Assembly: GCA_027623315.1 (NCBI GenBank)
Contig: JAQBYD010000004.1
Span: 62,001-126,000 of the forward strand
Source of the DNA: Verrucomicrobiota bacterium
GTDB taxonomy: Bacteria; Verrucomicrobiota; Kiritimatiellia; CAJWTS01
Direction of reading: 5' to 3'
Length of the DNA stretch: 64,000 nucleotides
The notes under the pieces were generated by a model. The model was not told the DNA's origin, searched no databases, and saw only the letters and a list, made by a program, of their open reading frames with translations. Shown in pieces: positions 1 to 64,000 of the stretch. A program made the position numbers and the translations under genes. Position 1 is the stretch's first letter, and each line of letters starts with the position of its first letter.

Positions 1-2
1 GA

Positions 3-401
3 TACAACAGAGTAGTGGTGATGGGCAACCTGACGCGCGACCCGGAACTGAAGTCAATCAGTGGCGACACATCGGTCGCCGTGATGGGATTGGCTATCAA
101 CGACACCTACCGCAGCCGGGACGGGAAGGAGATCGACCGGACCTGCTTCGTCGAAGTCGAAGCCTGGGGTAAGCAGGGCGAGACCTGCGCGGAGTACCTT
201 GCCAAGGGCTCGCCGGCGCTGATCGAGGGCAAGCTCCAGTTGGATCAGTGGGAGTCCAAGGAGGGTGAGCAGCGCAGCCGGATCAAGATCCGCGCCGACC
301 AGGTCAAGTTCCTCGGCAAGCCGCGCAACGCGGACTCGAACGGCGGGAGCAACAACGGAAGCCGCCGCCAGAATCGGGAACCCGAGCATCTGCACGCGTA
401 G
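3..401 (+). CDS. ssb: Single-stranded DNA-binding protein, 5' end truncated by window start
   Basis: In-frame YNRVVVMGNLTRDPELKSISGDTSVAVMGLAIND...DRTCFVEVEAWGKQGE is the typical SSB OB-fold N-terminus; true start lies upstream of the window. Confidence 0.93.
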   Translation, partial: YNRVVVMGNLTRDPELKSISGDTSVAVMGLAINDTYRSRDGKEIDRTCFVEVEAWGKQGETCAEYLAKGSPALIEGKLQLDQWESKEGEQRSRIKIRADQVKFLGKPRNADSNGGSNNGSRRQNREPEHLHA

Positions 402-452
402 ATGGTCTCAACAGCGGGGCGCCCGCCCGGGCGCCCCGCGGGAGGTGATGTC

Positions 453-722
453 ATGGCAAACGGACATCAGAAGTTTCTCGAACAGAACGCATACGCGATG
501 GGGTTCGGTGATTTGATCGGTCTGCTGGTGATTCTGGTCGCCATCGCCATTCTTGTCGGCAGCGGCCGTTGCTTCGTCGGTGAATCGGATAAACGGAGCG
601 CCCGGCCTGACTTCGCACTGGGCGAGCCGAAAGCTGTCGCCGAGTGGCACCCCGCGCAGCGCGGGGTGAGAGTGGCGAGTGACGAGTGGCAGGTGGCAGG
701 TGGCAAGGGAGACGGACGATGA
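453..722 (+). CDS. Small hypothetical membrane protein; C-terminal part encoded by a GC hairpin and heptad repeat array
   Basis: MANGHQKFLEQNAYAMGFGDLIGLLVILVAIAILVGS has one hydrophobic segment; SD-like GGAGGTG just upstream. Confidence 0.4.
   Translation: MANGHQKFLEQNAYAMGFGDLIGLLVILVAIAILVGSGRCFVGESDKRSARPDFALGEPKAVAEWHPAQRGVRVASDEWQVAGGKGDGR
668..707 (+). repeat. 7-bp tandem repeat array (GAGTGGC/AGGTGGC)
   Basis: gagtggc gagtgac gagtggc aggtggc aggtggc; directly follows perfect hairpin CACCCCGCG-CAG-CGCGGGGTG (648-668). Confidence 0.8.
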
Positions 723-725
723 GTA

Positions 726-893
726 GTGGCAATCTTGATCGCAAGGGGCTCCTTGCGGGAGACACACGGGCGCTATCGACGATTGAGGCATTGGATGCCC
801 AGCGACATGGTGATCCATCGCATGGCTTTGGCAGACCAGATCAACCGTATGCTGGGCGCAACGATCGATACCTTGGAGCACAAAGAAAAATGA
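726..893 (+). CDS. Possible small protein (GTG start)
   Basis: VAILIARGSLRETHGRYRRLRHWMPSDMVIHRMALADQINRMLGATIDTLEHKEK reads more like protein than the other frames; flanked by inverted heptad arrays. Confidence 0.25.
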   Translation: MAILIARGSLRETHGRYRRLRHWMPSDMVIHRMALADQINRMLGATIDTLEHKEK

Positions 894-942
894 GCACCTG
901 CCACCTGCCACCTGCCACTCACCACTCACCACTCGCCGAACG
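892..942 (-). repeat. 7-bp tandem repeat array in inverted orientation
   Basis: gagcacctgccacctgccacctgccactcaccactcaccactcgcc is the reverse-complement type of the 668-707 array. Confidence 0.8.
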
Positions 943-963
943 CAACAGAAAGGACCTCATGAA

Positions 964-2676
964 ATGAGTACTACCATCGACACCATCGAAACTATGCGCC
1001 GCCTGTTTGGGTTTCATAAGTTTCGCCCGAACCAAGCCGAGATTGTAAACGCCATATTGGAGCGGCGAGATGTATTTGCCGTCATGCCGACCGGTGGCGG
1101 CAAATCCCTATGCTTTCAACTCCCCGCGGCGATTCTGCCCGGAACTTGCGTCGTGATCAGTCCGCTGATCTCGTTGATGAAGGACCAGTTGGATGCGGTG
1201 CGTGCGCTCGGGTTGTCGGCGGAGTATCTGAACAGTTCCCAGGCGGCACGCGAGCAAGCGCGCGTCACGGGCCAGTTGAAGGCCGGAGCCTGCCGTCTGC
1301 TCTATGTAGCCCCGGAACGATTCGCGATGCAGGACTTTCGTGCCGTGCTGAAGCGTCTGACCATCTCATTCTTCGCGATCGACGAGGCGCACTGTATCTC
1401 CGATTGGGGCCATGACTTCCGGCCTGACTACCTGACGCTCTCGGAGATCATGCGGGACTTCCCGGGTACTCCGGTCGCCGCCTTCACGGCCACCGCGACC
1501 GAGAGTGTTCAGTCGCAGATCGTGCATCGGCTCGGATTGCGCTCACCCTTGACCGTGCGCGCATCGTTCAATCGCCCGAATCTATTCTACGAAGTAGTCC
1601 AAAAGACGGATGAAGACCGGCAGGTCCTGAACTTCGTGCGCTCGCGACCCGGGCAGTCCGGGATTATCTACCGCACGACGCGCCGCGATGTCGAGGAGAT
1701 GGCGCAGTTCCTGTCCGCGAATGAGATCCCCGCGGTTCCTTATCATGCGGGGCTCGAGCCGGCGGAGAGAACTCGCAACCAGGAGGCGTTCATTCGAGAT
1801 GAAGCGCCTGTGGTGGTTGCTACGATCGCCTTCGGTATGGGAATCGACAAGCCAAACGTGCGCTACGTGGTCCACGCCGATCTTCCAAAGAATCTGGAGG
1901 GCTATTACCAGGAGACCGGCCGCGCGGGCCGCGATGGTGATCCGGCACATTGTCTGTTGCTGTACGGATTCGAGGACGTACCCCGGCTCAAATTCTTTAT
2001 CAGCAAGATCGACAAACGTGAGCCGCGAGAGATTGCATCGCGAAAGCTTCAGCAGATGATCGACTTCGCGGCCGGAGATGAGTGCCGGCGGCGACGGATC
2101 CTCGGATATTTTGGGGAGAGGTATCGCGCAAGCGTATGTGGGGCATGCGATACATGCCAGGGGACGGTGGAGTACGTGGACTGGACCGAGCGGGCGCGTA
2201 TCGCGCTGGCCTCCGTGACCGAGCTCGAGGAGCGCTTCGGAGTATGTCATGTCGTCGACGTCTTGATTCGCGCCGACACCGCGCGAATTCGGCAACTCAG
2301 GCACGACGACCTTGAATGCTACGGCGCCGGGACTGACCACGGGAAGAAGGAATGGCGTAACGCGCTTAATGAGATGATCTCGCAAGGCGTACTCGAGCAG
2401 TCTGGCGGAATGTATCCGGTTGTGCGTGTGACGCGCAAGGGCCGCACGGTACTGGAGGGCAGGGCAACCTTCACCGCTCGCCGTCCCGTCCGAAAGGTAG
2501 AGGCCGTCGTCCACACGCCGGCGTCCGAGCCCGACAACCCTCTCTTCGAGCACCTGCGCGATGTGCGCAGGCGCGTAGCCCGGGAGGAGGGCGTTCCGCC
2601 CACGACTCGACAGCAGGTCGATCTTGCAGTGGAGTGGAATCTCGGTCAGTCTTTTGCCAACGAAAGGAGCAGATGA
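964..2676 (+). CDS. recQ: ATP-dependent DNA helicase RecQ (shortened HRDC region)
   Basis: [13 protein letters not shown] Walker [60 protein letters not shown], zinc-type [12 protein letters not shown]...CGACDTC. Confidence 0.97.
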
Positions 2677-2990
2677 TGATACGACGCGCGTTCTTGATGC
2701 ATGTGAACCCGGATCAGCACGAGGAGTACGAGAAGCGGCATAGCCCGGTCTGGGCCGATCTTCTCGCGGTCCTGAAGGATCACGGGGCGAGTAACTATTC
2801 CATCTTCCTGGACAAGGAGCAGAACCTGCTCTTCGGTTACGTGGAACTGGAAGACGAGGAACGCTGGAAGGCCGTGGCGCAGACGGAACCGTGCCGGCGC
2901 TGGTGGGCCTACATGGGGGACGTCATGCCCTCCAACCCCGACAACAGTCCAGTCTCGCGTGACCTGCGCGAGGTCTTCCACATGGAGTGA
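2673..2990 (+). CDS. rhaM: L-rhamnose mutarotase
   Basis: [44 protein letters not shown]...[30 protein letters not shown]; start overlaps recQ stop. Confidence 0.9.
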
Positions 2991-3028
2991 AGCACCCGGG
3001 CTGACGATGGTGAATGGCCAGGCAATCG

Positions 3029-3126
3029 AAAGCGGCGTCAGGCCGCCGCACTCCAGAGGCTGCGCCGAAGAGCGCGTCGATCGAGCGAAGCTCTCTGGAG
3101 TGCGGCGACCCGGCGCCGCTCTGGAT
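3029..3126. repeat. REP pair (BIME) copy 1
   Basis: agcggcgtcaggccgccgcactccagag ... ctctggagtgcggcgacccggcgccgctctggat, two inverted REPs. Confidence 0.88.
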
Positions 3127-3180
3127 GATCGGAGCAAGGATCGGGTGTGTGGATGACGATGGTGAATGGCCAGGCAATCG

Positions 3181-3278
3181 AAAGCGGCGTCAGGCCGCCG
3201 CACTCCAGAGGCTGCGCCGAAGAGAGCGTCGGCCGAGCGAAGCGCTCTGGAGTGCGGCGACCCGGCGCCGCTCTGGAT
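3181..3278. repeat. REP pair (BIME) copy 2; together with copy 1 a ~152-bp tandem duplication
   Basis: Repeats tgacgatggtgaatggccaggcaatcgaaagcggcgtcaggccgccgcactccagaggctgcgccgaagag from 3002 at 3154. Confidence 0.88.
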
Positions 3279-3297
3279 CTGTACGGTGGAAACGACG

Positions 3298-3921
3298 ATG
3301 AATGACTGGCCCCACGCTCCGCTGCATCGACTCAGTGACACGGGCTCGTACATGGTGACCTGCGGAACGTATCGCAAAGCCCATCACTTGCGATCAGCTG
3401 AGCGACTCAGTCTCGTTGAGGAGAGCCTCTTCGCTGTCAGCAACGAGTTCGGATGGAGCGTGCAAGCCTGGGCCGTGCTCTCCAATCATTATCACTTCGT
3501 GGCTGCCTCGCCGGAAGAGTCCCAGAGCCTCTCGGCAATGCTGTCGAAGCTTCACTCAACGACCGCCCGTACACTTAATCAATGGGATTCCGAGGCGGGC
3601 CGAAAGGTTTGGTACCAATACTTCGACACCCGTATCTCTCATCAGACATCTTACTACGCACGGTTGAAGTACGTGCAAGAGAATCCTGTTCATCACGGAC
3701 TGGTCTCCAACGCAGAGAACTACCGATGGTGTTCCGCCGCATGGTTTGCGCGGAACGCGCGTCCGAGTTTCTACCGCACGATCCAGAGCTTCAAAATCGA
3801 TCGCGTCAACGTGTACGACGAATTCGATGCAATCGAGGTCTCGACCGAGAACACGATCCAGAGCGGCGTCAGGCCGCCGCACTCCAGAGGCTACGCCCAG
3901 CAGAGCGAGCGCCCGTCGTGA
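3298..3921 (+). mobile_element. REP-associated tyrosine transposase (RAYT, Y1/IS200-like)
   Basis: MVTCGTYRKAHHLRSAERL...AWAVLSNHYHFVAASP (HUH-type H-x-H) ... YYARLKYVQENPVHHGLVSNAENYRWCSA; flanked by REPs on both sides. Confidence 0.9.
3856..3889 (+). repeat. Single REP at the 3' end of the RAYT ORF
   Basis: atccagagcggcgtcaggccgccgcactccagag. Confidence 0.85.
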
Positions 3922-3980
3922 TGTTGCTGCGTCAATCTGGTGTAGATCGCGGAGCGCAGGTGGAATAGGCCGAGCGTAGA

Positions 3981-4256
3981 TCTCTGGAGTGCGGCGACCC
4001 GGCGCCGCTCGGGATGCGCCCGCACCGGGCACACGCTGGTTGACCCAGTTCCGAGCGTAGCTCTCTGGAGTGCGGCGACCTGGCGCCGCTCTGGATGCGC
4101 CCGCACCGGACACACGCTGGTTGACCCAATTCCGCGCGAAGCGCTCTGGAGTGCGGCGGCCCGACGCCGCTCTGGATGAGCATGCACAGGGAATACGCTA
4201 TATAACCTAATTCGAGCGAAGCTCTCTGGAGTGCGGCGACCCGGCGCCGCTCTGGA
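3981..4256 (-). repeat. Tandem run of four same-orientation REPs, ~80-bp period (3981, 4061, 4142, 4222)
   Basis: Four copies of ctctggagtgcggcgacccggcgccgctctggat, with partly conserved spacers gcgcccgcaccggacacacgctggttgacccaattccg. Confidence 0.88.
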
Positions 4257-4538
4257 TGCGCACGAATCAAGCTTCTTCAGTCGATCGCGAAATCCAATTC
4301 GCGGAGAAAGAGGTCCAGGGGTTCAAAGCCCAGGATATCTTTCGTTGGGGACATGTCGTATTTCGCATCGCAACCGTGAATCTACGCTGCAGTCGAAGTG
4401 TATCAGAAGACGAAATCGCGGCAGATGATGGGGTCCGCGCCACCGTGCGTCCCCGTAGCCAGCTTAACATTGTGCTCCCGGTGGGAAAGGTTCTTCCACT
4501 CCAAACTCTCCACCAAGCCGACATGCTTTTCTTCTAGA

Positions 4539-4575
4539 CGGGATCAACCGGATCAACAGGATGGATTGACTGGAT
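4539..4575 (+). repeat. 9-bp degenerate tandem repeat (GGATCAACC/GGATCAACA)
   Basis: gggatcaaccggatcaacaggatggattgactggatg. Confidence 0.6.
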
Positions 4576-4593
4576 GTTTTGGCGATTTCTTAA

Positions 4594-5484
4594 CTACGCC
4601 CACAGTGAACCCGGATACTCTCCCTGGTCGATCAGACGCTGGATAGCAGCGACGACCTTGGGTTTGTCGTCGGGATTGGTCACGCCAAACCATGGGCTGC
4701 TCGTGGGTAAGACTCGGACGGATACGTCGCTGTTCTGTACCAGCGCATCGACGACCGCGGGGATCAGGCATTCGGATTTGAGCTCGTTGCCCGATGACCG
4801 GAGGAATTCGAGAAAAGCAGATTGTAGATGGGAGAATAGGGACGGCTTGAAGCCCCACATGTTCATCGACGCGAGCTCGTCACCGGTGTAGGCGCCGTCG
4901 GGGGTGCGCGCCCCGTCGCCGTCGCGTTCAAGAGCGGAAGTCTCAATGACGGATTCGAGCAGGTCGCCCGCTGCCATGTGGCAGATGCCTCGCGTCACCG
5001 TCCCGTGGTCGGATAACGTGCCACGCAGGGTGAAGCCCACCATGGCGTAGGCGGAGGCATTGTCGGCCGACTGATCCAGAAAGGCTCCGAGTGTCTCGTA
5101 GGATTCGCGGCCGTAGAAATCATCTCCGTTCACGACGGCGAAGGGCTCCCGCACCCCATCGGTTGCTGCGAGAATGGCGTGCGAGGTGCCCCAGGGCTTG
5201 CTTCGACCGTCGGGGATATCGAATCCGTCGGGAAGGTCGGAAAGCTCCTGGAAGACGTAGCGCGTGTCGATGCGATCTTCGATGCGTTTCCCGATCGTGG
5301 CCCGAAAGTCCTCTTCGATGTCGCGCCGGATCACAAAGACGGCCTTGTCGAATCCTGCGCGCATAGCGTCGAAAACAGAATAATCGATGATGAATTCTCC
5401 CGATGGCCCCATCGGATCCATCTGCTTCAGGCCGCCGTAACGGCTTCCGATACCGGCTGCGAGTACAACTAGTGATTTGCTCAT
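4594..5484 (-). CDS. Sugar nucleotidyltransferase family protein
   Basis: MSKSLVVLAAGIGSRYGGLKQMDPMGPSGEFIIDYSVFDA...VVNGDDFYG nucleotidyltransferase signature. Confidence 0.88.
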   Translation of the reverse strand: MSKSLVVLAAGIGSRYGGLKQMDPMGPSGEFIIDYSVFDAMRAGFDKAVFVIRRDIEEDFRATIGKRIEDRIDTRYVFQELSDLPDGFDIPDGRSKPWGTSHAILAATDGVREPFAVVNGDDFYGRESYETLGAFLDQSADNASAYAMVGFTLRGTLSDHGTVTRGICHMAAGDLLESVIETSALERDGDGARTPDGAYTGDELASMNMWGFKPSLFSHLQSAFLEFLRSSGNELKSECLIPAVVDALVQNSDVSVRVLPTSSPWFGVTNPDDKPKVVAAIQRLIDQGEYPGSLWA

Positions 5485-5591
5485 GGCGGCGAAACCTATC
5501 AGACACTGTGGGATTTGGACAGGATTTAGCTTTTCGGGCCTGGCACTTCATGGTTGAGCGGGCAGACGTAAGCGGGTATCATTGCAGACTG

Positions 5592-6632
5592 ATGAGAATG
5601 CTCCCGCTCATAGTCTCGGCAGCCCTTGGGGCCGTGCCATGCGCATTCGCTATCGAGGGCGCCGGCAGCCTTTCCCGTTCCGGGGGGCTGATCGAGACCT
5701 CCGAACAACTGGACTTCGAGGGCTACTCTATGCTCCGGCATACGCGGCGCTACAAGCCGGTCACGATGCACGCCGTACGCTCCCTGATTCCTGCCCCGGA
5801 GCAGCGCGAAAGCAAAGTCTATTCACCTAACGTGAAGATCCGGCGCTCTTCTGCTAATCCCCTGGAATCGGCGGCACTCGAGGAGCGTGCGCCGAAGCAC
5901 CGCAATAGCGCCGGGCGATCTGAAGCTAAACGACAGGGCGTGTTTTCGGAATTGATTGATGACCTGCAGGACACGGGGGCGCAGGAAGGGGATGCAGCCC
6001 CGGATGAGCAGCGGGAGGAGTACGGTGACTCCGGAGAATGGTCGGACGGGGATTACAGCGAAACCCGGGATCGTTCCGCTCGCGAAGCGGGGACCGAGGC
6101 TGATGGCGGGCCTGACGGCTTCTTTTCTGAATTGGACGCTCAAAGAGATCTGCTCAATGGGGATCTGCCGGCCGACAGATTCGAACGCGGCGCAAGCGCA
6201 TCGGACGGACTATTCATCGATGGCGGACGTGACGTCTCGAGGCAAGGTGACTCTGGTCTTTTTGGCGACAGTCGCACCCGCGAGATGGAACGCCTTCTTG
6301 ACGCTGCCGGGAACGACGATCTCAATCCGCTACTTGGATTCTCTCCGGCGCTCGGAATCGATGCCCTGCGGCCACCCGGCAAGGACGCTCCGCTCGGCGG
6401 ACTGTCGAGCCCCTATGGCAGCGCAGGACTTGGTGGTGGCACGCAGGCAGGCGCGTTGGATTTCCAGCCGCTCAAGGCCTCGCCTGTGCTGCGCGGCTTC
6501 GATTCGGGGCTTGGACGTCTGCCGTCAGACGGATCAACGGGATCTTCCCTCCTTGACGACCTCGTCCCGTCCAGCCGCGGCTCCGTGCAGGACATGCGTC
6601 CCAGCCGCTCGATTCTAGACGGCGATGACTAA
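5592..6632 (+). CDS. Hypothetical exported protein, Asp/Ser/Gly-rich
   Basis: Signal-peptide-like MRMLPLIVSAALGAVPCAFAIEG then low-complexity acidic sequence. Confidence 0.55.
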   Translation: MRMLPLIVSAALGAVPCAFAIEGAGSLSRSGGLIETSEQLDFEGYSMLRHTRRYKPVTMHAVRSLIPAPEQRESKVYSPNVKIRRSSANPLESAALEERAPKHRNSAGRSEAKRQGVFSELIDDLQDTGAQEGDAAPDEQREEYGDSGEWSDGDYSETRDRSAREAGTEADGGPDGFFSELDAQRDLLNGDLPADRFERGASASDGLFIDGGRDVSRQGDSGLFGDSRTREMERLLDAAGNDDLNPLLGFSPALGIDALRPPGKDAPLGGLSSPYGSAGLGGGTQAGALDFQPLKASPVLRGFDSGLGRLPSDGSTGSSLLDDLVPSSRGSVQDMRPSRSILDGDD

Positions 6633-6906
6633 GCTCTAGTCCGCATTGATTCCGAGCACGACTGCCGGCAAAAAGTAGAAGCGGCGTCCGCGTGAGCGGC
6701 ACGTTGCGCCGCGCCGCGGCTACCACGTGCCCGCCGCTTTCACGACCGGTCACGCATCGTAGGAATCTTCTTCGGCGCACAATCTCACAATCTTGACACT
6801 GCACTGCGCCCGGCGTAGCGTCACCCCGGAGCTATTGTGTGGGAAGAAAAGTGCTGAATGCTTGATGGAACGCGCGATTTAGAGCATAATGTCTCCAGAG
6901 TAAGGA

Positions 6907-7143
6907 ATGCCTGAAGTATTTCGCAGCAGAGGGTACGTATTCTTCTTCTACATGAACGAAGGACAGGAGCCTATCCATGTTCACGTACGGCATGCCGGCG
7001 GTTTTGCCAAGTTTTGGATCATGCCGTTGACACTGGCCTATGCGGAAGGCATGAAGGTGCGCGAGTTGGCGACGGCCGAGAAGATGATTCGCGATCATTC
7101 GGATTTGGTGAGGAGTAAGTGGCATGAAGTCTTTGGTTTCTGA
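6907..7143 (+). CDS. DUF4160 domain protein
   Basis: MPEVFRSRGYVFFFYMNEGQEPIHVHVRHAGGFAKFWI... Confidence 0.87.
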   Translation: MPEVFRSRGYVFFFYMNEGQEPIHVHVRHAGGFAKFWIMPLTLAYAEGMKVRELATAEKMIRDHSDLVRSKWHEVFGF

Positions 7144-7381
7144 GACGCAGACACGCGCAACAAGCGTAAGAGTCAGTCGCGGTTGGGTCATCGTGCGACT
7201 TGATGACAACCGGGAGATGCGTTTCCGGGTTGACAAGAGCCGTCGACTCCGCGAAGGCACAGCAGCAGCGGTTCAGAACGTCGAACTCGTCTGCAATGGG
7301 ACCGGACTGCACTGGCCTGAGTTGGACGAGGATCTCTCCCTGCAAGGTATACTTGAAGGGCGTTTCGGCTATGACGATTGA
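7124..7381 (+). CDS. DUF2442 domain protein, overlapping the DUF4160 gene
   Basis: RVSRGWVIVRLDDNREMRFRVDKSRRLREGT...GTGLHWPELDEDLSLQGILEG. Confidence 0.87.
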   Translation: MKSLVSETQTRATSVRVSRGWVIVRLDDNREMRFRVDKSRRLREGTAAAVQNVELVCNGTGLHWPELDEDLSLQGILEGRFGYDD

Positions 7382-7431
7382 TCCTGAATGAAAGCGTGCC
7401 CCACAATCATCAATTCAAAATATGAAACTTG

Positions 7432-7447
7432 CCCCGCCACGGCGGGG
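7432..7447. terminator. GC hairpin CCCCGCC-AC-GGCGGGG after the DUF2442 gene
   Basis: Perfect 7-bp stem; no T-run, so terminator function is inferred. Confidence 0.35.
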
Positions 7448-7461
7448 TCGACAATCAATAC

Positions 7462-7760
7462 ACCCCGGTAGCTCATCTGGACAGAGCGACAGATTCCTAA
7501 GGTAACTTGGGCTCCGCGGAGGAAACTCCACGGATGAAGGCAGTCAAATTCAGGGAAACCTACGTCCGATTCGGATACGGCAATCCTGAGCCAAGTCCCG
7601 GCCCTAACGGTGCCGGGGAAGGTGCAGAGACTAGACGGCTGCTGCCTAAGTCCCGGCCAGCACACGGCCCGGATACGGTGAAGGGATAGTCCACGGAGGC
7701 TGGAGACAGCCACAAACGTGAATCTGTAGGTAGTGGGTTCGAGTCCCGCCCGGGGTACCA
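7462..7760 (+). tRNA. tRNA-Arg(CCU) interrupted by a group I intron; CCA encoded
   Basis: Exons 7462-7498 and 7721-7760: acceptor ACCCCGG/CCGGGGT, D-arm GCTC..GAGC, anticodon stem ACAGA/TCTGT with loop TTCCTAA, T-arm GTGGG TTCGAGT CCCGC. Confidence 0.93.
7499..7720 (+). other. Group I intron (small, tRNA type, probably IC3), ~222 nt, no internal ORF
   Basis: 5' exon ends in U, intron ends in G; conserved blocks GTCAAATTC..GGAAACCTA, CCTGAGCCAAG, GGTGCAGAGACTAGACGG, GGTGAAGGGATAGTCC, GGAG..ACAAACGTG. Confidence 0.93.
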
Positions 7761-7820
7761 GCCTTCGCTCCCTACGGGAGCTACGGCCGGCACGGCCAAC
7801 CCAAAGCTCCGCATTGTGGA

Positions 7821-7949
7821 TGGCAGGTCCGGCGGCGCGAGTGGTACAAGCGAAATGGGCTTGCCGACAGACTGGTGGAGACCGACGAGCTAGGCGGCTT
7901 CAACGCGAAGAAGATCCAGAGTCTGATCGAGGAGCGCATTCTGCCATGA
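7821..7949 (+). pseudogene. 3' fragment of an unidentified gene upstream of the hsdM remnant
   Basis: WQVRRREWYKRNGLADRLVETDELGGFNAKKIQSLIEERILP*, no start codon, ATGA overlap with the hsdM start. Confidence 0.45.
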
Positions 7950-8275
7950 GGTTGACACAACAGCAGCTCGAGGCGCATCTGTGGGGTGCGGCGAATATCC
8001 TGCGAGGGAAGACCGCCGGGCAGGACTACAAGAACTACATCCTGTCGCTGATGTTCTACAAACGGCTGTGCGATCAGTGGGAATGCGAGGCCGACGACGC
8101 GATCGCGGAGTTGGAGAAGCAGCAGGGCCGGGTTTTCACCGAGAAACAGCAAGCCGTCTTTCGCAAGCGCGGGGAACACCGCTTCAGCATTCCTGAGGGT
8201 TCGCGCTGGGGAGACCCTCCTTTCTGCAAATATCGAAGGCAAACGCTTTTGTTACGAAATGTCGGTAGATATTGA
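7946..8275 (+). pseudogene. hsdM: Truncated type I restriction-modification methyltransferase subunit (HsdM N-terminus only)
   Basis: MRLTQQQLEAHLWGAANILRGKTAGQDYKNYILSLMFYKRLCDQWE...HRFSIPEGSRWGD then loss of homology. Confidence 0.85.
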
Positions 8276-8297
8276 CAAGTCCCGACGTTTTGTAACA
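8250..8297. promoter_or_regulatory. Inverted-repeat operator candidate upstream of abiEi
   Basis: TGTTACGAAATGTCGG (8250-8265) and CCGACGTTTTGTAACA (8282-8297), with TTGACA at 8272 between the arms. Confidence 0.6.
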
Positions 8298-8307
8298 GGC
8301 TTGCCCC

Positions 8308-8910
8308 ATGCAATCGCAACAGAAACAGAGGGTTCTCCGCCTTGCTGAGCGGAAAGGCGTACTGAGACCGCGTGATCTCGACGAGTATGGAATTCCGAGG
8401 GTCTACCTCAGCCGGCTGTGTAAACAAGGCCTTCTCAATCGACGAGCGCGAGGCATTTACGGACTCGCTGATACAGACCTGGGACAGCATGAGACTCTAC
8501 TGCAAGCCTGCAAGCGGGTGCCACGCGGCGTGATATGTCTGCTGTCGGCCCTAAGCTTCCACTCTATTGGCACTCAGAACCCTCACGAGGTATGGCTTGC
8601 TGTTGAGCCCAAGGCCAGAAAGCCGAGAGTGGGGGATCTGCCACTGAAGATCGTCCGCTTCTCGGGGGATGCGTTCGTCAAGGGCGTCGATCGAGTCATT
8701 ATCGATGGCGTCGACGTACGGGTTTACGGTGTCGCGAAAACGGTAGCGGATTGCTTCAAGTATCGAAACAAGATCGGGCTGGATGTAGCGATGGAGGCAC
8801 TACGCGAAAGCAGGCGAATGAGACTGTGTACGATGGATGACCTCTGGTGCTTCGCGAAGATATGTCGAGTAGCTCGAGTTATGCAACCGTACCTGGAGTC
8901 TGTCGCATGA
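8308..8910 (+). CDS. abiEi: AbiEi-type antitoxin/transcriptional regulator
   Basis: RVLRLAERKGVLRPRDLDEYGIPRVYLSRLCKQGLLNRRARGIYGLAD wHTH N-terminus and VYGVAKTVADCFKYRNKIGLDVAMEALRE. Confidence 0.9.
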   Translation: MQSQQKQRVLRLAERKGVLRPRDLDEYGIPRVYLSRLCKQGLLNRRARGIYGLADTDLGQHETLLQACKRVPRGVICLLSALSFHSIGTQNPHEVWLAVEPKARKPRVGDLPLKIVRFSGDAFVKGVDRVIIDGVDVRVYGVAKTVADCFKYRNKIGLDVAMEALRESRRMRLCTMDDLWCFAKICRVARVMQPYLESVA

Positions 8911-9824
8911 GTCAGAAACGTGTTGTCGATCACGCGGCGTCTGTCCGCCAACGGCTGCTCAACCTGGCTAAAGACCGACAAGAGGATTTCAACTATGTTC
9001 TACAGCGATACGCGGTCGAGCGGTTGCTGTATCGGATAAGCGAGTCCGACCATGCTTCTCGATTTATACTGAAGGGAGCAGCCCTTTTCTGGATGTGGCG
9101 TCGTGAACACTATCGCCTCACCAAGGACGCCGACTTCTTGTTTTCCGGTCCGAGCGATCTTACCCGCATCAAGGACTGCTTCAAAGAGATCTGTGGTGTC
9201 GAGTCGACAGGGGACGGCTTGTCATTCGATGCGCATTCTGTGACGGCGGAGGAAATTCGGGAAGATAGCCTGTACGACGGCGTGAGAGTGAAGCTCACCG
9301 CCCATCTGGCGGGAGCAGTGATACGCACGCAGGTGGACTTGGGGTTCGGCGATGTTGTTACGCCTGGGGCCACAGAGGCGGAATACCCCACGCTACTCGA
9401 CCATCCACCGCCGCGACTGAGAATCTACCCACGGGAGACCGTGATCGCGGAAAAATATGAGGCTATGGTCAAGCTGGGCATCGCCAATACGCGCATGAAA
9501 GACTTCTATGACCTCTCTGTTCTTGCACGGGAGTTCGAGTTTGAAGGTGCCACTGTGATGGACGCGATTGGAGAGACCTTCCGAAGACGCGGCACCCAGC
9601 TTCCGGACACGGCACCGGTGGCCCTAACGCCTGAGTTTTACGAGAGCGATACCAAACAACGGCAGTGGGCTGCCTTTCTCGCAAGGAGCGCGGTGAAGTA
9701 TTCGGATGAACTGGCAGATGCCATCGCACTCATACGCGACTTCGTTTTGCCGGTCGTAGCTGCCGCAAGTGCAGGGGAGCCCTTCACGTCGGCCTGGCAC
9801 GATGGCGGACCATGGGCCGACTGA
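8907..9824 (+). CDS. abiEii: AbiEii-type nucleotidyltransferase toxin
   Basis: RLLYRISESDHASRFILKGAALFWMWRREHYRLTKDADFLF (G[GA] and DxD motifs) ... ETVIAEKYEAMVKLGIANTRMKDFYDLSVL; ATGA overlap with abiEi. Confidence 0.92.
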   Translation: MSQKRVVDHAASVRQRLLNLAKDRQEDFNYVLQRYAVERLLYRISESDHASRFILKGAALFWMWRREHYRLTKDADFLFSGPSDLTRIKDCFKEICGVESTGDGLSFDAHSVTAEEIREDSLYDGVRVKLTAHLAGAVIRTQVDLGFGDVVTPGATEAEYPTLLDHPPPRLRIYPRETVIAEKYEAMVKLGIANTRMKDFYDLSVLAREFEFEGATVMDAIGETFRRRGTQLPDTAPVALTPEFYESDTKQRQWAAFLARSAVKYSDELADAIALIRDFVLPVVAAASAGEPFTSAWHDGGPWAD

Positions 9825-9994
9825 ACCGCCGGGGAACCCGCGTTCGTTTCCGGTGAGTAGCACCAAGTCCGGTTCGTCGGGGTTCCCGCGGCCTTGGTTT
9901 CACGTCTACGGTCTCAACTACGTTGACTCATGTCGATTCGGGGTGACCCATGTTGAGAGCCTCAGAAAACTCTTCGTTTCTTGAATTTCTTGTC

Positions 9995-10038
9995 GATTCC
10001 TAATCTGTAGGTAGTGGGTTCGAGTCCTGCCCGGGGTA
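9995..10038 (+). repeat. Partial, intronless tRNA-Arg 3' copy (att-like direct repeat)
   Basis: GATTCCTAATCTGTAGGTAGTGGGTTCGAGTCCTGCCCGGGGTA matches spliced exon junction plus 3' half of 7462-7760 with one mismatch. Confidence 0.92.
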
Positions 10039-10088
10039 AACACTTTCCAAATATCAATGCCCTCGGCCGGGCGGGACGAGAAGTTTAT

Positions 10089-10123
10089 CCGCCATAACCG
10101 CAGCGCAGCGGAGGTTACGGCGG
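10089..10123. repeat. Stem-loop CCGCCATAACC / GGTTACGGCGG
   Basis: 11-bp stem with one G-U pair and a 13-nt loop. Confidence 0.6.
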
Positions 10124-10331
10124 AAGTCCTCTGCGGGGTAGCTTCCGGCGGAAGGGAAGTCGCTCTTCATTCAACCGCCCCCTTAAGGGGCTCGCCTCAT
10201 CTCTATCAACAGTCTACTATACCCTGAAGGGACTTTTTCGTATCCTGAGTATCTATGTGAGCCCCTTTAGGGTGCAACTTCTCTCTTGCATAGAGATAGA
10301 TATACCGAATAGGGTGTACCGAATCGAAAGG

Positions 10332-10547
10332 ATGCAGCCCATGAGCATATCGTCACAGATCAAGACGCTTCGCAAGGCTGCCGGCTTGACGCAGGCGCAG
10401 TTGGCCAGTCGTGCGGGTGTGGGATTGCGCTTTGTCCGCGAACTTGAGCAGGGCCGTCGCAACCCGAACGTCAAAAATGTGGACCAAGTGCTTTCCCTGT
10501 TCGGACATCACCTGGAAGCCGTGAGGGACCATGCCAAACCTGCGTAG
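10332..10547 (+). CDS. hipB: HipB-like XRE antitoxin
   Basis: MSISSQIKTLRKAAGLTQAQLASRAGVGLRFVRELEQGRRNPNVKNVDQVLSLFG. Confidence 0.88.
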   Translation: MQPMSISSQIKTLRKAAGLTQAQLASRAGVGLRFVRELEQGRRNPNVKNVDQVLSLFGHHLEAVRDHAKPA

Positions 10548-10854
10548 AGCCAACGTGTTGTTCAAGGGGCAACGGGCAGGCACGATTGAGGAGACGGAGT
10601 CAGGATACCGTTTCACATACGATCCAGGATTCGTGGACTACGGTCATTCGATTGCTGTATCGCTGCCGCTCCGGGCCGAGCCATTCGAGAGTGCCCGGTT
10701 GTTCCCATTCTTCGAGGGTCTCCTGCCCGAAGGCTGGTACAAAGAGATTGTTTGCCGGACGATCAAGGTTGATGAGGATGACAGCTTCGGGCTGTTGATA
10801 CACGCCTGTGCGGATTGCGTTGGCGCGGTATCCCTTGAAGGCGAATCATCGTGA
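10531..10854 (+). CDS. hipS: HipS, stand-alone HipA N-terminal domain protein
   Basis: ANVLFKGQRAGTIEETESGYRFTYDPGFVDYGHSIAVSLPLRAEPFESARLFPFFEGLLPEGW; overlaps hipB and hipT. Confidence 0.85.
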   Translation: MPNLRRANVLFKGQRAGTIEETESGYRFTYDPGFVDYGHSIAVSLPLRAEPFESARLFPFFEGLLPEGWYKEIVCRTIKVDEDDSFGLLIHACADCVGAVSLEGESS

Positions 10855-11759
10855 CACGATGCGATATGTGCGGTTTGACGGTCAAGGGCGCCACCACGCA
10901 TCACGCCGCATGCGCCCGCGCGTTGTTCGACAGCACGACGATTCCATCGATCGGGATGTCTCTACTTGATGTTGCAGCCGAAGCCCAGAAGATGGCAGGC
11001 AAGATGTCCATCTCGGGGGTTCAGCCCAAGCTTTCAATGACACGCCGAGGCCCGCACCTGGTCCCCGTCGAATCAGACGGTCGGTATATTCTGAAGCCTC
11101 AAACACAGGCGTTCCGGAATCTTCCCGAAAACGAGAACCTGTGCATGAACATCGCCGCTCAATCGGGCATTGAGGTCCCGCCGCACGGTCTGTTTGCCCT
11201 GGCGGATGGGTCCTGGGCCTACGTCATACGCCGGTTCGATCGCGCGCACGACGGGGAGAAACGGCGCTGTGAAGATTTCGTCCAAGTCCTGGGCAGAGAG
11301 AAGTATTCAGGCTCGCATGAGCAGCTCGGTGAGCGCCTGAGGGAACTCTCCGAGTTTCCCGGCCTCGATGCACAACTCTTCTTCGAGCGTGTGCTGTTTT
11401 CCTTCCTTGTGGGTAACGGCGATGCCCACCTCAAGAACTACTCCTTGCTCGGGACCGAGGACGGAACGCTGCGTCTGTCCCCCGCCTACGATATGGTCTG
11501 CTCGAGGCTCGTGATTCCCCGAGAGGATGACTGCGCGTTAAGCGTCAACGGCAAGAACAACAAGGTCCGCAGGAAAGATTTCCTGGCCCTGGCCGACAAC
11601 ATGGGAATCCCCGCCAAGGCGCAGGCCGGTATCATGGAGCGACTCCGTTCCACGCTGGCCATTGTCGAGAGTGACGTTCCCGGTTCCCGCCTCCCACCGC
11701 AGGACCAGGCAGACATGCTCGCGATCATCAGAGGCCGCTGGGCTCGAATCTACGGGTAG
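10851..11759 (+). CDS. hipT: HipT, HipA-like Ser/Thr kinase lacking the N-terminal subdomain
   Basis: KMSISGVQPKLSM (SIS motif), YILKPQ, LFSFLVGNGDAHLKNYSLL, LSPAYDMVCSRLV; GTG start overlapping hipS stop. Confidence 0.87.
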   Translation: MTRCDMCGLTVKGATTHHAACARALFDSTTIPSIGMSLLDVAAEAQKMAGKMSISGVQPKLSMTRRGPHLVPVESDGRYILKPQTQAFRNLPENENLCMNIAAQSGIEVPPHGLFALADGSWAYVIRRFDRAHDGEKRRCEDFVQVLGREKYSGSHEQLGERLRELSEFPGLDAQLFFERVLFSFLVGNGDAHLKNYSLLGTEDGTLRLSPAYDMVCSRLVIPREDDCALSVNGKNNKVRRKDFLALADNMGIPAKAQAGIMERLRSTLAIVESDVPGSRLPPQDQADMLAIIRGRWARIYG

Positions 11760-11941
11760 CCTTACTTCCGATAGGGTATGCGAGAAATACTCCAGCAGAT
11801 TCGCCCCGAAGAACTCATGGTGGTTGCCGGGGAAGTCCCGACCACTGCGTGGGCTACGTCGCGAGTCGGGTGGTCTCTGGTTCCGAAGGAACGACGTAGC
11901 AGAGGGACCACCCGTGCGTTGTGGTAGGATCAGCGAACGCT

Positions 11942-13936
11942 ATGAGCTCCATCTTCCAGCTTGAGTCAGGATATTCACCGTCCGGAGATCAACCCGAGGC
12001 GATCGTGCGGCTTATGTCCGGTTTGGAGGCGGGGCACCGCTTCCAGACACTGGAGGGGGTCACGGGCTCGGGCAAGACCTACACGATGGCCAACGTGATC
12101 GAGGCGGTCGGGAAGCCGACGCTGGTGATCTCGCACAATAAGACGCTGGCGGCACAGCTCTACAGCGAGTTCCGCGAGTTCTTTCCGACGAATGCCGTGG
12201 AGTACTTCATCAGTTACTACGATTATTACCAGCCCGAGGCCTATATCCCGCAGACGGACACCTATATCGAGAAGGATGCCTCGATCAACAAGGAGATCGA
12301 ACGCTTGCGGCTCTCGGCAACCAATTCGATGATGTACCGCGATGACCTGATCGTGGTGGCTTCGGTCTCGTGCATCTATGGCCTGGGCTCGCCGGATGAC
12401 TACAAAGCCATGCTGCTTCAGTTGGCGAAGGGACAAGAGGTCGACCGGGACGATGTTCTGCGCCAGTTGGTCGATATCCAGTACACGCGCAATGACTATG
12501 AGCCCGAGCCCGGGACGTTTCGTGTGCGCGGCGATGTGGTGGATATCTTCCCCTCGTACTCGAAGGAGGGGGTACGGCTTGAATTCTTTGGTGAAGAGAT
12601 CGATGCGATTCGAATTCTCGACACGACCACCGGGCAGGTTCAGCGTGACCTGGACAGCGCGATGATCTCGCCCGCCAAACACTTTGTCACGCCGCACGAA
12701 AAGCTCGACGCAGCGGCCGACCTGATCCTGGAGGAGTTGGATGAGCGCGTGGCCTGGCTGGAGAAGAACAACAAGCTACTCGAAGCACAGCGGCTGCGCA
12801 TGCGCACGATGTACGATCTTGAGATGATGAAGGAGGTCGGGTATTGCGCCGGCATCGAGAACTACGCGCGACACCTGAGCGGGCGCAAAGCCGGCGAGCC
12901 CCCGGGCTGTCTTCTCGATTTTCTCGGCGCAGACTTTCTGACGGTTATCGATGAATCGCACGTCACGCTGCCCCAGATCAGGGGCATGTACAAGGGCGAC
13001 CAGTCGCGCAAGCGGACCCTGGTGGAGCACGGTTTTCGGTTGCCCTCGGCCATGGATAATCGCCCGCTGGAGTTCGATGAGTTTCTGCACAAGACCGGAC
13101 CCATCCTGTTCATGTCCGCGACGCCGGCCGCATACGAGCGCGAGGTCAGTGGTCAAGTGGTGTCGCAGGTGGTGCGTCCGACAGGCCTGCTGGATCCCCC
13201 GGTGCACGTGCGGCCGTTGCAGAACCAGGTCGACGACTTGATGGAGGAGGTGCGGGCCCACGCGGAGCGAAAAGAGCGCGTGCTCGTGACCACGCTGACC
13301 AAACGCACGGCGGAGGACCTGGCGGACTATCTGCGCAGTGTCGGCATCCGGGTGGAGTACATTCACTCGGACGTCAATGCTCTCGACCGTGTCGAGATCC
13401 TGCGCCGATTGCGTGAGGGGAAGTTCGACTGCCTGGTCGGGGTAAACCTGTTGCGCGAAGGCCTCGATCTACCCGAAGTCTCGCTGGTGGCGGTGCTGGA
13501 TGCGGACAAGGAAGGCTTTCTCAGGTCCCGGACGTCCCTCCTGCAATTGGCCGGCCGCGCCTCGCGTCATGTGGATGGAAAGGTGATTCTGTACGCGGAC
13601 TCGATCACGGACTCCATGCAGAGCATGCTGGATATCACCTCGGACCGGCGTGAGTGCCAGCACGCGTACAACACGGAGCACGATATCACGCCACAGAGCA
13701 TTCAGCGCGCGATCACGGATATGCTGCCTGTCTCGTACGAGAAGAAGGATGAGGAGCGCATCGATCACCTTCTCGCCCGCGAGGCTGGTGTGGATTACGA
13801 CGTCACCCAGGTGCTGGCCGATCTGGAGAAAGAGATGCTCGAAGCCGCGGACGCGTTGGAGTTTGAACGTGCGGCCATACTACGCGACCAGATCCACGAA
13901 CTGAAAAAACACGAAACAGCGCCGACAGACTCCTAG
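11942..13936 (+). CDS. uvrB: Excinuclease ABC subunit B
   Basis: [89 protein letters not shown]. Confidence 0.98.
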
Positions 13937-13938
13937 CC

Positions 13939-14046
13939 CGCGAATGACGCGAATGACACGAATTGGGATTGTGACAACCGCCCAGCTGCTTCTACATCGT
14001 TTCCACTCGGGGTCTCTATTCGCGTGATTCGTGTTATTCGTGGTTC
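13939..14046. repeat. Inverted pair of short-period (8-9 bp) ACGAAT/ATTCGTG arrays between convergent uvrB and araD
   Basis: cgcgaatgacgcgaatgacacgaat (13939-13963) and attcgcgtgattcgtgttattcgtgg (14018-14043). Confidence 0.75.
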
Positions 14047-14738
14047 CCGTCGCGCTGCCCGTAGTAGGCGCCGGGGCCGTGTTTGCGGTGATGGTGTTTG
14101 TCGACGACGTAGGAGGGTAGAGCCGCATCAGGATTGAGCTGCCGCGTGCCCAGTGCCATCTCGGCCACGGCTTCGAGCGCGATGCTGTTCTCGACGGCCT
14201 TCGTGGCTGTCGGGCCCCAGGTGAAGGGAGCGTGACCCGCAACCAGCACGCCCGGTATGGCGACCGGGTCGAGATCTGAGAAGCGCTCGAGGATGACGTC
14301 GCCGGTGTACCCCTCGTAATCGGACTCCACCTCGTTCTGCGTCAGCATGCGGGTCACGGGCACCGCACCGTAGAAATGATCGGCGTGGGTCGTGCCCAGA
14401 CATGGGATGGAGTGCCCGGCCTGTGCGAACATCACCGCGTGGCAACTATGCGTGTGGGCGACACCACCGATGAACTCGAACGCGCGATACAGTCGAACAT
14501 GCGTCGGTGTGTCTGACGACGGCTTCAGGTCTCCATCCACGACGCAGCCATCCAAATCCACGACAACGATCTGGTCCGGCGTGAGATCTTCGTATGCGAC
14601 GCCGCTGGGCTTGATCGCGACATGACCGGATTCGCGGTCGATCCCGCTGACGTTGCCCCACGTGAGCGTGATCAGGCCGGCGTTCTGTAACGCGATATTC
14701 GCGGCGCAGACTTCTTCTCTGAGTGAACGAAGACGCAT
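14034..14738 (-). CDS. araD: L-ribulose-5-phosphate 4-epimerase
   Basis: LQNAGLITLTWGNVSGIDRESGHVAIKPSGVAYEDL, GVAHTHSCHAVMFAQAG.SIPCLGTTHADHFYGAVPVTR. Confidence 0.95.
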   Translation of the reverse strand: MRLRSLREEVCAANIALQNAGLITLTWGNVSGIDRESGHVAIKPSGVAYEDLTPDQIVVVDLDGCVVDGDLKPSSDTPTHVRLYRAFEFIGGVAHTHSCHAVMFAQAGHSIPCLGTTHADHFYGAVPVTRMLTQNEVESDYEGYTGDVILERFSDLDPVAIPGVLVAGHAPFTWGPTATKAVENSIALEAVAEMALGTRQLNPDAALPSYVVDKHHHRKHGPGAYYGQRDGNHE

Positions 14739-16435
14739 TATCGCTGTCGTTCTCGTATGGCGAGTAAGTCCTTCATGACGTGATAGATCGAACCGGACCA
14801 TTTCGCTGTGCCGAAGGCGTCATGCAAGGTCTTGTACATGGCGTAGATCTCCTTGTAGACACCCTCGCTCTCAGGGTTGGGATGATACTCGTCTGCGCTC
14901 ACGCCACACACGGCATCCTGGATCTCCCGGATGCTCTGGTAGCCGCTGGTCTCCGAGCCGGCCGCCGCGGCACCGAAGATGGCCGCTCCCAGGGCGCAGG
15001 TCTGTTCGCTGCGCGCCACTTTCATGGGCAATCCGGTGACATCGGAGTAGATCTGCATCAGCAGTGGATTTTTTTGGGCCAGTCCGCCGCAATTGACGAA
15101 CTGGTTGATCGGGACGCCGTATTCGGAGATCCGGTTGATAATCGTGAGCGCCCCAAATGCGGTCGATTCGATCAATGCGCGGTAGATTTCGTGGGCCTGG
15201 GTGTGAAGTGTCTGCCCCAGGATCAGCCCGGTCAGGCGCGAGTCGGTGAGAATCGTGCGGTTGCCGTTGTTCCAGTCGAGTGCGAGCAAGCCATGCGCAC
15301 CAGGCTTCTGCTTGCCGGCCGCTGTTTCCAAGCCCTCGAATTTCTCGGTCTGCGTGGTTCCATAGCTATCCGGTACGAGGTGATTCACGAACCACAGGAA
15401 TATATCACCGACCGCGGACTGTCCGGCCTCGATTCCAAAGCAGTCAGGCAGAATCGATCCGTTCACGATACCGCATACCCCGGGAATATCAGCGAGTGCC
15501 GCTTCCTCGGGCATGACCATCATGTCGCAGGTGCTGGTGCCGAGAATCTTGACCAGTGTCCCTTCAGCGATTCCGGAACCGACCGCGCCCATATGCGCGT
15601 CGAACGCTCCCACGGCGATCGCGATGCCCGGCTTGAGGCCGAGCTTGGATGCCCACGCTTCGCAGAGAGTGCCGGCCAACTGATCCGCGGGGACGGCCTT
15701 GTCGTAAAGGCGGTCGCGCAGGTTGGCGAGATCGGGGTCGAGGCTGGACAGAAACTCCTTGTCCGGGAGTCCGTTCCACGACCTGCTGTACATCGCCTTG
15801 TGCCCGGCCGCACATATACCGCGCAGCAGTGTCGCCGGATTGGTGTCCCCGGCCAGCACGGCTGGGACGTAGTCGCAGTGTTCGACCCAGCTATGTGCGG
15901 CCGCGAAGACCTCGGGGGCGGAGCGCTTGCAGTGAAGGACCTTGCTCCAGAACCACTCGGATGAATAGGTGCCCCCGCACTTGGCAAGGTATTCAGGCCG
16001 CATCTTCTTCGCCGCCGCGGTGATTTCCTCGGCCTCGGACAAGCCCGTATGGTCTTTCCAGAGCCAGGCCATGGCGCCCAGGTCATCCTTGAATTCAGGG
16101 AGCAATCCGAGTGGCGTGCCCGCCTTGTCAACAGGAAGCGGGGTGCTACCCGTCGTATCGACCCCGATACCGATGATCTCCTCGGCAGCAAAGCCGGAAT
16201 CCGCCGCCTGTGCGGCACGGAGCGCTTCACCAACGATCTCGACCATTCCGTCGAGGTAATCCTGGGGGTTCTGGCGCGCGCAATTGGGGTCACGTTCGTC
16301 CAGAAGAATTCCCTGCTCGCCGCTGGGATAGTCGGACACATGGGTGCCGCACTCGCGTCCGTCATCGAGGTCAACAATCAACGAGCGGCACGAGTTCGTG
16401 CCGAAATCCAGTCCGAGTGCGTATCGTTTACTCAC
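14738..16435 (-). CDS. araB: Ribulokinase
   Basis: YALGLDFGTNSCRSLIVDLDDG...FDAHMGAVGSGI...STCDMMVM...ALDWNNGNRTILTDSRLTGLILG; stop overlaps araD start. Confidence 0.95.
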   Translation of the reverse strand: MSKRYALGLDFGTNSCRSLIVDLDDGRECGTHVSDYPSGEQGILLDERDPNCARQNPQDYLDGMVEIVGEALRAAQAADSGFAAEEIIGIGVDTTGSTPLPVDKAGTPLGLLPEFKDDLGAMAWLWKDHTGLSEAEEITAAAKKMRPEYLAKCGGTYSSEWFWSKVLHCKRSAPEVFAAAHSWVEHCDYVPAVLAGDTNPATLLRGICAAGHKAMYSRSWNGLPDKEFLSSLDPDLANLRDRLYDKAVPADQLAGTLCEAWASKLGLKPGIAIAVGAFDAHMGAVGSGIAEGTLVKILGTSTCDMMVMPEEAALADIPGVCGIVNGSILPDCFGIEAGQSAVGDIFLWFVNHLVPDSYGTTQTEKFEGLETAAGKQKPGAHGLLALDWNNGNRTILTDSRLTGLILGQTLHTQAHEIYRALIESTAFGALTIINRISEYGVPINQFVNCGGLAQKNPLLMQIYSDVTGLPMKVARSEQTCALGAAIFGAAAAGSETSGYQSIREIQDAVCGVSADEYHPNPESEGVYKEIYAMYKTLHDAFGTAKWSGSIYHVMKDLLAIRERQR

Positions 16436-16618
16436 AGGTAGCCCTCACAATATGTAGATCCAACTTGAGCGGTCTGTATAGCACAGCCGGACGCAGAGCA
16501 AAATGGGAAATGAAGGTCCTTCGCCTGCGAATCGCGCAGATCCTTCCTTCCCGGTTGGAACATCGGTCTTGTTTCGCGGCAATGGGGCAGGGCATGCTGG
16601 AATCGCTGGAGTGACCTG

Positions 16619-17491
16619 ATGCCTGAACTTCCTGAAGTTGAGACCGTTGTGAATGACCTGCGCGACGCCGGCCTGGTGGGGCGGCGAGTGGTCAAGGCGC
16701 GGGTTCACTGGCCGCGCATGATTGCCACATCGTCGGCGAAGCAATTTAGCCGGGCCATGGAAGGACAGCAGTTTGCGGAACTATCGCGCCGGGCGAAGTA
16801 TATTGTCGCATCGTTGTCGAATGGGCAGGGGCTTCTGATTCATCTACGTATGACGGGCAACCTTCGCTTCAGAGACTCCGGCACGCCCCGCGATCCTCAT
16901 GAGCACGTCGTCCTTCTCCTCGATGACGATCGAGAACTGAGATATCGAGATCCGCGTAAGTTTGGGCGTTGGTATCTGTTGGACGACGTGCAGGAGAAGC
17001 TCGGTGGGCTCGGACCGGAGCCACTGGCACCCGGATTCACGGCGGATCGACTTCGCAGGATCATCTCCGGCCGTCGCGGAATCCTTAAACCCCTCCTGCT
17101 AAACCAGGCCTTCATTGCTGGTCTCGGCAATATCTACGTCGATGAGGCGCTCTGGGATGCGGGTCTACATCCCCAGAGATCTGCAGAGAGTCTTTCCGAC
17201 GACGACGTTGGCGCGTTGTACCGTGCGATTCGGAAGGTGCTGCGTCGTGGCGTCCGAAGCCTGGGCGCGTCGCTGGGCAAGGCCCAGACCAATTTCTATA
17301 GCGTCGGTGGCCGCCGTGGCCGGGCACAGGACGGTTTCAAAGTCTTTCGGCGCACGGGAGAGCCCTGTCCGCGATGCAAAACACCGATCGAACGCACGGT
17401 GATCGCACAACGAGGCACGCATTTATGTCCGGTGTGCCAGGTGGCGGATGTTGGGAAGCTTGCCCCGCCGCAGGCGGGGTGGCGAGCGTAG
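16619..17491 (+). CDS. mutM: Formamidopyrimidine-DNA glycosylase
   Basis: MPELPEVETVVNDLR, KYIVASLSNGQGLLIHLRMTGNL, LLLNQAFIAGLGNIYVDEALW, zinc-finger CPRCKTPIERTVIAQRGTHLCPVCQ. Confidence 0.97.
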   Translation: MPELPEVETVVNDLRDAGLVGRRVVKARVHWPRMIATSSAKQFSRAMEGQQFAELSRRAKYIVASLSNGQGLLIHLRMTGNLRFRDSGTPRDPHEHVVLLLDDDRELRYRDPRKFGRWYLLDDVQEKLGGLGPEPLAPGFTADRLRRIISGRRGILKPLLLNQAFIAGLGNIYVDEALWDAGLHPQRSAESLSDDDVGALYRAIRKVLRRGVRSLGASLGKAQTNFYSVGGRRGRAQDGFKVFRRTGEPCPRCKTPIERTVIAQRGTHLCPVCQVADVGKLAPPQAGWRA

Positions 17492-17506
17492 CAGTCCGGT
17501 TTCGGG

Positions 17507-18208
17507 CTACGACCCGCGCGACGCTGAGATCTGCTCCTTGAGCCAATCGCGAAAGAAACGCCGCTGTTGTTCTTCGATCGGCGGCTCGTTCTGGTCGACG
17601 GGACGAGCGCCAAGGGGAATCTTAACGTCGCGAACTTCCCCCTTTTCGGACATCAATCTGAGCGTGACTTCGCTTCCTGGCCCGCGCGTCTTGATATAGG
17701 AGATCACCGCGTTGAGCGGGAACTTCTCCTGGTGCGTATAGCGACCATCGACCTTCACAATCAGCTCGTTCTGTTTCACTCCGTGCGCAATCGCGGGGTG
17801 TCCCGGCAGAACCTGGCGAATCGCGATCGGATGCACGGATTGACCATCGACGGTCTTGGGGATCGTGATCTGCTGCAGGCTGACGCCGAGAAATCCCTTC
17901 TTCTGCTGGAATAGATACTTGTCCACCATGGCGCGCAGGAGAGAACGCGCACGGTAGCGGACTTCGGGGTCTTGATGAACGAGGTACGTTCCCACGAGCT
18001 GCGTGATGACAAGATCGCGGTCGGTCTCTCCCTTGTGAAGCAGATTACTGCTGGCCTGTTCGCGCTGATCCCATGCGTCCGCACCGAGTTGCTCGATCAG
18101 GGTCAGGATCGTGTCGGCCTCGACATTGGCCACGGGCTCGAACTCCTGGGCGTGGGCGGCGCCAACCAGGAGGAGGAGTAGCAATGATATCGAGATCCGT
18201 GATTGCAT
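17507..18208 (-). CDS. Exported PDZ-domain protein
   Basis: Signal peptide MQSRISISLLLLLLVGAAHA; FLGVSLQQI...VLPGHPAIAHGVKQNELIVKVDGRYTHQ PDZ-like. Confidence 0.65.
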   Translation of the reverse strand: MQSRISISLLLLLLVGAAHAQEFEPVANVEADTILTLIEQLGADAWDQREQASSNLLHKGETDRDLVITQLVGTYLVHQDPEVRYRARSLLRAMVDKYLFQQKKGFLGVSLQQITIPKTVDGQSVHPIAIRQVLPGHPAIAHGVKQNELIVKVDGRYTHQEKFPLNAVISYIKTRGPGSEVTLRLMSEKGEVRDVKIPLGARPVDQNEPPIEEQQRRFFRDWLKEQISASRGS

Positions 18209-18274
18209 GACATACAGTCTACGCGCTTTGTCGCCTGCAGTTCAATAGCGTTCCGTAGCCAAGAAGGAGCATAG

Positions 18275-19525
18275 ATGAGTATTCCACAACCACTGGGCCT
18301 GCAGCCGAGTTTCGGATTCGGTGATCGGCTGGGCCTTGCGACTCCCGGTCACATTGAGGCCATGCGGCGGGAGCCTTCGTCGATCCGCGGGATTTTCGCG
18401 CAGCAGTCGATCCGCGAGATGACTCGCACGAAGCGCACGCCCACGGAGGTCATGTCCGCCGCGGCTACGGCTCTGCAAGAAGCGGGCTACCAGGGCGCGT
18501 GCGGGGCCGATGCGGATCACTTGAAGACGGAGGCCGATGTCGATATCACGGCGGCGGCAGGATTTGTCTTTTTTACGATCGACCCCTCCGAGCATGTGGA
18601 CGAGCGGGCGGATGACTACGATCAGAATGCCCTTCTCTCGCGATACGAGGACGACGTGCCCGCATGGGCAGGGCACTACATGGGTCAGACCGTGCAGGTT
18701 CCCGAAGGGCCGCAGATTCACTTTTCGAAGGAAACGGTGCAACGCGCCGTCGTCAAATATGGTCGTGCCATCGAGCACACGCTGAAACTCGCCGCGTACA
18801 TCGATTCGGCGACGACCGCTAACGGTGCGGACTACGAGATTGAGCTCAGTGTGGACGAGACGCCGCAGCCGACCACCCTCGCCGAGCATTACATCATCGC
18901 GGATCAGTGTCGCGTAGCCGGGATCAAGCTGGTTAGCCTGGCACCGCGCTACGTGGGGGACTTCGAGAAGGGGATCGACTACAAAGGTGACATCTCCGTC
19001 TTCGAGGCGTCGCTGAAGGATCATGCGGCGATCGCACGCGCGATGGGGCCCTATAAGCTGAGTCTGCATTCCGGGTCGGACAAGCTTTCGGTCTATGAGA
19101 CGTTCGCGCGAATCACCGGGGGGCTGTTTCACGTGAAGACCGCCGGGACGAGTTATCTCGAAGCGCTTCGTGTCGCGGCCCGGGAGGATGAGCCCCTGTT
19201 CCGGCGAATCGTCGGGTTCTCGAGGAACCGGTTCGACGAAGACAAGGCGACGTATCACATTTCCGCGGCACTGCACAAAGTCGCCTCGGCGGACGGGGTG
19301 GGTGATGCCGCTGAACTGGAGCGGCTCTACCTGGATGAGGATGACGGGCGCCAGATTCTGCACGTCACGTTCGGGTCCGTGCTGACCGATTCAGAACTCG
19401 GGCCGGCGCTTCGCGCAGTGCTTGAGGCCAATCCTGGTACGCACTGCGATGTCGTGGCAACGCATCTCGCGAAGCACCTCGCGGAGCTGAAGAAGGGCAT
19501 GCCCGATCACTCGGGCAGTTTGTAG
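18275..19525 (+). CDS. Tagaturonate epimerase (UxaE) family protein
   Basis: LGLQPSFGFGDRLGLATPGHIEAMRR...FAQQSIREMTRTKRTP...GACGADADHLKTEADVD...LHSGSDKLSVYE. Confidence 0.78.
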   Translation: MSIPQPLGLQPSFGFGDRLGLATPGHIEAMRREPSSIRGIFAQQSIREMTRTKRTPTEVMSAAATALQEAGYQGACGADADHLKTEADVDITAAAGFVFFTIDPSEHVDERADDYDQNALLSRYEDDVPAWAGHYMGQTVQVPEGPQIHFSKETVQRAVVKYGRAIEHTLKLAAYIDSATTANGADYEIELSVDETPQPTTLAEHYIIADQCRVAGIKLVSLAPRYVGDFEKGIDYKGDISVFEASLKDHAAIARAMGPYKLSLHSGSDKLSVYETFARITGGLFHVKTAGTSYLEALRVAAREDEPLFRRIVGFSRNRFDEDKATYHISAALHKVASADGVGDAAELERLYLDEDDGRQILHVTFGSVLTDSELGPALRAVLEANPGTHCDVVATHLAKHLAELKKGMPDHSGSL

Positions 19526-21531
19526 AGCAGCGTGCGGACGGGTGCGACGACCTCGAGGGTCACGGCTCCCGGCAGGTAGAGGCCAGCCGGTTCGCGATTC
19601 CACCAGAAACCGTCGGCTTTGCGGGACTCCACATCGCTGAAGGTATAGAGGAATCTGCGGCATCGGATATACTTGGGCGGAGCGTCCGGGAAGGGGTTGG
19701 TCGCGAGCAGTTCGAGAACGGCGGGCTGTCCTTCCAGGAGGCGCCGGATGAAAGCGCCGAACCAGAGGTTCCGTGGGCTGTCGTAAGGTCCAAGTGCCGC
19801 GAACCACATCTGCCAGTCGAGGCGGGGCTGATGCGGTGCCGCGAAGGAAGGGCGCCTCGCCAGGTCGCCCGGTTTCCACTTGAACTCGTACGGCTGCCAC
19901 GTTTCGAGGTCGTGGCTGCCTTCGATGATGATCTCCGGGCGAGCCTCGGTCATGTCGGCAAACAAGCCATAGCCATGCACGGCGAGCACGGGGTACGGCC
20001 GAATGAACGTTCGGCCACGATCGGCGGCCGTGAGGACTCCGCGCATCGCCCAGGATGGGCGAATTGGGCGAACGAGGCTTCGCATCGCGGGCTCGGTGCG
20101 GCGGATCTTGGAGATATATGCAAAATGGACGATCTTGGTATAGGTGGTGCCGAAGGAAATCGGCAGGATGATGACGGCGGCTGCGATCACGGCGGCGAGG
20201 TGTGGCACAAACAGGCAGAGCCAGCGCGGCGGGACACGTCCTTCCTCTGGTGGCGTAATTGCCCGGCGCAGACGGTGGGGCCACCGGGAATCGTCCACAA
20301 GGGGTATACACAGGGACAAGGTCAGCAGGTTGAAATACGTATAGTTGCCGGTTGCGGCGATCAGGACCTGCAGCAGCATGAGTCCCGCGCATCCGATGGT
20401 CCGCAGGCGGCGTGTGGTTAGGATCAGCACGGGGAATCCGATCTCGATGACGAACATCACGCCGCATGAAAGCTTCTGAAACCACGCCGGCAACTGGTGA
20501 GCGTACCAGCTCGTCCACGTGGGAATCGGCTGTGTCCAATAATGATACTGCAGTGCCGTGAGATTCCACCATACGTCGTCGTTGCTGATCAGTTTGACGA
20601 GTCCGGACTCAAGCGTCAGCCGAAACAGGAGCCACCATGTGAGCCAGATCACGATGCGCCGCGGAGGAGACTTGCGGGAGAGGCCCAGTCGCCACTGCAG
20701 TGGTGCCATCAAAGCGGCGAGCAGGCCGGTCTCCAGGAGGAGAATCTCCCATTGGTATCCCATGAATATCTGGCCGCTCACGACGAGGGACAAGTAGATG
20801 ATCCACAGCGCTATCAACGCCGGCATCGGGATCAACCCGAGGATCAGGATCACCGAGAGCAGGCTTCCGGCTCCGCAAAGCAAATGCAACGTGGCATCCG
20901 AGGGTGCGAGCCAGAGCAAGGTCGGAAGCCCCGAGTATGCGGCCGTGCCGACCTCGGCCCTGACGGCCTCGAGCATGGCGGTCGCGGGCATGATGCCGTC
21001 CTTTCCGATCAGGCCGTCGACCTGGGCCCAGAACGACAGGAAGGCGACCAGGTACACGATGCCCACGAGGCGCAGGAACACGGCTCGACTGATCAGGTAG
21101 GTTGAGGGGCCGTGTTGCTCACCTGCAAATACGTATCCGACCCGTGAAAGCAGATACCGGTTTGAGGCAACCCACTTGTAGCTGTGCTCCATGACCGACA
21201 TGAGACCCGGCGCGGTGCGGTAGAGCCATATCGGCAGGCTGCGCAGCATGGAGTACTTCAGGCACAGGCACACCGCTTCGGCGGCCTCCGTCACGCTGCC
21301 GTCGGTTTCGATGAATTGCACGGCGTTGCGGAACCGGTCCTCCGGGATTTCCGGGTAGAATTCGATGACATCCTGGTACGGGACGTACGACACGCGATCA
21401 CCGGTGAGGGCTTCCCAGCGACGGATCCAACGCCGGCAGAAACCGCAGTCACCGTCATAGACCATCAGCGGGCGACAGGGTTTTCGCTCGACAACTATGC
21501 TGGAGCTTGGCATCTGGGACGATCGTAGCAA
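19507..21531 (-). CDS. DCC-type thiol-disulfide oxidoreductase (DUF393) domain fused to lipase maturation factor-like membrane protein
   Basis: N-terminus LMVYDGDCGFCRRWIRRWEALTG (DxDCxxC); long multi-TM part with GYQWEILLLETG and C-terminal WQMWFAALGPYDSPRNLWFGAFIRRLLEG. Confidence 0.85.
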   Translation of the reverse strand: MLRSSQMPSSSIVVERKPCRPLMVYDGDCGFCRRWIRRWEALTGDRVSYVPYQDVIEFYPEIPEDRFRNAVQFIETDGSVTEAAEAVCLCLKYSMLRSLPIWLYRTAPGLMSVMEHSYKWVASNRYLLSRVGYVFAGEQHGPSTYLISRAVFLRLVGIVYLVAFLSFWAQVDGLIGKDGIMPATAMLEAVRAEVGTAAYSGLPTLLWLAPSDATLHLLCGAGSLLSVILILGLIPMPALIALWIIYLSLVVSGQIFMGYQWEILLLETGLLAALMAPLQWRLGLSRKSPPRRIVIWLTWWLLFRLTLESGLVKLISNDDVWWNLTALQYHYWTQPIPTWTSWYAHQLPAWFQKLSCGVMFVIEIGFPVLILTTRRLRTIGCAGLMLLQVLIAATGNYTYFNLLTLSLCIPLVDDSRWPHRLRRAITPPEEGRVPPRWLCLFVPHLAAVIAAAVIILPISFGTTYTKIVHFAYISKIRRTEPAMRSLVRPIRPSWAMRGVLTAADRGRTFIRPYPVLAVHGYGLFADMTEARPEIIIEGSHDLETWQPYEFKWKPGDLARRPSFAAPHQPRLDWQMWFAALGPYDSPRNLWFGAFIRRLLEGQPAVLELLATNPFPDAPPKYIRCRRFLYTFSDVESRKADGFWWNREPAGLYLPGAVTLEVVAPVRTLLYKLPE

Positions 21532-21579
21532 TGGTCCGGGCGATTTTCGACTGGAGAGTTTGGAATAAGGAGTTCAATC

Positions 21580-22179
21580 ATGAGTCCATACGACGGTACG
21601 CGGATATACGAGATCGTGACACGACTGGAGGCGCGCGAGGCTACACCGGTGCTGGAGCCGAAACGGGCCTGGGATCCTGATCTGACGGTAGAGATTCACG
21701 GTGCCTCTATACCCGATCTCTTCGGTGAGCGGGTCGTTGTTGACGTGATGTGCGCCGAATGCGTGCGCAGCGGTCTCCTGCTCTGGAACGACGCGCTAGA
21801 CGCGTCGCACGTGGTCTCGCAGTCGATCGACACGACGACCGGTAGTTACTGGCATGGGATCATGCATCGTCGCGAACCCGACTACGGCAATTCGAAGTAC
21901 TGGTTTCGGAATGTCGGGACCCACGAGACCATGAGCGGTCTCCCGGGAGCGGCGTTGACGATCGCGGATGCGATGGGAAACGGGTCTGATGCGCTCAACG
22001 GATTCAAGCAGGCCCTGGCGGGCGACACGGCTTGGGACCCCTACCGTTTTGTTGACTGGTGCGAGTCGGCGGCGGCCGGACGAATAAGTGAGGACGCTAT
22101 CGCGCTGTTGCGGAGCATACAACTCGCCGAAATCCGAGCATTGCTTGAGTACTCGTTCTCGTGTGCCTGTCGCGAATAG
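21580..22179 (+). CDS. Conserved hypothetical protein
   Basis: Long ORF; motif YWHGIMHRREPDYGNSKYWFRNVGTHE; codon usage like neighbours. Confidence 0.6.
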   Translation: MSPYDGTRIYEIVTRLEAREATPVLEPKRAWDPDLTVEIHGASIPDLFGERVVVDVMCAECVRSGLLLWNDALDASHVVSQSIDTTTGSYWHGIMHRREPDYGNSKYWFRNVGTHETMSGLPGAALTIADAMGNGSDALNGFKQALAGDTAWDPYRFVDWCESAAAGRISEDAIALLRSIQLAEIRALLEYSFSCACRE

Positions 22180-22201
22180 GGCCGCTTCGCTGACACGCCG
22201 C

Positions 22202-23203
22202 CTATAGCTTCGCCAGGAACCGCTGCTCGGGAAAGTAGCGCCCCGGACAGACCGTGGGCTTGGTGTTGATTGCCCGGTGGGTCCGGACGGCGTCCTTCGA
22301 AAGCCGCGTTCGATGCATCAGGTAGTGCGTGAGCTGGCTCAAGCTATCGAGTTGCTTGGCGGAAGGCGGCGCATTGTCGAAGTTCCCAATCAGGCAGATC
22401 CCGATGCTTTCGCTGTTCAGGTGGTCAGATGCGAGGTGTCCGCCATCGAGTTGCCGGTTCCATCGGTCTCCGACATCGATTTGACCGTGACTCATGCCGT
22501 TGCCATTGCCGATCACGAAGTGATAGGCAAGTCCGTTCTCCATGTGGCGGCCCTCGCGGTGATAGCGGTCGATTCCTTCGCTGGTGCCGGCGCGCGACGC
22601 GCTGTGGTGGATCACAATGTACCGCCAGCGGCGAGGTTTGACGGGCGTTCGGTCCAAGTGGCGCCACAGAGAGGAGAAGTTCTGGAGCGAGGGTTGTCCC
22701 GCGGGTTGAGCCTTGCGGGGTGCCGGTGGGTCGGCCGGGCGTGTGTGCACGATGGAGGTCGTCGCCGTTGCCGGCGAGGGTTGGGGCGCGGAGTGCACCG
22801 CGGCGGTCTGCGCCTGGTCGACTTGGTCCGGAATGGAGAGGGTTTGTCCGATCAGTATGAGGTCGGGGTTTCGGATTCCGTTGTGTTTGCTCAGCTTGGC
22901 GGCCGAGACGTCGAAGCGGTTCGCAATCGTCTCCATGGAGTCGCCCGCTTGGACGGTATAGGTGGAGAGTTGCCGGGCGTGTGGTGGGATTCGGAGTTTT
23001 TGTCCGATCGAAAGGGTCTCGCCGAGGGAGATTCCGTTGAAGCGGGCGATTTCCAGGGCGGTCACGTCATAGCGGCGCGAGACGGCTGAGAGCGTGTCGC
23101 CCTTGCGGACCATATAGACTTTGGCAACCACCAGGTCAGGCGCCAGGAGGAGCATGGCCAGGAACAGAATCTGAATGGGCGATGGAGTGGAATATTTACT
23201 CAT
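22202..23203 (-). CDS. LysM-domain N-acetylmuramoyl-L-alanine amidase / PGRP-type protein
   Basis: Two LysM repeats (YMVRKGDTLSAVSRRYDVT, YTVQAGDSMETIANRFDVS) and amidase YIVIHHSASRAGT...GLAYHFVIGNGNGM. Confidence 0.88.
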   Translation of the reverse strand: MSKYSTPSPIQILFLAMLLLAPDLVVAKVYMVRKGDTLSAVSRRYDVTALEIARFNGISLGETLSIGQKLRIPPHARQLSTYTVQAGDSMETIANRFDVSAAKLSKHNGIRNPDLILIGQTLSIPDQVDQAQTAAVHSAPQPSPATATTSIVHTRPADPPAPRKAQPAGQPSLQNFSSLWRHLDRTPVKPRRWRYIVIHHSASRAGTSEGIDRYHREGRHMENGLAYHFVIGNGNGMSHGQIDVGDRWNRQLDGGHLASDHLNSESIGICLIGNFDNAPPSAKQLDSLSQLTHYLMHRTRLSKDAVRTHRAINTKPTVCPGRYFPEQRFLAKL

Positions 23204-23310
23204 TGGCGGGGAATTCCCAAAACGGCGTCACGTCTTGACGGACGGAAATCATGTGCTGAAATCCCAGCCAAAGTAAAGGGATATCCTCCGTCCGAATTGG
23301 AGTCTTCCAG

Positions 23311-25152
23311 CTACGATATCTGGGCCGCGAGCTGTCGGTGATACTCGGCGACAATGTCGCTGTGACTCAGAACGCCCTTCAAGTGCCTGTCTTCGATGTT
23401 GTCCACGACGGCAAGTTCATCGAGCTGGCTCTCCTGCATGCGCCGTACCGCGGCCATCAGAGATTCCTCTTCGGTGACGACGACCGGTGGTGAAGCCATG
23501 TCTTCGGCGATAATCACGCTTGCGAGACCGCCCTGCTGCTTGATCATCGAGCGTAGCTCGCGTCCCCGAATCAGCCCGACGACCCGATTCTCGTCGTCGA
23601 CGACCGGAAGGCAGGACTGCTCCGAGTCCGCGAAGTGGAGCAACAGGTCCTGCAGCAGCGCGTGAGTGGGCACGCTGATCATCTCCTTGCGCTTCGCCTC
23701 GGACTCGGCTTCGCGCACGCTGATGTTCTTCAGTACCGCTTCCATCATGTCGCCACGGTGGACCGGTGCGTCGAAGCGGCTTTTGATCTGTTTTTCGTAG
23801 AGCGACGAACGTTGCAGAAGTAGATATGCGATCATGCAGACCCACATGGATGGAACCAGCAGGTGGTAGTTGCCGGTCATCTCGCTGACCATGATCACGG
23901 TTGAAATCGGGGTATTTGCCGCCGCGGCGAAGAATCCGGCCATCCCGACGATCACGAACGCACCCGGCTGTATGTTCATGCCGGGGAAGACCTGCTCCAT
24001 GATCAGTCCGATCATGCCCCCAAGCGCTCCGCCGATCACCATGGCCGGACCGAATACACCGCCGCTGCCTCCCGAACCGATGGAGAACGATGTCGTAGCG
24101 ATCTTCGCAATGAACACCAAAAAGAGCATCTTCACGCCGATGTGAAAGCTGACGCCGAACTGCTGCTCGAGGCCGTGCTGCAGGTCGCTGCCGACAACGA
24201 GCGCCTTCTGAACGGTTCCGTAGCCCGTGCCGAGGGCCTGCGGTATGAAAAACCCGATCATGCCTACGATCAATCCGCCGAGGGCCGGGGCGAGGTAACG
24301 CGGAATGGGAAGTCTACGGAAGATTCTGCGGACCCCATAAAAGCTGGCGATATAGAGCCATGCGCCCGCGGCGACGGCGAGCGCCAGAACGAGATAGGGG
24401 ATCAGTTGGATGGGGTGATTAAACGAGAAGTCAGGCGTGACGAAGAGTGGCTCCCACCCGAAACGGGTAGCGAACACGGCGTACGCGAGGATCGACGCAA
24501 TGATCGACGGGATGATCACTTCGTACTCGAGATCCAGTTCCCTGTAGAGCACTTCGGCCGCAAAAAGGGCTCCCGCCATCGGAGCATGAAAGATCGCCCC
24601 GATTCCCGAGGCCATCCCGGCGACCATCAGGATGCGCCTTTCGCGGGCTCCGAGTCCGAGCCGGGCGGCAACCATGGAACCGACACCGGCGCCGATCTGC
24701 GCGATAGGCCCTTCACGTCCACCGGATCCTCCGCTGCCGATGGTGAGCGCGGATGCGACGGCCTTGATGAAAGGGACGCGGGCGCGGACGCGTCCTTCAT
24801 TGTGGTGGTAGGCTTCGATCGCCGCATCGGTGCCGTGTCCTTCGGCCTCCGGCGCAAAGAAGTAAACCAGCATGCCACCGACGAATCCTCCGAACATTGG
24901 TAGTACGAGGAGTACCCAGCGGCGCGACGGTGCATCGTTGAATACCGTGTGATATAGCGGCGGTTCTCCGCCCGGCCCCGGCGGCGAGTAACCTGCCAGT
25001 CCGACCAGCATTCCGTGCCTGGCGGCATCCAGGAGCGTATAAAACAGGATAGCTCCGAGACCCGACAGCAACCCGATCAGAGCGCTCAGCAGCACAAGGT
25101 GGAGCAGGGCATAGTTCCCGGCGGATGGTTTCAGGTACGATGGCAATTTCAT
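23311..25152 (-). CDS. ClC-family chloride channel/antiporter with C-terminal CBS domains
   Basis: GSGGSGGREGPIAQIGAGVGS, GSGGSGGVFGPAMVIGGALGG; CBS-like VVDDENRVVGLIRGRELRS. Confidence 0.95.
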   Translation of the reverse strand: MKLPSYLKPSAGNYALLHLVLLSALIGLLSGLGAILFYTLLDAARHGMLVGLAGYSPPGPGGEPPLYHTVFNDAPSRRWVLLVLPMFGGFVGGMLVYFFAPEAEGHGTDAAIEAYHHNEGRVRARVPFIKAVASALTIGSGGSGGREGPIAQIGAGVGSMVAARLGLGARERRILMVAGMASGIGAIFHAPMAGALFAAEVLYRELDLEYEVIIPSIIASILAYAVFATRFGWEPLFVTPDFSFNHPIQLIPYLVLALAVAAGAWLYIASFYGVRRIFRRLPIPRYLAPALGGLIVGMIGFFIPQALGTGYGTVQKALVVGSDLQHGLEQQFGVSFHIGVKMLFLVFIAKIATTSFSIGSGGSGGVFGPAMVIGGALGGMIGLIMEQVFPGMNIQPGAFVIVGMAGFFAAAANTPISTVIMVSEMTGNYHLLVPSMWVCMIAYLLLQRSSLYEKQIKSRFDAPVHRGDMMEAVLKNISVREAESEAKRKEMISVPTHALLQDLLLHFADSEQSCLPVVDDENRVVGLIRGRELRSMIKQQGGLASVIIAEDMASPPVVVTEEESLMAAVRRMQESQLDELAVVDNIEDRHLKGVLSHSDIVAEYHRQLAAQIS

Positions 25153-25529
25153 GTGAGACGGATGAGAGGACCCGGGCGAGAGAAGCCGCCCTTTCTATAC
25201 GGCGCGAGGGTACCCCGCAAGCTGAAAAGGGCACAATGCTGCCGGGCCGCGGGAAGTAATACACCATACCTTGTATTCGTTATCTCTTGCAGATTCTCGT
25301 TCGTGCGAGGGCATGTTAGGGGTGCCACGTTCCTGGCATTTGCGAAGTTTTCCGTATCCAAAATGATCCCGTGGGCTTACGATGGGCATAACGTCGCGGC
25401 GATATGCGGTCGGTGAATTTGCGTGGGGTCAGAAAATGAATAGCCAGTTTGCGCGCGACATTGCGGGGTCGCTGTACCGTTCGTTGGTGTCGAGACGCAC
25501 ACGGGTCTGCTCGTCAGGAACTCCGAAGC

Positions 25530-27452
25530 ATGACCGTTCCCGACGTCATATCCCTGATCGTGGTCGGCCTGCTCTTGAGCGCGTTGGCGTGGCGATCGTT
25601 CTGTGCGGAGCGAGGAGGAAGCGCGCTCCAGGACCCCATCCTCGCCGGTATCGCTATTGCCGGCGTCACGCTGTGCCTATGGTACGGCCTGCGCAGCCAC
25701 GACGATCGGCAACGGCTGAATGAGACCAACCGCGTTGCGCATACCCTGGGAGTCGTGGCCAGAAATGATCTGTATTCCCGGATGCATGGCTTGGAGCGAA
25801 TGGCCGCGCGATGGGAGCACCGCGCGGGTACCCCCGAAGACGAGTGGCGCAACGATGCCGCCCGACACTTTGAGGACCAGCCGGGTTACCAGGCTCTCGG
25901 CTGGGTTGATTCTACGTACCACCTGCGATGGATTGAGCCAATCGTCGGGAACGAACAGGCGCTTAGTCTCGATCTGGCGTTTGAGGCGAGGCGGCGGCAG
26001 GCGTTAGAGACCGCACGCGATCAAAAGCGAGTCGTGGTGACCCCGGTCGTCGACTTGGTCCAGGGAGGCAAAGGGTTGGCGATCTATGTACCCGTTTTCG
26101 TGGATGGGGAGTTCGATGGTTTCGTTGAGGGTGTTCTTCGGATTGGGGTGTGGCTCGGCGCGGTGCTGGAAAAGGCCTATCCGGGATACGGCACGGAAAT
26201 TGCCCATGATGACGTGCTGCTCTACACGGCGCTGCCGGGCGAAAGAGACGACCCCACGGAAGTCGCGACGAGCGAGATTGGAATTTTTGGTCAACTTTGG
26301 ACGATCGGGGCGTGGCCGGGAGCGCGAGTGAGGGCCGAAAGCGGTACGACCCTCCCCGAACTCGTGCTGGTACTCGGCCTGGTGCTGGCCCTTGTCACCG
26401 GGTGGACGGTATATGCGCAGCAGACCGCACGGGGACGCGCGGTGCAGTTACGTGCGATTGGGGATGCGTCACCAGACCTCATCCTGGTGCTCGATGAGGA
26501 CGGACGATATCGGGAGATTCTGACGACGCGCGACGAACTGCTGGTGCAGCCGGCCAAGGACCTGATCGGAAAGCGGCTGCATGATGTCTTTCCGAAAGAA
26601 GTGGCGGACTTCTTCCTGAACGCGGTGCGCACGGCGATCGATGCCGGTGACCCCACCCAGTTCGAGTATGAGCTGGATGTGTCGGCGGGCAAGAGGGTCT
26701 TTGAGGCCCGCCTCTCCGCCGTGAAGGGCCTCATCGGCGGGAAAGAGGCGGCCGTCTTGATCAGCCGGGATATTACGACACGCCGAGGTCTCGAAGAGAA
26801 GATTCTCGACGCTGAGGTCCAGGAGCGCGAACGCATCGCGCGGGATCTTCATGATGGCCTGGGCCAGGAACTGACCGCGATCGAGCTTATGGCGGAGGGG
26901 CTTGAGCAGAGATTGGCGGACAAGGCGTCGGACGAGGCCGTCCATGCCGCGTCGATATCGGCAGCGGCGAGCAATGCCCTGGCGCGAACGCGAGCGATTG
27001 TACGAGGCGTGCTTCCCTATGGCGTTGAATCAGATGGCTTGTTAGGCGGACTTTTAGGCCTTGCGTCGAGCATGGAGAATTTGTATGGCGTTAAGTGCCG
27101 AATCGAAAACGACGGCGAGATGAACCATATCGGAGCAGAAATTCAAACGCAGATCTACCGTGTTGTCCAGGAAGCCGCCACGAACGCTGTTCGACATGGC
27201 AAGGCCCATGAGGTGGCGATTGATTTGTACCGGCGCAACGGTGATCTGGTCGTGTCGGTCAAAGATGACGGATGCGGCTTCAGCGATGGTTCCCACGTTC
27301 ACAAAACGTCCGGCACCGGGTTGCGCATCATGAGTCACCGTGTGCAATCGCTTGGCGGATCACTCGACATTAGCCACCCCGAAGATGGGGGCACGTTGTT
27401 AACGTGCACCATACCTGTCGGAGTGGATGAATCATCACAGGAGACGGGATAG
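25530..27452 (+). CDS. Sensor histidine kinase (CHASE-like sensor, PAS, HisKA_3/NarX type)
   Basis: ERERIARDLHDGLGQELTAIELMAEGLEQ, ATNAVRHGKAHEVAIDL, DDGCGFSDG. Confidence 0.9.
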   Translation: MTVPDVISLIVVGLLLSALAWRSFCAERGGSALQDPILAGIAIAGVTLCLWYGLRSHDDRQRLNETNRVAHTLGVVARNDLYSRMHGLERMAARWEHRAGTPEDEWRNDAARHFEDQPGYQALGWVDSTYHLRWIEPIVGNEQALSLDLAFEARRRQALETARDQKRVVVTPVVDLVQGGKGLAIYVPVFVDGEFDGFVEGVLRIGVWLGAVLEKAYPGYGTEIAHDDVLLYTALPGERDDPTEVATSEIGIFGQLWTIGAWPGARVRAESGTTLPELVLVLGLVLALVTGWTVYAQQTARGRAVQLRAIGDASPDLILVLDEDGRYREILTTRDELLVQPAKDLIGKRLHDVFPKEVADFFLNAVRTAIDAGDPTQFEYELDVSAGKRVFEARLSAVKGLIGGKEAAVLISRDITTRRGLEEKILDAEVQERERIARDLHDGLGQELTAIELMAEGLEQRLADKASDEAVHAASISAAASNALARTRAIVRGVLPYGVESDGLLGGLLGLASSMENLYGVKCRIENDGEMNHIGAEIQTQIYRVVQEAATNAVRHGKAHEVAIDLYRRNGDLVVSVKDDGCGFSDGSHVHKTSGTGLRIMSHRVQSLGGSLDISHPEDGGTLLTCTIPVGVDESSQETG

Positions 27453-27456
27453 GATC

Positions 27457-28134
27457 ATGAACGCGACAGCGAAATCGAGCAGCACGGTCAATGTTTTCTT
27501 GGTCGATGACCATGCGATCGTGCGGGATGGCCTCAGGCTGCTCGTCGAGTCGCAGGATGACATGAAGGTGTGTGGCGAGGCCGAATGTCCGGAGGAGGCG
27601 CTGCGTCGGATCGGCCGCGCGGACGCGAACCTGCTGGTGGCCGATCTGAAGTACAACAACGGTAGCGGGATGGAATTCATCAGGGAGCTCAAAGCACGCT
27701 ACCCGGAGGTCCGTGTCCTGGTGCTGTCGATGCACGAAGAGAGTGCTTACGCCGAGCGAACGCTTCGCGCCGGTGCGAGTGGCTACGTGATGAAGAGCGG
27801 ACTACGCGGAACTCTCCTGGAAGCCATTCGGGAGATCATGGACGGGCGGATTTACCTGAGCGAGCGCATGAAAGACATGATTGTACGTCGTTCCGCGTCG
27901 GGCGTAGTAGACCCGCCAGGGTCTGGAGTCGATGATCTGAGTAACCGTGAACTCGAAGTTTTCGATTTGCTTGGATCCGGTGCGAGCAGCCGTGAAGTTG
28001 CCGACCAACTCGAAGTTAGCGTGCGTACGGTGCATACGCATCGCGAACGCATCAAGCAGAAGCTGGGACTTGCCAATAGCGCCGAGTTGATGCAGCGCGC
28101 CGTAGCGTGGGTCCTTAAATCCGACGTGCAGTAG
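27457..28134 (+). CDS. NarL/LuxR-type response regulator
   Basis: VFLVDDHAIVRDGLRLLVES...LSNRELEVFDLLGSGASSREVADQLEVSVRTVHTHRERIKQKL. Confidence 0.95.
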   Translation: MNATAKSSSTVNVFLVDDHAIVRDGLRLLVESQDDMKVCGEAECPEEALRRIGRADANLLVADLKYNNGSGMEFIRELKARYPEVRVLVLSMHEESAYAERTLRAGASGYVMKSGLRGTLLEAIREIMDGRIYLSERMKDMIVRRSASGVVDPPGSGVDDLSNRELEVFDLLGSGASSREVADQLEVSVRTVHTHRERIKQKLGLANSAELMQRAVAWVLKSDVQ

Positions 28135-28355
28135 CCGGCGGCGCTCGTCATTCCGTGCACTACGCTCGCTTTTGCTAATGAATCCGCTCGTTCGGATCGC
28201 TTTGTAGTAATTCTCACTACCTTCATTTCGGAAGAACTTTCTATCGACAACTCTTAACACGCTGATAACAACTAACACTCAGTGGTGGTTGAATACATGC
28301 GTCTATCCGGCAGCCAACGTGTGCAATGTTTCGTGGGTGGAAGCGAGGCTCGCTA

Positions 28356-29957
28356 ATGCTCTCTCGACCGGCCCATACCCCTGGTCTGACGCACCCCTCC
28401 GGCGTTATCCTGGTGGAGGACAACCCCTCCGACGTAGCCATTATCCGTCGCTACTTCGAGGACGCTCATCCCGACACGGTGGTTGAGACGGCCGGCTCCA
28501 TCGCGGAAGCCCGTGCGTTGCTGGTTCGGTTTGTGCCGGAGATCATGATCTGCGACTACCGACTTCCGGACGGGGAGTGTACGGAGTTGCTTGCCAGTCT
28601 CCAGACGGACCAAAAATTCGCGACGATCGTGATGACGGCCCATGGCGACGAGCGTATTGCCGTCGAGGCCATTAAGTCGGGCGCGCTCGATTACGTCGTG
28701 AAAAGCGCCGAGTCCTTCGCGGCGCTGCCGAGGATCTGTGAACGCGTCATCCGGGAGTGGCATCACATCCAGGAATCTCGCGGCTTGGGGGTCCAGCTGC
28801 AGGAGTCTCAACGGCGCAACACCATGGGGCAGTTGGCCGGAGCGATTGCGCATGACTTTAACAACATCCTGACGCCGATCCTGCTTAGCAGCCATATGCT
28901 GGTCAGCGATCTCGAGGACTCGGGAGAAGCGTGTGAACGGGCCAGGCGTATCCAGGAGGCGGCACAGCGCGCCAAGGAACTCGTAGAACGTCTTCTGGCG
29001 TTTGGCCGGCACGCGATTCCTGAGGTCAAGTCGGTGCGATTACACGATCTGGTGGTGGAGACACTTAAGCTTGTGCGGGTGACGCTGCCGGCCACTTTCG
29101 AGATACACGAAAAGCTCGACGCGCCGGAGGCGTTTGTCTTTGGCGACGAGACCCAGCTGCACCAGGTGTTGATGAACCTGTGCACCAACGCCTACCAGGC
29201 CATGGGAGAGAGCGGGGGACGCCTCGAGGTCGGAATGCAGGAGATGGTGCTAGACGGCGGCTTGGACGGAGCCCGGTTGGAACTTGCCGGGGGGTCCTAT
29301 CTGCGCATCCGTGTGAGCGATGACGGGCCGGGAATGAGTCCGGAGACGCTGGAGCGCATCTTCGAGGCCTTTTACACAACGAAGCCGTTGGGACAAGGCA
29401 CTGGCCTTGGGCTTTCGGTCGTGAAAGCCATCATCACCGAGCACAGCGGTGCGATCACGGTCCGCAGCACTCCGGGTGAAGGGGCCACCTTCGAGGTCTA
29501 CCTACCGGTCACCCTGGAGCGGGAAGCAGCACCCCCGGCGGAAAATGCAATCGAAAGGGGAGTTGAGTGCCTTTTGCTTATCGACGACGAGCCTGATGTC
29601 GGATCGGTCACGAGCGAACTGCTGCAGAGCTACGGCTATGAGGTGGCGGTGTTCGACTCGGCCGGCGATGGGCTCGATGCGTGGCTGCGGAGCCCCGACG
29701 CGTTTGACCTGGTGATAACCGACCAGGTCATGCCGGGCACCTCGGGCGACGAGTTGGCCGCGTTGATCAAGAGTGTGCGGCCCGATGTCCCCGTCCTCGT
29801 CACGACCGGCTACAGCGACAAAGTCAATCAGGACAACTTCCAGGACCACGGGTTTGATTTTATCCTGATGAAGCCCGTAAATCCGAGGGAACTCGCTTCG
29901 ACGGTTCGCCACTTGTTGGACTCCCGCCCTGCGCCCACGATTGCCCCGAGGGCGTAG
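28356..29957 (+). CDS. Hybrid histidine kinase, REC-HisKA-HATPase-REC
   Basis: VILVEDNPSDVAIIRR...GQLAGAIAHDFNNILTPIL...FEAFYTTKPLGQGTGLGLSVV...LLLIDDEPDVGSVTSELLQSYGY. Confidence 0.94.
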   Translation: MLSRPAHTPGLTHPSGVILVEDNPSDVAIIRRYFEDAHPDTVVETAGSIAEARALLVRFVPEIMICDYRLPDGECTELLASLQTDQKFATIVMTAHGDERIAVEAIKSGALDYVVKSAESFAALPRICERVIREWHHIQESRGLGVQLQESQRRNTMGQLAGAIAHDFNNILTPILLSSHMLVSDLEDSGEACERARRIQEAAQRAKELVERLLAFGRHAIPEVKSVRLHDLVVETLKLVRVTLPATFEIHEKLDAPEAFVFGDETQLHQVLMNLCTNAYQAMGESGGRLEVGMQEMVLDGGLDGARLELAGGSYLRIRVSDDGPGMSPETLERIFEAFYTTKPLGQGTGLGLSVVKAIITEHSGAITVRSTPGEGATFEVYLPVTLEREAAPPAENAIERGVECLLLIDDEPDVGSVTSELLQSYGYEVAVFDSAGDGLDAWLRSPDAFDLVITDQVMPGTSGDELAALIKSVRPDVPVLVTTGYSDKVNQDNFQDHGFDFILMKPVNPRELASTVRHLLDSRPAPTIAPRA

Positions 29958-29987
29958 CGGTCGCCCCGCGAGCCGGGGTAGTGTATC

Positions 29988-30297
29988 GAAAGTTCTGCAT
30001 TTTCAGATTCAGCAGTGGAAGAGTCTGATCTGCGGAGCTTTCGAGTACGTCGTAGAAGAGAGGAAGAGCGGAGTAGAAAGCTCCGCAGGGCCCCCCGAAG
30101 TCTGCATTTCGGTGCCCGACGAAGGAGGGTCGGGACTTCGGATCGTCAGATTTGGTCGAAAAGCGCCGATCCCAGGGGTGAGTAGTACTCGTGTACAAGA
30201 ACTCCTGGGATCGGTGCTTTGCGGCCTGATATGGCGGTTCGAATCTCCCGAGAAATGCAGACTTCAGATTCGCACGCCTCCTTTTTACAGAACTTTC
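29988..30297. ncRNA. Candidate structured RNA or palindromic element (nested stems)
   Basis: GAAAGTTCTG/CAGAACTTTC at the ends, 13-bp and 14-bp perfect inverted repeats inside, and a 20-bp hairpin with two G-U pairs. Confidence 0.5.
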
Positions 30298-30473
30298 AGC
30301 ACGCTACCCGAGCCGGTCGCGACGGGAGCACTCTCAACCGGTCCCATCCTTAACTACCATCCGGGCCAGGCCCTGACGCGTGCGGCAGAGCTGTCCGTTT
30401 TCGGCGTGAACCGGCCTGTTGGGGCTTGACAGCGCACCGTCGCCGGAATATCGATATCTGCCTCGGCTGCTTT

Positions 30474-30701
30474 ATGGACGAAGAGCGAAATCCCGTAGGA
30501 AAGCGACCGCTGGTCGTGGTGGCCAACTCGGGGCTGAGCATGGCGTCGGGGGTTATTCTTTTTGGTGCCGTTGGGTATGCCATTGATCGCCGGCGTGGCG
30601 GTGGTGTCGTGTACACGGTTGGGGGAATTCTGCTGGGCCTGCTGCTCGGAATGTATGAACTCTGGAAACTTGTGCGGAGACTGAATCATCGTAGCGAATA
30701 G
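30474..30701 (+). CDS. AtpZ/AtpI-type small membrane protein
   Basis: ANSGLSMASGVILFGAVGYAIDRRRGGGVVYTVGGILLGLLLGMYELWKLVRR, upstream of atpB. Confidence 0.75.
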   Translation: MDEERNPVGKRPLVVVANSGLSMASGVILFGAVGYAIDRRRGGGVVYTVGGILLGLLLGMYELWKLVRRLNHRSE

Positions 30702-30717
30702 ACACCTTCGTTCGTTT

Positions 30718-31062
30718 GTGATTGCGACCATGTGCATGATCTCGCTGTCGGGGCTTATTGCGTGGCGCCTCCCCGGCGCCGTCCCGCTGGCTGATGTCGG
30801 GTTGGGCTGGACGCTTGCCCTGCTGAACGGAATCGCCGCCGCGTGGATCTACAAGCGTGCCTTCTCGCGCACGGGGAACGCCTTTCTCTTCTGGGCGTTG
30901 GGGATCAACGGCGTCCGCACGCTCTGCGCGTTAACCGTCGTGGTTGCCTTGTTTGCGCTCGTGGTCACGAACCAGGCAGCTTTTATAGTCGCCGTCTTGA
31001 GTGGTACCGCGTGCTACCTCGTTTCGGAGATTCGCTTCCTTCACCTGGCACTCGCGAACTGA
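30718..31062 (+). CDS. Small membrane protein, ATP synthase subunit I-like
   Basis: Four hydrophobic segments; position immediately before atpB. Confidence 0.55.
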   Translation: MIATMCMISLSGLIAWRLPGAVPLADVGLGWTLALLNGIAAAWIYKRAFSRTGNAFLFWALGINGVRTLCALTVVVALFALVVTNQAAFIVAVLSGTACYLVSEIRFLHLALAN

Positions 31063-31065
31063 GCC

Positions 31066-31884
31066 ATGTCGAGTAGTCCATCCCATACAAGCGATGCCGC
31101 GCACGGAGCCGCTGAGGGCGACGACAAGATCCAGGCGTTTCAGGATTTCCTGGCGCACCACGTGATGGATTCTCATCATTGGGAACTTCCATTCCTGGAT
31201 ATTCACACGCCCGCGTTCATTACCGTGCACGGGATCATGTTGCTGATCGGGACCGCATTTCTGTGCCTGCTTTTTGGTGTCGTTTACAAAAGAAAGGACG
31301 ACGTCCCGCGTGGCATGACCAATCTCCTGGAGTCCTTCATCATCTTCGTACGCGACGAGATTTCGATCGCGAATCTAGGGGAGGAGGATGGGCGGAAGTT
31401 CACCCCGTTCTTCTGTAGCATGTTCTTCTTCGTGCTGATGCTCAACTTGATGGGGTTGATCCCCCTGTTCTCCACGGCGACGAGCAATCTCGCCGTGACG
31501 GCGGCGTTGTCGATGATTACGCTTGGAGCGATCATCAGTATGGGAATCGCGCGTCACGGCGCGCTTGGCTTCCTGAAATCGTTCGCGCCGCCGGGAGTAC
31601 CCCTCGCCGTCCTGGTGATTTTATACCCGATCGAAATTCTCGGAACATTTATCAAGGCCTTCGCGTTGACCATTCGTCTATTTGCCAACATGCTGGCCGG
31701 GCACATCGTCATCTTCTCCATCCTCGGGATGGTGCTGCTGTTCGGTGCGCTTGTGGCGCTGCCGGCGGCGCTGCTCGCCACGGCGATCTACTTTCTCGAG
31801 ATCTTCGTGGCGTTTCTGCAGGCGTATATTTTCGTTCTTCTGTCATCCATGTTCATCGGGGCCTCACTCCATCCGGAGCACTAG
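31066..31884 (+). CDS. atpB: F1Fo ATP synthase subunit a
   Basis: IEILGTFIKAFALTIRLFANMLAGHIVIFSILGM...FLEIFVAFLQAYIFVLLSSMFIG. Confidence 0.96.
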   Translation: MSSSPSHTSDAAHGAAEGDDKIQAFQDFLAHHVMDSHHWELPFLDIHTPAFITVHGIMLLIGTAFLCLLFGVVYKRKDDVPRGMTNLLESFIIFVRDEISIANLGEEDGRKFTPFFCSMFFFVLMLNLMGLIPLFSTATSNLAVTAALSMITLGAIISMGIARHGALGFLKSFAPPGVPLAVLVILYPIEILGTFIKAFALTIRLFANMLAGHIVIFSILGMVLLFGALVALPAALLATAIYFLEIFVAFLQAYIFVLLSSMFIGASLHPEH

Positions 31885-32000
31885 CGGACAGATGTCGGTG
31901 TTTGGCAGTAGACATTGGCTATATCGGTCGATAGGATTCCGCGTTCTGTAATGCGTGGATACGTGTTAACCAGAAAACATCGAAAGCAAGGAGTAAGCAA

Positions 32001-32225
32001 ATGGAACTACCTCTCGGAGGTCTTATCGCGTTGGCGGCCGCACTGGTCACGTGGGGAGCGGGTCTGGGTATCAGCAAGATCGGCGCTTCGGCCATGGACG
32101 GAATCGCGCGTCAGCCGGAGGCGGCGAATAACATTCGCGGTACGATGATTATCGCATGCGCCCTGATTGAAGGCGTCGCATTTTTCTGCGCCGTCATCGC
32201 GTTGATCGCTGTATTCGTGAAGTAA
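32001..32225 (+). CDS. atpE: ATP synthase subunit c
   Basis: GAGLGISKIGASAMDGIARQPEAANNIRGTMIIACALIEGVAFFCAVIALIAVF. Confidence 0.97.
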   Translation: MELPLGGLIALAAALVTWGAGLGISKIGASAMDGIARQPEAANNIRGTMIIACALIEGVAFFCAVIALIAVFVK

Positions 32226-32234
32226 CGAATCCGC

Positions 32235-32723
32235 ATGCAGTCGCCCAAACTCATAGACCTGGGATCTGTTGCGCTGTGGACGTGGGTCACCTTCGGTCTC
32301 GTCGCGTTCATTCTGTACAAGATCGCATGGAAGCCCGTTCTCGCCGCACTGGATGTGCGCGAGGGACGGATTCGCCGGTCACTCGAAGACGCAGAGAAAG
32401 CGCGCGTTCAACTCGAGGAGATGGAGGCGGCGCGTAAGCAGATGCTGGTCGACGCCGAGGACGAGACCAAGGCGATCATATCCAAGGCGCGTGATGCGGC
32501 GACAGAGGCTGCCAACACCATTGAACACCGCGCCGCGGAGAAGGTGCAGATCATGTACGCGAACGCTGATCGCGACATCGAGGCGATGAAAGCGGAGGCG
32601 ACAACGACGCTGCGAAACGAGCAAGTGGAGATGGTGATCAACCTGGCCAGTCGCGTCGTGATCGACAACATGGACACGGAAAAGAACCGCAAGCTGGCCG
32701 ATCAACTGATCGCCGAGATATAG
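32235..32723 (+). CDS. atpF: ATP synthase subunit b
   Basis: N-terminal TM followed by coiled coil, KPVLAALDVREGRIRRSLEDAEKARVQLEEMEAARKQML; operon position. Confidence 0.93.
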   Translation: MQSPKLIDLGSVALWTWVTFGLVAFILYKIAWKPVLAALDVREGRIRRSLEDAEKARVQLEEMEAARKQMLVDAEDETKAIISKARDAATEAANTIEHRAAEKVQIMYANADRDIEAMKAEATTTLRNEQVEMVINLASRVVIDNMDTEKNRKLADQLIAEI

Positions 32724-32763
32724 GCGAGCCGCTGGCCGTACAAACAGCCGACTGTGGATACTG

Positions 32764-33300
32764 ATGGCCGATTCCAGAGCAGGAAAACGATACGCGCGCG
32801 CGCTTTTTAGTCTCGCGACCGACGACCAGGTGGTCGATCGGGTGTTGGAGGATCTGAGAGGGCTGCGTGCACTGATCGCGCAGTCCGAAGACCTTCGTCG
32901 CTTCGTGCAGCATCCGGCCTTGCCGGATGAGAAGCAGAAGGATGTCATGAAGGCCATGTTCGGAGGGCGTGTGGCCCCGCTCACGGAGCGCTTTCTGCAG
33001 TTCCTCGTGGACCGCCGCAGGTTGGCGCTTTTGGTGGATATCTGTGAGGTCTATGAGGATCTCTATTGCGTTGCGCGAAATATTCAACGCATCTCGATCG
33101 AGTATTCGCATTCCTTACGCGACGACCAGGTCCGGGCGATCGAGGCGAAGATGGGCGCGCGATATGGGAAGGACATAGAAACCACGACCGTTCACGAAGC
33201 TTCCCTGCTCGGGGGATTCCGGGTACGCGTCGGCGATGTGGTTCATGATTTTAGTGTGCGGGGAAAACTTGACGGTCTGCGCGTGGCTTTGACCACCTAG
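32764..33300 (+). CDS. atpH: ATP synthase subunit delta
   Basis: SRAGKRYARALFSLATDDQVVDRVLEDL...FLQFLVDRRRLALLVDICEVYEDL. Confidence 0.94.
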   Translation: MADSRAGKRYARALFSLATDDQVVDRVLEDLRGLRALIAQSEDLRRFVQHPALPDEKQKDVMKAMFGGRVAPLTERFLQFLVDRRRLALLVDICEVYEDLYCVARNIQRISIEYSHSLRDDQVRAIEAKMGARYGKDIETTTVHEASLLGGFRVRVGDVVHDFSVRGKLDGLRVALTT

Positions 33301-33330
33301 GCCGACCACTACCAAACGAGGAAATCAGAG

Positions 33331-34851
33331 ATGGCTGTCGATATCAAAGCAGATGAAGTCTCCAGCATCCTAAAGCAGCAGCTTGAGGGATACGACCTGC
33401 AGGCGGAGACGTATGAGACCGGGACCGTCTTGAGCGTGGGCGACGGCATCGCCCGTGTGCATGGCTTGTCACAGGTCATGGCAAGCGAGTTGGTGACTTT
33501 CGAGAACGGTCTGAACGGGATCGTGCTGAACCTGGAGGAGGACAACGTCGGGGTCGCCATATTTGGCGGAGATGTCGGAATCAACCAGGGAGATACGGTT
33601 AAGCGCACCGGGAACATCGTATCCGTACCGGTTGGCGATGCTCTCATCGGCCGAGTCGTGGACGCGCTTGGCAATCCCATCGATGGCGGCGGCCCGCTGG
33701 GGCATTCCGAGGAACGTAAGATCGAGGTCAAGGCGCCGGGAATTATCGACCGCCAGGACGTCAAGGAGCCGATGCAAACCGGACTCAAGGTGGTCGACGC
33801 CCTGACGCCGGTTGGGCGTGGGCAGCGCGAACTGATCATCGGCGACCGCAAGACCGGAAAGACCGCGATCGCAATCGATACCATTATCAACCAGCGCGGA
33901 AGTGGAGTGAAGTGCTTCTACGTCGCAATCGGACAGAAGAAATCGACCGTCGTCGAGGTCTACGAAACGCTTCGCGCCCACGGAGCCATGGAATACACCA
34001 CGATTGTCATGGCGTCCGCCTCTGAACCTGCGCCCATGCAGTTTGTGGCGCCGTACTCGGGCGTGACCATGGCGGAGTACTACCGGGATAGTGGGCAGCA
34101 TGCCTTGATTGTCTATGATGATTTGACGAAGCAGGCGCAGGCCTATCGCCAGATGTCACTACTCCTGCGTCGTCCGCCCGGCCGGGAGGCGTATCCTGGC
34201 GATGTGTTCTACGTGCACAGCCGATTACTCGAACGGGCGGCCAAGATGAGCGAGGAGCGTGGCGGCGGATCCCTGACCGCGCTGCCGATCGTCGAAACCC
34301 AGGCCGGCGACGTGTCGGCCTACATTCCCACGAACGTGATTTCCATTACCGACGGCCAGATCTACCTCGAGTCGTCGCTCTTCGTGTCGGGTCAGCGGCC
34401 CGCCGTCAACCCGGGGCTGTCCGTCTCGCGAGTCGGCGGCGATGCGCAGGTCAAGGCCATGAAGCAGACCGCCGGATCGCTGCGCCTCGAACTCGCCCAG
34501 TACCGCGAGTTGGCCGCGTTCTCCCAGTTTGCAGCCGATTTGGACGTCGCCACGCGCCGGCAGCTCGACCGTGGTGCACGGCTCATGGAGGTGATCAAGC
34601 AGGGCGTTCATCAGCCGCTTTCGGTAGCCAAGCAGGTCGCAATTATCTACGCGGGGACGAATGGCTATCTCGATGAAGTGGCGCCCAACCAGGTGTTGGC
34701 ATACGAGACGCAGCTCAACGACGCGTTGGACTCTCGCTACGCGGATTTCATTCGGAAGTTCGAAAGCAGCCCGGCGATGAGCGACGAGATGAAGGCCGAC
34801 CTGGATAAGATCCTCGAGGAGTTCAAGGGCGTCTTCACGCCGCAAGGGTAG
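33331..34851 (+). CDS. atpA: ATP synthase subunit alpha
   Basis: [61 protein letters not shown]. Confidence 0.98.
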
Positions 34852-34899
34852 GACCGTCGACTCCTCGCGGCTAAACTTTCTCATGATTAACGAGATCTG

Positions 34900-35793
34900 A
34901 TGGCAAACCTCAAAGAACTCACGGATAAGATCGCGAGCCTGTGCAACACGCAGAAGATGACGCGGACGATGAAGCTGGTTGCCGCCAGCAAAATGCGCCG
35001 TGCCACCGTCGCGCAGGCGAACGCGTCCGAGTATGCGAAGGCGCTGCGGCAGATGATCGCCAACGTGGCTGCTACGTCCGATGTGTCGCATCCGTTGCTC
35101 GAACAACGTGACGCAGCGGGAGCCGCTCAATTTCTGATGATTGCGTCAGATCGCGGCCTTTGCGGCGGCTTCAACAACAACCTGTTCCGATACGCCTGGA
35201 AGTGGACGCAGAATCATGACCCGGTATTTCGCGAGATGGAGTTCTCGGTCTGTGGCCGTCGCGCGCAGCTCTTTCTGCGCAGCCGCGTGACCGATGTGAC
35301 CCACTACGAAGGCGCGACCGAGCGGCCGACCTACGAACGCGCCGCGGAGATCGCCGATCAGTTGATGGACGCATTCACGAGTCGCCGCGTTGACTCGGTG
35401 TACCTGGTATTCAATCGGTTCAAATCGGCCCTCGTGCAGTTGCCCACCATCGAACGATTGCTTCCGATCGCCCAGGCGCCGGCGCATGCGTCCACATCGG
35501 ATGGGGACTCCACGGCAGACACATCCACCGGTGTCGGAGGAGCCAGTCTCTTCGAACCGGCCGAGGCCGAGTTGCTCGACCTGCTCTTGCCCGATGCGGT
35601 TCGTTTCTCGGTCTTTAATGCACTGGTCGAGAACGCGGCCGGCGAACACGCGGCGCGCATGGCGGCGATGGATGCAGCAACGAATAATGCAAGTGACCTC
35701 ATCGATCAATGCACGTTGCAGCGCAATCGAGAGCGCCAGGCCGCGATCACGAAGGAACTTATTGAAATCGTAACCGGAGCGGAATCGCTCTAG
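34900..35793 (+). CDS. atpG: ATP synthase subunit gamma
   Basis: MANLKELTDKIASLCNTQKMTRTMKLVAASKMRRA...SDRGLCGGFNNNLFR...AMDAATNNASDLID. Confidence 0.97.
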   Translation: MANLKELTDKIASLCNTQKMTRTMKLVAASKMRRATVAQANASEYAKALRQMIANVAATSDVSHPLLEQRDAAGAAQFLMIASDRGLCGGFNNNLFRYAWKWTQNHDPVFREMEFSVCGRRAQLFLRSRVTDVTHYEGATERPTYERAAEIADQLMDAFTSRRVDSVYLVFNRFKSALVQLPTIERLLPIAQAPAHASTSDGDSTADTSTGVGGASLFEPAEAELLDLLLPDAVRFSVFNALVENAAGEHAARMAAMDAATNNASDLIDQCTLQRNRERQAAITKELIEIVTGAESL

Positions 35794-35844
35794 GCGTTCA
35801 GCGGATCAAGGCTCCGCGAGCGTGGAAACATTGAACCGGAATAG

Positions 35845-37266
<1,422 letters not shown>

Positions 37267-37267
37267 C

Positions 37268-37585
37268 CTGAAGCTTTCTATTTTAACCCCCGAGGGCCCG
37301 GCCTTCCAGGGATTGGTCGATGGCGTGGTGGCACCTGGACTGCAGGGCTCGTTCGGCGTCCTGCCCGGCCACGCCGCCCTGTTGTCGGCGCTTGAACGTG
37401 GAATGGTCAAAGTCACCGTGAACGGCGCAGAGGAATTCTATCTTCTGGATAAAGGGTTTCTCGAGGTCCGGGAGGGATCGGTGGTCATCCTGGCGGCACA
37501 TGTCGAGAAGGTGAAGGATCTTGAAACCGCGAAGAGACGGCTTAAGATCGTTGCGGAGAGTGACCGCGAGGCGGTTGACGCCTGA
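37268..37585 (+). CDS. atpC: ATP synthase subunit epsilon, probable CTG start
   Basis: (M)KLSILTPEGPAFQGLVDGVVAPGLQGSFGVLPGHAALLSALERGMVKV; GGAGGG 5 nt upstream; no ATG/GTG/TTG in frame at this position. Confidence 0.85.
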   Translation: MKLSILTPEGPAFQGLVDGVVAPGLQGSFGVLPGHAALLSALERGMVKVTVNGAEEFYLLDKGFLEVREGSVVILAAHVEKVKDLETAKRRLKIVAESDREAVDA

Positions 37586-37627
37586 GGCCTCTGAGTGAAG
37601 AAACAAGGTTCATAGGGTCCAAGAAAC

Positions 37628-38611
37628 ATGAGTCAGAATAGCGTGACAGTCAGTGTGACGGGTGCGGCCGGTCAAATCGGATACGCGTTGTTATTTCGTA
37701 TCGCTTCCGGACAAATGTTCGGACCGGATACGCAGGTGCACCTGAGAATGCTCGAGCTCGAAGTGGCTCTTCCGGCATTGAACGGGGTCTGCATGGAGCT
37801 TGAGGATTGTGCGTATCCTCTGCTGGCTTCCATGACTCCGACGGCGGACATCAACGAGGCTTTCACCGGATCGGACTGGGCATTGCTCGTCGGATCCGTG
37901 CCGCGCAAGGATGGCATGGAACGCGCCGACCTCCTGAATATCAACGGCGGAATCTTTACGGGTCAGGGAAAGGCCATCGGCGCGAACGCTGCCGACTCGT
38001 GCAGGACGCTTGTCGTCGGGAACCCGTGCAATACAAACGCCCTGATCTGCAAGCATGCGTCCGGCCGCGACCATTCGAACTTCTTTGCGATGACGATGCT
38101 GGATCAGAATCGGGCCGTGGCCCAATTGGCCGGCAAGGCCGGAGTCTCCGTCCCGGCCGTTAGGAATGTCGCGATCTGGGGCAATCACTCCCCGACGATG
38201 TATCCCGATTTCCCGCACGGGACAATTGACGGTCGGCCCGTTCGAGATGTGATCACGGACGAGGATTGGCTGCGCGGGGAGTTTCTTGAGACGGTGCAAA
38301 AGAGGGGTGCCGCCATCATCAAGGCGCGTGGCGCTTCGTCGGCGGCTTCCGCGGCAAATGCGGTCCTCGATACCGTGAACGCACTGAGAACGCCGACACC
38401 CGATGGCGAGTGCTTCTCCGTGGCCGTGAATTCGGACGGGAGCTACGGCGTGCCCGAGGGGTTGATGTTCAGCTACCCCGTCCGATCCGATGGCGCAAGC
38501 ATCCAGATCGTCCAGGGAATTGAACACGACGACTTCGGGCAGGGGAAAATTGCCGCGACCACCGAAGAGCTGGTTGGCGAACGCGAAGCTGTTTCCGCGC
38601 TCCTGATCTGA
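37628..38611 (+). CDS. mdh: Malate dehydrogenase
   Basis: [25 protein letters not shown]...[12 protein letters not shown]...[16 protein letters not shown]...[13 protein letters not shown]. Confidence 0.96.
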
Positions 38612-38622
38612 AACTTCCCCGC

Positions 38623-38685
38623 CTATCCGCGTAATCCGCGGTTCTATCTCTGTCTGTATTCGTGTGGATTCGCGTGATTCGCGGG
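38623..38685 (+). repeat. Short-period ATTCGCG/ATCCGCG arrays downstream of mdh
   Basis: tatccgcgtaatccgcggtt (38624-38643) and attcgtgtggattcgcgtgattcgcggg (38658-38685). Confidence 0.65.
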
Positions 38686-38908
38686 CTCTACTCTCCCGGA
38701 TTCCAGTTTCACCCTCGAATAATCTGGCGGAGCTTGCCGCGCGGCACGCGTGGGAACGACGCCGAGGCGCGGCTTGCCTGAAACCGGGACTCGTGGGCTC
38801 GCCGTGCGTCGGCTCTACTCGTTCGGCCCAGTGGAACTTGTCGATCCGCCATGCCCGGACCGGGCTTGCCTTGACCGACGCGCGTCGTGGGCGCTAACGT
38901 AGCGCGGT

Positions 38909-40204
38909 ATGCTCTTAGCGGCCCTGCAATCCCTGCGCCAGCGAATCACAGCACGCAGCTCCTTTCTGGGCGGCGTGATTACGCTGTTCACGGCGTCGGC
39001 TCTGGCGCAGATCATCCCGCTGGCAGCGGCTCCGTTCCTGACCCGGCTTTACAGCCCGGATGATTTCGGCGTCTTGGCCCTGTTTCTGTCCGTCGCGTCG
39101 CTGGTCGGCGTGGTGGCTACGGCCCGTTACGAATTGGCCGTGATGCTGCCGGACGAGGAGGAGGACGCGCTGCATGTCGTTGCTCTCGCGCTGGGGGTGA
39201 CGGTGATAGTCTCGGTCATCAGCATGGCCCTCCTTGCCGTTTTCGGTGACGGGCTTGTCGCCTGGCTTCGTGCCCCCGCCCTGAGGCCGTGGCTCGTGGT
39301 CGTGCCGCTCTTCGTGCTGGTCGCTGGAATTCAGCAGACGCTCGTACAGTGGAATACGCGCCTCAAACGGTTCGGCGCTGTCGGCGGCGGAACCGTATCG
39401 CAATCGGGCGGCGATGCGGTCGTCGCGCTTAGCGCGGGGTTGGCACGTGCAGGCGCCGCCGGCCTGATCGCCGGTGTGATTCTCGGAAGAACCTTCGCTG
39501 CGATGTGGTTGGCCCGGGAACTCGTTTCGAAGTTACGGCAGGTGCGCATCCAGCCTGCGCGGATTGGCGAGATGGCACGGCGCTACAGCGACTTTCCCGG
39601 TGTCAATGCGGCGCATGCGTTCGCCGATATGGCACACCGGAGCCTGCTTCATGTCTCGATCTCGGTCTGGTTTGGTCCGTCGGCACTCGGTCTCTTCTCG
39701 TACGCCGTGCGAAATGCGAGGGCGCCCCAGACCCTCGTTTCCGGATCGGTCGCGCAGGTCTTCTTTCAGCATGCGTCGCAGGCCCGCACGCAGGGGCGGG
39801 CGTTGGCGCCGTTGGTGTCGCAGACCCTTCGCGGGGTCGCCCCCGTAGCCGTCGGTCTGCTGCTCGCGCTGTTGTTGGCCGGCCCCTTCCTGTTCGGACT
39901 CGTCTTTGGTGACGCATGGACGATCGCCGGCGAGTACGCACGGCGGGTCTCCCCGATGCTGTTCCTCGGCGTTCTGAGTTCTCCGATCTCGTGTCTCCCA
40001 ATCGTCCTCGAGAAGCAGCATACGGCTTTTGTGTTTGGCCTGGTGGTGCAGTGTGCGGGTCTGATCGCGTTTCTGAGCATGTCCTGGGCGGGCCTCGACT
40101 TTGTGACGTGTGTCAGCTTGTACAGCGCTGTGATGACGGTTGGTCTGAGCGCAATGCTGGCCTGGTACGTACGCATTGCGGGTCGTGCGGGCGGGGACGC
40201 GTGA
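38909..40204 (+). CDS. Oligosaccharide flippase / polysaccharide biosynthesis protein
   Basis: [54 protein letters not shown]; multi-TM. Confidence 0.87.
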
Positions 40205-41328
40205 TGCGTATCCTCAAGATCGCTGATCTCAATAGTACGCATGTTCGTAAGCTGGCGACGTCGCTGGCGGGTCGAGGCCATTCGTTGGCACTCTGTCATC
40301 TGTATCCCGCCGACACCGCGTGGGCCGATGCCGTCGAGGGGATCTCCGTTCACGCATGCCTTCCCCGGCTGAACAGACGCTTGGTAAGCAAGCTGCACGT
40401 GTACGGCGCGCGTGTCCGCATCCGCGAAATTGTCGACGACGTTGCGCCAGACGTGGTTCACGCGCACTTCCTGCGCACGTACGGTCTCGCCGCCGCGCTA
40501 TCGGGATGCGGACCCCTGCTGGCTTCGGCGTGGGGTTCCGATGTGATGGTCCCCGGTGGCCATGTGGGTCGCCGGCTGATTCGGTACGCCTTGCGTTGCG
40601 CGGACGAGGTCCACGCGACGAGTGATGCGCTGGCCGCGTGTGTGCAGGCACTCGCCGGGCGGCCCGCGCATGTCATCCCGTTCGGCGTCGACCTCGACCG
40701 GTTCTCTCCCCGAGCCGATCCGTCCGGCGACAGGAATATGATCCGCATCGCGAGCGTGAAGGCGCTTGAGGATGTCTACGACCCCGAAACGCTCCTGGTC
40801 GCCTTTGCGGAGCTGAACAGGCGCTTGGCGGGGCGGTCGATGCGGCTTATGTTTGTTGGAGACGGTAAGCTGCGCGCACGGCTGGTGCAGATGGCGGGAT
40901 CTCTCGGCGTCGCGGATCGTGTGGAGTTCCGGGGCCGCGTCCCGCACGACGCCGTTGCGTCCGTTCTGCAGAGCAGCGATATCCTGGCCAACCTTTCCCG
41001 GTACGAAGGATTTGGCGTATCCGTAGTTGAAGCCGCCGCCTGTGGGGTTCCTGCCGTTGCCAGCGATGTCGGTGGGCTGAGGGAAGTCGTCGAGAACGGG
41101 CGGACGGGTTTGCTGGTGCCGCCCGGTGATCCTGTCGCGGCGGCGGACGCGCTCGAGCGTCTCGTGCGTGATTCCGGACTTCGCGCAGAGTTGGGCCAGG
41201 CGGCCCGTGCCCGAGCCCAGTCGCTCTATGACTGGGAGGGCTGTGTCGATGGCTTCGAGAGACTTTATGCATCCCTGGCGGGCAACGGAAGGGTGGAGGC
41301 CGGGGAGAAAGACACACGCTCGACATGA
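40204..41328 (+). CDS. Glycosyltransferase family 4
   Basis: [68 protein letters not shown]; starts at flippase stop. Confidence 0.93.
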
Positions 41329-41344
41329 CCACGGCGAAACCTGT

Positions 41345-42334
41345 ATGCATGACGGCATGAACTCCGACCAAAAGCGCCAGCTCCACGAGATCATCTTCGA
41401 GGCGGATACGCCTGCCGGGAAACTCTTCGACATTCTCTTGATCGTGGCGATTGTGTCGAGCGCGGGTGTGGTGATACTTGAGAGTATCAGCAGTTTTCGC
41501 GCGAATCATGCGTCCGCGCTGCGCGCGTGGGAGTGGTTCTTCACGATTCTCTTTACGGTTGAATATGCACTTCGCGTGGCCTGTGTCGGGCGGCCATCGC
41601 GGTACATCTTCAGCTTCTACGGCATGGTTGACCTGCTCGCCATCCTGCCGACGTACCTGGGGGCGTTTCTTCCCGGTAGCCGGTACCTGGTGACGATCCG
41701 TATGCTTCGACTGTTGCGCATCTTCCGCGTGCTTAAGCTTGTGAAATACGTTGCGGATGCAAGCGAGATCAACCGTGCATTGGCCGCCAGTCGCCGCAAG
41801 ATCTTCGTTTTTCTCTATACCGTTCTAACCCGGATATCTCACACTTTTCCTACTACGAACACGGATAGCTCCGTCAGGCTTGATCGAAACAGGGCTTCGC
41901 CAATTCACAGTATGTCCATACAGTTTCATCGGCAAAGCCTGTTTCGATCAAGCCTGACGGGCTCTTCGCGCTCTCGCTACGAAAAAGTGTGAGATGTCCG
42001 GGCTAACCCCCTTGCCGTCGTGTTCGGGTCCATGATGTATGTGATCGAAGGGGAGGCGCATGGATTCACGAGTATCCCGCGCAGCATCTACTGGGCCATT
42101 GTTACACTGACGACGGTGGGCTACGGGGATATCTCTCCGCAGACTCCTTTTGGTCAGTTCATCGCCGCGCTGATCATGATCCTGGGCTACTCGATTATCG
42201 CGGTTCCGACCGGAATCGTATCTGCGGAAATGACCGCACAGCGAAAGATAACCACTCAATCATGTCCGGAGTGCAGTGCGGAAGGGCACGATCCGGATGC
42301 TAAACATTGCAAGTTCTGCGGCGCGAAGATCTGA
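41345..42334 (+). pseudogene. Ion transporter / voltage-gated K+ channel interrupted by a MITE
   Basis: 5' half LFDILLIVAIVSSAGVVILES...YGMVDLLAILPTYLGAFLPGSRYLVTIRMLRLLRIFRVLKLVKYV (S1-S4); 3' half [25 protein letters not shown] (selectivity filter); insert 41829-42002 between them. Confidence 0.85.
41829..42002. mobile_element. 174-bp MITE, long imperfect palindrome with 20-bp terminal inverted repeats and 4-bp CTAA duplication
   Basis: CCCGGATATCTCACACTTTT...AAAAGTGTGAGATGTCCGGG; inner GTCAGGCTTGATCGAAACAGG / CCTGTTTCGATCAAGCCTGAC; CTAA at 41825-41828 and 42003-42006. Confidence 0.85.
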
Positions 42335-42389
42335 ACCTCTGCGGGCGATCTCCGAGCATCCGCTTATCTGCGGGGCATCGGGACGATGC

Positions 42390-42992
42390 CTACTCTTCGG
42401 CGTCATCCTTCTTGGCGTCATCCTTTTTGGCGTCATTCTTAGCCGGGGGATTCTTGACCTCTTCGAGCATCCTGGAAAACATCTCGCGCGCGGCTTCCGC
42501 TTCGGACTCCTTCTCCCTGGCACGCTCCTTGTCGCGCGCCCGGCGCTCTTGGCCCTGGGTGCCGCTGTACTTCCTCGTCATTTTCTCGTCCTCGCGCTCG
42601 GCTTTACGTTCGGCGGCTCGGTATGCGCGCTCCTCGTACGAGGCTATCTTGTCCTCCGCATCCCCGCGCTCTTTGTAGGGCGTTCCCATGAATTGGAGCT
42701 TGCGTAGCGCTACGGCCGAAGTGGGGAAGGATCCGGTGAGCGATTCGTCCTCGCGCCATTCTTTCTTGGCCGCATCGACGGCCTTGCGGAACAGTTTGGC
42801 CTCGTCCCGGAGTTCGTTTTGCAGATCGCGCAACTCATCCTTGGAGACGACCTGGTACTGGAACTCCTTGTCGTAGCCGTAGAGCTTGATGACCTGGAAA
42901 CGTTCGAATCCGGCGGCGTAGGTCGCCATGGGGCGGCAGAACGCAACGCCCAGCAGAAGCATGCTGACTATGCGAGTGATCATCGCTTGCAT
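42390..42992 (-). CDS. Hypothetical exported coiled-coil protein with C-terminal KKDDA repeats
   Basis: Signal-like MITRIVSMLLLGVAFCRPMATYA; charged helical region; KNDAKKDDAKKDDAEE. Confidence 0.6.
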   Translation of the reverse strand: MQAMITRIVSMLLLGVAFCRPMATYAAGFERFQVIKLYGYDKEFQYQVVSKDELRDLQNELRDEAKLFRKAVDAAKKEWREDESLTGSFPTSAVALRKLQFMGTPYKERGDAEDKIASYEERAYRAAERKAEREDEKMTRKYSGTQGQERRARDKERAREKESEAEAAREMFSRMLEEVKNPPAKNDAKKDDAKKDDAEE

Positions 42993-43215
42993 TCTACGCC
43001 TGTGCGAAATGGTGTCAATGCTTCAGCCGGTGAGGTCAGGCAACCTTGATTCCCACCCGTTTCCAGTAGGGGCGCACGTCGACAACGCGTCCGGTGTTCG
43101 CTGCCTTATCTCTGAAAGGTGCGGGCAACCCAAATCGCTCCGGACTTGACCTCGGAAGAGGGATGATTCATATTCCCTCGCTTTCCTGCATGGGGAACGA
43201 ATTCGAAGGATCCGC

Positions 43216-43288
43216 TCCGGCGTAGCTCAATCGGTAGAGCGGGTGACTGTTAATCACTAGGTCGTAGGTTCGAGTCCTACCGCCGGAG
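43216..43288 (+). tRNA. tRNA-Asn(GUU)
   Basis: Acceptor TCCGGCG/CGCCGGA, D-arm GCTC..GAGC, anticodon loop CTGTTAA, TTCGAGT T-loop. Confidence 0.97.
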
Positions 43289-43318
43289 CTGGTCCTTTGA
43301 GTCCGGGCAGGACCGCAC

Positions 43319-44854
43319 TCACTTCGCCGCGATGGGTGCGGAGTATTCTCCGGGGGCGTTGGCCACGGGCGGATAGCCGATGTCGCCCTCATGGACCAGC
43401 CTGATGAACTCGGTGACGATCTCGGGGTCCATTCTGCCCGCCTCCACCTCGCGCAGAAACAGCGCTTCAACGTCGGCCCATGGCATGGCTACACGATACG
43501 GCCGCTTCGACGTGATGGCATCGTAGACGTCTGCGACCATCAAGACGCGGGTAATGCGCGAAAGCTCCGGGGCGTGTAGTCCGTCAGGGTATCCAGACCC
43601 ATCGAGCCGCTCGTGGTGATGCCGAATCGGGTCCAACAGGCTATGAAAGGTTTTGAGCGGCAACACAATGGTTTCGCCGATGACCGTATGACGTTGCATC
43701 ATTGTTCGTTCGTCGTTCGTCAACGGCCCCTCTTTCTCGAGGATGCTGTCCATGACCCCGATCTTTCCAATATCATGCAGTCGAGCGGCATCGCGTAGCG
43801 TTTCGACGTCGGCCTTTGCGAGTTGGAGCGCCTCACCGATACTGACCGAAATGCTACTCACACGTTCTGAGTGACCTCGCGAATACGGGTCGCGTGCCTC
43901 GACGGCCAAGGCGAGTGCGGAGATTGTCTCAAAGTACGCCTGTTCATTATCCGCGCTGAGGCGGACATTCTCGAATGAAATCGCGATTTGGTAGCTCAGG
44001 TTCCTGACGATGTTGATGTCGTCTTCCGAGAATACGTCCGAATCTTTCTTGCCGGCGATGAAAAGCGCGCCCCAGACCACCCCGCGACTGGTCAGGGGGG
44101 CGCAGATAAGGGGAGTAGAGAATGCCTTCTGGCCTACCGACGTGCCCGGAGTCGAGTGTGTGACGAGTTCGGCGTCCGGACTAATGAGGGCGAGATGAGG
44201 GGTTAGCAGAGCCACGGCCTCGGCCCTGGTAATCTGGGAGTGCGTCACCAACGCTTCGAGTTTGTGGTTTTGGTCCTCCTGCAGAGAGAAAACGGCCCCA
44301 TCACACGCGTCGAGCGCTTCGACGGATGTTTCCAGGACCAGGTGCACAAGGCTTTCGAAATCTTCTTTCGATGAGAGGGCCTTGCCGACCTTGGTTAGCA
44401 CATCGTGCAGCTTCTCCTTCGTGGCCTCGAGTTCATCAATATTCGACTCGAGCTGACCGATAATCGCGTTGAATGACTTGGCGATTTCGGCGACTTCACC
44501 CTCTTCGGTTGCGAATTCGTGAATGAGTTCCTTGGCGGCGTGGCCTCGCACGGAGTTGCGGACGGATTCAGCGAGGCGCATGATCTTAACCAGCGTGTCA
44601 CGCATCGTGATGAAGCCGAAAATACTCGCCACGCCTACCAGGATGATCAGGACGCCCAGATTTAGCGGTGACACGCCGATCGTGTACGATCCGTGACCGT
44701 ACTGCGTGTACATGAAGAACAGTAGACCAAACGGAATCAGCGCAAATCCGATATAGAAGATAACGAATTTGCGGCGAAGACTGCCGATGTTACCAACTTG
44801 AGAAGCTTTTCGTCTCACGTCGCCCAACCTTTCTGACTTGGCCGAAACTAACAC
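43319..44854 (-). CDS. HD-GYP domain phosphodiesterase with HAMP and GAF regions
   Basis: DAARLHDIGKIGVMDSILEKEGPLTNDERTMMQRHTVIG...RHHHERLDGSGYPDGL. Confidence 0.93.
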   Translation of the reverse strand: MLVSAKSERLGDVRRKASQVGNIGSLRRKFVIFYIGFALIPFGLLFFMYTQYGHGSYTIGVSPLNLGVLIILVGVASIFGFITMRDTLVKIMRLAESVRNSVRGHAAKELIHEFATEEGEVAEIAKSFNAIIGQLESNIDELEATKEKLHDVLTKVGKALSSKEDFESLVHLVLETSVEALDACDGAVFSLQEDQNHKLEALVTHSQITRAEAVALLTPHLALISPDAELVTHSTPGTSVGQKAFSTPLICAPLTSRGVVWGALFIAGKKDSDVFSEDDINIVRNLSYQIAISFENVRLSADNEQAYFETISALALAVEARDPYSRGHSERVSSISVSIGEALQLAKADVETLRDAARLHDIGKIGVMDSILEKEGPLTNDERTMMQRHTVIGETIVLPLKTFHSLLDPIRHHHERLDGSGYPDGLHAPELSRITRVLMVADVYDAITSKRPYRVAMPWADVEALFLREVEAGRMDPEIVTEFIRLVHEGDIGYPPVANAPGEYSAPIAAK

Positions 44855-44897
44855 TTCCCAGCCAATTTGGCAAGGGGCAAGTCCTGAACCGAGCCAA

Positions 44898-45407
44898 TTA
44901 TGGCCCCGTGCCGGGGCTTTCCCCAGCGCCGACTATTTGCCGGAGGGCCTCGTAGACCACTATCGCGACGGCATTGGCGACGTTGAGGGACCGTACGTTC
45001 TCACGGCACATGGGTATTCCGAAGACGCGGTCTGACGAAGCCGCTAAAAGCTCCTCGCTCAGTCCTTTTGTTTCGCTACCGAAAACAAGCACATCGCCGG
45101 GCCGATAGGGGGCGTCGGTGTAGGACCGCGTGGCCTTGGTGCTAAAGAAAAGCATGCGCTGTCCGGCCAGCGATCGTTCAAAGGCTGCATAGCTTCGATG
45201 CCGCACCAGGCAGACCGAGTCCCAGTAGTCCAGACCGGCCCGACGAACCCGGGAGTCGGACAGGGCGAAACCGAGCGGTTCGACGAGATGGAGCTCTGCC
45301 CGCGTGGCAGCACAGAGTCGAGCGATGTTTCCGGTGTTCCCTGCAATATCGGGCTCCACGAGCGCAATTCGGAACGGCGGTAGTGACGCGGGAAGCGCTA
45401 AGGCCAT
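44898..45407 (-). CDS. trmL: tRNA (cytidine(34)-2'-O)-methyltransferase, SpoU family
   Basis: IALVEPDIAGNTGNIARLCAATRAELHLVEPLGF...VFGSETKGLSEELL...PMCRENVRSLNVANAVAIVVYEALRQ. Confidence 0.92.
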   Translation of the reverse strand: MALALPASLPPFRIALVEPDIAGNTGNIARLCAATRAELHLVEPLGFALSDSRVRRAGLDYWDSVCLVRHRSYAAFERSLAGQRMLFFSTKATRSYTDAPYRPGDVLVFGSETKGLSEELLAASSDRVFGIPMCRENVRSLNVANAVAIVVYEALRQIVGAGESPGTGP

Positions 45408-45409
45408 GC

Positions 45410-46331
45410 TCACGGTGCGTAGCCAAGTTTCTTGAGGATCCAGAAGTTCTTGGTCCAATCCTTTTGAACGGTCACCCAGAGGTTGAGCGTGATCTTTCGC
45501 TCAAACATCTCCTCAAGCTCCTGCGTTGCCTTCCGGTTGACCTCCCTGAGTTGTCGGCCCTTGGCGCCCAGGACGATCCCTTTTTGCGAGGAACGGTTGA
45601 CGTAGATATCGGCGTCAATCGTCCACTGCTCGTCCCCCTCGATCAGCTTGTCGACATGGACGGCGACGGAGTGGGGGAGCTCATCTTTCAGATACGCGAA
45701 AAGCTTCTCGCGTATCACGTCAGCGATGGCGAGCTTGCGCGGGAAGTCCGTCAAGAGGTCCTCGGGGAAAAGGTGAGGCCCTTCCGGTACGCCCTCGAAC
45801 AGCCGGGAGGTGAGTAGATCGACACCGGAGCCGGACTGCGCCGACGTCGCGATCCATTCGGGGGGCGGGCAGGTGGAATCCCCCGCCGATTCGCCGTGTT
45901 CGGCCGTCTCGGCCCCGGCCTCGGCGATGTCGCTCCAGAGCTTCCGATACGCCTCGGCGTGAGGATTCGCGAGATCCGATTTATTCAGGGCGATGGTTGT
46001 CGGTATCTGCTGTCGTGAGAGACGGCGCATCCATCCGTGATCCTCGTCCCACGGTCGGGCGGATGCATCGAGAACCAGGAGGATTCTGTCGGCCCCGTCC
46101 GCGGAGCGCCGCGCCATCTTGTTCATCAGTTTACCGAGTTGGCCTTCGGCCTTGTGTATGCCCGGGGTGTCGAGAAACACCAGTTGGCCACGCTCCTCGG
46201 TGTGCACGGCGCGAATCATGTTGCGCGTCGTCTGGGCAACGGGGCTCACAATGCTCACCTTCTCACCGAGAATGCGGTTCAACAGCGACGACTTTCCGAC
46301 GTTGGCGCGTCCGACGATGGAGATCATGCCG

Positions 46332-46342
<11 letters not shown>
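45410..46342 (-). CDS. era: GTPase Era
   Basis: ISIVGRANVGKSSLLNRILGEKVSIVSPVAQTTRNMIRAV...FLDTPGIHKAEG...C-terminal KH region IVLGAKGRQLREV. Confidence 0.95.
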
Positions 46343-47726
<1,384 letters not shown>

Positions 47727-47729
47727 CGA

Positions 47730-48059
47730 TTACGCCTCAATCTGGGTGCCGGCATAGAGGTATAGCCCCATCCTCGGGAGCAGCGTTGCCAGAGCGCGGG
47801 CCTGGGCGCGTTGTCTGAGAAGGCCGATGGCGGGCCATACGACCAGTCCGACCACGAAGAAAAGATGAAACATGGTCCGCATTCTGGTGGCCGGGTAAAG
47901 GGCGGCACAGAAGATCGCGCAGGCTCCAAATACCACCCACGACACCAGCAGCGAGGATTCCTCCCGGAGTTCCTTCTGGCGCTGTAACATGACGGCGATG
48001 TCGAGGGCGCCCAGGGCCAGTAGGGCCGCGAGTGCGATGATCAGGATAGGGTTTGCCAT
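47730..48059 (-). CDS. Hypothetical membrane protein
   Basis: MANPILIIALAALLALGALDIAVML..., three hydrophobic segments. Confidence 0.5.
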   Translation of the reverse strand: MANPILIIALAALLALGALDIAVMLQRQKELREESSLLVSWVVFGACAIFCAALYPATRMRTMFHLFFVVGLVVWPAIGLLRQRAQARALATLLPRMGLYLYAGTQIEA

Positions 48060-48163
48060 GAACCGTGCCGCTTTCAATTCTGTCTGGATCGCATCGGATG
48101 TTCCTGATAGCATGCCACGCAACGGTTATCAATTACGAACCAAGAGAGAGGTAGAAGCAACTG

Positions 48164-49210
48164 ATGAGGATTCCTATACGAAAACTGATGGTGGTTCTGG
48201 GTGTCGTGCTCGCGGTGTGCTGGAATCCGTGCCTGCAGGCCGAGGACGAAATCGCTGTCGACTTGCCCGAGGGCGTCTACGTGCGATTCGAGACATCTAA
48301 AGGACAGATTATTTGCGTCCTGGAGTACGAGTCGACACCGCTTACCGTCGCCAATTTCGTGGGCCTGGCTGAAGGCACGAAGGACTCCAACAAAGAGAGA
48401 GAGCGATTCTTCGATGGACTCGTCTTCCACCGCGTCATCCCGGACTTTATGGTGCAGGGCGGCTGCCCCAACGGCGACGGGCGCGGCGGCCCCGGCTATA
48501 CGTTTCCCGATGAGATTCGCCCCAATCTTTCCCACTCCGGTCCGGGAATTCTCTCGATGGCTAATCGCGGGCCGGGCACGAACGGCAGTCAGTTCTTCAT
48601 TACCCACAAAGCGACTCCGTGGCTGGACGGAAAGCACACCGTGTTCGGGCACGTGGTCAAGGGCATGGACGTCGTGAACGCCATCGCCAAGGGCGATACG
48701 ATCACCAAACTCAGCATCCTCCGTGTGGGCGTCAAGGCCGAGGTGTACAAGCCGACCCAGCAGACGTTCGATGAACTCCTGGGAAAGATGAAGAACCAGG
48801 AAACGAAGGCCGTCGGTGATCGATTGGTGTCAGAACGTGCTGCGGTCGCGGCGAAGTACCCCAACGCGAAGACCACGGAATCTGGATTGAAGTACATCGT
48901 GACTCTCGAGGGCGAAGGTGAGCCGCCACCGGCCGGGTCGAAGGTTAAAGTCCATTACACCGGGTGGCTGCTGAACGGAAAGAAATTCGACAGTTCGCTT
49001 GACCGAAACCGGGCATTCGAGTTTGTCGTTGGGTCCGGCCAGGTCATCAAGGGCTGGGATGAAGCGATTATGGATATGAAACCGGGTGGCAAACGGAAGC
49101 TCATTATCCCTCCGAATCTCGCCTATGGCGACAGGGAAATCGGGGGAGGCTTGATCCCCGCGAACTCCACGCTGGTCTTTGACGTGAGTCTCGAGAGTTA
49201 CGAGATGTAG
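48164..49210 (+). CDS. Two-domain peptidyl-prolyl isomerase: cyclophilin fused to FKBP
   Basis: [31 protein letters not shown]...[10 protein letters not shown] and [42 protein letters not shown]...[29 protein letters not shown]. Confidence 0.95.
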
Positions 49211-49227
49211 CCGCGGCTGCGCCGCGG

Positions 49228-49294
49228 AGTGGGAAGTGGGGAGTGGCGAGTGGGAAGTGGGAAGTGGGAAGTGGCGAGTGGGGAATGGCAGGTG
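49228..49294 (+). repeat. 7-bp tandem repeat array (AGTGGGA/AGTGGCG) preceded by hairpin CCGCGGC-TGC-GCCGCGG (49211-49227)
   Basis: agtggga agtgggg agtggcg agtggga agtggga agtggga agtggcg agtgggg aatggca. Confidence 0.87.
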
Positions 49295-49360
49295 ACTGCT
49301 GTGGCAGGGCGCGAAATCCGGTTGGCGATGGAGATATGTGCATCTTGACCACCCGCCACT

Positions 49361-49434
49361 CCTGAAACGAACGAGGCCGGACGCTCAACGGGTTCGGCCG
49401 TGTTCGTTTCAGGCCCGGCCTCGCTCGTTTCAGG
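49361..49434. terminator. Convergent terminator region with one 5' arm and two alternative 3' arms
   Basis: CCTGAAACGAACGAGGCCGG (49361-49380) can pair with CGGCCGTGTTCGTTTCAGG (49395-49413) or CCGGCCTCGCTCGTTTCAGG (49415-49434). Confidence 0.6.
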
Positions 49435-50977
49435 CGACGGCTTTGCCGCGGCGGATTCCGTCGATGATGTAGACCACGAGCGAGGCGGTCATAATCCATG
49501 AGCACGCGCGAAAGTAGTAAATCAGTTCGCGCGAGAAGTGATCCGCCACGAAGGGTTGCTGGAAGTTGAGAACCGTCAGCATTCCGAACCCGATGCAGAT
49601 TACGGGTATCATGCTGTACCGATAAAGCGGCGCGTGAATCGCATTCGCGTGGCTGATGAAGTCATACTCACTGTACATCAGGAGCGAGACGCCGAGGATC
49701 AGTGTGGTCAGGGTCACGGCTTCGAAGGGCGTCATACGCGCGAGGTCGTGATACAGCGTCAGAATTACCAGGACGCCGATACCGCCGGCGGGTGAAGGCA
49801 TTCCGACAAAATCCTTTTTCTTGCCGGGTGTGGGATCGCGCTCGCTGAGTTCGGAAAAACGGGCAAGCCGCAGGTGCACCATCGCGAAATAGAACAGGGT
49901 GACGCCCATCGCCGTGATGGGATGAACCGCGTCCATGGCGAAAAAGACAAGAAAGACGATTGTTCCCACCGCCAGCCCGAACGTTGAGAGATCCGTCGAG
50001 TTGTCCAGGCAACTCCCGAACTCGGAATGCACCTTGAGTTTGCGGGCAATCGGCCCGTCAAGAGTATCGCAGAACGCGCCGGACATGACCCAAAAAAGAA
50101 TGACAAAGGGGCGATACAGGACCTCCACCTGGGGCATCGCAAAGTAGACCGCGGTCACACCGCAGAGATAGTTTCCGATCGTGAAGCCATTGGGAATGGC
50201 GACAAGATACCACGGCCTGCTCGATTCGCCGCGCCGGGACTTTTTATAGGTATTGACGTACCAGAAAGTGTCGAAGAACGGAAAAATCGAGATGACGGTG
50301 ATGAAACACAGCAGAATAATACCCCACAGTACGGCGCCATCCGAGAACTGTGCGACTATCGTGTCGATGCCGATGGTCCCCGGCTGGTAGCCGATGCGAA
50401 GCGCCAGGATATAGAGCATGACAAACTGAACGCCGGTCTTGAGTTTGCCAAGCCATCCGGCACTGACATCCTTGCCATGTCGTTTCATCAGCATCCTTTG
50501 GGCGACGCTGATGACTTCGCGGCCGATCACGATTGCAAGCGCCCACCAGGGCAACTCGCCGAAGCGATACGTGGTATACGCCATGCAGAACGTGACGAAC
50601 TTGTCCGCGGCGGGGTCCAGGGACTTGCCGTCCTCAGTAATCGCGTTCCAGTCGCGCGCGAACTTTCCGTCAAGGAAGTCGAAAAGGCACGTAATGCCGA
50701 ACGCCACGTGCAGCGACAGGTTCCAAAGCGGAGAACTCATGACCGGCAGCAGGTGAACGGCGAGGAGCCAGGCCCCAAGCGGAAAGCGGAACAGGGACAT
50801 CATGTTGGGTACATGAAGTGTGAATTTTCCGAAGAGGGGATGGCGGATCTCGCCCGGCCTCCGATGGGCCCCGACAACGCTGCGCGCGATAGCGGCGAGG
50901 ATTCCAAGTATCAGGGCGATGTTGACCGTGGCCTGGATCGTCGGATTCGTGACGTAGGCTTGCCAGGCGGAGTTCAC
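49430..50977 (-). CDS. Fused double CDP-alcohol phosphatidyltransferase (PgsA-like + PssA-like), GTG start
   Basis: Two CDP-OH-P motifs: FDFLDGKFARDWNAITEDGKSLDPAADKF and CDTLDGPIARKLKVHSEFGSCLDNSTD; GTGA overlap with psd. Confidence 0.92.
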   Translation of the reverse strand: MNSAWQAYVTNPTIQATVNIALILGILAAIARSVVGAHRRPGEIRHPLFGKFTLHVPNMMSLFRFPLGAWLLAVHLLPVMSSPLWNLSLHVAFGITCLFDFLDGKFARDWNAITEDGKSLDPAADKFVTFCMAYTTYRFGELPWWALAIVIGREVISVAQRMLMKRHGKDVSAGWLGKLKTGVQFVMLYILALRIGYQPGTIGIDTIVAQFSDGAVLWGIILLCFITVISIFPFFDTFWYVNTYKKSRRGESSRPWYLVAIPNGFTIGNYLCGVTAVYFAMPQVEVLYRPFVILFWVMSGAFCDTLDGPIARKLKVHSEFGSCLDNSTDLSTFGLAVGTIVFLVFFAMDAVHPITAMGVTLFYFAMVHLRLARFSELSERDPTPGKKKDFVGMPSPAGGIGVLVILTLYHDLARMTPFEAVTLTTLILGVSLLMYSEYDFISHANAIHAPLYRYSMIPVICIGFGMLTVLNFQQPFVADHFSRELIYYFRACSWIMTASLVVYIIDGIRRGKAVA

Positions 50978-51699
50978 GCGACAGGCTCCGAATCCAGTCT
51001 GGCGATGATCGTCACCCCGGCTCGAACCCGATCGCCGGGCCGCACGGTAAAGTGGAGTCCGCAAGTCGCCGGCATCACGACATCGGTTCGAGACCCGAAC
51101 TTGATCATGCCGAAGGGTTCTCCGCGTTGGTGTGTGTTGCCCGGCTCCGTCGCGCAGACGATCCGCCTGGCGATCAACCCGGCGATCTGGCGAACCAGGA
51201 GCCTGGTATGCCCGAATTCGGCGCCGGCCTCCGCGACGAGCGTGTTGGACTCGTTGCGCGATCCGCTCTGCGGGTCCATCGCATTGAGGTACAGGCCATC
51301 ACGATGAATGGAGTCCCGCACCGTCAGGCTGCAGGGCGCGCGGTTGACGTGTACGTCGAGCACCGAGAGGAAAATAGAGAGTCGGATCGCGTCATCGCAT
51401 CCCAGCAGCGCGCTAGCATCGGTTTGCGACTCAGGCTCCACGGAGGTGACGCGGCCATCGGCCGGCGCGACCCATACGCCCGGCTCCGTCGGAACACGGC
51501 GCACGGGATCACGGAAGAATGCTGCAAAGGCGAGCCACAACACCACAGTCACGATCACGCCGGCCGGGAGATTGGCCAAAACAAAGATGAGAATGCTGAT
51601 GGCGGCAACGACGGTGGCCGTGAGCCACTCGCGGCGGCCGTATCGGGTCAATTTCATGCGCGTTAGTTCTACCCAGCGGGTCGTCGAGTGTCGAGTCAT
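50974..51699 (-). CDS. psd: Phosphatidylserine decarboxylase
   Basis: AFFRDPVRRVPTEPGVWVAPADGRVTSVE, IFLSVLDVHVNRAPCSLTV, MIKFGSRTDVVMP. Confidence 0.93.
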   Translation of the reverse strand: MTRHSTTRWVELTRMKLTRYGRREWLTATVVAAISILIFVLANLPAGVIVTVVLWLAFAAFFRDPVRRVPTEPGVWVAPADGRVTSVEPESQTDASALLGCDDAIRLSIFLSVLDVHVNRAPCSLTVRDSIHRDGLYLNAMDPQSGSRNESNTLVAEAGAEFGHTRLLVRQIAGLIARRIVCATEPGNTHQRGEPFGMIKFGSRTDVVMPATCGLHFTVRPGDRVRAGVTIIARLDSEPVA

Positions 51700-51852
51700 G
51701 ATCCTTCGATGGTGAGAACTGGATCGGACGGGTCCGTCAATGGCTGCCTGGCCGCGGGATCGAGCCCCGGCGAGGTGTCGTTCTGGTCAAGGTTCTCGAG
51801 GTCGCTAAATTAAGAATGGTGCGGGTGCTGGCTCGAGATCCCGAAGCGTACT

Positions 51853-52158
51853 ATGCTGGTTCGCGGGATGAGCATGAGTGTTTCAATACATGATTCGCTT
51901 CGCGAGATCGGCGAGGAGCACGGGCGTGCGATGTATCGTTTCTACCTGGATACGATCGAGCGAAAGATGTCCTATGCCTACCTTAGCGAGGCCTTTTTCG
52001 AGACGATGTGCTCGGAATTCAGGCATCGTATCGTCTTGTTTATGGCCCGGCGGGGTAGCCAGTGGGTCGCCGGAGCCATTCATTATCGCAAGGGCGCCCG
52101 GCTCTACGGACGATACTGGGGGTGCCTGGAGCACCATCCCTATCTTCACTTCGAATGA
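51853..52158 (+). pseudogene. Fragment of a DUF482/FemAB-like GNAT-family protein
   Basis: RAMYRFYLDTIERKMSYAYLSEAFFETMCSEFRHRIVLFMARRGSQWVAGAIHYRKGARLYGRYWGC then stop; full-length relatives are much longer. Confidence 0.55.
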
Positions 52159-52439
52159 AACCATAGGCAGGTCGGGGCAGGGTGTCGCCGGGAGATGCTT
52201 CGCGACGTCGCTGGGTTGCTCAAGATGCCCCGGGGCCGGGCGCGGGCTGCCATGTTCGGACTCGCTTCCGACCCCTGAAATATGGATAATAGCAGGGCGA
52301 TGACGTCATTGCCGGAAGCGCCTTGCGGAATGGCGGTGCGGCCCGGGGTCGTGAATCCGGAAGTCGTCACGCACGACGACACCGCTCATGAGGAGCCATA
52401 CGCAGTGTATCTGCACAACGAATGTAGTGAGACGAACCG

Positions 52440-53285
52440 ATGTCGGGCCACGAGAAAATTTCGTACTTAATTCGGCTTCTCGATGACGAGTCGGAGCTCG
52501 TGCGCAGCACGGTGAGACAGGAGCTCTCGGCGTACGGAGCGGATCTTGAGCGAGTGTTGAGAGAAGCCTGCCCGCGCCCGGACAAGAAGCAGCGGCAGCT
52601 TTTCAATGTCGTGATCCGCGACATTAAGGCCGAGCGGCTACAATCACACTGGCCACGACTCTCTGCCGCGACGGACGAACCGGCCAGGCTGGAGGCGGCT
52701 TTCTCGTTCATCGCCGAGTTTCAGCTTGGGCGTCCATCTAAGGATGAACTTGCGGTTCGCCTGGACGAATTGTCCTCGGAGTATCGTTGCGGTTGCTCCC
52801 ATGTCGATGTGATCGAGTTGGCCGCGTTTCTGTTCAGGCGTAAGTTGCTCACCGGCAACCGCGACGACTATTACAATCCGTTGAACAGCAACATGCTTTG
52901 CGTGCTCGAGCAGGGAGCCGGGATTCCAATTACCCTCTCGGCGATCTACATGCTCGTCGGTGCCCGACTCGGACTCGAGATCGTGGGATGCAATGTGCCC
53001 GGGCACTTCATGGCACTGGTCAAACATCACGGTGAGCACTTCCTCGTCGACTGCTTTAACGGCGGCCGCTTCATGCGCGAAGAGCAGATCATGGTGTCCG
53101 TGGGGAACTTCTCAAAGATAAGGTTGGACCTGGACGACATGAAGGTCGGTGCCGAGCAGATGATCGAGCGCATATTGCGTAACCTCGCCAATGCCTACGA
53201 GCGCGCGGGTTGTCAATTTGAGAAGCAGCTGATGACCGATCTTCTCAGCGGAGATGGATCGGGCGCGGAGGGCCCGAGGTCATGA
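52440..53285 (+). CDS. SirB1-family (transglutaminase-like) protein
   Basis: YYNPLNSNMLCVLEQGAGIPITLSAIYMLVGARLGLEIVGCNVPGHFMALV. Confidence 0.88.
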   Translation: MSGHEKISYLIRLLDDESELVRSTVRQELSAYGADLERVLREACPRPDKKQRQLFNVVIRDIKAERLQSHWPRLSAATDEPARLEAAFSFIAEFQLGRPSKDELAVRLDELSSEYRCGCSHVDVIELAAFLFRRKLLTGNRDDYYNPLNSNMLCVLEQGAGIPITLSAIYMLVGARLGLEIVGCNVPGHFMALVKHHGEHFLVDCFNGGRFMREEQIMVSVGNFSKIRLDLDDMKVGAEQMIERILRNLANAYERAGCQFEKQLMTDLLSGDGSGAEGPRS

Positions 53286-55057
53286 TCTCGTCGGAGCGGC
53301 CCATTCAGACGTTGCCCGATATCGTCACCAGGTTGGCCCGGCGGCGTCCCGTTGAATGCGTGATTGCGGCCCGTGAGCATGGGCAATGGACGCGAACCTC
53401 GACCGCGGACCTGCTTGCGGCCGTGCGCGACTTCAGCCTGGGGCTTCGCGAGTTGGGTCTTCGACCCGGACAAAAGGTCGGAATTCTCGCCGCACCATCG
53501 CCCTATTGGGTTATCGCGGACCTGGGAGTGATGATCGCCGGGGGCGTGAGCGTTCCGATCTTTTCGTCTGCCGCCGCCCGGCAGATCGAGTACCAGCAGG
53601 CGCACAGCGCGATGCGATACCTGGTTGTCGGCGGCGTGGCAAGTCGGCTCGCCGCTACGCCGATCACCGCGAAAGTGGAGCGCGTAATCGGGCATGGCCT
53701 GTCGAAGGATGCCGGGAACGGGATGGACTTTGAAGCGGTTCTACGCCGCGGCCGCCAGGCGGATCAGAAGGATCCGCACGCCTTCGACTGGTTGTGCGGT
53801 CGGGTCAGTCCGGATGACGTGGCCACCATCATCTACACGAGCGGCAGCACCGGGACTCCGAAAGGGGTCGCGCTGACGCACGGCAATCTCGCATCGCAGG
53901 TGACTGCCGCGGGGCAGCGTTTCGACCTGGATGAAGAGCATGACGTGGCCCTGAGTTTCCTGCCCCTCGCGCACGTGTTTGAGCGCATGATTCTGTACTT
54001 CTATTTGCAGAGCGGCGTGACGGTTCACTTTGCTGACAACATCAAGAACGTCGGCGAGTTGATGCGCGAGGTGAAGCCGACGGTCATGACCGTCGTGCCG
54101 CGGCTGCTGGAGAAAATCCATGACCGCATCGTGATCCAGGTTGAGGAAGCGCATGGCGTTCGCGGGCAGCTCGCGCGCTGGGCCCTGGCCAAGGCCGAGA
54201 CCCAGGCCGAAGCGAGGGCAGGGGATGCAATAGCAGATGCATTGATGTTTTCCAGGTTTCGCGAGGCGATGGGCGGACGTTTACGGATCGTCGTCAGCGG
54301 CGGAGCGGCGCTCTCCGAAGCGCTCTGTCGATTCTACTGGAACATTGGCGTGCCGCTTTACAACGGGTACGGATTGACCGAGTGCTCACCCGTCGTGTGC
54401 ACAAACTATCCCGCCGGGAACCGCATGGGATCGGTCGGGCGCCCTTTTCCGCATGTCGAGGTGCGAACCAATTCGCAGGGGGTTCTCGAGGTGCGCGGTC
54501 CCAACGTGATGCGTGGTTATCTCGACGATCCGGATGCGACCGCGGAGGTGACCACCGAGGACGGCTGGCTCGTGACCGGCGATATCGCATTGATTGACGA
54601 CGAAGGCTATGTTCAGATCACGGGACGGCTGAAGGAGATGTTCAAGACCTCGACGGGGAAGTACGTGTGCCCGATTCCGATCGAGCGTGAGCTTTGTCGG
54701 TCGCCCGTGGTGGACCAGGCGATGGTCGTGGCGGACGGCCGTCGCTTCGTGACGTCGTTGATCTTTCCGGACTATGACACGATCGCCTCGCGCCTCGGCG
54801 GCAAAGATGTCGACGACAAGGCTCTGAAGGACTACGTAAGCGGAGACGACTATGCCCGCGAGGTCCAGGAGGTCGTGGATCAGATGAATCACGACCTCAA
54901 CCGATGGGAGCGGGTTCAACGGTTCCGCGTCATCGCCGACGCACCGTCGACCGATAATCAGCAGCTTACGCCTACCGCGAAACTGCGCCGCCACATTATC
55001 GAAGACGTCTACAGCGCGGAAATCGACGAGATGTACCAGGGGGGACGGAGGTCATGA
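53282..55057 (+). CDS. Long-chain fatty acid-CoA ligase (AMP-binding)
   Basis: ATIIYTSGSTGTPKGVALTHGNL, YNGYGLTECSPVVCTN, GWLVTGDIALIDDEGYVQITGRLKEMFKTSTGKYV. Confidence 0.95.
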   Translation: MISSERPIQTLPDIVTRLARRRPVECVIAAREHGQWTRTSTADLLAAVRDFSLGLRELGLRPGQKVGILAAPSPYWVIADLGVMIAGGVSVPIFSSAAARQIEYQQAHSAMRYLVVGGVASRLAATPITAKVERVIGHGLSKDAGNGMDFEAVLRRGRQADQKDPHAFDWLCGRVSPDDVATIIYTSGSTGTPKGVALTHGNLASQVTAAGQRFDLDEEHDVALSFLPLAHVFERMILYFYLQSGVTVHFADNIKNVGELMREVKPTVMTVVPRLLEKIHDRIVIQVEEAHGVRGQLARWALAKAETQAEARAGDAIADALMFSRFREAMGGRLRIVVSGGAALSEALCRFYWNIGVPLYNGYGLTECSPVVCTNYPAGNRMGSVGRPFPHVEVRTNSQGVLEVRGPNVMRGYLDDPDATAEVTTEDGWLVTGDIALIDDEGYVQITGRLKEMFKTSTGKYVCPIPIERELCRSPVVDQAMVVADGRRFVTSLIFPDYDTIASRLGGKDVDDKALKDYVSGDDYAREVQEVVDQMNHDLNRWERVQRFRVIADAPSTDNQQLTPTAKLRRHIIEDVYSAEIDEMYQGGRRS

Positions 55058-56343
55058 AAGAGCGCCTGGCCATTATCGACGGGATTCGAACACCGCAATG
55101 CCGCGCCGGGGGTGTGCTGCGCGGATTCGGCGCAGACGATCTCGGTGCGATCGCGGTGAGAGAGTTGATGCTGCGCACCGCGTATCCCGAGAGCGATGTG
55201 GACGAATTGATCCTTGGTAACGTGGCCCAGCCGGTGCACGCCGCGAATATCGCGCGCGTCGTGGCTCTCAAGGCCGGTCTGCCGACGCACCTGATCGCGC
55301 ACACGGTGCATCGCAACTGTGCATCTGGAATGCAGGCGATCTCTTCAGCCGCCAACAAGATATTTTCCGGTGAGGCCGAGGTAATGATCGCCGCGGGAAC
55401 GGAGTCGATGAGCAACATTCCACTGCTCTATGGCCCTCAAATGACCAAGCTCTTCGCAAGCCTGGCCAGGGCCAAGACGCTGGGGCAGCGCCTCAAAGCG
55501 CTCAGCTCCTTTCGGTTTTCGTTCCTCAAGCCGATCGTGGGGCTCGAGAAGGGGCTGACCGATCCCGTGTGCGGAATGATTATGGGCCTGACCGCGGAAG
55601 TACTCGCCCGCGAATTTCAGATTCCGCGCGAAGAGCAGGACGCCTTTGCCTTGCTGAGCCATCAGCGTGCCGCCGCCGCGCGCGATGCGGGTCGCCTGGC
55701 CGAAGAAATCGTCCCCCTTCCCGTAGCGCCCAGGTATGAGCGTGTGCAGGAACATGACGACGGCATCCGCGACGATCAGACGCTCGAGGCTCTGGCCAAG
55801 TTGCGGCCGTATTTTGACCGGCAGACAGGTACGGTGACGGTCGGGAACGCCTGTTCGATCACCGATGGCGCAGCGGCCCTGCTGGTGATGAGCGAGTCCC
55901 GGGCCAAGTCCGAAGGGTTGGAGCCGCTGGGCTACGTGCGCGACTACGCTTATGCCGCCCTCGAGGGAAACCGCATGGGGCTGGGGCCGGTGTACGCCAC
56001 CTCGAAGCTGCTCGCGAAATCCGGAATGAAGATGAAGGACTTTAAGCTCGTGGAGATCAACGAAGCCTTTGCGGTGCAGGTGCTTGCCTGCCTGCGCGCC
56101 TTCGAGTCCAAGGAGTTCGCGAAGCAGTATCTCGATCGCAAGACGGCGCCCGGGGCCGTGGACCCCGAGTTGCTGAACGTCAACGGCGGCGCGGTCGCGC
56201 TCGGACATCCGGTCGGGGCCACGGGGACACGATTGGTCCTGACCGTACTCAAGGAACTTCGGCGCCGGAATCAAAACTGTGGGCTGGCCACGCTCTGCGT
56301 CGGCGGCGGGCAGGGCGCAGCGTTCGCACTGGAAGTCACCTGA
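55054..56343 (+). CDS. Acetyl-CoA C-acyltransferase (thiolase)
   Basis: VHRNCASGMQAISSAANKIFSGEAEVMIAAGTESMSNIP...NVNGGAVALGHPVGATGTRLVLTVL...LCVGGGQGAAFALE. Confidence 0.96.
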   Translation: MKERLAIIDGIRTPQCRAGGVLRGFGADDLGAIAVRELMLRTAYPESDVDELILGNVAQPVHAANIARVVALKAGLPTHLIAHTVHRNCASGMQAISSAANKIFSGEAEVMIAAGTESMSNIPLLYGPQMTKLFASLARAKTLGQRLKALSSFRFSFLKPIVGLEKGLTDPVCGMIMGLTAEVLAREFQIPREEQDAFALLSHQRAAAARDAGRLAEEIVPLPVAPRYERVQEHDDGIRDDQTLEALAKLRPYFDRQTGTVTVGNACSITDGAAALLVMSESRAKSEGLEPLGYVRDYAYAALEGNRMGLGPVYATSKLLAKSGMKMKDFKLVEINEAFAVQVLACLRAFESKEFAKQYLDRKTAPGAVDPELLNVNGGAVALGHPVGATGTRLVLTVLKELRRRNQNCGLATLCVGGGQGAAFALEVT

Positions 56344-58523
56344 TGAGTAGCGCGTGGACATTTCAAGAGGAGAGTTCAGGGCTTGGACACCTCACGTTCG
56401 ACACTCCCGAAATGAAGGTCAATGTCTTTACGGCCGAGGCCGTTGCTGAACTAAGCGATTTGCTGGAGGATCTGGCGAAACGGAATCTGAAGGCGCTGGC
56501 CATTTCCAGCGGGAAGTCCAGCTTCATCGCGGGCGCTGATATCAAGCTCCTGCGAACGGTGACAACCACGGCGGACGGAATCGAGAAGGCCAGGCTGGGG
56601 CAGAACGTTTTCGATAAACTGGCGGCACTCCCGTATCCCACCATCGTGTTCATTCACGGTGCCTGCATGGGTGGTGGATTGGAACTGGCGTTGGCGTGCG
56701 ACTATCGCGTCGTGAGCGATCACGCCAAGACGATCCTGGGCTTGCCGGAGGTGCAACTCGGGTTCATCCCGGGGTGGGGCGGCACGCAGCGTCTGCCGCG
56801 GTTGATCGGACTGGAAGCATCCTTGTCTATGATTTTGACCGGAAAGCCGGTTGCGGCGAAGAAAGCATTGAAGATAGGCCTGGCGCACGTGATGGTTGCG
56901 ACCGAATTCATGCAAGCGGAGATGGAACGCCTGTCCCAGGATCTTGCCGAGGGGCGTCCACCGCGGCTCTCGCGCCGGCCGCCGGGACTCGTGGCACGCC
57001 TGCGCAAAGCCGTGCTGGAGTCAACACCTCCGGGGCGCCACCTGCTGATCGGACAGGCGCGCAAGCGCCTGCTCGAGAAAACGAAGGGCCTCTACCCGGC
57101 GCCGCTGGCAGCACTCGACGTGCTTGAGGCGACGGCCACGGGAGACATCCAGGCCGGACTGCAGATGGAAGCCGAGGCCTTCGGGCGATTGATCGTGACC
57201 ACCGAGAGCCGCAACATGGTGCGGCTCTTCTTCATACGAGAGGCCTTAAAGAAGGAGAGTGGTGTGGAAACAGACGTGGAGGAGAAGCACGTTCAGCGTG
57301 CGGCGGTTGTCGGAGCCGGTGTGATGGGGGGCGGAATCGCATGGTTGATGAGTCATTGCGGAATCCCGGTGCGCCTCAAGGACATTGACTGGGATGCCGT
57401 GACGAAGGGCATGGCCACGGCGGCGAGCTACTACCAGCAGTTGGTACGCATCCGCAAGATGGTGCCTGACGAGGTGGCGCTCAAGATGCACCACATCTCC
57501 GGAACGACGGATTACCGTGGCGTAGAGTCCGCCGATCTCGTGCTGGAGGCCGTGGTCGAGAAGATGGCTGTGAAGCAGGCCGTACTCGCCGAGGTGGAGA
57601 ACGTGGTGTCGCCGCATGCCTTGATCGGGACGAATACGTCTTCGCTTTCCATTACCGAGATGGCCACGGCACTGAAGCACCCGGAGCGATTCGCAGGAAT
57701 GCATTTCTTCAACCCGGTCAACCGGATGCCACTCGTCGAAGTGATCCCGGGCGCCAAGACGGCACCGGCCACGATTGCGTCGTTCGTCGCCTTCGCGCGC
57801 CGCGTTGGCAAGACGCCCGTGGTGGTCGGCGATTGCCCCGGGTTTCTCGTGAACCGTATCCTGCTGCCGTACATCAATGAGTGCATTTGGATGTTACAGG
57901 AGGGGATTGCTGCCGAGCGAATTGATCGTCTGTTGTTTGATTTTGGAATGCCCATGGGGCCGATACGGCTCGCCGACGAAGTTGGGCTCGATGTCGGAGC
58001 CAAGGTGACGGACGTTCTGGAGGCGGGATACGGAGAGCGCATGCAGGTGGCGCCACTCCTGAAGCGCCTCGCCGCGGAGCCGGATACCACGGGCAAGAAG
58101 GCCGGGCGCGGGTTCTACGTCTACGAGGGCCGCAAAAAGAGTGTCAACCCTCGCGTGGACGCGCTGAGACTGGAACTCGCACGAGAGCATGCGCTTTCGG
58201 CGCGCGAGCTTGATGATCAGACCATCCTTCGAAGGGCAATCTATATCATGATCAACGAAGCCGCACGCTGCCTCGCCGAGTCCGTCGTTGAGAAGCCTGA
58301 CTATCTCGACATGGCGATGTTAATGGGGACCGGTTTCCCCGCGCACCACGGGGGCCTGCTCGCATATGCGGATACGGCGGGCATTCCAGGCGTGGTCGAG
58401 ACGCTGCGGCGGTTCGCGGAGGAATTCGGGCCACGCTTCGCGCCGTGCGAGCGGCTCGAAGAGATGGCAGCCGCGAAGACGCTGTTTTACAAGAAGAATG
58501 GAGGAACGGACAATGACGGATAG
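56343..58523 (+). CDS. Bifunctional enoyl-CoA hydratase / 3-hydroxyacyl-CoA dehydrogenase (FadJ/FadB type)
   Basis: SSFIAGADIKLL, GACMGGGLELALACDYRV, AAVVGAGVMGGGIAWLMSHCGIPVRLKDID, GMHFFNPVNRMPLVEVIPG. Confidence 0.96.
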   Translation: MSSAWTFQEESSGLGHLTFDTPEMKVNVFTAEAVAELSDLLEDLAKRNLKALAISSGKSSFIAGADIKLLRTVTTTADGIEKARLGQNVFDKLAALPYPTIVFIHGACMGGGLELALACDYRVVSDHAKTILGLPEVQLGFIPGWGGTQRLPRLIGLEASLSMILTGKPVAAKKALKIGLAHVMVATEFMQAEMERLSQDLAEGRPPRLSRRPPGLVARLRKAVLESTPPGRHLLIGQARKRLLEKTKGLYPAPLAALDVLEATATGDIQAGLQMEAEAFGRLIVTTESRNMVRLFFIREALKKESGVETDVEEKHVQRAAVVGAGVMGGGIAWLMSHCGIPVRLKDIDWDAVTKGMATAASYYQQLVRIRKMVPDEVALKMHHISGTTDYRGVESADLVLEAVVEKMAVKQAVLAEVENVVSPHALIGTNTSSLSITEMATALKHPERFAGMHFFNPVNRMPLVEVIPGAKTAPATIASFVAFARRVGKTPVVVGDCPGFLVNRILLPYINECIWMLQEGIAAERIDRLLFDFGMPMGPIRLADEVGLDVGAKVTDVLEAGYGERMQVAPLLKRLAAEPDTTGKKAGRGFYVYEGRKKSVNPRVDALRLELAREHALSARELDDQTILRRAIYIMINEAARCLAESVVEKPDYLDMAMLMGTGFPAHHGGLLAYADTAGIPGVVETLRRFAEEFGPRFAPCERLEEMAAAKTLFYKKNGGTDNDG

Positions 58524-60420
58524 CCAGATGCACCCATCGCATGATCCCGACATGGTCGTGGATACGTCCGGAATGAGCAACGACAAGCGCGCCGCCATGG
58601 AAGTCGCCGAAGCGGCCCGCGGAGGAATAGTGGAAGAGCCCAGCTTTGCGGGCGAAATGTTCGATGGGCGCTTTCGACCGGACCTGGTCTTTCCTTTCCC
58701 TCCCCAATCCGACGACGAGCGAAAGATCGGTGACGACTTGATTGAGCCGCTTTTCAAGTATCTCGAGACGCACCTCGATCCCGAGGAGGTCGACGAGACG
58801 CGGACCATTCCGCAGGCCGTGATCGACGAGATGGCACGCTTCGGTGTTTTCGCGATGAAGGTGCCGGCCGAGTATGGCGGGCTGGGGCTTTCGCAGGTCA
58901 ATTACAACCGGGTCATGATGCGTTTCGCATCCTTGTGTGGCAGTACGGCCGTGCTCGTGTCGGCGCACCAGTCGATCGGCGTACCGCAGCCGCTCAAGAT
59001 GTTCGGCACGGAAGCGCAGAAGAAGAAGTACTTTCCCCGCTTTCGTGAGGGCGCGATTTCGGCTTTTGCGCTTACCGAGCCGGACGTGGGCTCCGATCCG
59101 GCAAAGATGGCCACGACCGCAGTTCCTTCCGAGGATGGGTCGCACTACGTGTTGAACGGCGAGAAGCTGTGGTGCACCAACGGGCCCATCGCGGAGCTCC
59201 TCGTCGTGATGGCGAAGACGCCGCCCCGGATGGTACGCGGGCGTGAGAAGACACAGATCTCCGCGTTCATTGTGGAGGGGCAGTGGGATGGCATTGAGCA
59301 AGTGCACCGCTGCGACTTCATGGGGATCCGGGGCATCCAGAATGGATTGATGCGCTTCCGTGACGTGCGCGTGCCTGCGGAGAACCTGCTGGGGGAAGAG
59401 GGGAAAGGGCTCAAGCTCGCGTTGGCGACGCTGAACACGGGGCGCTTGACGATTCCGGCGGCGTGTACCGGCGCCGCCAAGCAGTGCCTGTCAATCGTGC
59501 GTCGATGGGGTGGCACGCGCACACAATGGGGATCGCCCGTCGGAAAGCACGAAGCAGGCCGGCAGAAGCTGGCCTATATCGCTGCCACAACGTTCGCCAT
59601 GGAAGCCATTACCTTCCTGGTCTCACACTGGGCCGACCGTGGGGACATGGACATTCGTATCGAAGCCGCCATGGCCAAGCTCTTCTGCAGCGAACATGCC
59701 TGGGATGTCGTCGACCAGACACTGCAACTTCGCGGCGGGCGCGGTTACGAGAAGGCGTCGTCGTTGGCGGCGCGCGGAGAAGAGCCGTTCCCGGTGGAGA
59801 GAATGATGCGCGAGATGCGGATCAACCGCATCATTGAAGGCACCACCGAGATTATGCACCTCTTCCTGGCCAGGGAAGCATTGGACCCGCATCTGCGCCT
59901 GGCCTCGGACCTGTTGAAGCGAGGCGTTCCCTTGTCTCGTAAGCTCGCTGCAGCCGGAAAACTGGTGAGGCACTACGCCGCCTGGTATCCGGCGCAATGG
60001 GTGAACGCATCGCTCTGGCGAACGCACAGCGAGGCCGGCGCGCTGGCCGGGCATGTGAAGTACGTCGATCGCACCTCGCATCGCCTGGCACGCGCACTCT
60101 TTCACGCCATGATGCGTCACCAGTCCCGGTTGGAACTCCGGCAGGTGCTCCTTGGGCAGCTCATTGACATCGGCACGGAGCTGTTCGCCATGTCGGCAAC
60201 ATGCAGTTACGCCCGCCACGAAGCACAGCGCCGTGGTGATCAAACCCCGATTGAAGTTGCCGACATCTTCTGCGTGGAGGCGCGCGGTCGAATTGAGAAT
60301 TCCTTCTCGCGAATCCATGGGAATGCGACGCGGCGCAATAATCGCTTCGCAAAACGCGTGCTCTCGGGAGATCTGAAGTGGATAGAGGAAGGTATCACCT
60401 GGATCGGCCAGGACGAGTGA
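58513..60420 (+). CDS. Acyl-CoA dehydrogenase family protein
   Basis: MKVPAEYGGLGLSQVNYNRVM, AFALTEPDVGSDPAKMATTA, LQLRGGRGYEK, MRINRIIEGTTEIMHLFLAREALDPHL. Confidence 0.95.
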   Translation: MTDSQMHPSHDPDMVVDTSGMSNDKRAAMEVAEAARGGIVEEPSFAGEMFDGRFRPDLVFPFPPQSDDERKIGDDLIEPLFKYLETHLDPEEVDETRTIPQAVIDEMARFGVFAMKVPAEYGGLGLSQVNYNRVMMRFASLCGSTAVLVSAHQSIGVPQPLKMFGTEAQKKKYFPRFREGAISAFALTEPDVGSDPAKMATTAVPSEDGSHYVLNGEKLWCTNGPIAELLVVMAKTPPRMVRGREKTQISAFIVEGQWDGIEQVHRCDFMGIRGIQNGLMRFRDVRVPAENLLGEEGKGLKLALATLNTGRLTIPAACTGAAKQCLSIVRRWGGTRTQWGSPVGKHEAGRQKLAYIAATTFAMEAITFLVSHWADRGDMDIRIEAAMAKLFCSEHAWDVVDQTLQLRGGRGYEKASSLAARGEEPFPVERMMREMRINRIIEGTTEIMHLFLAREALDPHLRLASDLLKRGVPLSRKLAAAGKLVRHYAAWYPAQWVNASLWRTHSEAGALAGHVKYVDRTSHRLARALFHAMMRHQSRLELRQVLLGQLIDIGTELFAMSATCSYARHEAQRRGDQTPIEVADIFCVEARGRIENSFSRIHGNATRRNNRFAKRVLSGDLKWIEEGITWIGQDE

Positions 60421-60451
60421 TTCCAGTTCATAGACTCTCCGGAGCCCGGCC

Positions 60452-62680
60452 ATGAACACGACCGAGGCACAGGACGCACAGGATGGGCCCGGTACGGTAG
60501 AGGATCCAGCGTCTCCGCGGGATAGCCTCTCGTGGCGCGCGACCGAGCGGGTCATGTCGGTTCTGAACCGGGTGCTGCGCGCCGATATCGTTTGCGAAGG
60601 GCTGGAGCACCTGTCGGACAAGCCATGTCTCTACGTGGTGAATCATTTCACACGGTTTGAGACCTTCATCATTCCGTACGTGCTCTACAAGCACACTGGC
60701 CGGGCGGTGCGTTCACTCGCGTATCACCAGCTTTTCAAAGGAAAGCTGGGCGAGTACCTGCAGTCGTTGGGAGGGGTTTCAACACGACATCCCGGCAAGA
60801 ACCGACTGATTATCGGAGACTTGATGGCGGGCCGCAGTAGTTGGGTGATCTTCCCCGAGGGCGCCATGGTTAAGAGTAAGCGGGTCATGGAGCGCGGCCG
60901 CTACTGGATTCGTCACCCCAAGCGCTCGGGGCCTCCACACACCGGTGCGGCGGTGTTGGCGTTAAAGGCCCAGTTTTCACGGAGTGCGTTTGCGCGAGCG
61001 CGAGAGCTTGGTCGTGCGGATCTCGTCCAGAACTATTGCGAGCGATACGGCCTGGAGGCAGACAAGGATCTCCCCGGTGAGGATATACAGATCGTTCCCG
61101 TTACCATTACCTACTACCCCTTGCGTCCGGGAAAGAATCTGCTCTCCAAGGTTGCCGGCTTCATCTTCAAAGGCCTTCCCCCGAATGTGATGGAAGAGCT
61201 CGTCGTTGAGGGCCAACTGCTCCTGTCGGACTCTGATATTACGGTCTACTTCGGCGAACCGATTAGTGTTGAGCAGTATGTGCGTCCGCTCGGACGACTT
61301 GCCCTCATGGCGCCGTTGGGCCGGCAGTTAACCGGGCGTGCGGACATGATCGCGACGTTGCAGCGCAAGCGCTTGACGCGGCGTTTCATGGGCGAGATCT
61401 ATAGCAATACGACCATTAATATCGATCATCTCTTCTGTGGCGCGCTGAGGGCGCGCCGCGATCCGCAGATCTCCGTCGAGGATTTCTGTCGGGCAATCTA
61501 CCTCTCCGCACTCGATGTCAGGCAGCTCGTGAATCGGCGGCTGCATGAGAGTCTTCGCAGCAAGCTTGTCACGATGTTGACCGACGACGTGCATCCGCCC
61601 ATCGAGGACATTTTTAAGCTGGCTGAAGACGAAGGGGTCGTTTCGCGGTCCGGCGGAGTTATGACCATCGACCAGGAAGCGCTGGAGGAGGAACACTCCT
61701 TTGATGACGTTCGAGTCAAGAACACGGCCATGGTGATCGCGAACGAGGTGCTTCCGCTTCGTCAGGTGTGCCGGATCCTCAAGGAGACGGTAAACCTCTC
61801 AACGCGAGAACTGCGCGAGCAGATCGCCGACGCACTATGTGCCCGCGACCAGGCCGTTTTCGGCGAGAATTATCACCGCTATTACGAAGAGGGAGCGTCG
61901 AAGCCTCCCGAGATTGGACGACCGTTTCTCCTGGAGGGGACCCGGCCCACCGGGATCGTGCTTTCGCACGGATACCTGGCGGCACCGCATGAGGTTCGCC
62001 CGCTCGCGGAATACCTGAACGGGCTCGGCTTCACGGTGTATGGCGTACGACTTGAAGGGCACGGGACCGCGCCTGCGCATCTACGCGACGTGACATGGGG
62101 AAATTGGTTATACTCCTACTACCGCGGGTACGCCGTGTTGCGGAATCTTTGCCCGGAGATCATCGTGGGCGGGTTTTCGACCGGGGGGCTGGTATCGTTG
62201 CTCACGGCCGCGAGAATGGGGCAGGCGGTCAAGGGGGTCTTCGCGATTAACGCGTCCCTGAGGTTGCGGGATATTCGCACCCGTTTCGTGGCTCCGTTCA
62301 TGTTCTGGACAGACATCCTGCAGAAGTTCGGGCGTGATTCGGAGGAAGACGAGTACGTCGAGCACCGCTCCGAGAACCCGAATATCAACTATTCGCGGAA
62401 CTATATCCATGGCATCCGCGAGCTGCAGAGATTGATCGGTGTATGCGAGGATGCGCTACCCTCCATCCGAATCCCAGCGCTGATCCTACAGGGACGAAAC
62501 GATCCTGCCGTGAATCCGCGCAGTGCCAAGTTGATCTTCGATGCGCTTGCTTCGCCGCAGAAGCAGCTGAAATGGATGGATTTTGATCGGCACGTGATCG
62601 TTCAGGGCGAGCGGAGAGACGAGGTCTTTCGTGAGATCGAGGCCTTTGTAGAGTCGGTCGCGACACCGCTTAGTGTGTAG
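60452..62680 (+). CDS. Acyltransferase (PlsC-like) fused to alpha/beta hydrolase
   Basis: CLYVVNHFTRFETFIIPYVL (H-x4-E), VIFPEGAMVKSKRVM; C-terminal GIVLSHGYLAAPHEVRPLAEYLNGLGFTVYGVRLEGHG, GGFSTGGLVSLL, LQGRNDPAVNP. Confidence 0.88.
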   Translation: MNTTEAQDAQDGPGTVEDPASPRDSLSWRATERVMSVLNRVLRADIVCEGLEHLSDKPCLYVVNHFTRFETFIIPYVLYKHTGRAVRSLAYHQLFKGKLGEYLQSLGGVSTRHPGKNRLIIGDLMAGRSSWVIFPEGAMVKSKRVMERGRYWIRHPKRSGPPHTGAAVLALKAQFSRSAFARARELGRADLVQNYCERYGLEADKDLPGEDIQIVPVTITYYPLRPGKNLLSKVAGFIFKGLPPNVMEELVVEGQLLLSDSDITVYFGEPISVEQYVRPLGRLALMAPLGRQLTGRADMIATLQRKRLTRRFMGEIYSNTTINIDHLFCGALRARRDPQISVEDFCRAIYLSALDVRQLVNRRLHESLRSKLVTMLTDDVHPPIEDIFKLAEDEGVVSRSGGVMTIDQEALEEEHSFDDVRVKNTAMVIANEVLPLRQVCRILKETVNLSTRELREQIADALCARDQAVFGENYHRYYEEGASKPPEIGRPFLLEGTRPTGIVLSHGYLAAPHEVRPLAEYLNGLGFTVYGVRLEGHGTAPAHLRDVTWGNWLYSYYRGYAVLRNLCPEIIVGGFSTGGLVSLLTAARMGQAVKGVFAINASLRLRDIRTRFVAPFMFWTDILQKFGRDSEEDEYVEHRSENPNINYSRNYIHGIRELQRLIGVCEDALPSIRIPALILQGRNDPAVNPRSAKLIFDALASPQKQLKWMDFDRHVIVQGERRDEVFREIEAFVESVATPLSV

Positions 62681-62844
62681 CGATCGCGGAGTCTCGAGTT
62701 GCGAAGACGCGCTGCCGCCGTGGTTTCGGAATGCCAATACGCTGAAACTCGAACGTTTCGCTCCATTCCTGCATAACGTTTGCTGGCTTGCAGAATCCAA
62801 TTCCGTCCGTACAATCATCCACTTTCAAACACAAGGGGAGTGTC

Positions 62845-63954
62845 GTGGACGATAGACTCGCGTACATCGCGCTGAATATGATGGAAGACGTGGGCCCCGT
62901 GGGCGTGCGTGCGCTGGCTGAGCACCTGGGGGGAATATCGGCTATTTTCGATGCCTCCGAAGGCGAACTGGTCGGCGCGGATGGAATTGGCCCGAAGGCG
63001 GCCGGGCGTATTCTCGCCCAGCGCGATAAACTCGATCCCGAGCGGGAGATTGCGAATGCCGAGAGGCTCGGCGCGCATATCATCACGCCGATGGACGCAG
63101 AGTACCCCGACGCGCTCCGAAATATCTACGATCCGCCCCTGGCGCTCATGCTTCGAGGGTCGTTGCAGGCCCGGGATCAGCATTCCATCGCCGTGGTGGG
63201 TACGCGCAGCCCCTCGCACTATGGCCGCGAGAACGCGACGGCCCTTTCTCAGCAGATTGTCCGCGTCGGATTCACGGTCAACAGCGGCCTCGCCAGGGGT
63301 GTCGATACGGCCGCGCATCAGGGCGCTTTGCAGGCCGGCGGCCGAACGATCGCCGTGCTCGGCGGCGCCTTGGATTGCCTCTATCCGCGCGAGAACGCGG
63401 CACTCGCCGACGAAATCGCCGGCTCCGGCGCGGTCATGACCGAGCTGCCGCTTGGTCGCAAGCCGGACAAGACGACCTTTCCGATGCGCAATCGGATCGT
63501 GAGTGGGCTCTCGAAAGGAATTCTCGTCATTGAGGCAGGCGTCAAGAGTGGCGCCTTGATCACGGCGCGCCAGGCCCTTGAGCAGGGGCGCAGTGTATTC
63601 GCGGTACCCGGTCGCATCGACAATCCTTCAACCCGTGGCTGTCATCAGTTGATCAAGGAGGGCGCCCGCCTGGTGGAATCGATCGATGATGTGCTTCAAG
63701 AGTTCGAGTTCCTGATGCCGGTCAATCGCATGGCGTCCGAACCGACGGAGCTGGAGCTTGCGCTGGAAGATGACCGGTTCTCTGATGACGAACGCGCCGT
63801 CATGGCGGCGTTGGCGGAGGGCGAGACGGATGTGGACAGCATCATACGATTATCCGGTATGGCCACGGCGCGTGTGAACTCGTTGTTGCTTGGTCTCGAA
63901 ATGAAACGTGCACTGAAACTATTACCGGGCCGATTGGTTGCCCGGGCGCATTAG
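62845..63954 (+). CDS. dprA: DNA processing protein DprA (GTG start)
   Basis: IAVVGTRSPSHYGRENATALSQQIVRVGFTVNSGLARGVDTAAHQGAL...TIAVLGGALDCLYPRENAAL...GRKPDKTTFPMRNRIVSGLSKGILVIEAGVKSGALITA. Confidence 0.96.
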   Translation: MDDRLAYIALNMMEDVGPVGVRALAEHLGGISAIFDASEGELVGADGIGPKAAGRILAQRDKLDPEREIANAERLGAHIITPMDAEYPDALRNIYDPPLALMLRGSLQARDQHSIAVVGTRSPSHYGRENATALSQQIVRVGFTVNSGLARGVDTAAHQGALQAGGRTIAVLGGALDCLYPRENAALADEIAGSGAVMTELPLGRKPDKTTFPMRNRIVSGLSKGILVIEAGVKSGALITARQALEQGRSVFAVPGRIDNPSTRGCHQLIKEGARLVESIDDVLQEFEFLMPVNRMASEPTELELALEDDRFSDDERAVMAALAEGETDVDSIIRLSGMATARVNSLLLGLEMKRALKLLPGRLVARAH

Positions 63955-63962
63955 GGAGTAGA

Positions 63963-64000
63963 ATGGGAAAAAGTCTTGTTATCGTAGAGTCCCCGGCGAA
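63963..64000 (+). CDS. topA: DNA topoisomerase I, 5' end only (truncated by window)
   Basis: MGKSLVIVESPA N-terminus, immediately after dprA. Confidence 0.8.
   Translation, partial: MGKSLVIVESPA

Follow-up and report, generated by a model that had tools for sequence, protein, structure and literature searches.

Group I introns of the tRNA-Arg(CCU) type were reportedly described in bacterial tRNA genes by Reinhold-Hurek and Shub in 1992. Bacterial tRNA group I introns have been reviewed (PMC3984707), and 2083 of the 3919 islands in Islander are centred on the anticodon of a tRNA gene (PMC4383910). In such anticodon-centred islands (Islander class A; the sublocations of Williams 2002), the tRNA is restored, a 3′ fragment is displaced and crossover falls in the anticodon loop. 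At the tRNA-Thr(GGU) locus of Caldiarchaeum subterraneum, an intron-bearing tRNA and a displaced intronless fragment flank foreign DNA (Sugahara et al. 2012, PMC3293823), an arrangement discussed there, after Randau and Soll, as protection against integration. That tRNA introns block integration is a proposal of Randau and Soll for Archaea that reviews have repeated, while thaumarchaeal elements occur in ten intron-containing tRNA genes (PMC6563490). An interaction between introns and integrases, which an earlier note on the present DNA had taken to be undescribed, is therefore a published idea for Archaea; in the open-licence literature we found no paper that links group I introns of bacteria to integration sites in tRNA genes. 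The locus described here, within a 64,000-nucleotide window (the whole stretch of DNA analysed), brings the two together: neither part is remarkable by itself, their pairing is unusual for bacteria, and the combination is probably new. It resembles the class A islands in its restored tRNA, displaced 3′ fragment and anticodon-loop crossover, but the integrase has been lost and the att core of the target gene is interrupted by a group I intron. With the Caldiarchaeum locus it shares an intron-bearing functional tRNA and a displaced intronless fragment around foreign DNA; there, however, an archaeal tRNA intron described as element-delivered accompanies a 5′ fragment, whereas here a self-splicing-type intron accompanies a 3′ fragment in a bacterium.

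The functional gene was recovered by ARAGORN, with introns allowed, as tRNA-Arg(cct) i(38,222) at exactly 7462–7760 on the forward strand. Its 5′ exon (7462–7498) matches the spliced query at 100% and ends in ...ACAGATTCCT, and its 3′ exon (7721–7760) encodes CCA and carries the right arm of the att core (attL side), giving a spliced tRNA of 77 nt with CCA included. The default ARAGORN scan of the window missed this gene, and tRNA-Arg(CCU) may be listed as missing by automatic annotation. The 222-nt insertion that the earlier note had placed after the anticodon (7499–7720) was confirmed by covariance model as a group I intron, matching the full RF00028 model (positions 1–253) at 71.4 bits (E 3.8e-16; gathering score 50), and is the sole RF00028 match in the 3.9-Mb assembly of the window's genome. 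It begins directly 3′ of the anticodon, and its P1 helix can be written CCU/AAG-GUAA-CUUGGG, with CCUAAG pairing with CUUGGG and a U·G pair at the 5′ splice site (slash); the last base of the intron is G (...CGUG). The minimum free energy fold retained the acceptor, D, anticodon and T stems together with P1 (z −2.76), and the core motifs are similar to those of other bacterial tRNA introns; the intron is predicted to be self-splicing. A homing endonuclease gene would not fit in 222 nt. The earlier note had also proposed that the intron splits the att core, which holds for the right arm alone, displaced by 222 nt. The intron itself starts with AA, such that the seven-nucleotide loop TTCCTAA and the left arm persist at the 5′ junction, which reads GATTCCTAA and then GG.

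The second copy, on the same strand 2.3 kb away (9995–10038), corresponds to positions 31–74 of the spliced tRNA, intronless and identical at 43 of 44 positions as had been read from the letters, the sole mismatch being C64 to T. It starts exactly at the core GATTCCTAATC (9995–10005), and identity ends sharply at GATT, the preceding base already differing between the copies. To the right of the intron, the two copies form a direct repeat of 37 bp with one mismatch. The chance expectation of a shared 33-mer in the window was 0.00 (100 shuffles), and a widespread repeat, the finding named in advance as contrary to an att origin, was ruled out by the single occurrence of the copy in the 3.9-Mb assembly. 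That the fragment is the attR scar of an old mobile element is well supported. The distal copy lacks CCA, which may reflect either decay or an element-derived 3′ half in the functional gene; CCA does not serve as a polarity marker because the tRNA genes of this genome are mixed in this respect (at least 21 of the 32 examined encode it), and the order of events is not settled by it. Elsewhere in the genome, another fragment resembling a tRNA 3′ half (L052 5871–5915; G000:C95:13870–13914, minus strand) begins with TTCCCAA and has no tRNA 5′ half ahead of it; it is possibly another anticodon-loop scar.

Between the repeats lie three genes, all on the forward strand. A truncated HsdM N-terminus of 109 aa (7946–8275; Pfam HsdM_N 4.3e-16) is a restriction–modification relic, its match to PADLOC MTase_I (3.2e-17) being restricted to the first ~80 profile positions. 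It is followed by an AbiEi antitoxin/regulator (8308–8910; PADLOC AbiEi 3.2e-83; Pfam AbiEi_4) and an AbiEii nucleotidyltransferase toxin (8907–9824; PADLOC AbiEii 4.8e-110; Pfam AbiEii 1.5e-44). This pair is like known AbiE type IV toxin–antitoxin systems in its adjacent AbiEi and AbiEii genes and strong model matches; there is nothing unusual in it, and we regard it as leftover relic cargo. No integrase was found between 7761 and 9994, and for this reason the 2.2-kb stretch is a relic and not an active island. The defense island of the earlier note is in this sense a 2.2-kb relic devoid of an integrase. Measured against the Islander definition, the locus has a tRNA gene and a same-orientation fragment at its ends and a crossover at a recognised subsite, the anticodon loop, but no tyrosine integrase inside.

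Between the att scar and uvrB, positions 10341–11759 encode in succession a HipB-like HTH protein and the two parts of a split HipA (a HipBST-like arrangement), namely a short protein with the HipA N-terminal domain and another with the HipA C-terminal domain. In the sole genome of the same family (G001), uvrB and its downstream genes are conserved in order and the upstream genes differ; tRNA-Arg(CCU) is absent both from the uvrB locus and elsewhere in that assembly. No empty site is demonstrable because the upstream side of G001 differs and has no such tRNA. Homologues of the AbiEi/AbiEii pair (37–41% identical to those of the window) occur in a relative, G051 (L040 819–2404), just upstream of a tRNA-Arg(CCU) gene that also hosts an anticodon-loop island.

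The class to which this genome belongs provides an opportunity to compare boundaries. A search of class genomes with the spliced tRNA recovered intact genes with no intron, joined in some genomes by partial copies spanning positions 31–77 or 1–41. Pattern matching with the intronless tRNA-Arg(CCU) sequence found it in 138 of 346 class genomes, and this search, together with further regions, added G440 (copy on contig C2) and G133, both with an adjacent integrase. In all, 3′-half copies lie beside a tyrosine integrase in six genomes (G051, G032, G440, G133, G158 and G092), with the fragment start equal or close to that of the window's copy (tRNA position 31) and the integrase beginning roughly 100–250 bp from the fragment. 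In G051, where the tRNA and its 3′ half are 6.4 kb apart (integrase gene at C8:59729–61147), and in G032, the 3′ half begins at GATTCCTAATC and is adjoined by an integrase of the Phage_integrase family (PF00589). The functional tRNA-Arg(CCU) genes of G051, G032, G440 and G133 are themselves intronless, and that of G440 differs little from the gene studied here. Two further genomes (G479 and G541) carry 3′ fragments with no integrase beside the fragment. In G021, the displaced copy is instead a 5′ half, which ends at GATTCCTAATC, and the integrase adjoins the restored tRNA.

Fragments of the 3′ type share with those of the 5′ type positions 31–41 alone, in the anticodon loop, where crossover by the integrases of this group therefore probably takes place. 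The core suggested as a crossover site from the window alone is thereby borne out at the level of sequence, with 3′ halves starting there beside tyrosine integrases and the 5′ half of G021 ending there. Using a profile built from four of the integrases at these loci (A1), we found family members in 90 of 193 class genomes and none in the window's genome at E ≤ 1e-25. Many A1 loci carry tRNA-Arg(CCU), tRNA-Arg(UCU) or, by appearance, other tRNA fragments, whose starts often fall within the stem or loop of the anticodon. In boundary and orientation, the fragment at 9995–10038 fits this class-wide integrase group. Separately, the integrase of the 5′-type locus in G021 (L043, contig C13) lies upstream of the restored gene, a related integrase lies on the 5′ side of the tRNA in G002 (L206, contig C60), and the two types within one integrase group have the palindromic anticodon core in common.

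Among 57 relatives and 388 phylum genomes, an RF00028 match within a tRNA-Arg gene was found in the window's genome only, and no other genome examined in the class has an intron in any tRNA gene. In another class of the same phylum, group I introns occur in the anticodon loop of tRNA-Gln(UUG) in two genomes (L056 in G383; L058 in G186). Three further group I matches (L055, L057 and L059) fall outside any tRNA gene found; L055 and L059 are ~330-nt introns ~15 kb apart on one contig within the window's class (G364:C89), with no tRNA detected around them. A search of GTDB species genomes for the tRNA-Arg(CCU)-intron pattern returned ten true cases, all in alpha- or gammaproteobacteria and all with the same insertion point. 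The present intron is like these in its post-anticodon site, its length of ~220 nt, its lack of a homing endonuclease and the U·G pair of P1 at the 5′ splice site, and differs in its lineage outside the Proteobacteria, its absence from examined relatives and its identity to them of just 57–63%. Neither phage nor plasmid records contained a match to the intron or to the intron-bearing tRNA. In viral contigs, the intron pattern matched group I-like introns of phage (L183 and L185) as well as other sequences, and a tRNA accompanied none of them. The 5′ exons of L183 and L185 also end in TCCT, and their guide (TTGGG) is similar, the target bases being identical to those of the tRNA-Arg intron.

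Taken together, we read the locus as the scar of an integration in the anticodon loop, at which an intron was later gained independently, with a probability of roughly two in three. An element with a tyrosine integrase would have entered a tRNA-Arg(CCU) gene then lacking the intron, by crossover between its attP and the loop TTCCTAA, the element's own 3′ half restoring the tRNA and the original 3′ half moving to 9995–10038. Because the element's own integrase is gone, the crossover point is taken from the fragments of relatives and is to that extent putative. The element would later have decayed, losing its integrase and leaving the HsdM fragment and the AbiE pair. Separately, the small group I intron would have settled between CCU and AA of the functional gene, perhaps by reverse splicing or recombination, its guide sequence GGG pairing with the anticodon CCU, and the distal fragment would have stayed intronless. 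The earlier note's order of island before intron may be retained as the simplest and most parsimonious, because the intron is absent from the rest of the examined class; the comparison of relatives thus placed the intron in this genome only, amid widespread intronless genes, but yielded no empty site. Both steps are known processes, and their succession agrees with the class distribution. That two parasites chose the same seven nucleotides would follow from the conservation of the loop and its palindromic flanks.

The element could alternatively have delivered the intron, with an attP carrying an intron-bearing 3′ half (GATTCCT-intron-AATC...). Since the intron begins with AA, GATTCCTAA is common to intron-bearing and intronless versions, and crossover within it would place the intron in the restored gene and displace the host's intronless 3′ half. 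Such delivery, the model proposed for the Caldiarchaeum tRNA-Thr (PMC3293823), predicts exactly the arrangement observed; it is also consistent with the intact loop and left arm at the 5′ intron junction, and the presence of CCA in the functional 3′ half but not in the displaced one suggests that their origins may differ. However, the related elements examined all lack an intron in the restored tRNA, an integrase would act poorly on an attP whose right arm is displaced, and the phage, plasmid and viral searches gave no such intron-tRNA, although absence of this kind is weak evidence. We therefore consider delivery unlikely. An intron-first order seems less probable still. Here, crossover between the intron-bearing gene and an element's intronless attP would have fallen in the T arm or at the 3′ end, to the right of the intron, and attP would be the source of the fragment's GATTCCT; the 37 bp common to both copies would allow this, crossover subsites in the T-loop and 3′ end exist (Islander, PMC4383910), and in Archaea intron-containing tRNA genes do receive integrating elements (PMC6563490). 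Yet the fragment boundary falls exactly at the class-wide anticodon core, whereas identity back to position 31 is not required for crossover in the T arm, and the intron was not found in the rest of the class. Crossover 5′ of the intron, between an intron-bearing attB and an intronless attP, would have produced the reverse of the observed arrangement, with the intron in the fragment and none in the functional gene. Partial duplication or a chance repeat, with no element involved, is very improbable: the copies are just 2.3 kb apart with no integrase between them, but this reading is contradicted by the negligible chance expectation, the recurrence in several relatives of this boundary with an integrase next to it, and the island-type genes between the copies.

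The earlier suggestion that the intron locks the island in place is not supported: the question is moot because no integrase is left in the element and no A1-family member was found in the genome at E ≤ 1e-25, and the imperfect 37-bp repeat still permits RecA deletion. As to shielding, no fragment of an intron-bearing tRNA-Arg(CCU) gene was found in the ten proteobacterial genomes, compared to verified 3′ fragments in 8 of ~138 intronless class genomes (~6%), a baseline that gives the comparison no power (Fisher p = 1.0). Intronless fragments were likewise lacking in nine of those ten genomes. The tenth, the alphaproteobacterial MAG KW1-S21_141 (G604), has both an intron-bearing tRNA-Arg(CCU) (L064) and an intact intronless one (L241), and its displaced fragment (L240) matches the intronless paralogue and adjoins a tyrosine integrase. 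This fits an integrase preference for the intronless gene, as one case from a possibly mixed MAG; the intron-bearing gene itself has a serine recombinase and a RepB-like gene in its neighbourhood. An intron–integrase interaction is thus a reasonable hypothesis, not a result. In its broader form, group I introns and anticodon-loop integrases would vie for the same seven nucleotides of bacterial tRNA genes or use them as a passage, the intron immunising the gene or being ferried between tRNA genes by att recombination, as may be supposed by analogy with suggestions for archaeal tRNA introns; we regard this as doubtful.

Overall, the locus is a bacterial counterpart of the archaeal case for interaction between tRNA introns and integrating elements, here with a self-splicing-type intron, in a class where the integrase family has many members. 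Competition of two parasites for one anticodon loop thereby becomes testable, both by comparison and at the bench. If the meeting of intron and integrase proves to be coincidence only, the locus would still illustrate how a displaced tRNA fragment preserves the form that its tRNA gene had when the element integrated.
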